Shown piece by piece: positions 1 to 64,000 of a stretch of 64,000 bases of DNA; positions within the stretch are counted from its first letter, which is position 1; every line of letters begins with the position of its first letter. The stretch lies in contig KQ965829.1 in assembly GCA_001574975.1 (NCBI GenBank), positions 65,182-129,181 on the forward strand. Direction: 5' to 3'. A model generated the notes under the pieces. It ran no database searches. It was not told where the DNA came from and saw nothing but the letters and a program-made list of their open reading frames with translations. A program made the position numbers and the translations under genes. The DNA is from Gonapodya prolifera JEL478. Lineage: Eukaryota > Monoblepharomycota > Monoblepharidomycetes > Monoblepharidales > Gonapodyaceae.

Positions 1-170
1 GGTGGAGTGGACGAAGCCGCACGTTTGGGAGCCTATCCGGTTGATTGCGGTTACGTTATCGTCTGCACTCGGCGGCAGCAGAGGTTGGCACTTCGCGTCG
101 CGCTACTCACGGTTTGCAACGGTGGGAGCCAGTCCGTTCGTACCCAGGAACCGGTCGTAGTAGGATCCAT

Positions 171-1730
171 TTACGACGAGACTGGAATTGTGGCGAGATT
201 GGTTATGGACGGATTGGCAGTAAACACAAAGGACATCAAAACACACCCTTCGTATGCACTTTGAGGATGGGAAGGGAAGGGAGGGCGTGGCCGTGTTGAG
301 GTCCAGCTTCTTCGGAACAACACGAATGACGGACTCACTTTTCGACGACTCCGACAAGATCGAAACCGTTGGTGTTCGTGTCGTTGCGGAACCAGGTCTC
401 GATTCCTTCACCCAGGAAACCGGGGTTGACTGCACACATGGCGCGGTACTCGGGTTAGGAATACGGCAACGACGAAACATCGTGAAGTTGCGTTCTGGGA
501 CTCACCGGCCAAGAAATCACCCATGGTTGACGGCATCAACGGCCGGATTTTGCCAAAGAAGCGGTCGTAGTCTTCAGGGAACCCTCCGAACGCCCATGCC
601 TAGTGAAACATGCATCGCTGAGTCCGCATTCCTTTGTTCGGAGTCCCCCGCCATCCTCGCTCTCACCTGATCGATGTAAATCCCGTCAAGACGACCGTAC
701 GTCGTGCAGTTGTATGCCCCCCACTGTTGCATCATGAGCTGGATGGACGGGTACACGGTGGGACCGTTGTCGAACGCGCATTGCCACGTTCCCGTTCCAT
801 TCAGGATTACGTATTCAAAGCCCCAGCAGGCGGGGGTGTACCTTGGTAAGTGGGAAGGGGAAGGGTGAGGCGAAGGGTTGCGTGGTGGCCAGGTCCCGGT
901 GAAACTCACCCGAGGACTTTCACGCGGTCTTTGTAAGGTGCCAGGCCGTTCAGAAGCTATGTGTCCCGTGTGAGTGCAGATTTGAGTGGAGAATGATGCG
1001 CGATAACTCACCATGGCCGCTCCTGGGTGTCTGGTTGTCAGTGCTCCCGCACACGCTGTTCCCAATGGACCGGGTCCGTTCTCGAAGTTGAGGCTGTACG
1101 GCACGAAGGTGAGCCATTCAGTACGTTTGTTCGGGCACAAAGCAACACGGCGGGTTCTTACACGATCAGAAACTTGGTCCGTGTTGTGTTGGTGTTGACC
1201 ACCATCGCCAAAAGGGAGTCCAGAAACTCCCCATTCTGCTCCGACGCATCAAGCGCGTACAATAGATTGTTGCTAAACACCGGTACAATGAACCCGTTCT
1301 GGGGTAGGGTCTTCCAAGCATTCGCAGGGTTGGATGGGGGAGCCGTCACTGGCGCGGGGCTGACCCGGTTTGCCGTTTCGGGGTTATTCTGGTCGGAGGT
1401 GGAAGCTACAGAGCTAGCGACGACGTTTGCAGACGTCGGCGCCGGAAAGCGGGTTTAGAACGACGAGCTCAGACCGGGGCCGCGCTCCTTTGTGCCGAGT
1501 ACGTACCTTTTTCCGAGCAGGAAGATGGACGGGATGCCGATAATGGCGGCGGCAAAAAACACGAACATGATGATGAGGAAAACGAGCGAGCGTCCGCGCG
1601 GCCGTTGCGAGAGTTGGGAGAGCAGACTGGTTTTGGCTTTTGTGTCGAAGGGGTCGCCGCCCGACATCTCGCGCTTCAGGACCATTGGCACGTTGCCGCC
1701 CGAGTAAGATTTCTTGTGATGGGTCGCCAT
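171..1730 (-). CDS. Membrane-anchored spherulin-4 family protein (GH135-like)
   Basis: Multi-exon gene on the minus strand. The first exon (from 1730) encodes a basic cytoplasmic tail and one hydrophobic segment (LVFLIIMFVFFAAAIIGIP), then a Ser/Thr/Pro/Asn stalk, which is a type II membrane topology. Later exons carry spherulation-specific family 4 landmarks: NGFIVPVFSNN, a FENGPGP turn matching the family's NP-x-GPG, KDRVKVLGY, a DGIYIDQ strand near 680, then NPGFLGEG and DLVGVVE near 360-430. Fungal members such as Aspergillus Sph3 (GH135) cleave galactosamine-containing exopolysaccharide, so a cell-surface or wall glycosidase is the likely role; that is inferred from the family. The last exon was read to a TAA at 171-173; a different final splice could carry the gene past the left edge. 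At least six introns. The start is the first ATG before the membrane segment. Confidence 0.72.
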
Positions 1731-2171
1731 TGCGCGGGGATGGGCGACGTTTTTGGGTGCCCTTACCAAACGGAGGGCGCCACACAGGTTGTCAAACTTT
1801 AAATACATTACACTTCAACTAGAAATGTGGTTGGACATATAAATATGCGATAAATGCTTCGGATATACATCATTTTTTTCTTCTTTTGGGTGCAGCGACA
1901 TGTCCTGGTTTGATCATTGAAGCAACAATCGAATTTTCGACCGACAGCCTTTGTCTCGATGATGTCGGGGGGATTGACAACCCAAGCCCAGGAAACGCAA
2001 ACTCAGCACGCGACGAAAAAATCAAATATTACTTAACAGCACAGAAAAACATCCAAAAGGGTATCAAAATAGTACGTCTCGCACCATAACTACCAACACC
2101 ACCAACACCGGCGGCACCTTGCACTCTCTCTGTTGAATGCACTGTCCAGCCCCACGAACGTACGCACGCCC
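1731..2171. other. Intergenic region, upstream of the spherulin-4 gene
   Basis: No convincing gene. It separates the 5' end of the spherulin-4 gene from the 3' end of the Csm1/Pcs1 gene. An AT-rich patch around 1830-1860 with a TATA-like stretch lies about 110-130 bases upstream of the spherulin start and could be its core promoter. A 67-codon plus-strand open frame here has no recognisable features. Confidence 0.4.
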
Positions 2172-4539
2172 TCACCACCCCTTCTGCACACCTAGCCTAA
2201 ACCACCTTCCTCCATTCGATTTTGCAAACTGCACGTTCTTGCCGAAGTACCCCGGCACGAGCCCATTAGCCACGTCGGCGCGCGTCTCGTCCGTCGGGGC
2301 GTAGATATACTGCGCGGGTTCGCCCGACGCGGCGGAAGGCTGTTGGAGTTGCATGACGTAGTGGAGGGCTGGAGGGTAGTGTTAAGTTGAGGTGGGTCAA
2401 AATCAGAACCAGCGAGAGAGCACCCCGACACCCCCGATAATACTCACTCCCACTCTTGACCTTCTGCTCACACTCAAACTCCAAAGTGTCGTTCCCGTTT
2501 CCATCCCCTTCACCATCCTCATCCTCCTCGGCTTGAAACACCCCCGTGACCTTCACACCTGTCAAGTCCTCGTACAGTTCCCGCATGCGTTCCAGCTCGG
2601 TGACCTGTCCTTGTAATTCCGGAATTGAATCCACTACAGAAAAGAACAGATTCGCGCACCGTAAGCCGATCGAACTTGCGACCAAAAACCGGGACGGCGG
2701 ACACACCTTGACTCCTCAACGCCTCCACCTCCGCACGCGCATTAGCCAGCTCTTGTTCGTACTTGAGCAGCTCCTTCTTGCTCTCCTTGGCCGCTTTCGC
2801 GCTCCCGCTCCCACTTGACTCGGAATCACTCCCGCCCTTTGCGACACGACTCTCCAAATGCGCAATCTGGGCCCGTAATGCCGCGAGTTCTTGTTCGTGC
2901 ACTAAAAGCCCAGAACATTACACGTATCAGTATCGTCAAGCCAACCGCCACAAGCACTACCCTGCGGAAACGCACCATTTTGCAGCTCCTCACCCGCACG
3001 CTTCACAAACTCGTAATGCTCCTGAGCGTGCGGGCCCACGGTGTTCCGGAGTTCATCGTACTTCTTCTGAAGTGCGGTGAGGTCCGCTCGGACCTTTGGA
3101 GTTGGGATGGAAGTCGAGGGGGGGAGGTTGCAGGGATTTGGGGGGTTCGGGGTTGTCAGCCACCACCAAGGACCCAACAATAACGCCCCACCCTCCCTCC
3201 AAACCACTCACAGCCTTCAGCGCCTCATTCTCGCTCACAGTCCCACAATTTTCCACGAACTTCACAGTGTTCCCCTCGAGCGTCTTGAGCATCTGCACGA
3301 ACCCTTCGTCGCTGGTTCGCGTGATAGTGGCGGGTGGGAGGGGGAGGGTGAGCGCCGTCGTTGCGGTTGTGTGGGGCGAGGGTTTGGCGAGTGTGACGGC
3401 ATTTGGGGCCGAGGAAGACGGAGCCGCCGTGGCCGATGCAAGTTGTCCATGTCTTGGCACTGTGATGGTTGCAACCCTGGCGACGGCCGCGACAGGTCCC
3501 GCCTCCACCTCTTCCTCGTCCTCGACGTTGGCGCCCCGACCTCCCTTCTTCCCACCCGGCGTCGTCGGTTTCGCGGTCGCCTTTGCACCTTCCACGGTGC
3601 TCTTTCCTTTCCCCTTCGCACCCTGTGCGGATCCGCTGGATGCGACATCGTCTTCAAAGGCGGACGAGTCGGCGGGACTCCGGGTGGGAGCGGGTTTGGG
3701 TTTGATTGAGGGTTTCGGAATCGATGCGGCGGTGGTGGAGGCGGGGGGTTTGATTCTGGGTTTCTGCTTGTTGTCCACCAACGTAACGCGTCGCGCAGCG
3801 GGAGCGGGAGCCGGCTCCGGTTTGGGCGGGGTGACGTCCTCGATCTCCACATCGCTGTGCTCGCTCTCCTTCTGCGGCCCCTTCTTCGCCGGCTTCTTCG
3901 GTGCAGGGACTTCCTCTTCAACATCACTCTCGTCACTCTCCTTCGCCTGCTTCTTCTTCACCACGGCAGTCTTACGCTTCTTCACCGCGTCTTTCCCCTC
4001 CTGTCCTTGCTTCGACTTCACACTCGGCTTGGGCTTCGCTTCGGGCGTGTCCTCATCCGCATGTGCAACGGTCAGAGCAGCCGCAAGCCCAGCTGCCCGC
4101 CGCCGACCCTGGACTGGACTGACGCGGTACATGGTGTCGAGTTCCTTGAGCGCCTGTCTCTTATGTTTTGGGGCGGGTGTGTGCGCGGGTGTTGTGGGGG
4201 ATGCTGGGCACGTTGAGGGTGAAGGATGGAGTGCGTGAGAGAGGCCCGAAGCGAGAGAGCGAGGGGGGAAGAAAGATTGACTCACGTTTCTTGACGCTCG
4301 CTTTGGGCTTCTTTTGAGGCGGGGCTTTCATCAGAAATACATCAGCGCCGTTCTCCATTATCAACACAACTTCCAAGCAACGACTCACCATCATCCTCGC
4401 TCTCGCTGTCCGACTCCTGTACCTTCTTCTTCCCCCTAGCATGATTCGGCGTCTTGTTCTCGTGCCCCGACGGCGCGGGTCGTTTGCGTTTCGTATCTTT
4501 GGCTTTGGCAGCGGGAGCCTGCCGCCGGTGCCGTGTCAT
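2172..4539 (-). CDS. CSM1: Csm1/Pcs1 monopolin-complex subunit
   Basis: Kinetochore/rDNA clamp protein; in yeasts Csm1/Pcs1 crosslinks kinetochore microtubule sites and anchors condensin at rDNA. About eight exons. The N-terminal part is long, Lys/Arg-rich and acidic with many AKK, SDSESEDD and PKKP stretches, so disordered and nuclear. The middle (about 2650-3300) is heptad-rich coiled coil (HEQELAALRAQIAHLESRV, LLKYEQELANARAEVEALR). The C-terminus is the RWD-like globular domain of the family: LYEDLTGVKVTGVF, then DTLEFECEQKVKSG, LHYVMQLQ, YIYAPTDE, LVPGYFGKNVQF and a final GGRWFRLGVQKGW before the TGA at 2172-2174. This order (YeeLTG, ydC, LhF, yeY, LPdyL) matches the Csm1/Pcs1 domain closely. 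The start at 4539 is the first ATG of the basic reading frame. The basic N-terminal extension is longer than in yeasts. Confidence 0.8.
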
Positions 4540-4890
4540 GTGGTTCGATGGCGATATAGCGGAATCGCAAGTACGGTAGGACGCCGCAGCGTGCGCGATG
4601 GCACCGCGTAGCAGGAAAATCATGAGGTGAGGTGACTCTGCTCAATTCAGCGGCCTCCCTCGATTCGTCCCATTCACGCACCAATCCGACTCCCACACCC
4701 GCCATCACTAGGGAATCGTCTTCGTCCGTCATCGCGAAAGGGGATCGGCGGGGTGGCGCCATCGCGTGTGTTTGCTGGCGAAATTTGTGGTGGTGCCCGA
4801 GCCACCTCACCTTCTGGTGGCAACACACTAGACAGCCCAGAAATTGAGATTACAGTTGCAAGAAATACGAGCAAAATAAAATTAATTTAT
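4540..4890. other. Intergenic region
   Basis: About 350 bases between the Csm1/Pcs1 start and a methyltransferase fragment on the same strand. Short overlapping open frames exist on both strands but none shows a domain, signal or plausible splice structure. It probably holds the Csm1/Pcs1 promoter. Confidence 0.35.
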
Positions 4891-5350
4891 TTAGGATGTG
4901 GGGTCGGTTTGCACCGTAAAGAGTATATCACGAGGTTTTCCTTTTCGTACGTCGGGCGGACGTCGGTGTCTATAATCTGGTGCAGTGTAGGAGGGAACAG
5001 AAATCGTGAATGTCGGTGCGGGAGATGTGACTGCACTTCCACCGTCTGCCTTCTTCGCAGCCGTCGCACTATCCACGTCCGGCCCGGCCTCCACCGTCGT
5101 TCCCTCCAACACACCCCTATTGGTCTCCACATTCCTCCTCGCCACGTCCAGCACCACTCCAAATCCGTCAGAAGCACCTCCCGCGCCGCAAGGCCCGTCG
5201 CAACAAGTCCCACCACGCCAGTCCCGCACCCGAGTTCAAGCACGCGTTTTTGCCGGACCACGTCAGGATGTGAGTAGGAACGCGGAGTCCATGTGCGTCC
5301 GCCACAGCCGGGGAGGACGTCTGTGGGGAGGGAGGCCGGGAATAGGTGGT
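4891..5350 (-). pseudogene. Fragment of a METTL21/FAM86-type protein methyltransferase
   Basis: The strongest signal is the SAM-binding motif I, VLELGCGTGVVGLVA, at about 5190-5240, preceded after an apparent 3' splice site near 5322 by GCGGRTWTPRSYSHPDVV, which resembles the family's G-x-W segment. Motif II follows as EVLLTD. The expected continuation, VVLDVARRNVETN, is present but in another frame: two bases too many, or one too few, lie at about 5154-5164. After that the frame runs into a stop at 4891 without the family's downstream LDW and DVVY regions. The gene is therefore truncated and frameshifted, or this stretch holds a sequencing error plus an unrecognised intron. Family members methylate lysines on elongation factors and chaperones. 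The 5' exon(s) were not identified. Confidence 0.5.
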
Positions 5351-5593
5351 CGGAAATGGTGAGTCGAGGTATCTAGGTTTGGTGAGGTATTGACCACGAC
5401 GAGGTCCGAAATTCAAATTGTACATACGACCTATTCTCGTAAGCACACAGTTTACTCTATACATCACCGCGTTGCTATTCCTTACTTCATCTCATTGAGC
5501 CACCATCAACACTCCAGCACCTCCACCGCACCGATCACACATACACTTACTCCACACCTCAACTCCCGTCTCATTCCACCTCTCCACATTATC

Positions 5594-6507
5594 TCAAAGC
5601 TCTTCGGAAGTTGAATCCCTCAGCAGGTCCATGGGGTCGATGATCTCGTTTGTCATGCTGGGTACTGGGCGCGTGGGTCGTGTGGGGCGTGTCGGACGCG
5701 CAGTGGAGCGGGAGCGTGGTGGAGGAGGCCGAGAACGAGGCGATGGGGAGGGCGACGGAGTTGGCCCGGGCCGACCATGATGAGAACCGGCCAGATATCG
5801 ACGCGGACCACAGGTCGGGTGACGAAAGCCGGCGATGCTGTGATAGCGGAAGCGGAGTGGAGGGCACCGCGAGGGTGGTGTATTGCTCGGAATCGCTGGT
5901 CTCGGGGCGTTGGGATGGGGTGTGGTCGGCGTCGGCGGCTGGCCGTGTGCCGACAAATATGGGGCGACGTCGTGATGAGAATGAGGAGGCACGCACTGAT
6001 CAATACGGGGCCTTTTGAATGGGTTCGGGTCTGTGGTTGCTGAAGGGCTTGAGATAGTATGTACTCTGTCTTCAGGGTGTATTAGTAACTGGATATCGAG
6101 GTGACTTACTTTTGTTCTTCCTCTTCTTGCAGGTTACCGATGTCGTGGATTACCACATCGAAACCAGCGCGACTTGTCACGTCCATGACCGTCTCCGCCT
6201 GTCCCGCTCACTTCGGCGTTCTTGCTTTCCCCGCGGCGGCACTCGCGCGCCCCCTCTTCGCCCTCCTCCGTGCTACCTCTCGTACTGCAAGCACTACAGG
6301 AACTCCAGCTGACATGGCTGGCTCAGGTCTTCCCTGCCCAGGCTCTCCGGCTGCACCCACTTCATCTGCACTCGTGTTCACGTCCTCAACCGGTTCCGAG
6401 CTCAACGCCCTCTTACAGCTGCCGCACAAATTCCTCGACTGGTGTCCCTTGTCCTCGCACCTTCCACTGGATTTCACAGCGATTGGAGGGGTTGCTTCGG
6501 AGGGCAT
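5594..6507 (-). pseudogene. Decayed, head-to-head copy of the BRCT gene at 6716-7960
   Basis: This minus-strand sequence parallels the second half of the plus-strand BRCT gene. Shared blocks are GRPEPAMSAGVPVVLAVREV versus GRPGPAAGPEVPAVREATQ, the intron donor context EEEEQK/gtaagtcacc versus EELEQK/gtaagtcacc, NPFKRPRI versus NPPKRPRI, a TRP-rich repeat (ARPTRPTRPTRP), and IIDPMDLLRDSTS versus IIDPAELVRTASS. The copy has no BRCT domain, and the aligned frame is broken by a TGA at 6208-6210 exactly where the intact copy reads AGT. It also ends about 20 codons early. I read it as a 5'-truncated duplicate that has lost coding capacity. A shorter protein from an internal start is possible but unsupported. 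Confidence 0.65.
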
Positions 6508-6715
6508 GAAGACTAGGCCTTCATTGTCAAATCCCGATGTAGAAGCGTCTTCCGAGCTTGCCTAGTGACAAGAGCAGTTTCGTTCAAAGGTCAAACACGA
6601 ACGATCGCATGACATGCCGGAGACAATCAGATGTTTGGAGCGTTGATTAGGTGTCCATTCCAAACTGCTTTGGTCGGATGTTCCTTCGCTGACCACTGCC
6701 ACACCCGATTTCCGA

Positions 6716-7960
6716 ATGATTTTCGAAGGAATTCGCGCGCGCTTCTCGCCGCCACTTGCATACAGTCGAATCCTTGAATTGTTTGGTGCGTTTCTCCACC
6801 GACGACCGTTGATCCGCCCCTGTCCGGGACTGACACATTCCACGTCGTCAGAGGCCCAAGGTGGAAACGTTGTTGCCGAGGACGAGGACGAGGGTCATTC
6901 TGACGTGTATTTCTGCGAAGATGCAGCGGATGCGTACGTATTCTCGTTGATGAACAGCAACTTCATTCGATCTCGAGCTGCTTGCTCCATGCCACCTCTC
7001 CCTAGCCAAATCCCCATCACGGTACCTCTCATCCACTCGACCTACATCTCCAATTGCGTCCGTGCACAATCCTTGCTCTCTGTCGCCCCATACCGGATCC
7101 TCACACCCTCACTCTCCGCCGACATTGCGACCCTCCTCGCCGCCCACCGCGACGCCGAACGGGAGTTTCTCGAGGCCGATGCAGAGTTTGCGCCGGGCGA
7201 AGATGCTGGAGCGAGCGGGGTGGGAGGAACGGAAGCGGGGAGGGGAAGACCGGGGCCTGCAGCCGGACCTGAAGTGCCTGCAGTGAGAGAGGCGACACAG
7301 AAGAGGGCCAAGAGGAGTGTGAGCTCTGTCGCGGGGGAGGCCAGAGCGACGAAGAGTGCAGTACCGCCTGAGACGGTCAAGGATGCGGGAAGTCACGACG
7401 TCGGTGACGTGAAAATGGACGAATTTGGTGATGGGGAAGAGCTGGAACAAAAGTAAGTCACCCCGTACACTGTTTCCGGTCGCAATCTCACACCGCCGCC
7501 TTCTCACAGTCCTCCATCAACGTCGAACCCAAACCCACCCAAACGGCCCCGCATCCAGCGCAGTACACCACCTCGCTCTCACCCCGACGCCGCCCCACCT
7601 GCTTTGAACCAACCGCCGGCCCCGACAACCAGCTCCAAAGCTCAAAATCCTGCCATACCGCTCCAAGAGGCACGCAAATCAGTTCCGTCGACTCCCCTAC
7701 CACCAACATCATCATCAGAACCATCCCTTTGGTCTCTCCAACCCTCACCTGCACCTCCACCTCCTCCACCCCGAACCCGAACTGCCGCGCGTCCCACTCG
7801 CCCCAATCGCCCGACCCGACCACTCCCCAACGTGACAAACGACGGGTACGAGATCATCGACCCCGCCGAGTTGGTGAGGACGGCCAGTTCGAGGGTGTTG
7901 TGGGAGACGGTGGAGAGGTTTGATGAGGCGGGTGTTGTGGTGTTGCGGATTGAGCATTAG
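6716..7960 (+). CDS. BRCT-domain protein with disordered, proline-rich C-terminus
   Basis: The N-terminal ~130 residues fit a BRCT fold: a first strand MIFEGIRARF, a GG turn (AQGGNVV), DVYFCEDAADAYVF, and a C-terminal helix PLIHSTYISNCVRAQSLLSV ending APYRI, which corresponds to the W-x-x-x-C/S helix, with Y in place of Trp. The rest is low complexity: a charged AEREFLEADAEF segment, Gly/Glu and Lys/Arg stretches, a KRPRI nuclear-signal-like motif after the single intron (about 7454-7509), proline runs, a TRP/NRP repeat and a conserved tail EIIDPAELVR. The N-terminal BRCT position and basic tail recall Rap1/TERF2IP, but I see no Myb domain, so a telomeric role is only a possibility. Start 6716 is the first ATG before the first strand; an upstream exon cannot be excluded. 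It lies head to head with its decayed copy. Confidence 0.6.
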
Positions 7961-8282
7961 GAGGTGGAGTTTGGGTTGGGAATGGGAGAGGTTTGATGGG
8001 GGGAGAGTGGTGGCCGGCGTGGAGTGAAGACGGTGTGGTTTTGTGCAAGTGGGAGGGAAGTGCGGAGCAAGAAGGGGTTCGCGGGTTCATTTTCTTTTCA
8101 TGTGTTAGTGTTTTTAATAGCACAATAACATTGTTGGTTACATATTATGTTGCATGCAAAGTTGTATTCAGATTATTCAGGCAATGTACATTATGCAGCG
8201 ATCATTCAGGCTATATACATTATTGAGCTTATTGGAATTACTCAGATAGTTCATGTAATTCGCGTGATTTGGTTGTTTTCAA
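7961..8282. other. Intergenic region between convergent genes
   Basis: AT-rich spacer between the ends of the BRCT gene and the F-box-like gene. It contains imperfect repeats of a short unit (ttcaggc..tacatta) at about 8176-8222. I see no gene here; it probably holds both 3' ends. Confidence 0.35.
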
Positions 8283-9454
8283 TTAATCGATGTCAAGCAT
8301 GTTGAGTGGTATTAACATGCGCTGCTCCAAGAAAGCCTCTTCAGTCGATTCAGGAGCCTTTCGCTCTGAAAAATAGCAGGGTAGAGTGGTTAAGACTTGC
8401 TCTTGAGCTAATGCAAAGTGTATTGCTCACCTGTTTTTTGCGTTCGTTCCAATAAATAGTTCAGCTGCCGCCGTTGCTGCTTGCGAGGCATTTGGTAAGC
8501 TTCCCTCATCTTGTCAAGTATGGAGGTGTCGCCATTCTTCACGAACTGCAGCTCGAGCTTCGAAAGCGTCTGGGGGAGAGGAGGTGCGAGAACCGGTGCC
8601 CATCCCTCGACATCCACCTCTCTCAGGGCGAGGAGAACGTGTTGGTTTCCAGCCGCGGCGTGTGTTGCTGCTATGGTATCGGGCGGCACAATATGGGGAA
8701 GTTGAGAGTTATTCTGAAGGAAGGTTTGGAGGTTGCCGAGGCGTGCCGCCATTTCACGGTAGAGGATGATCAGAAACCCAGGGGAGACCGAGTCTTGAGT
8801 GTCCGCCCAGAGGCATAGTGTTGATATCGCTCTTTGTGGGTTGAATCCAGCGGCTACAGCGTCAGAGCACAGTCGAACTCTGCGAAGATAGGATGCGAGA
8901 AGGACGGGATGCTTCCTCTCAAACCGCGCAGCGGCTGCTTCTGCAGGGGGGCACCAGTAGTGTGTATCTCCGTTGGTCGTTTTCACAAAGGGAACTACGC
9001 ATTGCATATTGAGGTATCCTGAGTCGGTTGAGCAGGTTTCGGGCCACCTGGATCCGGGTGGGGGAGGTGTGGACGCAAGCTGGGCAAATGGAACAAATGT
9101 ATGAGTATTGGAACCTTTCGCGATCCGTCCAACCCCCCGACAATTTCTGGATTCGCCTCTGCTCCTCCGGTCATTGACAACTTCCTCTTCCGCCCTGTCC
9201 AGGATGCTATACGCAACGTCCAGGGGCAATCCGTCCAGAAATTCAATTTTCGACGCTTTGATGAGCCGTCCGTAGTGCTTGGTGAGGATTGTGTAGTTCC
9301 GTTTCGAGGTGAGGGAGAGGCGGAGAAAAGAGGCCACGTTGACGGTGGTTTCCACCGGAAAGGAGTCCAGAGTCGGGGTTCGTTCTTTAGCGCCATCTGC
9401 GCAACTATTTTCGGCGGAGTGCGTGCTATCCGGTTCTATGGTCTTTTGTGCCAT
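8283..9454 (-). CDS. Hypothetical protein, weak F-box-like N-terminus
   Basis: Read from ATG 9454 as one long exon, then a small final exon after an intron at about 8367-8430 (donor after ERTQKT, acceptor before ERKAPES), ending in MLDID and TAA at 8283-8285. Residues ~28-60 (LDSFPVETTVNVASFLRLSL then TSKRNYTILTKH) resemble a shortened F-box. Two charged segments follow (FLDGLPLDVAYSILDRAEEE and later LLALREVDVEGW); no catalytic motif is visible. F-box proteins act as SCF ubiquitin-ligase adaptors, but the match is too weak to assign that role. The start overlaps the last codons of the kinase gene immediately upstream on the same strand, which is unusual for two fungal genes and suggests a rearrangement joined them. 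Confidence 0.5.
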
Positions 9455-10896
9455 CACCGCGATCTGTTATGGTGACCACGATGAACTGTTGGGAATGAAA
9501 AGTGGGGCAAAGAGGACAGAAAAGATGCGGTGAGTCAAATCTTCCAATGATCTGGCCATGCCCAACCGCCACGTATGTGGCCAAAATGTGCCACTTACCT
9601 CCCCCGCCTCCTCCACTCCAACAGATATGTCTTCAAAACGCTCTCCTTCCACCGCATTCTCCATCACTGCCCTAATTGCATTCTTAAGTACCTCGAACAC
9701 AATCATGCGTACATGACCAGGCACACCAGGGATCCTGCTCTGAGTCCCAACTTCGACCACGGCTCGTGGGGGCTCTTCCCCACCAAAATAGTCCCGCGCA
9801 ACAGAACGAGCGTCATCCACTGCCACTCTCACGACATCACCGACATCCATTGCTGGATCCACGATTCCCACCATCCTCTCCGAAGCTTTCCCCGTCCTAT
9901 GCTTTCCACCATCGAAAGCGTTTCGAAGTAGCTCCAAATGTTGAGTCGTCAACATGCGGTTTCCCAGAGCGGCGAGGTGGTAAGAGTCAAGGTATTGTTG
10001 CACGGTGTCTGAGAGGATGTAAACCTCGGGAAGGGAGTCGGGGAGCCGGAGGAGGGCGGAGGCCAGAACCTGTGAGATAGGATCATGGCGAGTGCGATAG
10101 GCTTTGAGCAGAGTCGCGAAGTGACTGGAGCACCAAAGTCAGCGTGTGCCGCATGAGTTGATCACGTTTGGTTCGGGTCTCACTTGTTGAGAGCCTCATA
10201 CCGAGGAGTATTATTGGTCGTCAAGGGAAGGTAGTATGGATTTTCATTGTAAGGGTTCCTCAAACTTGCGTGGAACGACACGCGCTGGACTTCCGCAACA
10301 CCACGTCGGAGGAGGACGTCGCGTGGCCGTGCAGACGTGAGTGTGCAGAATCCTCTTCCGTTGGCCCAACGTGACCAGGCGCCCCCTCCAGCCGATACGG
10401 ATTCCGAAGACGTAGAGGGCGAAGAGTTGAGTGGGGTTCCAAATGCCAATGAGGAATGTCCTCTTCATTGAACAGGACAAGGTCCCACTGAAGCAAATCA
10501 ACAATTCACCATCACCCAAATTGTCGTAGCTGTCATCTCTTCCACGTTATATCTCGCACCTGAAAACTCCTCATGTGCCATCCAACCAGTGTCTTCATCT
10601 CCTCCATCTCTGCCAATCCTGGAACTGGAATTCTCTCCAGCAATCGAATCCGCGACGCCAGCCGGATTTGTATATCCTCTCCCAAAAATTCCGAAGCATT
10701 CAGGAGGGTGGCCTGGTTTGGGTTCGGGCCGAACTTCACTCCTTGAGTGGAACCATGGTTGGGTGTTTGGAAGCGTATCTGGAGCGCGGATGACAGGTAA
10801 AGCAACGATTGAAGAGCGCGAGTTCGATTCGACGCACTCGTCGATCTTTTCTTTCAACGCCGGAGACCACGCGGTCGAAGCGGTCTGGGTTGACAT
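9426..10896 (-). CDS. PDK/BCKDK-family mitochondrial kinase, truncated in its ATP-binding domain
   Basis: Pyruvate or branched-chain 2-oxoacid dehydrogenase kinases phosphorylate the E1 subunit in the mitochondrial matrix. Landmarks in order: ATLLNASEFLGEDIQIRLAS (the family's LL-x-SA-x-FL-x-x-EL-x-IRLA), IPVPGLAEMEEMKTLVGWH, LDSYHLAALGNRMLTTQHLE (the R-M-L-x-x-QH block), then VRMIVFEVLKNAIRAVMEN, the N-box of the GHKL ATPase. The next exon, after an intron from about 9597 to 9477, gives FIVVTITDRGDG, the G1 box (normally D-x-GGG), and then DHRTG and a TAG at 9426-9428. The rest of the ATP-binding domain (F and G2 boxes, ST motif, C-terminal tail) is missing, about 100 residues short. It is therefore probably inactive as a kinase. 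PDK and BCKDK cannot be separated here. Start 10896 is the only suitable ATG upstream. Confidence 0.7.
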
Positions 10897-11230
10897 GGAA
10901 CGAGTTCCCGGGCTGATAGCATCTGAAGAGCGATGGAGCGAGAGGCAACTTCTAGTTTAATAGTGTAAGGGGTAGCAACGGGAGGTCATGGGACGCATGG
11001 CCAAGGGTGCAATGGTGGGTGTGGCTTCCAAGGTGCATTTCAGCGTTATTGGAGCACGGAATGAGACGGCGAAAGTGAGCGAAGATGTATTCAAAGCACG
11101 TCACACTTAAATAAGTACTCTTGTGAAATTGACGAAATCCGCATCAATGCATTTCATCCTCGGTTGACTTGACAAATGAGCCGTTCTCGCCACATAAATT
11201 GTAGGCAAGGTGCGCTGCTACTCCTTAACG
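10897..11230. promoter_or_regulatory. Shared upstream region of two divergent genes
   Basis: 333 bases between the kinase start (minus strand) and the Prp28 helicase start (plus strand). No ORF or RNA gene is seen. Both promoters must lie here if the starts are right. I can name no specific transcription-factor site. Confidence 0.35.
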
Positions 11231-14200
11231 ATGGAAAACGGACGCTTCTACGACGAGCGCGAGCAAGGACCACGAGGCCACAGTCGTGGCGGACGAGGAT
11301 TTGGGCGAGGATTTGGCAGTGGCGGTCGGGGACGAGGGTTTGGTGGTCCTCGCGACTACACGGCCGACGACAGGGAGCGAGAACGCGGGTGGGGCCCTGG
11401 AGGTGGTCCACCGAAGCCACGTGACTGGGAACGAGATGGTCCCGGTCGGCTTCGAGACGAGCGAGACGGGAGAGACCGAGGATACGGTCCCCCTCCTAGT
11501 GGACGCGATGGGAGGGATTCGAGAGACCGCAGGGATGGCCCGTACGGTGGAAGAGAGCTTAGAGATGCTCCGCCGCGAGGTGCCAACGGCATGGCGAACG
11601 GGAACGGGAACGGTCATGGGGCACCCATGGACATTGACGATCACCGAAAGCCTCCACCACCACCTGGAAAGCACGAAAATGGAGGTCCTCCCCCTCCACC
11701 ATCTCCTCCTCCGCCACCGGAAGAGCTTGTGCCAGCTCCGCCTCCGGTGAAGAAGGTGCCACTCTCTCTTGAGGAAATTCTCGCCAAGAAAGCGGAGGAG
11801 AAGAATGCCACCGAAAAGGTCAGTCTGAGCTTTTTTGAGACACTGTTTATAAGCATACTAATTGGCTGGCATCACTTAAAGCCGAAATTTTTGACCAAAG
11901 AGGAGCGCGCAAAGATTGCTCTTGAACGTCGGCAAAAGGAAGTCGAAGAGGAGCAGTCTCGCCAGGATACTGAGCGAAAGCAAAGAATGGAATTTCTCAA
12001 AGAAGCGGAAGAAGTCGGAAGTGAGTACTCAAAGCTCTGTGGGCGCTTAGGGCGACCTGTCAATTAATCCCCGACCATCAACCCGTTAGACCGAGCCCGG
12101 TTCGACTCTCGCTACGACTCGCGCTATGACAACCGCGCTGCTGGCGGAGGACGCTTCCGAGACGAGCGTCGCGATCCTCGTTTCAACGATCCTCGTCGGG
12201 GAGGCCCGCCCGACCCTCGAGGTCGGTTCGAGAGGGAAAAATCGATGGACGTGGACGATGGGGAATCCGGGCCAGAGGATCTTGATGATTCCAAGCTCCG
12301 AGAGCTCACCGTTGAAGCCACAAGAGCTCGATACATGGGTGCCGACAAAAAGCGGCGTCGGATTCGCAGGGCCAATGAGCGCAAGTTCGTTTTCGACTGG
12401 GACGCTGGGGAGGATACGTCGATTGATAAGGATCCGTTGTACGCGAAAAGGAGGGAGGGGATACTGTTTGGAAGGGGAAGCATTGCTGGGGTCGACCCGA
12501 GAGAGCAAAAGGAAAAGAGGGGGAAGTTTTGGGAGGAGCTTGTGGATAGGAGGATGACTGAAGGAGAGAAAGGGAGAGCTTTGTGAGTTTCCTGTACTGT
12601 GTTTCGGGGCACTGCGCACATCGTGAAACCACTTCGGGTATTTTTCCAGGGAACTTATGGATCTCGAGAAGAAGCAAGATGCCAAAAAAGCCTTCATGGA
12701 CCGGCACTGGTCCGAAAAGCCTCTCACAGAGATGGCCGAACGCGACTGGCGTATTCTCAAAGAAGACTTCAACATATCCACCAAAGGAGGCAACATGCCC
12801 AACCCTCTGCGGACGTGGGCGGAAAGTGCGATCCCGGAGAGGATTCTTACCGTTATCAAGGACGTTGGGTACGAGGAACCGACTCCAATCCAGAGGCAGG
12901 CAATTCCCATCGGATTGCAAAACAGGGATGTTATTGGTATAGCCGAGACCGGTACGCAAATGCCTTTCGTTGGTTCTTCAATCAATACCATTCAAAACTT
13001 CATTTTTTCTAGGTTCCGGAAAAACGGCCGCCTTCCTCGTCCCAATGCTCACCTACATCCTCGACCTTCCTCCTATCACAGAGCACAACGCTACCGCCGG
13101 ACCGTACGCGCTCGTGCTTGCACCCACCCGTGAGCTGGCTCAGCAGATTGAACAAGAGGCGACGAAATTCGCCAAGCGGATGGGTTTCAACGTTGTGAGC
13201 ATCGTCGGAGGTCACGCGATCGAGGAACAGGCGTTCCAGCTGAGAAATGGAGCGTATATTATTGTGGCGACGCCCGGACGGTTGAAAGATTGTTTGGAGA
13301 AGAGGATTTTGGTGTTGAGTCAGTGCACGTATGTGGTTATGGTGAGTTGTGGGACGAAGTGTCCAAAGAGTCCCGCAAGATGTCTTACGGTATCTCTGCA
13401 CGCAGGATGAAGCCGACCGAATGATTGACCTTGGTTTTGAGCCCGATGTGAACTTTATCTTGGATGCCCTCCCAGTGTCCAACCTAAAACCAGACACGGA
13501 GGATGCGGAGAACCCGAACGAAACATTGAAGAGCCTCGGCCTGTCTGGCAAGTACAGGCAAACGTTCATGTTTTCAGCAACGTTTCCTCCCGCGGTGGAA
13601 AGGCTTGCCAAGAAGTGAGTTCACGAAGACTCGACGCTGCCAATTTCGTTCAGCCGACCCGAGATTTTGTGCAGGTACCTCCGCAGACCGGCGGTCGTTA
13701 CAATTGGAACGGCTGGCAAGGCCGTGGATACAGTGGAGCAGAGGGTGGAGCTTATCGCGAGCGAAGAGAAGAAAAAGTTTGTTGAAAGCTTTGCCTGTTT
13801 CGTTGCGCAACGTTGTCATTCATCAATCTTGGTATCGTAGGAATCGCTTGCTGGAAATCCTCAACGAATTCGAACCTCCTATCATCGTTTTTGTCAACCA
13901 GAAGCGCTCCGTGGACCTCATCGCCCGTGCGCTCGAAAAGCAAAACTTCAACGTTGCCACTCTGCATGGTGGTAAAACGCAAGATAATCGAGAAGCGAGC
14001 TTGCGGGAGCTCAAAACAGGTGTTAAGGATATTTTGGTGGCGACGGACGTGGCAGGTCGTGGTATCGATATCAAGGACGTGAGTTTGGTGGTGAATTATG
14101 ACATGGCAAAGAATATCGAAGGTACGTGAAGCGAACACAGACATCTTTTTGAAAGTGGTTTTCACCGCGCATCTTCCTGGAATTTCAGACTACACTCACA

Positions 14201-14488
14201 GAATCGGACGTACTGGACGAGCCGGAAAGTCGGGTATCGCCATCACTTTCGTCAATCCAACGGCGGATGCTGCCGTAATGTATGACCTCAAGGTGATGAT
14301 AACGGATTCACCAATATCAAAATGTCCGCCCGAACTTGCACGACACGAGGTGCGTTCACAGGATCTTCGCGTTTCTCGCCGGTCTGCGTCACTAATGGTA
14401 ATCTTTTGATGTTCAGCACGCACAGCAGAAGCCTGGTGCGGGCGGCGCAGCTTCCAAGCGGAGACAAGACGAAGTGCTTTATTTGTAG
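11231..14488 (+). CDS. PRP28: Prp28/DDX23 spliceosomal DEAD-box RNA helicase
   Basis: ATP-dependent helicase of the U5 snRNP that exchanges U1 for U6 at the 5' splice site. The N-terminus is RGG- and DR/ER-rich ([19 protein letters not shown]), then polyproline. Next come [15 protein letters not shown] and [20 protein letters not shown], both typical of Prp28, and [17 protein letters not shown]. Helicase motifs in order: Q motif [20 protein letters not shown], motif I AETG/SGKT split by an intron near 12960-13015, Ia PTRELAQQ, Ib TPGRL, II DEAD (13412 onward), [27 protein letters not shown] and [13 protein letters not shown]. About ten introns; the final exon ends [10 protein letters not shown] and TAG at 14486-14488. 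All catalytic motifs are intact. Start 11231 is the first ATG in frame. Confidence 0.95.
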
Positions 14489-14683
14489 ATACTGAATACT
14501 TTACAAGAATAGCTTTGAATAAGTGCGTCACATGGCAGGTGCAACCCTGACAGCAGCCGACGCAGCTGCGGAAGCAACTTCACAGGCGAAGAAAACACGG
14601 GAAACTGAAACCACAAGGGAGCGAGAATCATTAACTTGAGTGCAGCAGAGAGACATCACATCCGCTGTCCTGCGATCACATGG

Positions 14684-17600
14684 ATGTCGGGAAACGAGTC
14701 GAGATCGGGACAACGACAGGCGGTGGACGGGTCCGCTGGACCAGCACATCCTGGCGATGTTGCGACCAGCGCTGTCGATCCGTGGAGACATTCTTCCAGG
14801 AGGCTACGTCATCCGAAGCTGAGCATTTCGCCGGTTAAGACCACTGGGGATGAAAATGTCCGCTCCTCTACGACACCACCCAGCCCAACAACCGAAGAGG
14901 TCAGTCCTGGACCGTGGAGACTAGCGGCGTCTTTGATAGGAGCAAGTGAGTTCGATTTGCTCCGCCTTTAGATTAGCAAACATGCTGAAGCTGGCACGAA
15001 TGCAATTTGGTAGTGTTGGCCCTCTTCACGTCAGGACAGTGTCTTCTCTGGAGTGTGTACGCGACGCAACTGAGGTATGCGACATTTTTGTTTGACGCAG
15101 CTCGCTCATGCATAGAATCTTAAGAGGCTTCGGCATCATTAGTGCAAAGTTTGCCTACACTTCCAAGCAATCGAACATGATTGTCGCCTTGTCCATGACG
15201 TCAATGAATATCGGAGGACTTGTCTTTGGCAAGCTCACGGACTCTGTCGCGCAGCCTACACTGCTGTACCTCTTGGCAGCTGTGTTATCAACATCCGCTT
15301 ACACAGCGTTGTCATACATTTACGACGGAATGCTCGGACCGTCAGTTCATTTCATGGTCTTTGGAGGGTTGCATATCGTTCTGGGAATTGCGTGGTCGGC
15401 AGGTTCGTGACCCACGTTCCTCCTTGTGGTGATTTGCGCACTACATAGTTGCGACAAAATAATCCCCCACGACTAACCAGGTAATAACACATCGATTGCA
15501 ACAAACATAAGAAACTTTCCACCAGGTCACCATGGAATCGCCGCTGTGAGTGTTAAGAAAATGCCATTGTCTCCGCTGATTGACACACCTTCCTCTTCGA
15601 CGAAGGGACTTCCCAACGCCGCATTTGGACTTTCTGCACTCGTATTTGCATTTATCGCTCGAAGACTCTATTTCCACGAGTCACACAACACGCATCTCCT
15701 CCAACTCACTTTGCAACAATCATCGCAATACATCTCATCGCCATCGCGATCAACACAACCTCCCAAGGAGTCTATTTTCGACGTGGGATCTTTCTTCTTC
15801 CTTCTTGGCATAGTATCTTGTGCATGCAACCTCGCCGCCATGCTTTTGGTCCGAGACTACCGGCTACGAAGAAAGGGTGTTGTTCCCGCACCCGCTGCCC
15901 CCCCGGTCGACAAACCTCCACAACTCAACAGCGTTCCCACGCCGACTGTGACCGAAGCGTCACCACAGGTCGTGGTGATTCCGTCAGGTGGACCGTCCAC
16001 CTCTATCTCGGTGTTGCCGCCAGACGCAGGTCGCACCCTCTTTGCAAGCCCCATCCCCACCCCATCGCTCCCTATCTCAACTGGAATTGGCCGTAACCGG
16101 TCTCTCCTCCGCACCACCTCTGACCACGAATCCGTCGGAACACGAGGGAGCAGCTCCTCCTACTCAATCTCCTTTCAGGAACCCTATGGGGACGGTTCGT
16201 TCCTGTTCAGCACGCCAAAAGCAGGCGCCCAGTGGATTGTGCAGACTCCTGAGGGTGAATCGGTTTTGGGAAGGCGACGGGTGGCGTCGGGCTCGAATTT
16301 GAAAAGCGAAACGAGCGACTCAGAGGTTGGAGTGCCGTTCGAGTCTGCGCCGTCCAATGACTGGCTCTACGCATCGTCGCCGTCGTTTCGGATCGATGAA
16401 GCGGAAACAGGCCCGACTCTCGCGAGGAGATCTCTCGATTCTCTCAGACCAACACCGGCCTCCGAGACGACTCCACTTCTTGCCGAGGACCGAACCCACG
16501 CCGCCGTAGCCTCGGAGCCCAAAATATCCGTCACCGCCGTCCGGTACCGACCCCCACGTTCGAGAACACATCGTAGACCAAAGCGCCAGCGATCGTTTTG
16601 GGAGTTCTTGACGGGCAAGAACGCCGACCCGTCAGATTTATGGACGAGGGAAGAATTGGCGGAACAGACTGGCGTGGACTTGGCCTTGGTGGAGACGGAC
16701 GATGAGACGGATATGGCGAGAGGTTGGCGAAAGGTGGATACGGTGTTGTGGGTTTGCTGTTTCGGGATCATGGTTTCGTCCAGTCAAATGTGGGCTGAGT
16801 ATGACAGAAATATGACGGAAGGGGGCCCGACTTACAATGTTCCCTCTCCCCAACATTATTTGCAGGTACATCAACAACATCTCCTCCATCATTCTCTCTT
16901 TGTACCCCGCTTCCACCACACCTTCGGCACCAACCTTTCTTTCACTACAATCCTTGCACGTTTCCGTCATCAGTCTCGCCTCTTTCCTCGGCACAGTCCT
17001 CTTGGGTGCTTCCCTCGACTGGGCACGGAAGAAGTTTGATCTTCGACCAATTTTACCCTTGGCCTGTGTTGCCGCGTGTATGACTGCGAGTCACGCGTGG
17101 CTTGCGTTGATGGACGTGACCGTCATGGAGGTCGAACCTGAAACGGTACAGAAGGGGCAATGGGCGGGTGAGTCCGACCTGGGGGACGGGTGGGCGTGGG
17201 GTGATTGGGGGTGGAAGCTGTGGCTGGCGACGACAGTTGTCGGAACCTGTCATGGTGAGTCGAGCTGTGTATTTGCTTTTCGCCAGAGAATAACGAAATG
17301 ATCGTGTGGTAAGGTGCTACCTTTACACTTTCGGCGACCGTCACGACGGAATGGTGGGGTAGCAAAAAGTTCGGCTCCAACTGGTGAGAAGTCGCTTATT
17401 GTTGTCAACCGGCCTTGAACCAACTCTATAAAAACCATTTTCCAAGGGGTTTTTTAACACTAGCCCTCATTCCTGGCGGTCAATGGACCAGTTTTGTTTT
17501 CGGATTCTTCTACGACACCGCTATCGCCGGTACAACTCTCTCCTTTCCTTTCTTCGGGGATTCAACCGGTCCCAAGACATGCCGTGGATCCCAGTGCTTC

Positions 17601-17930
17601 CGCTTCGCGTTTGCGTACACATCCGCCACACTTCTCGTCGCCACCTTCATGGCCGTTCTTCTGTACATCCGCAAACGACGGCCAAGACAAAAGTTCTACG
17701 TGCCTTCGAACAAGTCGACGCCTTCGCACCCGCAGTTTGTGAGGAATGTACATAGTCAGGCTGGTGTTGTGGGAGGACAGCACCACGGGGGTCATTTGCA
17801 TGAACACGTTGTGCATGGCCACGCTGAAACAGTGGGAACAGTGGCAGACAAGGGGAAGCATGTGGCGAAGCAAACGAAGCGAGGGGACGTTGTGAAGACG
17901 CAACAGGAGGAGATTGTCACGGTGGAATGA
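14684..17930 (+). CDS. MCH1/nodulin-like major facilitator transporter
   Basis: A membrane transporter of the fungal MCH1 (monocarboxylate-transporter-like) and plant nodulin-like branch of MFS. Introns break it into roughly eight exons. Early segments include LALFTSGQCLLWSVYATQL, SNMIVALSMTSMNIGGLVFG followed by KLTDS, and LLYLLAAVLSTSAYTALSYI. A very long cytoplasmic loop (about 15890-16730) is Ser/Pro/Thr-rich and disordered. The second half starts VDTVLWVCCFGIMVSSSQMW and continues with transmembrane spans, EWWGSKKFGSNW (the family's KRFG-like turn), FLTLALIPGGQWTSFVFGFF, and a last span before a basic, His-rich tail ending EEIVTVE. Substrate is unknown even for yeast MCH1. Start 14684 is the first ATG in the frame leading into the first span. 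The first and third exon boundaries are uncertain. Confidence 0.72.
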
Positions 17931-18181
17931 CCTCCCCATCGGAGCTTGGCGATGTTGCGGCATTATTGGCACGGTTGAGACTGGACAAAGTACGAATCAT
18001 GTAAATCGTTTCTGGACATTCTGCAATATTCCCATGAGTAATTATAATAGTCGATGTTTAGAACGAGTGATAATATCACGAAATGACGCCTATCTGAAAT
18101 AGACCAAGATGAAACGTTTCCAGCCTCCGCGCGTGCCTATACAATGGGTTCTCCATCACAAACGTGCTCAGTGCCCGTCAT

Positions 18182-20158
18182 TTACCCATCTGCTTTAACC
18201 GCTTCCATTTCAACATCCCCGGCTCCTCCACCAGCGTCACCCGAGGGTGCGATCCCGTTCGGTTTTCGCCTTCCACTCCGCCACACATCAGCTCCACGGT
18301 GTCCCTCGTCCTCTCCTCCACTGCCACTATCATCATCGCTTCCTGTACTTGCGCTCGCCGATGGGTAGTCCCATGAAAGACCGTGCGGTGGCGTGACGGA
18401 GTCGCGGTACCGTCCAATTGCCTCGCTCTCATCCATGGGCTCGTCATCACGACCAGGGCCGACACCGTCAACGGGTGCAGGAGCCCACACGGGCCTGGGC
18501 AGTCCCGGGTGCGAGGCAGAAGTCCCTCCTCCACCCAGCGCACCAGGTCCATCTAGGGAAGCATGTTGCGTGGGTAAGGGCGGAGGTTGCCCAGTTGCGG
18601 CCGCCAACTGCGCTCGAAGCTGGTCGCACTCTCTTTCGAGCTCTCGTATACGACGGTCCCGATCCCGCATTGCGCGCTGTTGCTGTTCTGCGATGGCTTC
18701 CAGGTCGGCGATGCGTTGGAATTTGCGTTCCCGGGAGCGGCGGGCGGCAAGTTCTGTAAAGGTGGGACGGGAGATTTAGCAATGTTTATGCGATTATCAA
18801 AAATATGTTTGTGAGCGCCTCCCAGCTAGATATGGCAGCATCCATTCCTTCCACGAAGAGAACGCCACCACATTCCAATTCTCCGACTTCCGGCTTGTCA
18901 CAGATCAATGTGAAGAGAATGATCCATGTGCAGCATGCGCCAATCACTTAAACTATCAGCAACAGCGAGAAGACTTCCCGTTCCATGATTTGCAAAACTC
19001 TCGAGTAAGACGCCCACCGATAATACCCCATACAACTTCACCCAGTCCAAGCATAGTGCTCTTCTGACCCACTTCGGTACTCACTGTTCAGTTCTCGTCT
19101 TCTCTGTGCCTCGGCCTCCGCATCAGAGTTCTTCACTGCAGCTGCAGCACGCTTTGCTGGTCTCCCCTCGATCCCATCGCTCCGACTGTTGGATCGATAA
19201 GAGATACCAGCAACAGTGGCGGCTCGGTGATTTGGGGCTGGTGAGGCGGTGCCGGAGGCAGACGAGCGTCGGCCACCAGGACTGGGAATGGAACCCTGGA
19301 GACCACCGGAAGGAGAGGGGATAGAACGATTGAACGTGAATTCCGACGATTTCTTCAGCGCGCTACCGTGTGAGCCATTCGGTGCAGGACTGCCTGCTGC
19401 TGTGAGGGAGTGGTGGGTCGGGGCCAAAGGTGGAGGCGTACTTTGGTTCGGAGGTGCATTGACAATCTGTGCAGCGTCCAGAAGTGAGAGGAGGGATGAA
19501 GGATTGCGTCCGTGCGGTCCGGGGATTGCAGGTACGGGGTGACTTATTGTCGGTGCGCCAGAGGAATTGACTGGGCGGGATTCGTGGTTGAGAAGGTTGT
19601 CTATGGCAGCGGCCGAGGCTAAGAGACACATCATTCCAATTATCCGGAATCGTTCGAATTTTTCAGCAGTCGCAGTCGGCGTGACGTTGGGCAGATAAAA
19701 GATACCCTCTCGTAAGCACGACGGTCGTGCCTCTCGCCCCTCCCGTCCGACAACTCACCAGAGCGCACGCGCTTCAGCCCAGACCTGTCCGCCCTCTCTC
19801 CGTCGTCCGAGTCCTGTTTTGCAGGCGTTATCTCCCACTGCGGGGAACCGGCCGCAGCTTCTTCGGGAGGGCTCCATGAAACGGACTTCGCCGACGGTGG
19901 GGCCGACACAAACTGGGGCGATGGAATGAGCAAAGACTCTCGCTGCTGCGGGGACGCGGCCATTTGTTCGGCCACGGAATATGACGTGACAGAACCGGAT
20001 TTGGGGGCGGTGGAGGCAGCGGAGGAGAATCGAGCCGACAGATGGACGATTTTCGAGGCGAGGACGGACGATGGGAGGCGGAAGGGAGCGGTGCGAGGTG
20101 GCCCGGGTGTTTTTGCCGGTTTTCTGGTGGCGGGGGTGGAAGGCTGAGTCACCACCAC
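18182..20158 (-). CDS. bZIP transcription factor (Gcn4/CPC-1-like basic region)
   Basis: A DNA-binding regulator. The basic region is interrupted by an intron (donor just after RRRELN, acceptor at about 18758): splicing gives RRRELNKLAARRSRERK, matching the bZIP signature N-x2-A-A-x2-S-R. The leucine-zipper-like helix follows: FQRIADLEAIAEQQQRAM, then RELERECDQLRAQL. N-terminal to it are ~300 residues rich in Ser, Pro and Ala, including SLLSLLDAAQIVNAP and repeated SIPSP. The C-terminus is acidic and Gly/Ser-rich (SDDDSGSGGEDEGH). Fungal factors with this basic region bind TGACTCA-type sites in amino-acid starvation and stress responses; a specific target set cannot be inferred. The first codons are uncertain: there is no clean ATG in the frame at 20158, so a short upstream exon is likely. 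Confidence 0.72.
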
Positions 20159-20607
20159 TCTGCGTCACCTGGCATTGCTGACCTTGCATTTTCGGTGTAG
20201 ATAAATATGAAATTTGAATCAAAAATAGCGCAAAGTAATTATTGGCTTATTTATCCTGCCCACTAAATGATGATACATCGACACCGGACACTGCTGGAAA
20301 GGTGGAGAAAAAAGGTGGCGAAGGCAACAAAGGCGGAGGGAACGATGTCCTGCCACATAGAAATCATGTTTGGCAGTGACTTGCGTCTTTCTGATCATAT
20401 TACATAAGTTGCTCGGAGGAGGTACATGAAAGTAAGTTGAACCCCACCAGTGACGCACGAAGGAGCAGGGTGGTTGACACGTCACGATATGGGATTCACA
20501 CCTGCCGGGTTCCTAAGAAGAGTCCAACGCTTAATTTACAGCAGCCACATTTCGCCGACGTTGAGGAACGACTGGAGAACAGGTTGCCAGTGATGTCGGC
20601 AAGCTCC
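20159..20607. other. Intergenic region
   Basis: About 450 bases between the bZIP gene and the oxidoreductase gene, both on the minus strand. It presumably contains the bZIP promoter and possibly its first codons. Overlapping short frames lack any domain or splice logic. Confidence 0.35.
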
Positions 20608-21517
20608 TCACGGATTCAAGTCGAGCACCTCCCAACTCCCACTTTCTCTTTTCTGAAAGACCCGTCGTTCCATCTTCCCAGGAGAAAGGTCTAACATTTC
20701 CGCCCTCTCTACTTCGAACAGCACGAGTGCAAAGTGCTCTTCTGGAAGGTCACCAATGTCCAATCTCGCGACCGGCACCTCCGCCCCAGTAGAATTCTCC
20801 TTCGCCGTACCCGGAGCAGGCCCAGCAAAGCTAGCTTTCATTCCTGGGGAAAGTCTGTTCCAGAGGTTGAGGCGTTCTTTCTCAAGGTCGAAACCGGGTG
20901 TGGACTTGATGTGGGATGTGAGGCGAGCTGTGAGGGAAGAGTGAAGGGGGTGTGTCGGTGGAGGTAGGATATGGACAATGCCCGTGAGTCGGAGCTGGTG
21001 GCGAGTATGCGGGAAATACCTGTACGTACAAGGGGAATTACGTCTCACGTACATCTGCCTGGCATATTCGACAACATCACGGCCACCCAAACTCACCAGC
21101 ACACCTCCCCTCCAGCAAATCTTTCCACCTCCTTGACCTTCTCACTCCTTGTGTCCGTGCATATCACCAACATGTCCCGTAATGCGCTCTCCGCTGTTTG
21201 CGTCGCGAAGGCGGCCAGATTGGAAGGATGGCCCACGTCCCCGAGTATTCCCCGAAAGACAACAGTTCGCGCAGCTGGCGGCTCCGGTGGGGCTCGAGAC
21301 GTGGCGAGCGTGATGTAATCTGAAACCAATGATTATTATCCCGCTCTTCAAAGCCGATCCCAGAGTACAACCCCGGTTTCCCCCCATTCTCACTTGCCAC
21401 AGGTCCGGCAGGTTTGTTTTCTTTCACCTGGGTCCGGAGGGCGGGGAGCCACGGTGGCTCTTCCCGAACAGGCACCGATCCAAGATTCGAAGTGTCGACT
21501 GGCGATCGAGGTGACAT
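20608..21517 (-). CDS. Alr4036-type pyridoxamine 5'-phosphate oxidase-like FMN-binding protein
   Basis: A small flavin-binding oxidoreductase of the split-barrel fold. First exon from ATG 21517: PPWLPALRTQVKENKPAG. Second: YITLATSRAPPEPPAARTVV, then FRGILGD and a TDTRSEKVKEVE block, the FMN-phosphate-binding segment typical of this family. The third exon begins near 21095 and supplies a YFPHTRHQLRLTGIV strand (family: F-x-x-TR-x-QFR-x-x-G), then LWNRLSPGMKASFAGPAPG and HFALVLFEVERAEMLDL, ending ESGSWEVLDLNP. Three or four exons and roughly 250 residues, the normal size. Fungal and plant relatives are annotated as PNPO-like, but their physiological substrate is not established. Stop TGA at 20608-20610. 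Confidence 0.82.
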
Positions 21518-21710
21518 GGACCTCGTCGAATGGGAGGAGAGGCGACGTGAGCGGGGGCGTAGATGCGGCAGGAGAGCGGTGATACGGGAGGAGGACGCCA
21601 GATGGATCGATTCGTAGAGAGATTAATATGATAAGGGGAACAATTCGAAGTGTTCTTACAACGCATATGAAAGGAACTAAAACAGAAGCTACTCAAACTC
21701 GAAAGAAACA

Positions 21711-22984
21711 CTATTGAATGTTAATGTTGCTCTCCCGAGCTAGCTTCTCCAATTCCGCTCCAAACTCTCGAATCTCCACAGATCTCTTCTCGTCACAAGT
21801 GGCTCTCAGAGAGTCCCTCGCGATGGCGCCGTCGCCGTACCCATGAATTACTTCTTGGACTCGGAACATTAAATCCTTCGGGGCGCAGTTGAAAAGCGCG
21901 TCCACGAAAGTCGACAAGATATTTCGAAAACCGCCAGCGCTACTGAACTGGAATGTAAGGAACACTAGCTGGAGGGCTGGGAATCGGGTATGGTCGAGAA
22001 CAGAACGGGAAATGTGTGAATACACTGCCCCCCAGTTGCTTCTAGAGCTGCCGTCAATACGAAGGTGGATCTTCTGAACATTGGTATGGCAAACTGTGGT
22101 GTGTTCACATGGAGTCCGAGAAGCACTTGGCGCGAGTTCAATATGAACGAATCTCGTGAGATAAAGGACCCCCAGTTCGATAAGTCCAGGAAACACGTTC
22201 CCAACACGATCAATCTCTCTTGACCATGACATACCTAAACAAATCATGTTCGATACCATTTAGGTAAACCTTCCAAAACTTGCATAGACAATACGTCAGC
22301 CATATGAAGCATCCCAGGTCTTTGTTCTCTGGCATAACGTCCGCACGCCCTCGCCCATGTAGGTCCGTGATCCGCGCGATCCAGGTAAATGTGTCTATCC
22401 AAGCGCATTCCAATATTGTGGAGTTGAACATCAATCTGGTTTGGATTTATCTGAGAGACCTTCGACGTTTCTTCATGCACAAATGCATCGATTTCCGCAA
22501 CAGTCTCCGTGGCTCCAAGTAGCTTCTCCACGTCAAAAGTACAGAGCATCACCCCCAAAGCAGCCCAAGCGACTCTATCGCCATTATTGATGGCTACGAA
22601 AGAGGCGCGAAATTCTTTGGGACCAGACGAACGGACACCAGATCCCCAGGTCAGTTTGATGTCAGAGCAGATTCCGACCTTCAGACCCGGGGCATCCGGG
22701 AATCGCCCCGTGAGCAGCATGCCTGACGCTTTTAGATAGCGCTGTTAAGGAACCATAGAACGTCTTCGGCGGAAGGATACGGAAGATGCGCTGAAGCACC
22801 TCGAGAGGGAGGGATTCGATCGGAGCAACAACGTAAGGAATCTGCTGATAGCATTCCCATCACGTTTAAGCTCAAATGAAGAAGTAGAGGAAACGATCGA
22901 GGACTTACAGCGACTGATGCTCTTCCTTGTCCGGTCACTTTTCCCGTTCGAAGCTGCATGGCCGAAGTTGGACCAAGTCGCCAT
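21711..22984 (-). pseudogene. F-box-like gene, copy 1 of a tandem pair, frameshifted
   Basis: The minus strand at 22745-22850 reads IESLPLEVLQRIFRILP and ALSKSVRHA, a good F-box. The downstream protein (from GRFPDAPGLKVG, about 22700) is in a different frame with no room for an intron, so the gene carries a one-base shift near the GGGG run at ~22705, or a sequencing error. The body (EFRASFVAINNGDRVAWAAL, IDRVGNVFPGLIELGVLYL, VQKIHLRID, FPALQLVFLTFQF) has a repeating hydrophobic pattern like leucine-rich segments and ends REFGAELEKLARESNINIQ. An intron lies near 22255. F-box proteins recruit substrates to SCF ubiquitin ligases. Homology to copy 2 (23266-24380) is clear at the C-terminus. If the shift is an error, this is a functional F-box protein. 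Confidence 0.5.
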
Positions 22985-23265
22985 TCAGGATTTGCGCACT
23001 ACTGGGAGCGTGCGAGGTGCTTCAAAGGGTGTAGCAGGAGCGTGGGCAATCTCTTGGTTGAAACAGACCACAAGGTCTTAGTTTGGATGATTTATGGCTA
23101 AATATCACGTGGGTATAAATCGAAATCCTGCGCGCGTCGGAAACGATCGCAAATAATTGAGTTTTCACTATTTTAGTACACGAAGACGTACCCAAGTGAG
23201 TCCGTGAGCGAAGACAACACAGAGGCTCATCACCCACTTAGGGAACGATCATATTGGTGAATCTT

Positions 23266-24380
23266 CTACACTATTCTTATACTACTTAGCTGTGCCAAAT
23301 TTTGGATTTCCGCCCCAAACTCTCGAAAGTCTGTCCACTTCGCATCGCAAACGACTTTCAACGTGTTCTTCACGTTAAATGCGGGTGAGTAAGAGGAGTA
23401 GCGGACTCCCACGACGTGGAACGATAGGCCTACTGGAGTGGCTGCAAACCACTCCTGTACTACCGCAATGACAGGTCCTGGAGTGTCATTTTAGGGTTGC
23501 AGGAGCGAAGCCCATCATCATATCCACACCTGCTGCATCAATGCCCTTGGGGTTAATGCCATCATTGAAGCAGAATGACAACATAACGTGCTGAAGTCCT
23601 GGGAAACGATTGCGGCTAATGACTGATTGACAAGCTTCGAAATTTTGAAGGTTCCATGCCCTTGACGTGTCTGGACTGAAGCTCCAGGTGAATCCGCTGA
23701 GCATTGGACTGGCAAATCAAAGGGCGTTTCGAAGTGCTCAGGAGATCACTTGCTTGCAAAAGGGAGCCGAGGGAAAGAACACAAAGGTTCGTGAGTCCTG
23801 GGAATATAGTTCCAAGGCGATCAATGTCCTCCCATCGAACAATGTTGTTATTGTGCATGGATATTACCAAGCGTCTCCTTGCCTCCGGAATGAGTTTCAC
23901 CAGTGCTGACGTGCCCGTTTGGGTGACATGAGGATCGGCAGAACGATGAAGCGCGGGGGTATGAGGAAATCTTTCCAGCGCAACCCTCAAAGTTGCTTCA
24001 CTGTTTTGAATCTTATCCGCTGTGACTACGGTCCTTGTAATCGTATCAAACGCCACTTCTTTCGGAGTGCTGTCCAAAACTTTGATAGACTCGATGCCCC
24101 CCTATTCAAACTCCCTTGCAGTGCGCCGTTTGGCAAGATGTCGAGGGTTTTGCAATCTTCTCGTCCAGGTTGGCCCGCCCTTCGAAGAGAAGCTGTAATC
24201 GTCCAAGAACAGACCTACGCAACGCAGGTGCAAAACACTCTGACAGGGGTCCATCCCCACTGCCGCTCATCGCCCAAAACATGAGTGCCTCCCACCAACT
24301 TTGGGCGACCCTTAGCAGGAACGCCGAGTCCTCTAATTCTACTTTAAAGCACGATTCGCTCGCTGTACTTCGATTCTGAA
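23266..24380 (-). pseudogene. F-box-like gene, copy 2, decayed
   Basis: A tandem relative of the gene at 21711-22984. Matching blocks are IDRLGTIFPGLTNLCVLSL (copy 1 IDRVGNVFPGLIELGVLYL), NAQRIHLEL (NVQKIHLRI), SRNRFPGLQHVMLSF (DHTRFPALQLVFL) and the tail FREFGAEIQNLAQLSSIRI (REFGAELEKLARESNINI), ending at TAG 23266-23268. These blocks lie in at least three different frames without splice sites between them; one shift is near 23630 and another between 23480 and 23400. The F-box itself is not visible. I conclude it is a pseudogene. Confidence 0.6.
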
Positions 24381-27086
24381 TATTGGTTTTGCTGTAGTGG
24401 TCGAAAAGCTAGTCTGTTGGACAGTTTCAACGTCCGAGACAGTGCAAGGAAGAAGTTTCGACTCAAAATTACTTGTGGCGGGATCGTTTTTCTTTCTTGT
24501 GATCATAAATGATGCAAAAATGTCTTCCAGAAGCTGCCCAAGTCAAATGTCACTGACGTCAAATGGAAGTTGGGGCGCCCCAGCACAGTTTTCGCTTAGA
24601 ATGGATTTAGTATTGCTCTTGTGTAATCTCTCTCGCTCTAAATGAGTTCATGCATATCTGAGGCATACCACGTTAGTTTATATGGTGGTGTGAACGAAAA
24701 CACTCATTCGGTCGCGCACAAACTTACAATTGGTAACGCGACAGCATATTCGGTTTAAGTCTCACCAACGCTCGCCATTTCGGTGCGTCAGTCGACGTCT
24801 GGAAGCCATTGACAAGGTTTAGCGCCAGTCTGATTCTTCAGCGAATTTTACATCATTAACTTGATAAAGGCGGCGACGTTGCTCGTTGCCATCATATTCC
24901 GCCTCCGAGGGATGTATTAGGGCCGCTCTGAGTAAACTTCCTCACTTTCTTGACCCGGAATCTCTCTTTACATCTCGTAGCAAAAATTGTCGAAGCACAA
25001 CCCCCGACAGGCACCATACTCTAATGCTTTGCTCGTTCTATTCGTAATAAATAACTTCACTGTGGAATCGCTTGTAAATTCAAAGAAAAGTCGGAACAAA
25101 GTTCGGCTAATCAGAAGTGTGCTAGGGGCGCTGGCGGCGCCCCTTGGAGATGGGATGGGTTACGTGCGGGAGAGACGGGCCGGGGGTAGCGCACGTGTGG
25201 TCGAGTGCTAGGTCTCTCCTTGTACAATGTGCCACCCTCGGTTTTATTGCCAGGCCCCATTGGGGCCCGTCAGGTGCAAGGACAGGTGTTGAACAGGAAG
25301 TCTCGAGGAGACAGAAACGCTTTGAACTCTTGTAAAATGCTTTCAAAACTTACTTAAGAGCACGTTGATGGTAGGTCGACCTGGTCGTCAGGCTCGTTCA
25401 GAAGAGAAGCGTGTATTCGGAATGTCAGTTACAAGGAACCCGCACCCACCGCACTCGGTTCTGGCGCATGTGGAGGGAGTTGGTAAGTGCTGCCCGTCCC
25501 CAAATGTATTCGAAGAACGGAAGTAAATTACATAGAAGTGCTTACAGCCAGCTAGCTGAGCTGGCCAAAGGGGAATCGAGGCTCTTCTACACGTGCAGTG
25601 CTTGATAAGTTGGATATGTTGTAGATGTACCAATTTGCAGCAGCAAACACATGGATTGAATCAGCGCTTTTCACTGCACTGACGTGCTTGAGTAGTTGCC
25701 GATTCCATACGTGTTGTTGCTGCAGCAATGCCTCCGATCGTGCTCCGAAGAGCACTAAAACGCTGTTTGATACCATTTTTGAGTCTACGCAGAGGACTTA
25801 CAAAAACGGTACCGAACAGTGCCTCACCTGTACTGTGGAAAAGACAGATTCCCGTGGTATCACTCCCCCCAAAGAAGGCACCGGAGGCGGACGACAAAGA
25901 GAGGCTATGGCTGACGGAGGGCGAAAAGTTAGATCTCAACCTTCTTGCTCGGTGGCACAAGGTGTCAACGTACATTTAGTGTGGGTGGTCAGAAGAAGTG
26001 CTCTGAAGCGGAGAAGTGGGGAGCAGTTGAGCAACAGGGAAGCAGAGCTCCTTTTAAGACGATGGCGGATTAGCCACCCGCGGTGTGGGTTAGGACTGCG
26101 AGTAGTGCTAGCGGTGGAAAACAGGCTGTGGATAACAATACGTCAAATGAGTCGGGTAGGGAAGCGGCGGGCGGTCGGGGAGCTGGACGAGAGGACAGGA
26201 AGGTTTGGAAGTTGACCGTCGACCGGCGCGACTTGCACTCAGATCCAGAGTAGTCTGGTAACCAGACGGACAGAGGTTACTCTTCTTGTGGGGACCGAAC
26301 AGTACCCTCACTAACATTGTGCCGCCTCACCTTCAGGGGGGCGATATTGCCTTCCCCTCGCAAAATTGCGAGATGAGAAATATTCATCTGTATTCTGACG
26401 ATCACAATGCGTTACTTTCCCCGTATGATGGGGGCTCCTGAAGGTCAATTAAGTGTGACATTAACCTCACTGAACTTCTGATGGAAAGCCACGTATCGGT
26501 CCAAAGAGGCACCGGATGGAACGTTTTTACACGAATGTTTCGCGGCCCATTCTGATTCCCCCGTGAGCTCATTTTGAGTTCGTCCCGCCAACAATCCATC
26601 GATTGCAGCCACGAAACACAAGATTCCGTCCGAAAAGCAAGTCTTCGTCAGGGATCGAACAAAGAACCGGAAATCAGAGTGAAACTACGGGGTCAATCAA
26701 TGGGAATCCGGTTGCGGGCCGCACAAGTACACATGTCGACATGAACGGGAACTGAAGAAGAAAAGCGCAATAAAACGTAAAGTGCATATCTAAGTGAAAT
26801 GCAAACGAATTTTCCCTGCCAATTATCTTTTAAGTAATGTGGCGCGGTTTGAGGCGCAGCGGGGAGTGATTCCAGCTGGTACTGCCCACACTGTTGGGAG
26901 GGTTAGTACCGGTTGGTCACCCCAGCCTAGATCCAGAGCGATGAGTAAAAGACAGACTTTGTTCAATGTAGTGATTTATTGCTTTCACATTAGTACTTCA
27001 AAAACACAGTGACACACATACACAAAAGTTACATACAAATAGTACCACCGCTACCCCTCCCCTTCCCCAACCCACCACCCCATTCA
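24381..27086. other. Gene-poor, AT-richer region
   Basis: About 2.7 kb with no gene I can support. Open frames of 60-200 codons occur on both strands around 25.4-26.2 kb, but they overlap one another, lack domains, and most begin at non-ATG codons. No tRNA, rRNA or transposon-coding signal was seen. The stretch from 27000 to 27086 is already the 3' flank of the ankyrin gene that follows. Confidence 0.4.
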
Positions 27087-29138
27087 TCACCTCACAGCCA
27101 CACCCCTCTCACCCCCCTTCCCAAACAACGCACCAAACCACCCGCCCTTTTTCCCGCTCCGAAAACTCCCTCGCCTGTTCATCTCTTCCGCGCCCGCCCC
27201 TCCCGCATCACCACCCGCCGTCCAAGTGGCTGCCCACCGAACCTGCGGGGCGCTCGAGTTTCGTGCGTGGTATCCACCGCCTTCCGTCGGTCCCGCCGCG
27301 CCAGGCCCGCCGGGAGTCGGCGACCGCCCCGGCGCGGGTCCTTCGAGCACCGTGACGACCTTGGACCCGCACCACACCGAGCCGTCCTTGCGCGCGCTCA
27401 CATCACTCCCGCTTCCCACACGCGTGACTGACCGCCTTGTCCCCGAATTCCTGTTCATGCCCCCGCCATATGGGTGCTCAGGCGGGACCGGCGACGCCGC
27501 CAAAAACGCCGAAAACTGCCTTGCGAACGAGGTCTCGTCCAAGCTTGGCGGAGGGGTCGGGAGTGGGGGGATTGGGGTCAGTGGGACCAGGCGCGGGGTT
27601 GTGGGGCGTGAGGTGGGGGAGGCGGGGGATAGGGGGGAGGTTGGGGGGGAGGAGGCTGAGGCGAGGAGGGATAGGTTCGCGGGGGCGGATATGGATGATG
27701 GTAAGGGTGTACCGGAGGTGTAGTAGTTGAAGGCAAGTGGCGATGTAGGCGATGTGGGTGATGTGGGCGACGCCGGCATTTCGAGCAGTTGGGAACCGGG
27801 GCGGTGGCCAGCTACAGGTGAGGCGATCCGCACTGAGACAGGTGACTCCTCTTGGTCACGCTCGTGCGATAGTCGCGGCAGCCGGCTCCGGAACGAGGGC
27901 GTGTACTTGACGCTTCTGTTTGGTTTGTACTCCTGTTCGGCGAATTGTGGTCTCTCAGTTGAGGTTGAAGAACTCGCGGATGATGAGCTGGAGGTGGTCG
28001 AGAGCCATGTAGATGGAAGCAACAACGACCTCCTCCTGGGCCGCGCGGGCTCGTCAGCGGCGTTTTTGTGCGATTGGGGTTGTGCGGACGGGGCGGGAGG
28101 CAGGAGCCATGTGGATGGGATGAGCACGGAGTAGCGTTTGGGAGGGGGTGAGGTCGGGGGTGTTGTGGGTGCGAGGTGGGCGGTGGTTGTGGTGGTGGTG
28201 GTAGGGGAGGTTGCGCCATGCACGGGTTGGAATTGGAGCCGTGCAGGCTGCTGCTCAACCGCCGCCGCGGCCGCGCGCTGGACCAAGTCCAGAATCTTGA
28301 CCCTCTTACTCCCCCTCGGTGAATCGAACGCCAGTTCCTTCGCCCTCCTCAACACACCCTCCGTCACCACCACCCCGGGCCGTCTCAACAACTCCTGCAC
28401 CATCTCCACCCCTGGCTCACCCACGACGCGTTCTCGCGTCTCGAACACGCTGCTCGGGTCGTCGATCACGACGGTAGAGCCGGGGAGATTCGACCAGTAT
28501 GATGTGGCCAGCGCGAGTTCGAGCGCGTTGGAGAAGGTTGGGGTGAGGTGCCAGCGAGACGAGCGCCATGGGGAAGAGGACCAGGACGGGTGGAAGGCCG
28601 GAAGAGGCCATGAGAGGGGGACGGATGGGTCGGCGCCTGGGTGGGGTTGGGTCGAAAGCCGTCAATAAACATGCTGCAAAAAGTATGGCGCTCCGCGGGG
28701 TATTTCGCCTCCGGCAGGAATTGCACTTCACGCTGGATCGTTCGTGCTCCGCGGTGTATTCGTCTCGGAACGGAATATGCGCTCTGCGCTGGATCACTTG
28801 CACTTTTGCGCAGGTCACTCGCCTCCAGCGGACGCCTCGGTCAGCGCCTAGCGGCGCTCAGGCCTCGGGCTCGCTGCGCTCGCTCTGTGACACCCACCAG
28901 TATCAATCAACGCCCTGACCACCGCCACCATCTCGGACTTTATCGCCAGCGCCAACGCATTCTCAGCCTCGCGCGCGTCCTTGACATCCTCTCCCTCTGG
29001 CTGCAACGTGGCCCTGAGCACGACGACTTTGCGCGCGTTCGGGTTCGCTCCCTCCGTGAGCGCCGAGCGGACCAGGTGCGGGTTTGAGGACTCGATTGCG
29101 GAGAGGAGAAGGGAGTCGAGCGAGGAGAGGTACGGCAT
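27087..29138 (-). CDS. Ankyrin-like protein, family member A
   Basis: Two exons. The first, from ATG 29138, encodes two ankyrin-like repeats: LDSLLLSAIESSNPHLVRSA with LTEGANPN, and ALALAIKSEMVAVVRALIDTG. After an intron of about 260 bases the second exon resumes with ADPSVPLSWPLPAFHPSW, then the family block TPTFSNALELALATSYW and EMVQELLRRPGVVVTEGVLR. The remaining ~350 residues are Ser/Pro/Thr-rich and disordered, with two copies of a short motif, IPSTWL and LPSTWL, and an SPTSPTSPT run, ending in a basic Gly-rich tail. Ankyrin repeats mediate protein contacts; the partner is unknown. Paralogues lie at 30042-31100 and 36612-38573. I know of no described family with this architecture. The 3' end is a TGA at 27087. 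Confidence 0.65.
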
Positions 29139-29961
29139 CGGTTGGGTGTGTGGGTGGGGGTGGGGATCGAAAGTGGCCGCGTGGGTCGATTGCGAGAGGA
29201 GAGCGTTCCACGCGAGTTGGTTACAGTGCGATCCAAATGTCTCCTCTTCGTCGCTGTCTGCAGCTACGTTGGCGTGTGCGGGTCCTCACGAACAGATATT
29301 GTGCGCCACAACTGTGCGGTGTCTTCCTTACGATCAGATAGGGGTCGAGTTGGTACCTGTCCGAAAGCAGAGCGCGAACAGGTGGCGACAGGAGAAGAAT
29401 GGACGTTTTTGTGGGGAAGGTTGGATATACCAAAATATAGCAGATGTTTATCTGGGGTTTGCCCGAGGGCTTGCTTGGGCCGGCTGCCTGGAAAAGATAC
29501 ACAAACACCGCCAGGATGGCTGGGACGCGACCGCGTCAGAGTCTATCTACATTCTATTTTTTGCTTGACACTCTTCTTTTGATGATGAGGGCTCAGATGT
29601 GACCGGAATTTCCAAGATATTTTGATCAACGTCCCATGCTTGGCTGAACCCCTCCCCCAAAATCCACGAATCTTTGAGCCCGAACCCCACCCACCATTCC
29701 ACTACCGCCCCTCGCTTCCCACCCTGCCCCTACCCGCCTCCGCCGCAATCATCATCATCAGCATCGACCCTGGCGGATGGTGCAGGGACGGCGCCGGCGG
29801 TGGAGGGGCGTATTTCTTCGGTGTGGGTTTGGGTTTTGCGGGGAGAGTCTTGGATTTGGAAGTGGTGGTGAAGGAAGAGGAGGATGGGGAAGAAGGTTCA
29901 GGTTCACGGAAATGGACACGAGGACCGGTCGACGCTGGTGAGATTATGTCATCAGTAACTT

Positions 29962-30015
29962 GTGACACTTGTGACGCTGGCGACGCTGGTGACACTGGTG
30001 ACACTGGTGACGTCG
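29962..30015 (+). repeat. Nine-base tandem repeat
   Basis: About six imperfect copies of a 9-base unit resembling gtgacgctg. Read on the minus strand it encodes the VSPVSPASPASQVSQVT stretch of ankyrin family member B. A similar unit (gatgtgggc) lies in member A at about 27740-27775. Confidence 0.6.
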
Positions 30016-30041
30016 CCGACGGCCTCGAAATGTCCGGCAGA

Positions 30042-31100
30042 CTACTCGATCTTCGTGATTTGTGGGGACGTTGGAGGTGTGGCTGGTGGACTGACGGGGC
30101 CGTACAATCTCTGCTGCTGCTCGTGATTGTGCTGTGGTAGGGACGAGGAATAATAGCCCATCGGTAAGCTATTGAAGACGTATCCCGGCCCAGGCAGGTC
30201 CGCCTCTTCCCTGCTCGTGCCACTGCTCTGCACCATCTCATCCCCCAGCCCCACCTCCACCTCCACCACCACCATCGACTCCTGGGCCTGCTCTGTCTCA
30301 ACAACAGCCGCATTCGACACCATCCCCATAATCCGCCACGCCGCACTGCCCTCTTCAGCGTCCTCGGCGAGTTCTCTCGCGCGTCGTAGAACACCTGGGG
30401 TTACGGGAACGCCGCGTCGCAGCAGCTCTGCGACGATGATTGGTGACGGGTCTGATGTCCCCACTACGGTAGAGGTTGAGACCGAGGCCGGCGATGGTAT
30501 GGACCTGTCGCGACCGACGACGATGCAGTAACGTGCCCCATTCCACCGCACTGACGCCGCCGGGGCTAGCGCGAGTTCGAGCGCGTTGGAGAACGACGGG
30601 CTGTTTCGCCATCGGGATGTGGACCAGGTTGTGGACGTCCACGCTGTGCGTGTGGGGGGAGTGAAGGGGGGCGGGGAGGGGCCACGAGATGGGTTGGGTT
30701 GGGTCGGCTCCTACGCGGACGCAGTAGAGGTGGGTCAAATGAGAGGCAAGAGCAGGAGCTCGGTTAGCGGTTCAAATATGACACCCCGCAAAGCGCCAGG
30801 AATAACACCTGCATCAATCAACGCCCGGACGATATTAACCTTTCCCGTCTTCACAGCCAGCGCCAGGCCGACTCCGCTTCTCTCTCATTTACCAACACCT
30901 CTTTTCTCCCCTCGCTCCTCCCCGCCGCCCCGGCACTCAACCCCACATCCACAGCGGCGCGCATAACGACCCTCTTCCTAACCCTCCGATCCGCACCCCT
31001 GGTAAGCGCGGCACGAACGAGATACGTCGTGCCCGATTCGATCGCGGTAAGGAGGTCGGCGTCCAGGGGGTTGAGGGAGCGGCGGTGGTTGGGGGAGCAG
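30042..31100 (-). pseudogene. Ankyrin-like protein, family member B, frameshifted
   Basis: The paralogue of members A and C. Ankyrin-like blocks: LDADLLTAIESGTTYLVRAA with LTRGADRRVRKR, then GLALAVKTGKVNIVRALIDA. The frame breaks between them: A and C read AENALALA/AESALALA, and here AESA runs into the wrong frame because one C is missing near 30866. A second shift separates the exon beginning GADPTQPISWPLPAP (about 30710) from SFSNALELALAPAA (about 30590). The frame then reads IIVAELLRRGVPVTPGVLRR and RIMGMVSNAAVVE and stops at 30042, with low-complexity SP-rich coding potential continuing beyond in another frame to about 29700. No PSTW motif is seen. It looks like a dying copy, unless several sequencing errors cluster here. 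No ATG was found before the first block. Confidence 0.55.
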
Positions 31101-31960
31101 GGCGTGGGAGGGCGCAGTGGCGGGGTTATTTGCGGCGGTGGCTGGGAGACTGGGCGTCGTGAAGGTTGAGAAGGTGCTGAAGGGCGCCCCGGTGGGCATC
31201 GTTGGGGGGGGTATGCGCCGTGGGGTGTACGTGGTATGACTGCGGGTCGAATCTAAGGGCGATGCTCGGTGCATCACGTGATGGTGTGGTGGGCGGCAGG
31301 TGGATAGAGGGGAGGAAAGGACCAAAAGGCGGGGAATAAGGACCCAATTGAATAGGAATGTGTTTCGTACCTGCGATGTCGGATAGGACGCCCTTATGTT
31401 GGTACCAGGCCGCCATTTGACGAGGCAGGAGACCAAACCTGAAGAGTGGGTTCGGGAGAGGTCATGCATCATGTGGAGAAAAATTCATATCTAAATCAAA
31501 GATATGTGATTTGGTTTTGACCCAAAAAGGCGTGTGCCCGGTGCCAGTTTACCATGTTTTGCGATGCTGCGTGTCAGAAGGCCCACTGGAAGAGGCACAA
31601 GGTGGTGTGCCGGTAGGACTTTTGGAATTTGGAGGGGATCTCTGCGGACTCGACTGAGGAATTTAATGAAAACGTGACTGTGGGGACATGATATAGGAAT
31701 GCAAATTAATGTCTAGCAGCACGGGATTATGGAGTGAAATAATTGGGTAATTCAGTGTTTTTCTTTTACAATCCTCGCTCCTCTTCGCAGCACCGCCCGT
31801 GCATCCCGGGTGCCGAGGTAGAGGAGGACGGAGAAGATGTGGGTTGGTGAGGTGTAGTCTCGGAGAATGGAGTGACTGGATCCTGCACACAATCAAAGTG
31901 GCATTCCCCCAGCTTCACCCCTCAACCCATTCCCCTCCTCTCCCCGAATCTCATCCCGCG
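31101..31960. other. Intergenic region holding an orphan MYND-finger exon
   Basis: Between ankyrin member B (minus) and the histone-fold gene (plus). Apart from the MYND-like stretch at 31533-31616 I find no supported coding sequence. A pyrimidine-rich leader lies just before the histone-fold start at 31961. Confidence 0.35.
31533..31616 (+). pseudogene. Orphan MYND zinc-finger half
   Basis: Twenty-seven codons read CARCQFTMFCDAACQKAHWK then RHKVVCR and a TAG. Spacing C-x2-C-x5-C-x3-C-x3-H-x3-H-x4-C matches the second part of a MYND finger, a protein-interaction zinc domain, including the diagnostic FC-x3-CQ-x2-HW-x2-HK. The first C-x2-C pair is absent and a TGA lies just upstream in frame, so this is either a last exon whose upstream exons I could not find or a fragment left from a lost gene. 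Proteins combining ankyrin repeats and MYND fingers are common, and ankyrin genes surround it. Confidence 0.5.
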
Positions 31961-33316
31961 ATGACTTCTGCACCCATCCTTCCGTCCTCGGACATCGCCA
32001 TGGCAGACGCGGACCCACCCTCCCCATTCTCGCACGAATCTCCCTCCAAACGTCCCAAACTCGCATCCCACGAATTCACGTCGCTCATAGCAGGAGGTGA
32101 TACACACACTGGAGATGCGGCACAAACACAAGCGCAGCCGAAACTGGGCACCGCGTTCCCGCTGGCCAGAATCAAGAAGATCATGCGGGAGGATAGAGAT
32201 GTCGGGCAGGTTAAGAGCGAGGCGGTGTGGCTTGTTGGGGCGGCGACGGTGCGTTTCTCGCTCTGGCGGTAGTGGTGGGGTGTTGGTGGAGGAGCAAATT
32301 CTGATAGAATCGTGGTGGTTTCTCAATAGGAACTCTTTCTAGAATTCCTCATCCACCAAGCCCACCTCCAAACGCAACGCACGCGGAGAAAAATCGTGGC
32401 GTATAATGATTTGGCGGCGGCCGTGGACGAGGTCCAGCAGTTGGAGTTTTTAAGAGGTGCGTTGCGATGGATGATCATTTGTGTCGAGCGGCTCCGGGGC
32501 GGGAAAGGATTGGTGATAGAGGACGCGGAGTGGAAGCATTTGACGTATCGATTTGGAAGAGAAGAACACACGGTGGGAGAAGCTGAAGATGAATGAGGCA
32601 CCGTCACGCTCAGTGGACAACTTCGTGCTTCATCCGACTTCTCGCCAGCACCGGAACCTCGCCTTTCATTCCAACCCATCCTTCCTCCTCATAGCGTTAC
32701 TAACTTCTATATGCCGCCATGTTTCCTACTCGACCGTCTCCATTTCCCTCTTTACCTCGCCAACTGCCACCTTCCCTCACCCACAGACGCCATCCCCCTC
32801 ACCCTCCCCCCCGCAACCGTACTCGCCAACCAAGCCCTCCTAGCCACCGACGCTGCATCCGAAGCCAAAGCCGCCGCGGAAGCCGCGGAGGCCGCCAACG
32901 CGGAAGCCAACCGGCTCATGGCGATGGGCGTCGGGATCGGGAACGGGCACAGGGCCACGAACGGAACGGGGGCAGGAGCGGGAGCGGGAGTTGGGGCGGC
33001 GGGGGACGGCGCGAGTCCCAAACGAGGCGGTGACGTGACCCCGAGTTGGGAAGTGGACGAGTGGGATTTGGGCGGAAAGACGATGGGCGAGCGCGAGGCC
33101 GAATTGAAACTGGCACCCGAGCGGCGCGGACGGGGTGGGAGGGGTGTTGGCCGTGGAAGGGGACGAGGAAGAGGCAGAGGCAGGGGACGTGGGAGGGGTA
33201 GGGGAAGGGGCAAGAAGCGGGAAGATGATGATGATGATTTGGATGAAGAGGATGAGGAGTTGGAGGTGGTGGGAGGTGCGAGTGCGGCGGGGGGTGGAGC
33301 AGGTGGAGGTGCGTGA
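31961..33316 (+). CDS. Dpb3/POLE4/CHRAC1-like histone-fold protein with RG-repeat tail
   Basis: A small histone-fold subunit of the type found in DNA polymerase epsilon and the ISWI/CHRAC remodeller. The fold is built from three exons: FPLARIKKIMREDRDVGQVK with SEAVWLVGAAT (exon 1), ELFLEFLIHQAHLQTQ with RRKIVAYNDLAAAVDEVQQL (exon 2, from about 32332), and EFLRDAIPLTLP across an intron of about 330 bases that restores an Asp codon at the join. Exon 3 then adds an Ala-rich helix (ASEAKAAAEAAEAANAEAN), a Gly-rich linker, an uninterrupted (RG)n run of about ten units at 33160-33210, and an acidic DDDDDLDEEDEEL tail. The order of basic and acidic tails suggests chromatin or nucleic-acid contacts. 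Start 31961 is the first ATG. Partner (Dpb4/CHRAC17-like) not in window. Confidence 0.75.
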
Positions 33317-36300
33317 GTTCGGGTGGAGAGAAGGGGCACTGGTCGACGAGGTCAAGAGGACTGTGAGATAAGAAGAGAACTTTGAACTTGTGGAAGTCAG
33401 GTGTAAACTAATTTCATTTCATACATCATGCGAAACTTGGCACAAGTTTAGTCGCCCACTCAACCTGCAGGCAAGATGTCGACTCGCCGTCCGCTCCATG
33501 GCGCAACAGCCACAACGACATCAGAAAAGCGCTTGGGCTCGGACGACAAACTCAAGGAGCACGATACTGTAGCTGTGCGATAGTTTTCTCTGCCCCAAAG
33601 AATGATAAGTGTGTCCTCTCCATCGCATTGTGGTGAGAAACAGAGCGATGTTGACGTCAGCATTTAAAAAGAACGAACGAAGAGTCCCGTACCAGTTGGG
33701 ATTGGGGCCAACAAAGCTCGAACATCACAGTTACCAATTGCAAATTTTAGCACAGGGCTTGTTCGTCGGTGGGTTCCCCGACCCGCTCAAAACAAAGGGA
33801 CGAGAGAGCAACACAACGCGCATTGCTTCTGAGAGGACTTGCAGGTGGGGCTCGTCGGTTGGAACCCCCCCACGCCACCCACACGCACAAAAAAAAGAGT
33901 CGCTAAGAGCGAAATCATGCGCGGTCGAGCTTCAATCACGCGTCTATGGGATTATGTATGGCAAAAATCACGATATGCGAAGGACATTTCGCAGCTCGTG
34001 GATGCGCTGCCGGGGTGAAGGTCCGACTAGGCCTGCAAGTACCGCAAAGGATGGAATTGAGGATGTGCGTGGCGTGACGTAAAAAATCGGCGCCTCGGCA
34101 GCATGCTTTCGATTTGTGTCATTCTTGTGCTGATAAGAGACTTGCCTGCGGTAAAGTTTTAAAAAAAAAATCATCGTACGAGCAAAAAAGTTGGGTAGCA
34201 GCTCGTACAGGAACACTCGCCAGGTAACTAGGATGTGACGATATCTTGTCAAAAGTATGGAAACAAGGTCATCTCCACCTCCAGATCACGGTGAAACATT
34301 ATGGTGACATCATCTCGGGCGCAACACGATATTGCGGTGAAAAAGACATCTACAACACACCCGTGCTATGTGCTAAGGTATCCGGACACGATATCTGTGA
34401 CACCACCCGTCATGTTGGCCGGTGTGAGCGCATTTCAAAAATTGGTAACACTAGAAAACGGTACTCACTATAGCACGACGCAGTCTAGTCCGATCATTTC
34501 TTAAAATTTAATTGCCCGTTGTAATGTTAGCGTCACAATGTCACCTCAACATCTATTTGGTACGAATGTAACGTCACTGCCGCAAGAACAACGTCCGACA
34601 TCCCCTTCCCTCACGCCCATTGTACTACATCCGAGTCACGACTTTACACAGGCAGAAAGGTAGAAGGCGCAAAGAATAGACCGTCTTTGGTAATGCCTGC
34701 GCGACTCGAATCACGGGCAGTGGGCGGTGCGGAAGGTGCGAGTGCAAGTCACACTCATCTGCTCAAGAATTGATTATGGAAGAAGCAAAATAGAAGAAGC
34801 CAAATCGAAAAGGGAAATGTGAAAGGCTTCTTGTATTTGCTGACTGCCTTAGCGGACGGAAATGGTGATGCACCAAGTTCAAACAAGACCCCGTCTTGAT
34901 TTCTTTCGTCACCAAAACAAGTATGACCAAGTCACGCCATAACTCAAGAAATACGCCAATAGGTGCTGTAAGAGGGCTCGTTTCCCCCATCATCGTGCGC
35001 CCCTAACCGTCATGGAACAAGGAAGATCCAGAAACGTCAGAAGAGTGACAAGAACACTCTAGCCGCACGTAGCCGTGCGACGCCGTTCCCGCCCGAAAAA
35101 TAGTGCAAATTATATCTTCTCTATCAAACAAACGGTCGGAAACCGCACGACACTGACACTGATCACCATCTCAAACAACGATGAGGCCGCACCAGTTGCG
35201 CTTGGCATACCCAATGTTCAACAACGTTAGTGTGATGGCGGCCGAAGAGTCTTCTGTCTTACGGGCGTGGTTCTTCGGTGCAAGTTCACCAACGTATCAC
35301 ACCCGCTCAAAAGTCAAAACAAAACAAACGGCCGCGATTGCTCCATCACGCGTGTTCGAACTGCAGCACCGCACATGCTATAAAACCATATGTTGTATTT
35401 GAACCACGATGTGGAAAAGAGTTCGATCTTCTCTGCGTTGCTCGGAGAAGGCGGAACTGAAGCAAAAGGGGAGTTGAAGATCCGCAAAGAGTGCGCACCG
35501 TGTGGCGGCTTTCGTTCGAGATAAGTACCTCATGTCGTAATTTTGTACAGAATCCATCTCCCAAGATGGTTTTGAAAACGGTTTTCATGTGTCTTGTCAT
35601 TTGTATCTTACTTGCCTGTGGTGACGGATCCTTTATTTTTGGAAACCACACTCCCCCGTCATTCGCTTTGGAGAGAATACAGGCTGCTCATGAAGAGACC
35701 TCTGTGCCCTGATTCCGATGGTGATGACGGCCAGAAGGTGGACGCACCTGCCTCGTCGGCACACTACCGTGGGGGTTTCTGGATTCGATGGGGGGAAAGG
35801 CCTTCCAAGGGGACCAAGAGGGCGACAAGTGACGTTTTTGCAAGTATTGAGAGTGGCAACAAGGCTGGCATGTCTCCAACGCGCGGTGCACTAAAGCTGC
35901 GAGGAGCGAAAGCAACGATTCAACTGCCCGGGTCGTTGGCGTGGAGAAAAGTTTTGAGGGCGCGCGTGCGTGGAGGAGGAAGGTCCAGAAAAAACGAAAA
36001 AATCGTGTACGCCCGGTGCGGCGGATGATGAGTCATTGTGTCCGGACGTAGCACCAGGCCGAGGAAAATTGGAATTAATGACGATGATTAACGTTACGTA
36101 ATGTATTGGAGGATAGTAGTAACCGTTTCTGTATTGTTTTTTGACACCGACCACCCCCCGAAACTTATACAAGCCTATTGGCGTGAGTTTACCATATCAG
36201 CTCGCAACGGGCACAGTCCCACTCTGATTTCCCCCTTTTACGTGGCTCTAGACCGGCATGTTAGATGAAAACCGATCGGAACAACAAAATGATCCGGTCC

Positions 36301-36611
36301 CTGAACAAGTTAATTGCAGCAGCGGCACAAGTGCGGCTCAAACGCCACCCAACGCCACCCGCCGGATCGTAACAAGCTTCACCGTGTGTTGAGTTCACTC
36401 GCAGCCCTCTGAAAACGAGGCTGCAACCCTTGCGCACTTGATTGGCCACACCCCCACGCCGGCTGAACTTTCGGCATCCCTGCGATCTTGGCGGGTCCCG
36501 AGGTATCCAATCATTTCTGGCGTGATTTGTAAGGAACCTCGCGCGAGAAAAGTAAAAAGAAAGTTGCGAGAATTCTTTTTCGGTCAACTCACTGAATCGG
36601 ACTAAAATAAC
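33317..36611. other. Gene-poor region
   Basis: About 3.3 kb lacking any gene I can support. Open frames at 33609-34082 and 35594-36028 have no recognisable features. A 48-codon frame from ATG 35566 starts with a signal-peptide-like MVLKTVFMCLVICILLACG but ends quickly; it could be a small secreted protein or chance. AT-rich stretches and A-runs around 33.9-34.5 kb resemble decayed repeat DNA, but I could not define element ends. Confidence 0.4.
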
Positions 36612-38573
36612 ATGGAATCGCTCGACCGCGTGGACTCCACGCTCGGAAAAACACGCCGCGTGCCTCCGCAACTCGCTCCACGTGCCTGCCCGCCATCCCG
36701 CCAAACGCATCCGCACATGCACTCGCCATCTCCATCACCCTTCCCATCGCCCTCCACTCCCGCGACGCCGCTCTCCCCCGTCGACACGCTTCTCCTCACA
36801 GGCATCGAATCATCAAACATCCACATGGTGCACACTGCCCTTTCCGAAGGCGCGGATCCCAACACGCGGAAAGTCGTCGTTTTGCGAGTAGCCGTCGAGG
36901 AGGACGTTGAGAAGAGACGAAGGAAGGAGAAAGTGAAGGCAGAGTCGGCTCTGGCTTTGGCGGTAGTCAGGGGAAAGGTACAGATTGTGAGGACGCTGCT
37001 TGATGCAGGTTGGTATTGATCTCGTCGCTTGCCTTTTCCTTCGTTGCATGCCGTGCTTACGAGATGCGTCACGTCCCTTCCCCGCCATCGGGTTCAATCC
37101 AATCCCGCAAACTCCTCAGGCGCCGACCCACGCCAACCAATCTCATGGCCCCTCCCCGCCTTCCACCTTCACTGGTCGCTTTCTCATTGGTACACCCCAC
37201 GCTTCCACTCCTCGCCTACATTCTCTAACGCTTTGGAGCTCGCACTTGCCACGGCAGTTTGGTGCAACTTGGCTGGACCCCATGTGGTCGTTGATAATCC
37301 ACGGACGGTGTTCGAGGCGCGCGAGTGTGCGCTGGTAGAACCGAGCGTTGAAGTCGTCGCCGAGCTTGTCAGGAGGGGAGTTCCAATGACGCGTGCAGTG
37401 CTGGGACGTGCAAGGGAACTTGGGTATGGCGCACCAGAGGGAACTGCACGGTGGCGGATTTTGGATATGGTCGAGCGAGCAGCAGGGGTTGGAGCTGCGT
37501 TCGACCCAACTGGGCGTCCCCTATCTCCGGGCCACTTGTCCCTCTCCACAACGTCACCCCACTCGCATCACCTATCACCAGACCCGCCCATCCACACCCA
37601 CACCCACCTCGACACACCACGTGGCCGCCAACCCGCGACCGGCATCATGTCCCCGCCACTCTCACCAACAGGAGGCCGGCGTCGATCTTGGCTCGCACCT
37701 TCTAAATGGCTCGGCAACCGGCCCACGTCCCCGCCTCCGCACCCACCGCGGCACCTCGCAACATCACCTCCACCATCTCCAATCCCGAACCCAACCCACG
37801 TTCGGGGCCAATCCCGCCCTCGATCATTCTTCTCCCCATCAACATGGTTCCCGTCACCCCGCTCCCGCACCCCATCCCAGTCTCGATCCCGTTCTCGTGG
37901 TGACCCGTTCTTCAACCGCCGTCCTACAAGCCCACCGCCACCACCACCTCCGCGCACAACCGTCTATGCTAAACCTCGTCGCTCCAGAAGTGCGCCAAGG
38001 GCAATCGACACCACCCGTCTCCCTCTTCCCACGTACACCAACACCAGGATTGCATCACCCGCGCCGAGGCCACTTTCGAGGTTGATTCCAAGCTCGCCAC
38101 TCGGTACGCACGCGCCCGCGCCGGCGTGGACACCCACACGCCCTACCACGCCCACATTCTCAGCGCGGGCACCCGCGTCACCACCGCCCACGCCGCGGGT
38201 GCGAAGCAATGGTGGCGAGCGCCGGGGAGCGGGAGAGGCGGCGGTGGGGATGGTGAGGCCGTTGTCGTTTCCGCGGCCCGAGGATGTCGTGGAAGTCGTG
38301 CCGTCGCCTGTGCTCGCGAAGGACGGTAGTTGCGCCACCCATGCGCGGAACGTGTCGGACCCCTTTCCTGCCCCGACAGTGTCGGCGTGGGCGGGTGTTG
38401 TGACGCCGCGTAGGGGACGGTCTACAGGGTCTTCAGCGCCGTCGGGCTATTCCTCACCAGAGTTAGAGGTGGATTCGTATTTTGATCCACGGGTGGGCGG
38501 GCTGTATGTTGCGAGTCGTGGGGCACCGGGAAGTCCGCCTGGGAAGACGTTCCCCGGGAGAGTTGTTGGGTGA
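36612..38573 (+). CDS. Ankyrin-like protein, family member C
   Basis: Opposite orientation to A and B. Exon 1 from ATG 36612: a Ser/Pro-rich leader, then PVDTLLLTGIESSNIHMVHT with ALSEGADPN, and ALALAVVRGKVQIVRTLLDA. An intron from about 37007 to 37120 rejoins as DAG-ADPRQPISWPLPAFH, then SPTFSNALELALATAVW, VEVVAELVRRGVPMTRAVLG and RWRILDMVERAAG. The C-terminal ~350 residues are disordered and Ser/Pro/Arg-rich, with motif copies RSWLAPSKWL and RSFFSPSTWF, then many SPxP and RSRS stretches. This is the clearest intact member of the family. Function unknown; the architecture suggests a scaffold with short linear motifs. Stop TGA 38571-38573. Confidence 0.68.
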
Positions 38574-39518
38574 GTCAAGGTTATGCGGAAGAACTGTGAA
38601 GTGGCGTGATTGTAGGCGACATCAGTGGGTGTGTGGATTGTGGAACGGGAGAGATGGATGGTTCTTGATTTGTGGAGTCAAGGATGCCGAATGACGAGCT
38701 GACCATTGAATGAATGGATGACACGTCGGCCAAAAATGTTTACATTTTGTCAAATACCTGAGGAACTATGTCAAAAGATTGAAGTTCGACAACAATTCGG
38801 CAGTCGCTGGTGAGACGTCTGATACTCAGTCAGAATAACCAAAAGCCCAAACGAGTCCAGAGATCAATCGGGGTTCCACAAGTCCTCCGATCGCACGGCG
38901 ACCAAAAACACAGTGCATACACCACATCTTGCGCAATCCCACAGCCTTGTTGATACCTCACAGAGCCGGGCCTGCTTCCTGCCTGAGTGAATCCCGCGTC
39001 ACCAAGTCCCTGTGCCGATCACAATTATTTTGTTCACCGCGCGGCGCGTGAGGAAATGCCCTCTGCAAGCTGGACTGGTGATAAAATAGGACGAAGGGTA
39101 CGCGCGCGGCAGGCTCGGTCCCTGTCGTCGAGTCGACATCGCGTTGAGGTGTCAAAAAAGTTCTACCGACAAGTCAACAACAACCACACTCAGTTGCACC
39201 ATCCCCGTTCGGCGATCGGAATTCATTTTAATAAATATTTTTTTCCACCTTCACCTCCAAACCCCACACTCCACACAACACACAACACACACAAGTACAC
39301 TACACGCACCCTTCCATCACCCCCTCTCAAACTTTCATTCTCGGACCACACACCGCGCCCCAGCCTCTCTTCCGAAAAAACCAGGATGCCCGTCGCCAAG
39401 CGGCAGGCGCTTTCGCGCGCAGGGTGGGTCGTCATATCGTGGGGGGAGGGCGGGCGGGCGTGTGTGTGGTGGCGTTGGTGCGTCAACGGGGAAGGCCGGA
39501 GGCGGGGAAGGGACCGGA
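38574..39518. other. 3' flank of selenoprotein H; possible SECIS location
   Basis: No gene supported. The minus strand here is the 3' untranslated side of the selenoprotein H gene, where a eukaryotic SECIS hairpin should lie. Reading by eye I found no hairpin with a confident ATGA/AA/GA core. On the plus strand an ATG at 39386 opens a short frame after an AT-rich, promoter-like stretch (39220-39245) and a CA-rich leader, but no downstream exon fits. Confidence 0.4.
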
Positions 39519-40673
39519 TTAGGCCAAGGCGTCCCCAATGGAAGATACCAAGGTAGAAGGGTCAGGCCATTTGAGCTTGCGCGGGGGGCCGAGGGTCAGG
39601 CCGGACCAGACGGTTGTTTCTGTGCGTGTGGGAAGTGACAGGTGGCAGGTGTGTAGGTGGATGGGGATGTGAGAGGAGGCGGTGGCGGTGGCAGGTGAGT
39701 GGGTGACTTGATGAAGGATGAGTGTTCGCTCCGCGAGACCATTCCGCTTCGCTCCGCGGGGCACTCTCCTCCGGCGGACTCCTCGGTCCTTGATATCGCT
39801 ACCGCCTCGGAGTCCTCCCTCCGCTCGCCCCCGCCCCCCCCCCCCCCCCCCCCCCCCCCCTCCCTACTCCATCAAACCCACCCTTGCCATCCCCAACAAC
39901 CGTGAAGTCAAACGCGCCCTTGCGCGGCTTGTCGGGGTTGACGGAGATGGATATCCCAGGGAAGGACGCTTCGAGTGTCTTTTTTCGATGTTGAGGAAGG
40001 GATGTGGAGGTGGAGGCGAAGGGGTGGAAAAGGAACGGGAGAGAGGATGAGGGCGGAGGGGATAGAGAAGGAGAAAGGAGAAAGCAAGCGGTGAGACGAG
40101 AGCCGGGGCGAAGGGAATAGAGAAGGAGAAGAGAAGGAGAAAGGAGAAAGGAGAAAGGAGAAAGGAGAAAGGAGCCTTACCGGCCGAAGCTTCTTCAACT
40201 GGGACGCGTACTGAGATCAGCTCTTGCTGTTGTGTGCCAACATGCCGAAGGGCGTGAAGAGATCGGATCGTGTCAATTAAATTAAACTGCACAAAGTTGG
40301 GAGTGCTAGAAGCCTTAACGCACCAGATCTCGGCCCTGAGCTCAAAGGCTTTCTCGTTGACCGCGCCCACGCCCCCGCCCTCTCCGTCCGCGTCCTCCTT
40401 CTTGACCTTATCCTTGACCTTATCCTCCTTCTTCACCGCCTTCTTCGCCACGGCCGTCGCAGCCTTCCTGCCCTTCTTTGCTTTCGGCCCACTCGCGCTT
40501 CCCTCTGCCTTATCGTCATCCTTGTGCGCAATAGGATCGGCTCCACCTTCGTCGGCATCCTCGTCTGCACCCCGCTTGGTTCCCCTCCTGGCCGCCACCA
40601 CGTCGTCGCCGTCTTTGCTCTCCTCCTTGATTGCCGCAGACGCCTTCGTCGCCGCTGTGCGTTTGGGCGGCAT
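39519..40673 (-). CDS. SELENOH: Selenoprotein H with in-frame UGA (selenocysteine)
   Basis: A nuclear thioredoxin-fold redox protein (SelH/Rdx family). Exons: 40673-40324, 40226-40181, 39978-39882 and 39619-39519; phases agree and give 198 codons including the stop. The N-terminus is Lys-rich (MPPKRTAATKAS, then KAKKGRKAATAVAKKAVKKE), a nuclear signal. The fold then reads FELRAEI, C117-K-S-U120, SQYASQLKKLRP, TLEASFPGISISVNPDKPRK, GAFDFTVVGDGK, ETTVWSGLTLGPPRKLKWP and DPSTLVSSIGDALA. This matches animal SelH block by block (CxSU, VNPxKPRRGxFE, LWTGxKKGPPRKLKFP). The first intron splits the Cys codon (TG/C), and the fourth codon on is TGA at 40219-40217. An alternative acceptor that skips the TGA would break the frame. 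In-frame UGA plus an intact CxxU motif means selenocysteine insertion. It is divergent from ARMC2. Start at 40673; an in-frame ATG 12 codons upstream is possible. Confidence 0.88.
39834..39860 (+). repeat. Homopolymer of 27 C
   Basis: An uninterrupted C run (G on the transcribed strand) inside the third intron of the selenoprotein H gene. Its exact length is likely to be unreliable in the assembly, but it lies outside the coding exons as joined here. Confidence 0.9.
40135..40174 (+). repeat. GGAGAAA microsatellite
   Basis: Five to six copies of a 7-base unit (ggagaaa) within the second intron of the selenoprotein H gene, just downstream of its donor site at 40180. On the sense strand it forms a pyrimidine-rich tract. 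Confidence 0.8.
40217..40219 (-). other. Selenocysteine (UGA) codon of selenoprotein H
   Basis: TGA on the minus strand, three codons after the redox Cys (codon split by intron 1) in the order Cys-Lys-Ser-TGA-Ser-Gln-Tyr. The reading frame stays open for 78 more codons that continue the SelH homology, so the TGA is read through as selenocysteine rather than ending the protein. Confidence 0.85.
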
Positions 40674-41129
40674 CGTGTGCGGGTGTTGCGGTGTGGGGGT
40701 GGGAGGCATGGGCAGACACCGTGCACCACTTGAGGGAGTGCCAAGATCTTTGTGTTAGGGGCGAAGGACATGACCACGACGGCGGAGAGACGAGGCCCAG
40801 TTCACACCCCGACGGCGGGCGATGGCGATGGCGTGGTGCGGGAGAGGGAGAGGGAGAGGAAGATGCTGTTTGTGGGTGCGACGGTGGTGAAGACGAGGGA
40901 ACGGGCGCGGCGGGGGAAGACGGCGGACGCGGGCGCGGGGGCCGAGTGGAGCGGGAGTGGGAGGAGGAAGCGCGAGGGTGACGAGCGAACCGTAGAAGAA
41001 AGAAGGCGCAACGAAGTGGCGCTGGACGGTCTACCTCTGCGCGACGACGCACTGGATTCGAATGAAGCCCGCCGCGGACCGGAGCGGGGACGAGACGCAA
41101 CACACTCCCACTCCACACGTCACCGCGAA

Positions 41130-44100
41130 ATGAAACCACACCGCAGGGGTGCAGACGCCCTTGTCCTTGTCCCGCCCGGGGGTCTCGCGTGGGGTGGGGC
41201 GCCGCCACGCCCGCACCCACCACCACCGTCGACATCTCAAAGACCCCAAACACCCGCACAAATCATCGCTGAGGCCAAGGCGTCGCTCAGGAACCCTACG
41301 AGACCCTTCACCCCACTTGTGAGCGGCGGGCATGCCTCTAGTAGCGGTCTCCTGCGTGTTGCAGTCGGAGGGCCCTTGGTCCCCGCTCGACTGCAGGGGG
41401 CGCAAAGAACCTTGGTGCGCCCAGGGAGAGCGCAAGTGCCGCCGCCGAGGTTGGAGCCGATTGACGTGTCGCACGTGTCGCGGCCCGTGACGCCCGCCGG
41501 ACGAGTACCTCGGGATGGCAAGTCGTCGGGCGTATGTGATGAAGTAAAGGTGCAAATTGTGCATGTCGGGTACGACGAGCGAGATGGAATGAAACGTGTC
41601 GAGGGAACTGGGGATGATGGTGTTGTCGATAGCAGGGTGAGCGGGTCAAGAGTTGATTCACACCTCTCTCTCAACATGCCGACGACGCGATTTTAGGCTG
41701 CTTCCACCACACCCACAATCACGGCCAACCTCGCGTCCATCATCCACTCCCCGTCTCCTTTTGCCTCCTCACCTTCCCAATCCCCCACCACCTCCCTAAC
41801 CACCCTCGCCCACCACCTACTCTCCCTCCCACCACATGCCTTCACTGTCGCTCTCTCAAACCTCGCTGACGAGTGTACACGCGCTTTGGAATTGGGAACT
41901 CGCCCGGAATTTGTAGATGATGTGACGAGGGTCGTGTGGTGCGCGTTGAATGTTCGTGTTGGACTCCCGAGCTTACTGGCGTGCGGGGAATTAACCTTTG
42001 TCTCCGGGATGGAACAGGCTTCCGCACCAACCGTCCCTTACGAGCTGCTCAACCTCGGGCATCATCTTGCGGGAATGGGGATGGAGACGGGGGAGGGAGA
42101 TACGACCGCGGGGAGTGGGATTGGGAGTGGGAGTGGGAGTGTGATGGCGATGGCAGAGTGTGTTCGTGAGTGGCATGTGCAGGGGGCGGCGGTTTGGTGT
42201 GGAGAGGTGCGGTGCGTTTCTGATTCCAGGGGTCTGACCGCCACGCACCACGTCCGCGTGTGTACAGCGGCACTGTGTTCGATTATCCTTACTTCTCCTG
42301 CTCCTGCACCCGCTTCCCCTTCGCCCACCTCCCCCCCCACCTCCTCCTTCCGCACCTCCACCACCACCACCGACACACCCACCCCCGCCCCCCTGATAAA
42401 CCTCGACACCATCGCATCCGCAACACTCGCCCTCCTCACCCAACGCCACACACCCGCGTGCACTGCGGTCGCGAGGTCGGGATACGTACCTTCTTTACTC
42501 AGCTTCCTGTGCTCCCAGAATAAGCCGCCAGCGCCCACGCCCGCGCAAACAGGATCTCAAGCTAGTGGTACGCATGCAGGAGCGCCGCCGCCGCCGCCGG
42601 TAGTGGTGAACGTTCTTGGTGCACTCCGAGACGTATCCGCCCACAGATCTACCCGCGCGTCGGTGACACGGGATCCGGAGCTGTTGAACGGGGCGATGAG
42701 GTGGTGTTTTGCGATCGGATCTCCACCCGCCGTTGCTGCTTCCGGCACCACCCACACCCACGCCCACGCCCACCTCGACTGCCTCAGCTCCACCACCGCG
42801 GGCACGGGCACAACAGACACGGACACGATCCACGCCGCATCCCGCGTCGTTTCAAAACTCTCCGTGTTTCGGAGCGGTCGCGCTGCACTCCTATGCGACC
42901 TCCTTCCCGTTTCCCCTTCTTCTTCCCCTTCGCCTCCCCCAAGCCCGCCCGCGCCACCCCTGGTCGCCCTCCTCGCACGCCACATCTGCACATCCACGAC
43001 CAGGCTCGGCACGCTCTCCCGGATCGCTTTCGCCCTGTCTAATCTGATTCTGCACCCGTCTGACGCGGCGGAGTTCGACAGGGGGTCGGAGGGACGAAGC
43101 CGGTTGGATTCGGGGCGGTCCAGTGGGAGCGACGGTAGCGACGGCACGGTGGGTGTGCAGGAGCAGGAGCAGACCAGAACGGCCGCGGGAGATGTCAGAG
43201 ATGCGCTTGTAAAAGTTCTTTTAGAGGCTCTTGAAGGGATCGTGGCGGCGCTTGGACGCGCGAATGAGATTCGGACGGTTTCCGCGGCAGGGGGTACTGA
43301 CGATTGTGGTGATGAGGACGGTGGGGATGGTGGGGATGTGGTACGCGTAGCTGGGGAGGCTACAAGGATGGTACGTTGATATGGTTCCGTTGTTTGAGAC
43401 GTCGCCAGCGGTACTGATCTCCGTTCTCCTATGATTCAAATAACCCCCTCGCCCACATCAAGATCCTACGCCTTCTCGCAAACCTCGCCACTGACCGCCG
43501 TGCTGGGCTTGTTATGGCGCGGGGGGATCTGGCGGATACTGTTGCTGCGATGTTTGGTGAGGCTTGTTGTTTGTTTCGTGTGGATTTGCGGACACCAAGT
43601 ACCCCCTCCAAAACACAAATCCCCCACTCTCGCGCAAAGAACAAACCAACTCAGCCCAAGACGAAGAACTTAAACTCGTCGCCGCATACGCGCTCGCCAA
43701 TATTTCGTTCTACGCCGCGACAGTCGTTTCATCTGGTCGTGGCGCCAGGGCGGTATGGGGAGATGCAGATGGTGGAATGAAAAAGATTCCAATTGCCGAT
43801 GGTACGTGGTGCTTTGTTCTCGCATCTGATCGCACGTCCCTTCACGCCCACTTTCGCGATGCGATCAGCGATCCTCCCAACACTGTTCCACCCAAACCCC
43901 GAACTCGTGCGCGAGTCACTGAGAATCCTGGCAAACCTCGCCCTTTTCGACTCGCTCTACCCCCCACCTTCCTCGATGGCTTCACCTACCACGACACCAG
44001 CTACTGTCCCCACAATACCAACCTGGCTCCACACATCGCACTGCATCTCCGCCGTCCTCATACACCTGCACCACCCTTCACCACCCGTCCGCGTCGCCGC

Positions 44101-44748
44101 CGCAGGTGCCCTTGTGAACGCCGTCGTGGCGCCTGGAAGTGCGGGACGGAATCTGAGGAATGCAGTGAGAGAGGATGGTGGAGTGGGAGCCCTTCTCGAG
44201 GTGATGGAACGGGCGGGGGAAGGTGGCTGGTGGGATGCGTGCGTGGTTGCTGGAAAAGTTGTGGGGAACTTGATGTGAGTTGGAGTGCGCGCGGACCGTA
44301 GTTGGGTGCACTTTTGTTCGAGTGGTCTGACCGTCCCGACGTCACGCCAGATCCGGGACGGTAGAAGCGAACGCTGCCATACAGGACAATGCGAACCAAT
44401 TGATCTCTCGAGGAGGTGACGGAGGCGACGACGAGGAGGAACAACCGGAACAGTTCCCCCTAAGTATGGGCGAAATTGGACGGCTGGAGGACTTGTTGCT
44501 GGACCTTACTGGTGAGAACTTCACTCGCACATTGTTTTAACTTGATGCACTGCAACCTGACAATATGATGATCACCACTGTGCACGCGTGTGATATCAGA
44601 ACAAGGTCGAACGGACTCCACAACGAAGCCCGACGCGGCATTCCACGAGTTTGAGGAGGTGGCAGAGGCGGTGCTGAGTACGCTCGAAAGGGTTGTGAGG
44701 ATCGATGAGGGGGACCAGGTGGAAGAGGTTATAGCTGGGGATGCATGA
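41130..44748 (+). CDS. ARMC2: ARMC2 homologue (flagellar axoneme armadillo-repeat protein)
   Basis: ARMC2 is needed to transport and assemble axonemal radial-spoke components in algae and mammals. The N-terminal landmark is PAQIIAEAKASLRNPTRPFT, matching the family's conserved T-A-x-IIxEAxxxLRT...RPFTP, with further disordered Pro-rich sequence. From about 41880 to 44700 there are repeated armadillo-like helices: ALSNLADECTRALELG, ATLALLTQRHTPACTAVARS, SRIAFALSNLILHP, LRLLANLATDRRAGLVMARG, ELKLVAAYALANISFY, ESLRILANLALFDSLY, and VRVAAAGALVNAVVAPGS. Long Ser/Pro/Thr and Asp-rich insertions separate them. About seven introns; the last exon ends DQVEEVIAGDA and TGA 44746-44748. The start at 41130 is the nearest ATG to the conserved region; the open frame extends upstream to an ATG at 40770. 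Transcription diverges from selenoprotein H. Confidence 0.75.
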
Positions 44749-44869
44749 AAGGGTCGATGTGGAATGTACAATGGTTTCAATGTACAATTTTATTGCATAA
44801 ATGTCCATCTCTATATATATTCTGCTTTATCTGCAACAATATATCCAATGTAGCTTTTTTAGAGTTCCG

Positions 44870-45560
44870 TCACACTCCAGAGATCCAACTGCATGCAGCG
44901 TCAAATTCCGACACAGACACTACACGACCATCCGGCCGCAAATCTTCCAAAATTGCCTTATCGCAACCCTTCACCTCCAATTCCTTTATCGTGTCTCTCG
45001 TGGCAGGCGCAACATCCTCCAACAGGACCTTTACGATCCCGTGATGGCGATATATCCACGCGAGCTTCAGCGCAGATTCACACGCCGCGCTGAAGCCTCC
45101 TCTTTACGGCCATGTGTCAACAGGACCGCCACAGATGCTTAGTGACCCTTCTGAGCCGCTGCTGCCAGGGCCCTGTCAAATCCAGGAGCTCCGCGGCTTA
45201 GCAGGAGCGAAACAAGGTCGTGGTCTCCCCTGTTCGCTGCAACTTCGAGATTAACCGGTGTCACGATCCCGCCCCGCCTTTGGAGCTCGTCGAGAAGGAT
45301 GCTAACCACGGCAACGTCTGCTGGAAACCGCACAAATTCTGCAATGAGTGCACTGGTGGGGTATTTGAATCGGCGGAGGCCGCGGGCGGCGATGAGCGAG
45401 GGTATGCGCAGGACAGCAGCGAGGTGGGTGTTGAGCGCAGCGGTGGGAAGGCCCAGGCGGTGGTCGGTACAGAAACCGGCAATGGGAGTGATAATTTCGA
45501 TTGGAAAGGCGGGAGGAGCAAAGTGTGCGGGTGCGGATATTGCTTGAAGCGATCGTGGGG
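44870..45560 (-). pseudogene. Decayed F-box/ankyrin copy (left)
   Basis: Reads EIITPIAGFCTDHRLGLPT, ALIAEFVRFPADVAVVSILL and DELQRRGGIVTPVNLEVAAN, then LVSLLLSRGAPGFDRALAAA, closely parallel to the intact gene at 46510-47472, before stopping at 45139. Downstream, AVLLTHGRKEEASARR and HHGIVKVLLED echo the next ankyrin repeat in shifted frames as far as about 44870. The remaining repeats are lost. No usable start is evident. Confidence 0.7.
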
Positions 45561-45960
45561 TTAGGACTCGGCTTTGACGGCGACAAAGGAGATAAACTCA
45601 CTGGCGGCCATGGGATCTGGCGTCGTGTCCAGTTTCAATATTGTGTAGTGCTGCATGCATTCGTATATACGCCATCGCGAACTTAAGCGACGCTAAGGAA
45701 GACTAGCGCGTGATCGCCACAAGTATCGATGGCATTATGTAACGGTGGTGTCCTTCCATCCCTTTTCCACCACGCCGAAGCGTTCACGTTGGAGCAAGTG
45801 AAAATTATTTTCTTCGGTATTTTGTACGAAAATGATGATAGAAAGATTTCGTCCCATCGCCGGGAAACATCGGGGGACGGGTCAGATTAATTTCAGGCTT
45901 ATTTGATTTGCTCAAAGGTCAGGTAAGATCAGTTGATGACGGCGAATGTGGTATCGCGCA
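45561..45960. other. Intergenic spacer
   Basis: AT-richer spacer between the left decayed ankyrin copy and the terminal-inverted-repeat element. I see no gene or RNA in it. Confidence 0.35.
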
Positions 45961-46337
45961 ACAGTAATTTGCATGCGATAATTTCACCGAACAATTGATA
46001 CAACCAAAAGAGAGAGGAGAGGAAACCCAGTGGGCAGCTGCAGGCCGTTTGATGGTTGGGAGTGCAGGTGAGCAAGGTCTTTGCCAACATCTAGTTGCGA
46101 AGGAGATTCACGGGCGGTCATGCAAACTGTGATCACAGTAATCTATGGTGACGTTGTTCCAAGAATACTGGATGCGTTTTGTAGGTGGCAAGGGTGGACC
46201 GAATGGCGACATCAATATTGCCAACCACTGGTATAGTTCATTTGATTACAATTTACGCAGCTGCCCACTGAGTTTCCTCTCCTCTCTCTTTTGGTTGTAT
46301 CAATTGTTCGGTGAAATTATTGCACGCAATTTACTGT
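45961..46337. mobile_element. Short element with ~80-base terminal inverted repeats (MITE-like)
   Basis: The left arm (45961-46041) begins acagtaatttgcatgcgata and runs through an AGAGAGGAGAGGAAA tract to gggcagctgc. The right arm (46257-46337) is its near-perfect reverse complement, ending ttactgt. The arms differ at only a few positions. The ~215-base interior shows no coding potential, so this is a non-autonomous, foldback or MITE-type element. I see no clear target-site duplication, so the superfamily is unassigned. The right arm ends about 170 bases from the stop of the intact F-box/ankyrin gene. Confidence 0.75.
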
Positions 46338-46509
46338 AATAAGCATCCAATGTGCGTTACAAATACATTACCGTCGGCTTTCTCTCAGAATTTCCATATC
46401 AGTCGCGTATATCGCACAACTGCACAACCCCAGTACCACCCCCTCCGTCGCAGACGCAAGAGCCCCAACAAGAGCCCCGACCAAATCAACGTGCTTCTTC
46501 AGCTCAGTT

Positions 46510-47472
46510 TCAAAAGTAACTCGACGCTGTTCGGGCGCCATTCGCCAAGAGGTACGTGACGATATGCATATGCCCACAGGAGCGCGCAATGTCCACAGGC
46601 CAGTCTGCTAAGATATTTACATCAGCCCCACCTTCCACGAGACATTGGACGATGTCCAGCCTTCCGGCCGCACAGGCCGCCCTCAAAGGTCGACCCTGCA
46701 CACCATTTGGATTCGCCCCCCGCCCCAAAAGCTCTTTGACCACGTGCACGTGTCCTCCTGACACGGCTACATGCAGCGCTTCGTAATAATCCGGCTTGGA
46801 GCCAGCGCGCAGAAGGAGCTCTACGATATCCCACCGTCCCGCACCCGCGGCAGCATACAAACCAGTCGGGTTGGGATTGGCTCCACGGTCCAATAGCATC
46901 CGCACGACCCCACAATGTCCATTAATGCATGCCAGCACCAGCGCAGATAAGCCCATGCGACTGAAACTCTCCACCCCTGCCCCATGTGCCAATAACGTGG
47001 TCACTGTCTCTTCGTGGCCCTTCCCGGCTGCCGCTGCGAGGGCCCCACTAAGCCCCGGAGCGCCACGATGTATCAGCAGCATAACGAGGCCGTGGTCACC
47101 TCCATATGCCGCAGCCTCGAGTGTATCTGGTGTCAGAACCTCACCCCGCCTGTGGAACACGTCAAGGAGGACGCGCACAACGGCCAAGTCGGCAGGGAGC
47201 CGCCCGCATTCGGCCGTTAGTGCGCGTGGGGTGCACTGGTAGTGGCGCAGGACGCGTGCGGTGATGACCAAGTGGTTGCGCAGGATGGGAGCGAGGTAGG
47301 AGTTGATGGCGGAGGTGGGAAGGCCCAGGCGGGTGTCGGACCAGAACGTGACGATACGCGTGATGATTTCGGGTGGAAGAGAAAGGAGGGGAAACGAGTT
47401 GGGTTGGGGGTTGGATGGTTCGACATTGGGAGGTCGGTCTTCGTTAGCGTTGAGAAGTTCGCGGACGCCCAT
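46510..47472 (-). CDS. F-box/ankyrin-repeat protein (intact copy)
   Basis: Single exon, about 320 residues. An F-box-like start, SFPLLSLPPEIITRIVTFWS, is followed by a helix-rich linker (LGLPTSAINSYLAPILRNHL) and about seven ankyrin repeats: TPDTLEAAAYGGDHGLVMLL, SGALAAAAGKGHEETVTTLL, GLSALVLACINGHCGVVRML, GLYAAAGAGRWDIVELLLRA, EALHVAVSGGHVHVVKELLG, GRPLRAACAAGRLDIVQCLV and WPVDIARSCGHMHIVTYLLA. It ends NGARTASSYF. The architecture suggests a substrate adaptor for an SCF ubiquitin ligase, with the ankyrin array as the binding surface; no substrate can be named. The start at 47472 is the first ATG of the frame, though a short upstream exon is possible. It is flanked on both sides by decayed copies on the same strand. 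Confidence 0.75.
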   Translation of the reverse strand: MGVRELLNANEDRPPNVEPSNPQPNSFPLLSLPPEIITRIVTFWSDTRLGLPTSAINSYLAPILRNHLVITARVLRHYQCTPRALTAECGRLPADLAVVRVLLDVFHRRGEVLTPDTLEAAAYGGDHGLVMLLIHRGAPGLSGALAAAAGKGHEETVTTLLAHGAGVESFSRMGLSALVLACINGHCGVVRMLLDRGANPNPTGLYAAAGAGRWDIVELLLRAGSKPDYYEALHVAVSGGHVHVVKELLGRGANPNGVQGRPLRAACAAGRLDIVQCLVEGGADVNILADWPVDIARSCGHMHIVTYLLANGARTASSYF

Positions 47473-47769
47473 GTGGACGGCAGTCGTGTCAATCGACGAC
47501 GTTCCAAGAGCGCCGATGTGATGCACGTGGCACGGGAAGGGTGGGCCAGCGGCAGTATCTGATTGCGAAGGGGCTAGTTATCCTTGCCTTAGTTTTGGGC
47601 AGAACATCACCACCGACGATTATTTGATAAAATTTACATACAGCGCCCCATACCATGCGTGGTACCAGTGCATCACCGTCGTTTTTCCCTCAGAACTTCC
47701 AAAAATGTCCATTGATATCCTACTTTGACAACCCCCGGAACAAGCTCTCCGATGTGCCTGCCTCAAGAG

Positions 47770-48715
47770 GCAGTTTAGCGATGTCAAAATTTTTCTTGCG
47801 CACACACGATCAATGTTATGCTGTGTGGTCTGGCGCCATTTGCCAACAGGTACCTCACGTGCCACGTGCCGAAGGTCAATGGAAATCGTCAGCGGCGATC
47901 CCAGCATTACATTCACGTCGACCCCGCCTTGCACGAGACATTGCACAACATCCAGCTGCCCCGCGAGACATGCCTCCCTAATTGGGTGCCCCTCTACACC
48001 GTCTGGATTGGCTCCCCGCTGCAAAAGTTCTTTGACCAAGTCCACATACCCCCACGACGAGGCTTGACGCAGTGACTCGGCAAAATCGGTCTTTACTACG
48101 GCACGTGCGTTCTGGAGCAACTCGCCAGTATCCTCTGTCTTTCCCGCAGCCGAGGGAACTAGCGATGTTCCAGGAGTGATCAGATCCGACCCGTGGTCCA
48201 ACAGCATCTTCACGATCCCTTTGTGGCCGTTCTTCCGGGCGAGCACCAGCGCAGATCTGCCCGTGGGATTGACACTCTCCGCTTTAGCCCCGCGGGCAAG
48301 CAATGCGTGAACAGGCTTCTCGTAACCTTTTACTGCCGCGGCCGCCAGCGCTCTATCGAGCCCAGGAGCGCCACGGTTGAGAGAAACATCGCGAGGTCGT
48401 TGTCACCCCTGAACACCACGCTCTTGAGCTTACCTGGTGTCACAGCCCACCCAGCCTTTGCAGCTCGTCGAGGAGAATGCAAACAACTGCGATGTCTCCT
48501 GGCCACCGCTCGCATTCGACCTCAGATGCGCTAGTCGGGTACTTCAAGCGGCGGAGGACGCGTGCGGCGATCGCATGTGGGTTGCGGAGCAGCCAGCTCG
48601 GTGTTGAAAGCGGAAGTGGGAAGGCCAAGACGGCTGCCGGCCCAGAACGCGGATATGCGGATGATGATTTCAGATGGAAGGGATAAGAGAGGGAAGTGGG
48701 CGGGTCGCCGGTTCA
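47770..48715 (-). pseudogene. Decayed F-box/ankyrin copy (right)
   Basis: Starts FPLLSLPSEIIIRISAFWAG with GSRLGLPTSAFNTELA, then shifts frame (ARVLRRLKYPTSAS, GDIAVVCILLDELQRLGG), shifts again near 48430, and continues through ankyrin repeats SALVLARKNGHKGIVKMLL, YVDLVKELLQRGANPDG and IREACLAGQLDVVQCLVQGG. Near 47855 the expected YLLANGAR is present but one frame away from the repeat before it. At least three frameshifts with no splice sites make this a pseudogene. Identity with the intact copy is high, so the duplication is recent. Confidence 0.75.
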
Positions 48716-48719
48716 CTGG

Positions 48720-49854
48720 ATTAGAAGAGTCAATGATGTTTCTCGATAGCAGGGGTCTGAGGAGAAGACTTACGCGCGGTCATGGGATCTACCATCGTGT
48801 CCGCTTTTGATGTTCTACAGAGCGCCGTTTGCAGGTGGTAACACAGTGGCTTAGGAGCACTAAGACAAAGGTCTGTCGCTGCTGGTATCGATTGCAAAAT
48901 CGTTTGATCATGGCCAACTCCTCCTTCTCCTTTGCAAAAGTCAATTTACACTTGTTAACTTTGGACCCTGTCCGGAGTGGAGGAAATGATTCGATTTGCG
49001 ACCTCCCAACCACAGCCCAACTCTAATCGCAACGTCTTGGCTGATAGGTGAATTTCGGCTGCCTGTCACGGATCGACATTGTATCATTATATTTTGTGGC
49101 TGAAGACGGTGGCGCAAGTCAAAACGTCCCCTGTTTCATCCAAATGTCACCTGCCGCCGAGCGTTAGACATTGTAATAACCGTTTGGGGCCCTGACTCCC
49201 GTACGCCACCTTGTTTGAACCCTCAAGAGTCACGGAGTCCCCATTCGTCGCAACTCCTCCAACGTTAACTTCTTCTCACTGACGAAAGCAACTAGATTTC
49301 ACTGATCTATTGCTTTCGATATAACTTCATCAGCAATGGATCACGGCAAGAGCCAAAACGTTCGGTTGTTGCAAGTTGCATCTGCCACTCAGCTTGGAGT
49401 CGTAGGGGGCTTAAACTGAACTCTGCTGTGCACGATTATTGCAAATTTCAAGAGGTACAGAGCGGAACTTATGTGCTATGTTCCTCGTGATATATATGTA
49501 CGTACATGACGTTGCAAATCTCATCTTTTCAAGAGTCGATGAAGGCGAACAATGGCTCGCGACCGACAGAAATAAATTGGTCATTCTCAAACGGAGGGCA
49601 TATGTCATCTAGCTTCAATTCAGCGATGGTAATTGTTCCATCACGCACGGTGGAACAAGGATGATGTCATCACTGGGTCTTCGAGCTTCCATCTCCAATC
49701 AAATTACCACCTCACAAACTGCAGCATAATTGGTTTGCCATACGCAATGTCGAGAACAGTCACGCGCGGTACACATTGAGTAAGATAACACAGGTCGATC
49801 TTGCCCGTCACCATCCCTCCCATCATGTGTGGGTGATGTGACATCACCCGCCCA
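48720..49854. other. Gene-poor spacer
   Basis: About 1.1 kb with only short, overlapping frames and no domain, RNA gene or repeat structure I could support. The last ~60 bases are the 3' flank of the membrane-protein gene that ends at 49855. Confidence 0.4.
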
Positions 49855-51109
49855 TTACGACCTCTCACCCTCCCCCCCGCCCACCAACTTCCCTTCCTCC
49901 TGCACCTGTGCCTTATCCTCCCTCGAATCCTTCGACACCACGGACGCAGCTCCCTTTCTCCTCCTCAACGCCCGCTCTACTGCAACGTACACCGCGCCAA
50001 CAAGCAACCCGCCCACAAACGGCCCCACCGAGAGGGCCACGCCCCATCCGGTGAGACCGGTCTTGGCCCACGGGAGGCGGGCGTATTCGGGGTCGAGTTC
50101 GGGGACGGGGGTCCAGATGGAAGACGACGCGGCCGAAGTGGCATTGGGGAGGAAGAACGGTTTGTAAAAAGGGTGCGTGTGGCATGTGAATGCGGATGTG
50201 GGGCGGGTGGCGAAGATGCGGCCGATGATGTTGATGAAGGATGTGAACCTGGTGGTCCGAGTTTCACATGCAATGGATACAAGGTGCGATGCGGAGAATT
50301 TCAATCAGTTCAGACCGCTACCGGCTACAAGAGGACAAAAGGACTCACATGAGCGCGCCATGCGCTGCTTTCCATGACACGATCCTCTCCCAAAACCCCC
50401 TTTCCTCCGCCACCTTCGCCTTCTCCGCCGCAATCATCCTCTCCAAACTCCCAAACCTCGCCACCACATCTGCGCCTTCCACTCTAATTCTCTCCTCGAC
50501 GCGCTTTGAAGCGAGACTCGACATGTGGATCTGGTGGAACGAGATGAAGAGCCAGCCGAGACACATCCCGCCGGCGACGAAGAGGAAGGAGAGCAGGACG
50601 GAGAGGGGCAGGCCGGTGTTGTGGATGAGAAGGGATGTGCCGGTGCACCAGAGCCTGCGTGGGGTGGGTGGGTGGTGTCATAGGTGCATGTGTTGGCCGA
50701 GGACACTAATTCCGAGATGAAATGCCAAACTCAAACTTCTGCCCGACTTCCCGTTCGTTGAAAATTCCGAGATGGCGATCCATAGACGTCAGTCGAAGTA
50801 ATGGTCGGGTCGACTCACATGAACATCCAGTACAAGCGACCAAACCAGACCTGTATCAATCCCGGGGAATGACACAATGGCCACACGACCGTCAACGCAC
50901 ACACCACACGAAAGGCAAAGCGAACAACTCACGTGCATCCATTTCAAAGGCGTCACGACCCTCGTTATGAGACACCCGAAGCCTGCGACCATGACGAGAT
51001 AGGCGAACGTGAGGTGGGCGTAGTAGAAGTCGGAGGAGCATGAGAGTTTCGAGAGTGACATTGTGTATGAGGGTGAGTAGAGCGAGGGGAGGTCGGAAGA
51101 GGACGTCAT
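49855..51109 (-). CDS. Uncharacterised multi-pass membrane protein
   Basis: Five or so exons from ATG 51109. Hydrophobic spans: AHLTFAYLVMVAGFGCLIT, a short exon VWFGRLYWMFM joining to LWCTGTSLLIHNTGL, LPLSVLLSFLFVAGGMCLGW followed by LFISFH, and near the C-terminus GWGVALSVGPFVGGLLVGAV. Between the third and last spans is a charged helix (RMIAAEKAKVAEERGFWERI) and a loop with paired Cys/His (AFTCHTHPFYKPF). His residues next to spans (KWMHVWFGRLYW, LLIHNTG, SFHQIHMS) recall DUF2306-type and cytochrome-b561-like proteins, but I cannot confirm haem ligation. The tail is basic then acidic. No function assigned. Confidence 0.5.
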
Positions 51110-52072
51110 TGCTGGGTGGGGATGGGTGGATTGGTGGTGACGGGTGAGTGGTCGACTGATGGGAGAGGGGGATGGCGGGTGTTGTGATTCACGAATGAGA
51201 GAAAGAGGTGGAAGATGGGAATGTGACAGCAGGCACGATGTGATGTGTCTTCCAGGGGAGTGGGATCCACGCGAGCGTCGGCTGTCCCTGAGTGCGGGCA
51301 AGGAGAGTTCGCCCAAGACAAGCGCAGAAACGGGACGCGATCGCGCGAGAGAGCGAGAGAGCGAGAGAGCGAGAAAGAAGAGTGTAGTCGATTCCCTCGC
51401 AGTGCAAAACCCTCCGACAAAAAGCCCTCTCGGGTCGTCGCGTAAACATTCACCCACCGTACCCGCGGATCGCATGCGATGGTCGGACACCCGACGACCC
51501 GACACAGCCGACGAGTCGTCGTGCGTGACGCAGAAAACGAGATCGACTCTGCGAAGAAAAGATGCCACCACTTTGTGAGCGAGTTCCCGCGCGGTGTGGG
51601 CGGAGAAACCCTCCCCTTGCGTCATATGTCACCCTGGCGGAAATGAAATCGAATCGAAGACGCTTCACAGCATCCATCGTGCGCTCGCATCAGCTCTCTA
51701 TGTGCGGGGTCCAAAAAGCTCGACACTTCCTCAGTGTGGGCGATGCGAACATTCTATTCCACAAATGCAAAACGAACAACTGTAATAAACACAACAACGT
51801 TGTCCAATGTCAACTCGTTTTGTGAGCACAGAAATATTGTCAAGGCGAATCAGCATGTCCGCATTATGATGTGCGTTGACCGAGCGACGTCGGATCAGTC
51901 TCGAGCCAAAGAAATACGCAGCGTGACATTTTTATATTGTCTAATGCGACGTTTTACAAGCCATACCGCAAGTTTAATTTTTTCCCCCGCATTTTGGAGA
52001 TCTCGTGATATGTACCTTGACTACTCATATTTTACAGACTGCAAAAGCACTCACCACACATCAAAACGAACC
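51110..52072. other. Gene-poor spacer with a GA-rich repeat
   Basis: Upstream region of the membrane-protein gene, then AT-rich sequence. An 8-base tandem repeat (gagagagc) lies at 51346-51376. No gene is supported; open frames here overlap one another and lack domains. Confidence 0.4.
51346..51376 (+). repeat. GAGAGAGC tandem repeat
   Basis: Nearly four copies of an 8-base unit in the upstream flank of the membrane-protein gene. On the transcribed strand it is a CT-rich tract of the sort common in fungal promoters. Confidence 0.7.
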
Positions 52073-52693
52073 TTATTCATATGCAAATCTATCAACCACG
52101 CGCTTGCTTAATCGCAACCGCGACTTGGACAGGATGACGGCCCCGCATATAGGCAGCAACCCCAACAACATTGTGCAATCTGCAACAAAACATGACAACA
52201 GATCAGAGAAATAGACAATAATCGTCCTTCTCCATTCCACCGGCACCATCGTTGCATCCCGGAGCTTCATGCAGATCATCGCACAGCAGTGATGTAGCCC
52301 GGTGTCGGACACGAGATGCATTGACGCACCGTGGTGAATAAATCCTTTTACATTTTTGGTGCAATTATGGGACTTGCCAAATACATCCAATCCTTCCCAA
52401 ATGTGTGGGGGCAGGTGCAAACTCTCCCTCGCCACTCCGACCAACGTCTTCAATATGATATGAGGATATTCGCAATTCTCGCAGCGGAGGAGCAAACTGC
52501 CATGGCGGACAAACTTTCCGCAACATTTTTCGGCGCCCGTCCTTATTCTCTTCCGATATTCGTTGTTACAAATCTCGTAAAGTTGTCTTGGTGGTCTGGG
52601 CCACTCACCATAGTAAGACACTACGTGGCATGAAGACGATAAAGTCGCAAAATGGGCTGGTAGCCCATTGAAGCTGTTCCTATCACCCACCAC
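52073..52693 (-). CDS. Doubtful hypothetical ORF
   Basis: An uninterrupted frame of about 200 codons with no good ATG at its upstream end. It has a small Cys cluster (EKCCGKFVRHGSLLLRCENC) and a hydrophobic segment near the C-terminus (FVADCTMLLGLLPICGAVIL). No homology recognised. It may be an exon, a decayed gene or chance. Confidence 0.25.
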   Translation of the reverse strand: MVGDRNSFNGLPAHFATLSSSCHVVSYYGEWPRPPRQLYEICNNEYRKRIRTGAEKCCGKFVRHGSLLLRCENCEYPHIILKTLVGVARESLHLPPHIWEGLDVFGKSHNCTKNVKGFIHHGASMHLVSDTGLHHCCAMICMKLRDATMVPVEWRRTIIVYFSDLLSCFVADCTMLLGLLPICGAVILSKSRLRLSKRVVDRFAYE

Positions 52694-52719
52694 ACCCCAA
52701 CATTGCCGCCCCCTCTTGC

Positions 52720-53217
52720 TTGAACTTTCATGCGGATGATTTAGGTGTCATTGCAGGGGTGTTGGGTGGTAACAACGCAGCACCGTTTGTTGGAGAACTG
52801 GAACTTTGCTTGGCTGGCACACGAGCAATTTGGTTCAAAAGCAAGGTGCAAGAATCTCCGAGACGGGTGGGATATCACAGCTACAGCAAGTCCTCGTGGG
52901 ATTCGGGGCAGTAGTTGCACGTGATATTTTCCCAGGTCTCGAAGAGATCCTAATACGGATCTCTGAAGATTCCGACCTTTTGGTCGCGTGATGGCGATTC
53001 TTCGCGGAGAATATTTGTAGTGGAACGTGGGATGGACGCTGCAGATGAATGGAGTGACTTCCTTCGATCTTCACAATTACGGGACAGTCGGCACACCTGG
53101 AGTTTATTAAGGGACGTAGTATCGAAATGCGTATCGCATGGGAAGAGATTCTATTTAGAGCATGTCGCAGCTGAGGAGTGCATTAGAGATGAACTGACGA
53201 AAAGGGCCCAGGGGTGA
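52720..53217 (+). pseudogene. Fragment related to the F-box-like genes of 21.7-24.4 kb
   Basis: Reads ELELCLAGTRAIWFKSKVQE, then in a shifted frame LQQVLVGFGAVVARDIFPGL and EEILIRISED, paralleling VQKIHLRID...RFPALQLVFL of the F-box-like gene. A third frame gives ERGMDAADEWSDFLRSSQL. The blocks are in order but in different frames, so this is a decayed, dispersed relative. The match is short, hence the low confidence. Confidence 0.35.
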
Positions 53218-53366
53218 CCGAGTAACTCAAGTACAGTGGAGTGGTTGCATTATATGACAGTTCCACTTGTCTGGCAGAAGCTTTGTCTCAAACAACGCGG
53301 GGGCGTGGTGAACACCGTGGGGTGGGTGCAAATATTAACGTAACATACAAAACCTTCGCATCATAT

Positions 53367-54572
53367 CTAAGGGGAACTCTGTCTCGAATGGCAGTAAGGA
53401 CAAGTGTGCCCCCCAGCACAGACCGAGTCCTCTTTGTCCCGGCGTCCACCTGCCTCCGGCTCGATTGAGAGAGGTGTGTTACATACTTCACACCTCGCAT
53501 TCTCGTAACAGTCTGGACACACATCTTCGCACTTGCACGGGGTGCTGTGGTGCCTGCACAACGCGAAACCGCCCCCGCAGTCAATGCACGTAGCCTGGCA
53601 GTTGGGACAGGATTCGGTGTCGCAATGAGATTGAGGAGACAACTGTGGCACCGTGCTACCCTGCCACACGCAGTACTTCCACCCGAAACTCATGCGACAC
53701 ATGTCACACAGTTTTACGAGCACATCACAGTTGTTGCCACATCGAGATCCGCGCCTCGCGCGTCGGTGCCGACCAAAGTATGAGGTGCACTGCAAACACA
53801 CGCCCGGCTCGCTGCAATATATGCAGCGTTTGTCTCGACTCCATGAGTGTGCCGGCTGATCGTGGCAGGATATGCACTGACGAGGGTAAGCCACGAGGGC
53901 CAAGTGAGATGGTGCAGTTTGAACAAGATCTCGAAACTGTCGCAAAGGTGACAGGATCAACGCCTGTCGAGAGTTTTCACCCCAAGCACCGTGTCCAAGA
54001 ACATCCCCACAGTGCCGAGGTCCCTTTGCAAGTCGCTTCGTCCTCCCTAGGCTGTCCGAAAGGTCCAACCGCTTCAAGCTTCTGGACGTCCATTGCAAAA
54101 AACGTCCATTCTGGGACGCTAATTCGACAAAGGCTCGACCGGACTCCAGGCACCCAATAAATGACGCTTCCCGGAGCGAGGTGAGCGTGTCCAGAATGCG
54201 GACTATAATGGTCACGTCGATGGGCGTGTGCGTGTGTTCACGATCAAGTGTGACAGTAACCACGCTCGATGCAAGCGCTTGAGCGTTGCCGCTGTACATC
54301 CACCGCTGTAGCATGACCATGGACCGTTTTATCACCAATTCCAACGCCCCCGAAGAGCTGTAGAGGTACGCGTGTGGCTCCTTCTCCAGCCGAATGTCAT
54401 ATCGAGACCGTGACGGGATCGTGGCGACAATCCGGCCCGTAGCCCGGCAGGCAAGGCATACGTTTGCCAGTGAGTCTGTCGCCAGGTGGGAGAAGATGGT
54501 GTGCAGAACTTCTGTGGGCAGGGTGAGGAGGTGTCTGCGACGGTGAGCGGGAGAGTCAATGAGGGAGGACAT
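53367..54572 (-). CDS. F-box protein with a cysteine-rich C-terminal domain
   Basis: Single exon, 401 residues from ATG 54572. Residues ~14-50 form an F-box: LLTLPTEVLHTIFSHL with SLANVCLACRATGRIV. The middle has leucine-rich-like segments (VVTVTLDREHTHTPIDVTII, SLREASFIGCLESG, SLKRLDLSDSLG). The C-terminal ~150 residues hold about 25 Cys in paired C-x2-C and C-x3-C spacing (CISCHDQ, CIYCSEPGVCLQC, CGNNCDVLVKLCDMC, CPNCQATCIDCGGGFALC, CKCEDVCPDCYENARCEVC, CPYCH), so several zinc-binding knuckles are likely. An SCF adaptor with a zinc-ribbon substrate or RNA-binding domain is a fair inference. I do not know a named family with this exact layout. The frame is open upstream of 54572 but low complexity there. 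Confidence 0.6.
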   Translation of the reverse strand: MSSLIDSPAHRRRHLLTLPTEVLHTIFSHLATDSLANVCLACRATGRIVATIPSRSRYDIRLEKEPHAYLYSSSGALELVIKRSMVMLQRWMYSGNAQALASSVVTVTLDREHTHTPIDVTIIVRILDTLTSLREASFIGCLESGRAFVELASQNGRFLQWTSRSLKRLDLSDSLGRTKRLAKGPRHCGDVLGHGAWGENSRQALILSPLRQFRDLVQTAPSHLALVAYPRQCISCHDQPAHSWSRDKRCIYCSEPGVCLQCTSYFGRHRRARRGSRCGNNCDVLVKLCDMCRMSFGWKYCVWQGSTVPQLSPQSHCDTESCPNCQATCIDCGGGFALCRHHSTPCKCEDVCPDCYENARCEVCNTPLSIEPEAGGRRDKEDSVCAGGHTCPYCHSRQSSP

Positions 54573-55695
54573 TAGTGGCGAGAGGTAGGGAATGGATTGA
54601 TGGAATAATGGTGAACGAAGGGGGGATGATGGGATGATCCTTGGATATGGAAAATGCACCTTATGCGATTCGACTTTGGTCCCTGTCCTCTGTGGTCGGA
54701 CGAGAAGTGGGAACATTGCAAGTATTCCGTTAGCTTTCGTGCTGAGGTTCTATCCGTAGTCATATCGTGCTGGTGCGCGTGGTGAAAGCACGCCGAAATA
54801 TGCAGTTCTTCTCGCGTGACATTCAAAGAACACTTTCATGTTCCGTAAGACTCAGTCTGTGCGCCCATATCCCATTCCTCATGAGGCAAACGTTCGTGCA
54901 AGTCACGGGTCGCCGAATCCTCATACTGGACCGCCTTCGGGCCATGCGCACAGATGCGTGAGCGACTGACGTTTCGTCTCGTGTGCGCAGTAGTAAATAA
55001 GCAAAGCCGATCATCGTCGCCTGAGGGAAACTAACCTCGCGTAAATTGTGCCTGTGTGCAGTGCCAAAGGCCTGAGCAAATTTCGCGACCATAAACGTCG
55101 AAAGTGCGCCCACAAATACCATAACATTTATGAAGTAGGAATGTTTTAGCAATCGTGGTAACGATAATCCGGCTTTAAATAATCGTTGGAGGTTGGGTTC
55201 AGAACTTCAACATTTTGGCAAGCTACATATTGTCATCACGTTTGGGAGCTCAGCTCCACCGTGACGGAAGATATTACGGGGAGCTGGCGGAAACTCTGCT
55301 CAATTGCCCCGCATATGCCAAAAAGCACATCATTTGAGTTCGTTCAAAAGTGGCGGAGCTCTCACCAATGATTGGTGCCCGTCGAAGGTACGAACACCCG
55401 TTATCTTCCCTTGCCTGTAATTTCGTAATTCATAGGTATGTGATGGAGCATATGGACAAAAGGAGGCGGATGATCGTACTTCCCCGGGATGCTTCGGTTT
55501 GTGAGACACCCCGGCACGTGCATGGGAGCGCAAGTTATGACGAGTGGAAGATGCTCTCTCGCTCCAGATATAGTTCCACGACGTCACGTTAACCTTTCGA
55601 CCCTTAGGACTTGATTATCCGGGACAACTTTTATTCTTGCCGACTGCACCCTACATTCACCGCCACGACCATCTCGACACGCTCCACCGCCTCCG
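54573..55695. other. Intergenic region between two divergent genes
   Basis: About 1.1 kb between the F-box/zinc gene (minus) and the Ca2+-ATPase (plus). A minus-strand stretch near 55040-55122 could encode a single hydrophobic helix (MVFVGALSTFMVAKFAQAFG) with a donor site after it, but no partner exon was found. Otherwise no supported feature. Confidence 0.35.
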
Positions 55696-58600
55696 ATGGC
55701 GGAGTCCGACGCTTCGCGCGCCCTCCTCGCCCTCTCGGCCCCATCGTCGCTCGTTGATGTGGGGGATCCCACCTCCGCTCGTGCGGACGTCAAGCCCACC
55801 GAGTCATCTTTCGCTGTGAGCCAGCAAACCCTAGAGCGACTCTTCGACCCGAAGGCGCCTCAGCAACTCGCGTCGTTGGGCGGCGTTGATGGGCTGTGCG
55901 CTTCTCTTGATGTGGATCTTGGCAGGGGTGTTGGTTGGCAAGGATCATCCGCTTCGCCCCTTGGGGATAGGAGAGAATCCACTGCACCCACCACTCGACT
56001 CGTCGCTGCGGGAGGGGACGCTCGTCCGCGTGATGAAGCGGCACGGGCGGACGACGAACGGGCGCTGCGACGTCGCGTTTTTGGTTCAAACGCAATTCCG
56101 CAGGCAAGGCAAAAGTCGTTGTGGGCTGTCATGTTGGCGAGAGCTCACGACAAAATTCTGGTACGCTGAAGTCCGTGCTCGAGGTTGTTCGGGTGGATAA
56201 TGTCCCTGATTTTCCTCTGACTCACAACACTCGTCTGACAGGTCCTTCTCACCATCTCTGCACTTGTATCCTTTGCCATCGGCCTCTTCGAAGACTTTAG
56301 GACCGACCGAGATCCCGCCACCCCCCGAGTGAACTGGATTGAAGGCCCCGTCATCCTCATTGCAGTCCTCCTTATCATCGTCGCGGACTCCGCGACCGAC
56401 GTTCAAAAGGAACACCGCTTTCGCCAGCTCAACGCACGAAAGGACGACCGTCTTGTCAGATGTCTCTGCGATGGAATGGAACACCTCGTCCCCGTCGCGG
56501 AACTAGTCGTGGGGGATGTTGTTGTGATCGAGCCGGGGGATGTCCCAGCCGCGGACGGCGTGCTCGTGAGCGGATCCAACGTGCGCTGTGACGAAAGTGC
56601 GGCCACGGGAGAAGCGGAGGCCGTCAGGAAAACGGTACCAAAAGGACCCGCGTGGGATCTTCGGCCAGGTCAAAACATGGAGGAGACGGGAACGTCGGCA
56701 CCGTGGCAGGCACCAGGGGATCCTTTCATTCTTTCAGGTTCGAAGGTTGTTGAAGGGACTGGTCGCTACGTTGTTTGTGCCGTGGGCGAATCCAGCGTTT
56801 TCGGACGGACGCTCATGGGTGAGTTCGACCATGTCCCAACGTTTGAAATCCCTCGTAACATAAATTCTTGCCATTTGAAGGATTGAGAACGGAAGATGAA
56901 GAGACGTGAGTTTCGTCCCTAATAATATCGTCTCCTTTATCCCCCGACGCTGCGTAACGTCATACCATTCCCACTTCCAAAACACGCAAGTCCGCTGCAA
57001 GCCAAACTTCATGAGTAAGTGGCCGACTACTTTCCCTTCGTCCGTAATGTTGACCCACACTCCCCACCAAACCAAAGCCTTGCCGACTACATCGCCAAAC
57101 TCGGTGCCATCGCAGCCTTTGTCATTCTCATTGTACTGCTCGCAAAGTACCTCATCGTAACTGCCGTCACGGATGGATTCGGACCGGATTGTGACACGCA
57201 AGCTGTGAGCATGTTTCTTTCGGTGACGAAATTGTAAATGTATGTCGATGATTGATGGCGCGACCATTAGTGCCCGAGCGAGGCACTGTCCCGTTTCGCC
57301 AAGATGCTAGTCACGTCAGTCGCCATTATCGTTGTCGCTATTCCCGAGGGGTTACCCCTTGCTGTCTCCCTTGCTCTGATGTATGGAACAATCCGCATGG
57401 TGAGTGATGTGCTCCTGTCCACCGGCATGAACGTTCATATAATCTTTGTCTTCAGCTGCAAGACAACAACCTCGTCCGAGTCCTTGCGTCGTGTGAGACT
57501 ATGGGCGGCGCAACGACAGTTTGCAGTGACAAAACAGGAACACTCACCGAGAACCGTATGACTGTCGTCACCGGGCGCGTTGGTGCCGAAATTCCATTTG
57601 GAAAGTGGAGTGAGCGCCCCGGTGAAACAAACCTTGCCGTCAATTTTGGCGACGTTGCTGAAAAGAGCGCAGGGCAGACAGAAGCTGAACTTGGTGGAAC
57701 GCATGTGTTGGAGTTGGTGAGAGAGAGCGTGGCGATCAACTCCACTGCATTCTGGGTTGTGGACGAAGCCACGGGTGCCGGCAGCTTTGTCGGTGAGTAC
57801 CCTTGTCGTCAAGCAAGTGCATGTGTCGACGTAAACGTCACACGTCAACTAGGATCGCAAACTGAAACCGCACTTCTCAACTGGACTGCCACGTTTAGTC
57901 CCCGCGACGACTACCTTCGCCTCCGATCTGCCCCAGAAAGTGCCACGGTGTCGGTGTGGCCGTTTTCTTCTCTTCGAAAGGCAATGGCTACGCTGGTGAA
58001 ACTCGCTCCCTCAGCTGACTCACATGGAGCGGAAGCAAAGTACCGAGTTTACGTGAAAGGAGCAGCTGAAATCATTCTGGAACGCTGTGAGAACACAGTG
58101 GTTGCGTCGGGGTCTTACAACCGTAAAATGGCCACGGTAGCCCCCCTCACCGCGGATCTCAAGGGGAAAGTTCAAAGTGCCATCGGTGACTTCGCCGGTG
58201 CTAGTTTGCGGGCGGTTGCGATGTCTTACAGAGATCTCACCGAGGACGAATACAGCGCGTGCTTGACGAAGGCGAAAGCGAGGGTCGAAGGACGAAGAGC
58301 CTTGGAGAGAAAAGAACAAGAGAGCCGGATGGGAGTTGACAAAGAGCTCGCGATCGGGAAGTTGGAGAGTGTCACCGAGGAGGAAGTGGCTGGATCTGAA
58401 GAAATGCTCGTGGAATTGCAAAAGGGTCAGGCGCTTCTCGCAGTCGTGGGGATTCAAGACCCCGTGCGCAAAGGTGTACCGGAAGCAGTCGAGATGTGCA
58501 AGCGGGCGGGAGTTGATGTTCGAATGGTGGGTTGCGCTACATATCGAAGCCCTCAGTCTTCGCTCTCATCCAACGTTCGCCAAATCAGGTCACAGGCGAC

Positions 58601-60270
58601 AACCTTCTCACCGCTCAAGCAATTGCGCGCGAATGTGGAATCCTTACCCCTGATGGCGTTGTTATGGAAGGCCCTCGGTTCCGACAGCTTTCTCCTTCGG
58701 AAATGCGAGAGACACTGCCCAAGCTCCAAGTATTGGCACGATCAAGTCCCATCGATAAGTTACTTTTGGTAAAGACGCTGAAGGAGATGGGCGAAACGGT
58801 CGCTGTGACCGGCGATGGTAAGTGCGGAATGGTGCGCCAAAACACAGATGCTTTCGTGACATAACATCGTCCGCTCTGCTTTCGTCCATAGGAACAAATG
58901 ACGGGCCCGCTCTAAAAGCTGCCGACGTGGGCTTCAGTGAGTTATAAAAAATCGTTATACTTCACTCCGGAAAGTTGAAGATCTTGCGGGTCGACAGGTA
59001 TGGGAATTTCTGGAACCGAGGTGGCTAAGGAAGCCTCGGCAATCGTTTTAATGGACGACAGTGAGTCTTGTGGAGATTCTATCTTTTCACGAGGGTATAT
59101 TCCAAAGTTGATGTCCTTTTTTTGCGTACTCTTCAACACAATTAGACTTCGCATCTATCGTGAAAGCCATCATGGTGGGTCAACTGTAACTTGGCGACAC
59201 TGAACGACAGTACTAACTCCATTTTGCAGTGGGGTCGATCAATCAATGNGATCAATCAATGCGGCAGTTAAAAAATTCCTCCAGTTCCAGGTCACCGTTA
59301 ACATCACCGCGGTGGCCATTTCTTTCGTATCGGGAGTCGTCGATGGGAGTGAACAGTCTATCCTTACCGCTGTGCAGTTGCTTTGGGTCAAGTAAGTCGT
59401 CTCGCCATTCAAGCTGGAAGCCTACCTAAAAGTCTATTTTGATCCTGCAACAGCTTGATCATGGACACTCTCGCCGCGCTGGCTCTCTCGACTGAGGCTG
59501 CAACGATGGATCTTCTGGACAATCCGCCCGAGGGTCGCGGTAAAGCGTTGATTGGAGATGCGTCTTGGAAGATGATTCTGGGGCAAGCAGTCTTCCAGAT
59601 CATTGTAGAACTCGCGCTCATATTTGCTGGTCCTGGCTGGTTTGGGTAAGTGTTTCCTTCCTCGGGCGCAACGAAAGTTTGCTTATGATGACTCGATCGT
59701 CCACTTCGTGAAATCGCGGTTCGTGTGAAGTCTTCATGCCCTGGACTCAGTGGGCGGAATGAAAACCGATCCTCGAACTGTTGCGACGGTGCCAAGCTGG
59801 TTCCAAGGAAGCTTACCAAACTTCATAGATCTCATCAACGACGAACGTCTCGTGTTGAGGACGATCGTGTTCAATTCTTTCGTGTTTATGCAGATCTGGA
59901 ACATGTTCAAGTAAGTCCGGAGTATTGCGAGTGGTCGAATGACCGGAATACGTAATGATTAGCACATTGCATATCTTTTCGTAGCGCCCGCCGAACAGAC
60001 AACACCCTGAACATATTCGTGCGCATCGATCAAAACCTCCTTCTTGTTGTGATTCTCGTCTGCGTTTCCGCAATTCAGGTTATTTTGGTACTTTTTGGAG
60101 GCATAGCTTTCTCCACGACGCCGCTAAATGGCGTTCAGTGGGGTGTGTCGATGGGGTTGGGTCTGATGAGTCTACCAGTCGGGTTCTTACTGCGTCTTTT
60201 ACCCGATCGGTTGTTTGTATTTTGGAAGAACTGGTTGCACACTAAGCAAAAAGTAGATCATCAAGTGTGA
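55696..60270 (+). CDS. PMC1: PMC1/PMCA-type P-type Ca2+-ATPase
   Basis: Pumps Ca2+ out of the cytosol into the vacuole or across the plasma membrane. Order: N-terminal domain with LASLGGVDGLCASLDVDLG and RVFGSNAIPQ; first spans VLLTISALVSFAIGLFEDF and GPVILIAVLLIIVADSATD; actuator domain LVVGDVVVIEPGDVPAADGV, DESAATGE; PEGLPLAVSLAL near 57342; phosphorylation motif CSDKTGTLTENRM near 57520; nucleotide domain KGAAEIILERC near 58057; hinge TGDG/TNDGPALKAADVGFS across an intron near 58820-58890; then FLQFQVTVNITAVAISFVSG and the last spans, ending NWLHTKQKVDHQV. About 14 introns. The catalytic Asp and the hinge are intact. The tail is short with no calmodulin-binding helix, as in fungal Pmc1. 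The join at 59237-59261 is damaged in this assembly (see the separate entry). Start 55696 is the first ATG. Confidence 0.92.
59237..59261 (+). other. Assembly join: N flanked by a duplicated 12-mer
   Basis: The 12-mer gatcaatcaatg occurs twice, separated by a single N at 59249. Removing one copy and the N (13 bases) restores the Ca2+-ATPase frame as W-G-R-S-I-N-A-A-V-K-K-F, the conserved WGRxVNDAVKKF-type segment; keeping both gives a stop after 12 codons. It is almost certainly an overlap not collapsed by the assembler. Confidence 0.9.
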
Positions 60271-60547
60271 TAATTATCATCTTGACTTGCACAATAATTC
60301 ACGCCACTAGACAATCCTACTTGGAAACACTCGTGGTGATTCGGGGATGTATTCTCGAACAGAGCCTGCATGGGTATTGGGTATTCTTTCGAGCAACAAA
60401 TATCACAGATCCACCCCAGCCACTCAATCTAAAATGTAATTTTGCTTGCCGCTTGGTGCCATCTTCCTAAGTATGTAAAATTGACTATGTTTATTGAGAT
60501 TTATCATGCTGCGCCTTGTCCAACCACACTTCCGGCAACCCTGCCAT

Positions 60548-61486
60548 TCAACGAACGAGTCCCTCATATTCAAACTCTGCAACACCGGGGTGGCCAGCAT
60601 TTGCTGCAGCATACGGGAGTGCAAAAGGTATGGCGTCCTCCCAACCCATTCCGAGCAGCATGTGAGCGTGAAGAAGACCAGCGAGAAAGACGTCTCCCGA
60701 CCCAGTCTGTGACACCTCAATCGTACGTGGGGGTTCGTATGTGCGTGGCGTTCCGCCTTTCTCTGGGTTCAAGTGCCAGATGGGTTTCGCGCCATCAGTA
60801 ATAATCCAGGACTTGACCAGAGGCCAGCGCGACGCTGCACTACAAAGATGTGCGCCAGTGTCTAGGTCTGGATTGGAAAACGAATCCGCAAGGAGGTGTC
60901 CGAACTCCTCTGCGTTAATTTTCACCAGTGACACGGGGTATTCCACTAGCCACTTCAACGGCGGCCCGTAGGTGTCCACAATAACCGTAGAGCCAGAGTT
61001 AAAAAGCTCCTCCAAGGCGATCCTGAATGGTCTCACGGCAAAGGAGTCCCAATCGCCGGGCACGGAACCGCACACGGCAAGCACACCCGCAGCGCCAGCT
61101 AGCTTAGAAATTGATAGCGCAGCTGATTCCCAAGAGTAAGAATCAGGAGGACAGTCGGGACCGAGAAACGTCGTTTCGGGAACCCCATCGGCTCGCACAA
61201 CTGTTCCAATCCTCGTCGCCGATGTCCGGATGACCTCGTGTGGAATGCCACGCTCTTTGAGCCATCGCTCGCATTGAGCACCCGAATCTCCTCCGAAGAA
61301 TGTGATTGCCGTTGTGGGCGTGCCAAACCGGACCAACATTCGCGACACGTTGATCCCCTTGCCCCCAACCTGGAAGGAGGAACCATGCGCTCTGAAGACG
61401 CCCCCCGGAGTCCACGGCGCGCATCTGAGTGTCGTCTCAGCGAGCGGGTTGCCAGTAAATGTCACAATGTTCTTACTCGATTGCAT
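60548..61486 (-). CDS. PfkB-family sugar kinase resembling 1-phosphofructokinase/tagatose-6-P kinase
   Basis: ATP-dependent phosphorylation of a sugar or sugar phosphate. Single exon, 312 residues from ATG 61486. Motifs: GNPLAETTLR start, the GGKGINVSRMLVRFGT substrate signature near residue 40, FFGGDSGAQCERWL, the SVPGD turn, VKINAEEFGHLL, and the ATP/anion-hole signature EVSQTGSGDVFLAGLLHAH with the catalytic Asp in TGSGD. The GGKGiNVsR signature is that of the FruK/LacC branch (1-phosphofructokinase, tagatose-6-phosphate kinase), which is bacterial; fungi normally have ribokinase- or adenosine-kinase-type members. It is intronless among intron-rich neighbours and converges with the Ca2+-ATPase. 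Bacterial transfer is a reasonable inference. The substrate is not fixed by the motifs. Confidence 0.75.
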   Translation of the reverse strand: MQSSKNIVTFTGNPLAETTLRCAPWTPGGVFRAHGSSFQVGGKGINVSRMLVRFGTPTTAITFFGGDSGAQCERWLKERGIPHEVIRTSATRIGTVVRADGVPETTFLGPDCPPDSYSWESAALSISKLAGAAGVLAVCGSVPGDWDSFAVRPFRIALEELFNSGSTVIVDTYGPPLKWLVEYPVSLVKINAEEFGHLLADSFSNPDLDTGAHLCSAASRWPLVKSWIITDGAKPIWHLNPEKGGTPRTYEPPRTIEVSQTGSGDVFLAGLLHAHMLLGMGWEDAIPFALPYAAANAGHPGVAEFEYEGLVR

Positions 61487-61758
61487 TGGCAGCTGCCCAC
61501 TGCGCCACCATATAAACTTGTAATGCAAAGAGAATCAAATTGGCCTATCCGACAATTAAGGGGGTAACGGTCAAATGCATATGTATGTGCTGTGGGAGTC
61601 ACTTCGGTACCAGTCGGTATGTAGTGAATATGCCGACTCAAAGTTCCAAATAGGGTAATTGCATATGTACAAGATAGCGGCAGCTCTACAATCTAGGAAG
61701 GTGCCATTACCGCTGCTGGAGACTCCTGGGGGCTCTGGATCCCTTGACCCAGAACCCT

Positions 61759-64000
61759 TCAGTGGAAAAAGTAGGGGCTGCCAATAACAGTACGAACGTC
61801 AAAGTCACCTCGTTTCGGTAGTTCGGGAAATAAGCGCTTGATGTCCACCCAAACTAGAACCGCTCTCGCTCCGACCTTGTAGCTATTAAAATTTCGCTTT
61901 GACATCCCACGTCCCTTCTTGCCATACCGAGTCTTCGCTTCAATAATTGCGTCCAAATCGCCATCTTCAGCGGCATCCAGCATCCTAGAGGCGACGGCCA
62001 CTTCACGCTCCGCTTCTAATTTGAGCACCTTCTCCCACATCACCTTTTGATGTTTTAGCAGGCAAAGTCACGCGGACGGGGAGCTTGTTGTTTCCAAACC
62101 TGTCCAACAATTCGTCTCGCAGTTTTTTCATGATGCCCTTGCCGTCCGGGCCGGTACTGTGTAACCTCACGAACTCCTCCCTCAGAACTATTCCAAGTTC
62201 GTCTACATCGGCCGCATGGGTCCAAAACGAGTCATGTACAGCCGCAAAAGTCAGTCCAAGTGCCTTCATGTGCAACGCCGTGAGCATCATGTGCGTCGCG
62301 TCCAGGCTGTGGATGAAATTTGGGGGGAATGCGCTCGACTGCTTTTGATGGTTTGTTGAACCCTGTAATGTGGGATCTGCAATAACGAGTCTTTGGTAAC
62401 GTGACGTAATCGAGCGCATGGGGAATTTACGGTACGGTTGCACGACAGGGAGGCCAAGCGGGGTTGTCCAAACCAACATCGTGTTTCGCTGAATAGCCGG
62501 TGGCAGTTCAAAACCTCGTTTCTTCACGCCGGACTTGGTCTTCTTCGTCTTGGCCTCTTTCGTGCTGGATTTCATCACTGCTGAATCCGTAACGGAAGAG
62601 GAGACATCATCCTGTCGAGTGATTTCGTGATCCAACAATCCGACATGTAAATTGTCACGGGACGTCTCTAGTCCAACAAGCTTTCCTTCAAAATCATCAT
62701 TTTTAGCATCGTTTTCGTCATCTTCGGTCATCCTCAAGTCTTCCAGTTCTGTCGTCTCCACCCCGTTCCCCTCAACCTTGCCACCCTTCACGATGCCCAT
62801 CTCCTCCAAGACATCTGTGATGATCAATCCCCTTGGATCGATGTGTCTCGGGTCAGCACTGGAACACACAATGCGAGCCATGTCGTTTAACCATTGTTGA
62901 ATGGCCCTTGCGCCGCTGAACATCTCCGCCACCGCACGGTTTGTCAAGATAGCGAGATAACTCGCACACTGGAAAATTTGTCTATCGTCCATGACGTGCT
63001 CTCCAGCAGTTCTTGATTCGACTAAACGGGCTGAAATCTGCTCTCGAGCCCCAATGAATGTCACCCCGTAGCTTTGTGTCATCACAGTCTGCTTCACAAG
63101 TGCCCGCGTCACTTTTCCCTGAGCCATCCGAGCGATTGCGTTCCCCGCGGTAGCGTCCTCGTCCACGATTCTTCCAACGATCTTGGCAACACCGGTATAA
63201 ACATCACCTGGTTTCTCCCGAGGCACCAAGTTCACCTCAAAAGCACCCTCTGAATCACCTCCCAAGGCAGCGTAATGCTGAAGTCCATTGCATGAGCCAT
63301 CCATCTGTACTGGCAAACCGCTTTCATACCTTTCAGGACCTTCAGGGTGTTCCATCGCCATTGCGACTTCATGACAAACCGCCAAGCACTGGTACGGCGA
63401 GTCCGCCTTTTTCCACCATCCTTTCCCACCCAATGGATTTCTGGCGGAGTCTAGCACGTCGTTCATCCTTTCCTCTGACCACTTGACACGATCCGCGAAC
63501 GACGCCTTATCGAACCCGTATGTGTTTGCTAGGTGCACTTTGAGCCAATACCAGCCACGATTTCCGAGTGGCTTACGCAGATCGAACCGCAACAAACTCC
63601 GACTCAAATCGTTTCCGATATGGTTCAGATTCGGCGGGACGGGATACGCACGCCCACGGAAGTCGATGTGGTGGGGGAACCAGATCGGCCTCCCCGCCAT
63701 TGCTGCCGCCAATACAACTTTGAGTCCAGCGTCGCATCGCTTTGAGTACCGCTCACGCTCATCCTTGAGCCATTTGGCCCTCGCGGCTGCAATGATCGCA
63801 AAATCTCTAATCTCCTCCCGCTTAACTTCGCCCTTGGCCCGTCGTTCCTTCCATGCTTTCATACCGTTGGAAAGCGCAGGTGGGGGGATGCGTCGCTCCA
63901 TGGCCGCCGGTGGCATATCCCCCAAGGAGACTCCGGAATTCCACAGCTCAATCACGGTAGGGAGTACGACGTCGTTGACGCGCCACGGGATCGAACCCAG
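61759..64000 (-). CDS. RPO41: Mitochondrial RNA polymerase (5' part beyond the right edge)
   Basis: Single-subunit, T7-like polymerase that transcribes mitochondrial DNA. The window starts inside the gene (LGSIPWRVNDVVLPTVIELW) and runs to the C-terminus. Motifs: FPHHIDFRGRAYP, the palm Asp in VQMDGSCNGLQHYAALGG (about 63290), the O-helix region RALVKQTVMTQSYGVTFIGA, PNFIHSLDATHMM and the second catalytic Asp in VHDSFWTHA (about 62230). The last exon (61853-61759) joins after an intron (62043-61854) that restores phase: KTSK-VWVDIKRLFPELPKRGDF and ends IGSPYFFH, the classic terminal block. Reading through that intron would instead break the frame. An acidic/Lys-rich insertion of about 90-110 residues (encoded about 62520-62790) precedes LVWTTPLGLPVVQPYRK. 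Catalytic residues are intact. Partial only because of the window edge. Confidence 0.95.

Follow-up and report, generated by a model that had tools for sequence, protein, structure and literature searches.

A probable selenoprotein H gene with an in-frame UGA, its diverged duplicate and a candidate divergent SECIS element in the fungus Gonapodya prolifera

A four-exon gene on the minus strand (40673-39519) of a 64,000-nucleotide stretch of the Gonapodya prolifera JEL478 genome very probably specifies a fungal selenoprotein that belongs to the thioredoxin-like SelW/SelT/SelH family, most likely selenoprotein H (SelH), in which the UGA at codon 120 would be decoded as selenocysteine (Sec). This stretch is here referred to as the window, and positions are counted from its first letter. 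The gene is not of a new kind, because fungal Sec machinery and SelenoH have already been published, and it is a real selenoprotein gene that may possibly be listed for G. prolifera already. What is new here is a diverged duplicate of the gene together with a candidate divergent SECIS element. Two diverged copies under purifying selection past a shared UGA constitute independent evolutionary evidence of decoding, and an element conserved between them is a concrete target for understanding how fungi mark UGA for Sec.

Few fungi use Sec, and whether any do has been disputed (PMC7988114). Sec use was reported in 2019 for nine early-branching fungi (PMC10386755, PMC12611240, and PMC7988114), seven of which are Harpellales according to PMC10386755, and G. 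prolifera is among those named in PMC7988114. PMC11378755 places Sec fungi in Chytridiomycota, Zoopagomycota, and Mucoromycota. For Zancudomyces culisetae, PMC12611240 describes Sec machinery and SelenoH, with expression seen by RNA-seq, and SelenoH is common to Harpellales. The very high novelty that the initial annotation attached to the gene is therefore not supported, given these published fungal selenoproteins. PMC7988114 disputes fungal Sec on the grounds that annotated proteins lack U, so that the proteomes are said not to encode Sec; genes cut at the TGA would account for such U-less annotations. In the open-licence papers searched, we found no description of a duplicated fungal SelH or of a SECIS form for fungal SelH.

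Exon 1 (40324-40673, minus strand, as are all parts of the gene) starts at the ATG, encodes a Lys/Glu/Ala-rich N-terminal extension of about 115 residues, and stops within the codon for Cys117, which intron 1 splits as TG and C. The rest of that codon and the TGA lie in exon 2 (40181-40226); the splice model continues through exon 3 (39882-39978) to exon 4 (39519-39619), which terminates in TAA. All three introns are of the GT...AG form, and the joined exons make a single 594-nucleotide frame from ATG to TAA. The TGA (40217-40219; codon 120 of 197) is the sole stop ahead of the TAA, provides the U of a C-K-S-U motif, and is followed by 77 sense codons. The four in-phase exons of the initial annotation are thus confirmed base for base, and the spliced sequence likewise bears out its single in-frame TGA, its split Cys codon, and its C-K-S-U motif. 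Reading of the translation revealed no Met in the frame downstream of the TGA, so reinitiation is unlikely. Intron 3 carries a run of 27 G residues on the minus strand (39834-39860); its counterpart in the second gene copy is a similar G-rich tract, but interrupted.

With the TGA read as Sec, the protein scores 41.4 bits against TIGR02174 (curated cut-off, 34.2), a model that spans SelT, SelW, and SelH jointly, and the second copy, on contig C76, scores 40.1 bits against the same cut-off. The Pfam Rdx cut-off of 22.6 is barely exceeded (23.0 in the window, 23.5 for the C76 copy). The C-x-x-U motif of the family is present in both copies as C117-K-S-U120, with TGA as U. Within the family, SelH is the most likely subfamily judging from the sequence, which has PRKG-F and GPPRKLK-P blocks and a basic N-terminal part, features that we take to be SelH-like rather than SelW- or SelT-like. 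A search of PDB sequences with the protein gave no match at an E value of ≤1. The same genome holds a Cys-form relative of SelH, an Rdx (SelW-like) protein with the C-x-x-C motif CPKC (C5:213635-214058, locus L020), which was rejected as a further selenoprotein because of that motif. Five GPx loci were also rejected, being Cys forms where the active-site stretch could be read.

The genome searched was an assembly of 47.56 Mb in 207 contigs, the window being part of contig C99. The window protein found six SelH exon matches in it, with the window and C76 having three each. The C76 gene has the same four exons, retains C-K-S-U and the TGA, and has diverged introns; 45 of the 46 bases of exon 2 are the same, and the motif Cys codon has changed synonymously from TGC to TGT. 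Given an independent copy with diverged introns but the same exons, motif, and TGA, the TGA is not a sequencing error or a chance occurrence. The two proteins have the same residue at 168 of 193 aligned positions. Between the copies, dN is 0.027 and dS 0.34 past the TGA (dN/dS of about 0.08; NG86, 77 codons), and dN is 0.10 and dS 0.55 ahead of it (NG86, 115 aligned codons). Such a ratio beyond the TGA indicates, from codon comparison, that this part of SelH is translated and under purifying selection. Unusual codon conservation immediately around the UGA was considered and rejected (a run of 14 unchanged degenerate codons; permutation P = 0.55).

These comparisons bear directly on two other explanations. 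If the TGA were a true stop, the copies would be decaying, or Cys- or Sec-less pseudogenes, and the C-terminal part would go unmade. Gene finders would indeed end the gene at the TGA, and the survey in PMC7988114 reports no U in annotated fungal proteomes; against this stand the low dN/dS past the TGA between two diverged copies, the frame and splice sites intact in both, and the Sec machinery in the genome, which together leave very little room for a stop. We give similarly little credence to alternative splicing or intron retention that would bypass the TGA and yield a functional protein. Retention of intron 1 does leave a frame open through exon 2, and each copy has a long open reading frame (296 and 293 amino acids) overlapping its exon 1, but the frame left by retention is a different one and abandons Rdx/SelH. 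When splice forms were enumerated from GT or GC donors in exon 1 to acceptors in exon 2 past the TGA, every in-frame form that skips the TGA (116 here, 108 in C76) lost Cys117, and skipping exon 2 altogether shifts the frame and brings a stop at the joint.

The duplication extends beyond SelH. Over the 29 kb of C76 compared with the window, large parts align at 67 to 93% identity, with inversions and gaps, and the flanks of a pair of tRNA-Sec genes and of a pair of SecS loci also match (86 to 87% and 79% identity, respectively, in the main blocks). The matching contig pairs C99/C76 (SelH), C24/C49, and C75/C19 together hold SelH, tRNA-Sec, and SecS; near-equal Zn_clus scores occur on C21/C27, C41/C77, and C24/C147. 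Because the three gene pairs lie in matching regions, the duplication is likely genome scale, or else the regions are very diverged haplotypes; the pattern of contig pairs suggests that the whole genome was duplicated, that it arose as a hybrid, or that the pairs are haplotypes that have diverged greatly. Upstream of SelH, about 130 bp (41241-41371) are nearly identical between C99 and C76; this block sits within an open reading frame on the plus strand (40752-41693) with a DUF2722 match under its cut-off.

Components of Sec synthesis and insertion were sought with profiles, using 14 prokaryote controls. Two genes for tRNA-Sec score 74 and 72.9 bits against a cut-off of 47 and have the anticodon tca by ARAGORN; this model matched in all 14 controls, above cut-off in 5. 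SecS has six exon matches, each exceeding the cut-off, divided between one locus on C75 and another on C19 (3 of 14 controls match), and eEFSec is represented by two exon matches above cut-off to its specific domain on C5 (0 of 14 controls), where the start of the GTPase was recognised by eye. Three selD matches on C1 mark SPS2, each under the whole-protein cut-off. Since the selD profile also matches all 14 controls, the SPS2 call rests on the alignment of a TGA at the Sec site: the N-terminal exon reads ELKG-TGA-G, followed by an intron and then GCKVPQ, and in the alignment with selenide,water dikinase 1 (ELKGTGCKVPQ) the TGA falls on the T of GTGCK, the known Sec site. An SBP2 domain on C26 has SECIS binding protein 2 as its top PDB match (9.8e-12), followed by L7Ae proteins (4.4e-4). 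The initial annotation had named absence of tRNA-Sec or eEFSec as one finding that would refute its reading; both are present in the genome searched, as are SecS, SPS2, and SBP2. With this machinery, the family match, and the C76 copy, the evidence supports that reading of a fungal selenoprotein with UGA in an intact C-x-x-U motif.

The SBP2-like L7Ae domain on C26 (L050:4613-6235) is followed, with no stop between, by ankyrin repeats (Ank_2, 2.1e-27), an apparent SBP2-ankyrin fusion from its sequence; among 14 open-licence papers that contain both terms, the 10 listed seem from their titles to be unrelated to such a protein. For PSTK, TIGR03575 gave no matches at an E value of ≤0.001 in an exon-by-exon search that may miss an intron-split gene, and PF08433, to which intron-split exons can likewise escape, matched only two exons of one gene, which from its sequence we take to be KTI12-like, with one further match under cut-off. 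The genome also contains 63 Zn_clus matches, compared with none in the 14 prokaryote controls; Zn_clus is nearly confined to fungi, and this count looks like that of a fungal genome. Elsewhere in the window are a mitochondrial (T7-like) RNA polymerase open reading frame (62006-63955, minus strand; Pfam RNA_pol, 1.7e-151), with PDB entry 6ymv, presumably from yeast, as its nearest structure, and an F-box protein open reading frame (53370-54716, minus strand).

In a third explanation, UGA would stand for an ordinary amino acid such as Trp or Cys, through general readthrough or a reassigned code. It would sit well with the failure of Rfam to see a canonical SECIS, but SelH and SPS2, which are unrelated families, both have the TGA at the Sec site, the genome possesses Sec machinery, and TGA is found in none of nine GPx matches and nowhere in the 650-codon RNA polymerase frame. 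We consider this explanation highly improbable and retain decoding as Sec.

The initial annotation had pointed to 38700-39518, downstream of the gene, as the place for a SECIS, and a SECIS-like element does lie there (39337-39440, minus strand). The 3' untranslated regions (3'UTRs) of the two SelH copies share two short, near-identical blocks separated by a stretch that varies in length and letters. The blocks pair with each other (14 pairs, one bulge, two mismatches), with C/U-GAG at 39343-39340 and AAA atop the stem. In the window, ATGA lies at 39435, the upper stem joins 39430-39415 with 39360-39344, the AAA occupies 39413-39411, and the 3' part of the quartet is 39343-39340. An AUGA...GA quartet is thus present at the base of the upper stem, with an internal loop and a lower stem according to predicted folds; the lower stem, C-rich in its 5' arm and G-rich in its 3' arm, is contained in the stretch 39311-39454 (minus strand). 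The AAA is unpaired, invariant in both copies, and 17 nucleotides beyond the quartet, and the apical part between the stem arms measures 54 and 68 nucleotides in the two copies, well above the usual length.

We scanned for such elements with a home-made score that required AA at the AAA site; its rules were set after the conserved blocks had been seen, so neither its shuffle counts nor its background counts are blind. The two copies score 31 and 33. None of 154 other 800-nucleotide stretches of the window reaches 31 (maximum, 28), and of 150 shuffles for each copy, one in the first set and none in the second came up to the observed score. Fold z-scores vary with the bounds chosen (-0.29 and -2.18 for the element here, -4.09 for C76). 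Rfam SECIS_1 (RF00031) gave no match up to an E value of 10 in window positions 38300-40800, the SPS2 locus, or the C76 locus, and its two matches across the genome are both under the cut-off of 35. The better of these (C45:80026-80091, minus strand, locus L021; 28 bits, E = 0.045) was set aside as a selenoprotein signal, as no selenoprotein was recognised upstream when three frames were read by eye. In the 2019 work, consensus SECIS elements are reportedly missing from most fungal selenoproteins.

A covariance model built from the two SelH copies only was run over 8,001 bases of the SPS2 locus on both strands, and the top one of its 8 matches lies in the SPS2 3'UTR (8.3 bits, E = 0.28; next match, E = 1); over 27 kb, the E value of this match is 0.96. 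The matched stretch has CGAUAUGA as in SelH, UGAU opposite, an outer stem, and a ministem (z-score, -2.10). When it is aligned jointly with SelH, two pairs of the stem show changes in both partners, a result that 59 of 500 shuffles also reach, and the SPS2 element by itself falls short of significance (11 of 150 shuffles and 10 of 154 windows are equally good). Taking the scan, fold, covariance-model, and Rfam results together, we consider that the SelH element is probably a SECIS, though one with an unusual shape, and that the SPS2 stretch is a suggestive relative.

A possible additional signal lies within the coding sequence, where a stem-loop is predicted 11 to 72 nucleotides past the UGA in the spliced mRNA, formed by the end of exon 2 and the start of exon 3 (39946-40208, minus strand). 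With bounds chosen post hoc, its stability exceeds that of 99.5% of synonymous shuffles in one copy and 99% in the other; for a hairpin spanning the UGA, also with post hoc bounds, the figures are 98.9% and 91.3%. The wider stretch from -30 to +90 about the UGA is not unusual (fractions of 0.103 and 0.243).

We propose that tRNA-Sec, with anticodon UCA, would be charged with Ser and that SecS would convert this to Sec using selenophosphate from SPS2, which appears to be a Sec protein itself in this genome; a kinase step in Sec-tRNA synthesis is presumed, PSTK having not been found in the genome. SBP2 would bind the 3'UTR element at 39440-39337, and eEFSec would deliver Sec-tRNA to the UGA, yielding a protein in which the Cys117-x-x-Sec120 pair may serve as a redox centre. 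A broader proposal, which we advance tentatively and regard as rather doubtful, is that this lineage decodes Sec with a remodelled form of the eukaryotic apparatus. In it, a lineage-specific SECIS form common to SelH and SPS2 (CGAUAUGA core, long upper stem, AAA about 17 nucleotides from the quartet, and very large apical part) would be recognised by an SBP2 in which ankyrin repeats are fused C-terminally to the RNA-binding domain.

Compared with selenoprotein H from animals and with the SelT/SelW/SelH family, the fungal gene has the C-x-x-U where the Rdx domain starts and exceeds the family model cut-off but differs in its Lys/Glu/Ala-rich N-terminal extension of about 115 residues. The Sec codon redefinition element is known from a selenoprotein N gene of an animal, where a stem-loop closely follows the UGA; both SelH copies resemble it in having a stable predicted stem-loop about 14 nucleotides past the UGA, although the statistics for this stem-loop are weak and post hoc. 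Relative to eukaryotic SECIS elements, the SelH candidate has the features listed in PMC11227280 (AUGA/GA quartet, stem, and AAA), and the SPS2 candidate carries a ministem, as in type II; the SelH candidate differs in lacking an Rfam match, in its upper stem of 14 pairs with one bulge and two mismatches, in the distance of its AAA from the quartet, and in its apical part. The loose SECIS model in PMC11227280, built for Asgard archaea, has an apical loop of 8 to 20 nucleotides, shorter than either SelH apical part. Like the Sec fungi of Mariotti et al. 2019, as citing papers describe them, this organism is a fungus with Sec machinery and UGA-containing selenoproteins; here, SelH, tRNA-Sec, and SecS each occur twice, in regions that match, and the two SelH copies have a conserved candidate SECIS in common.
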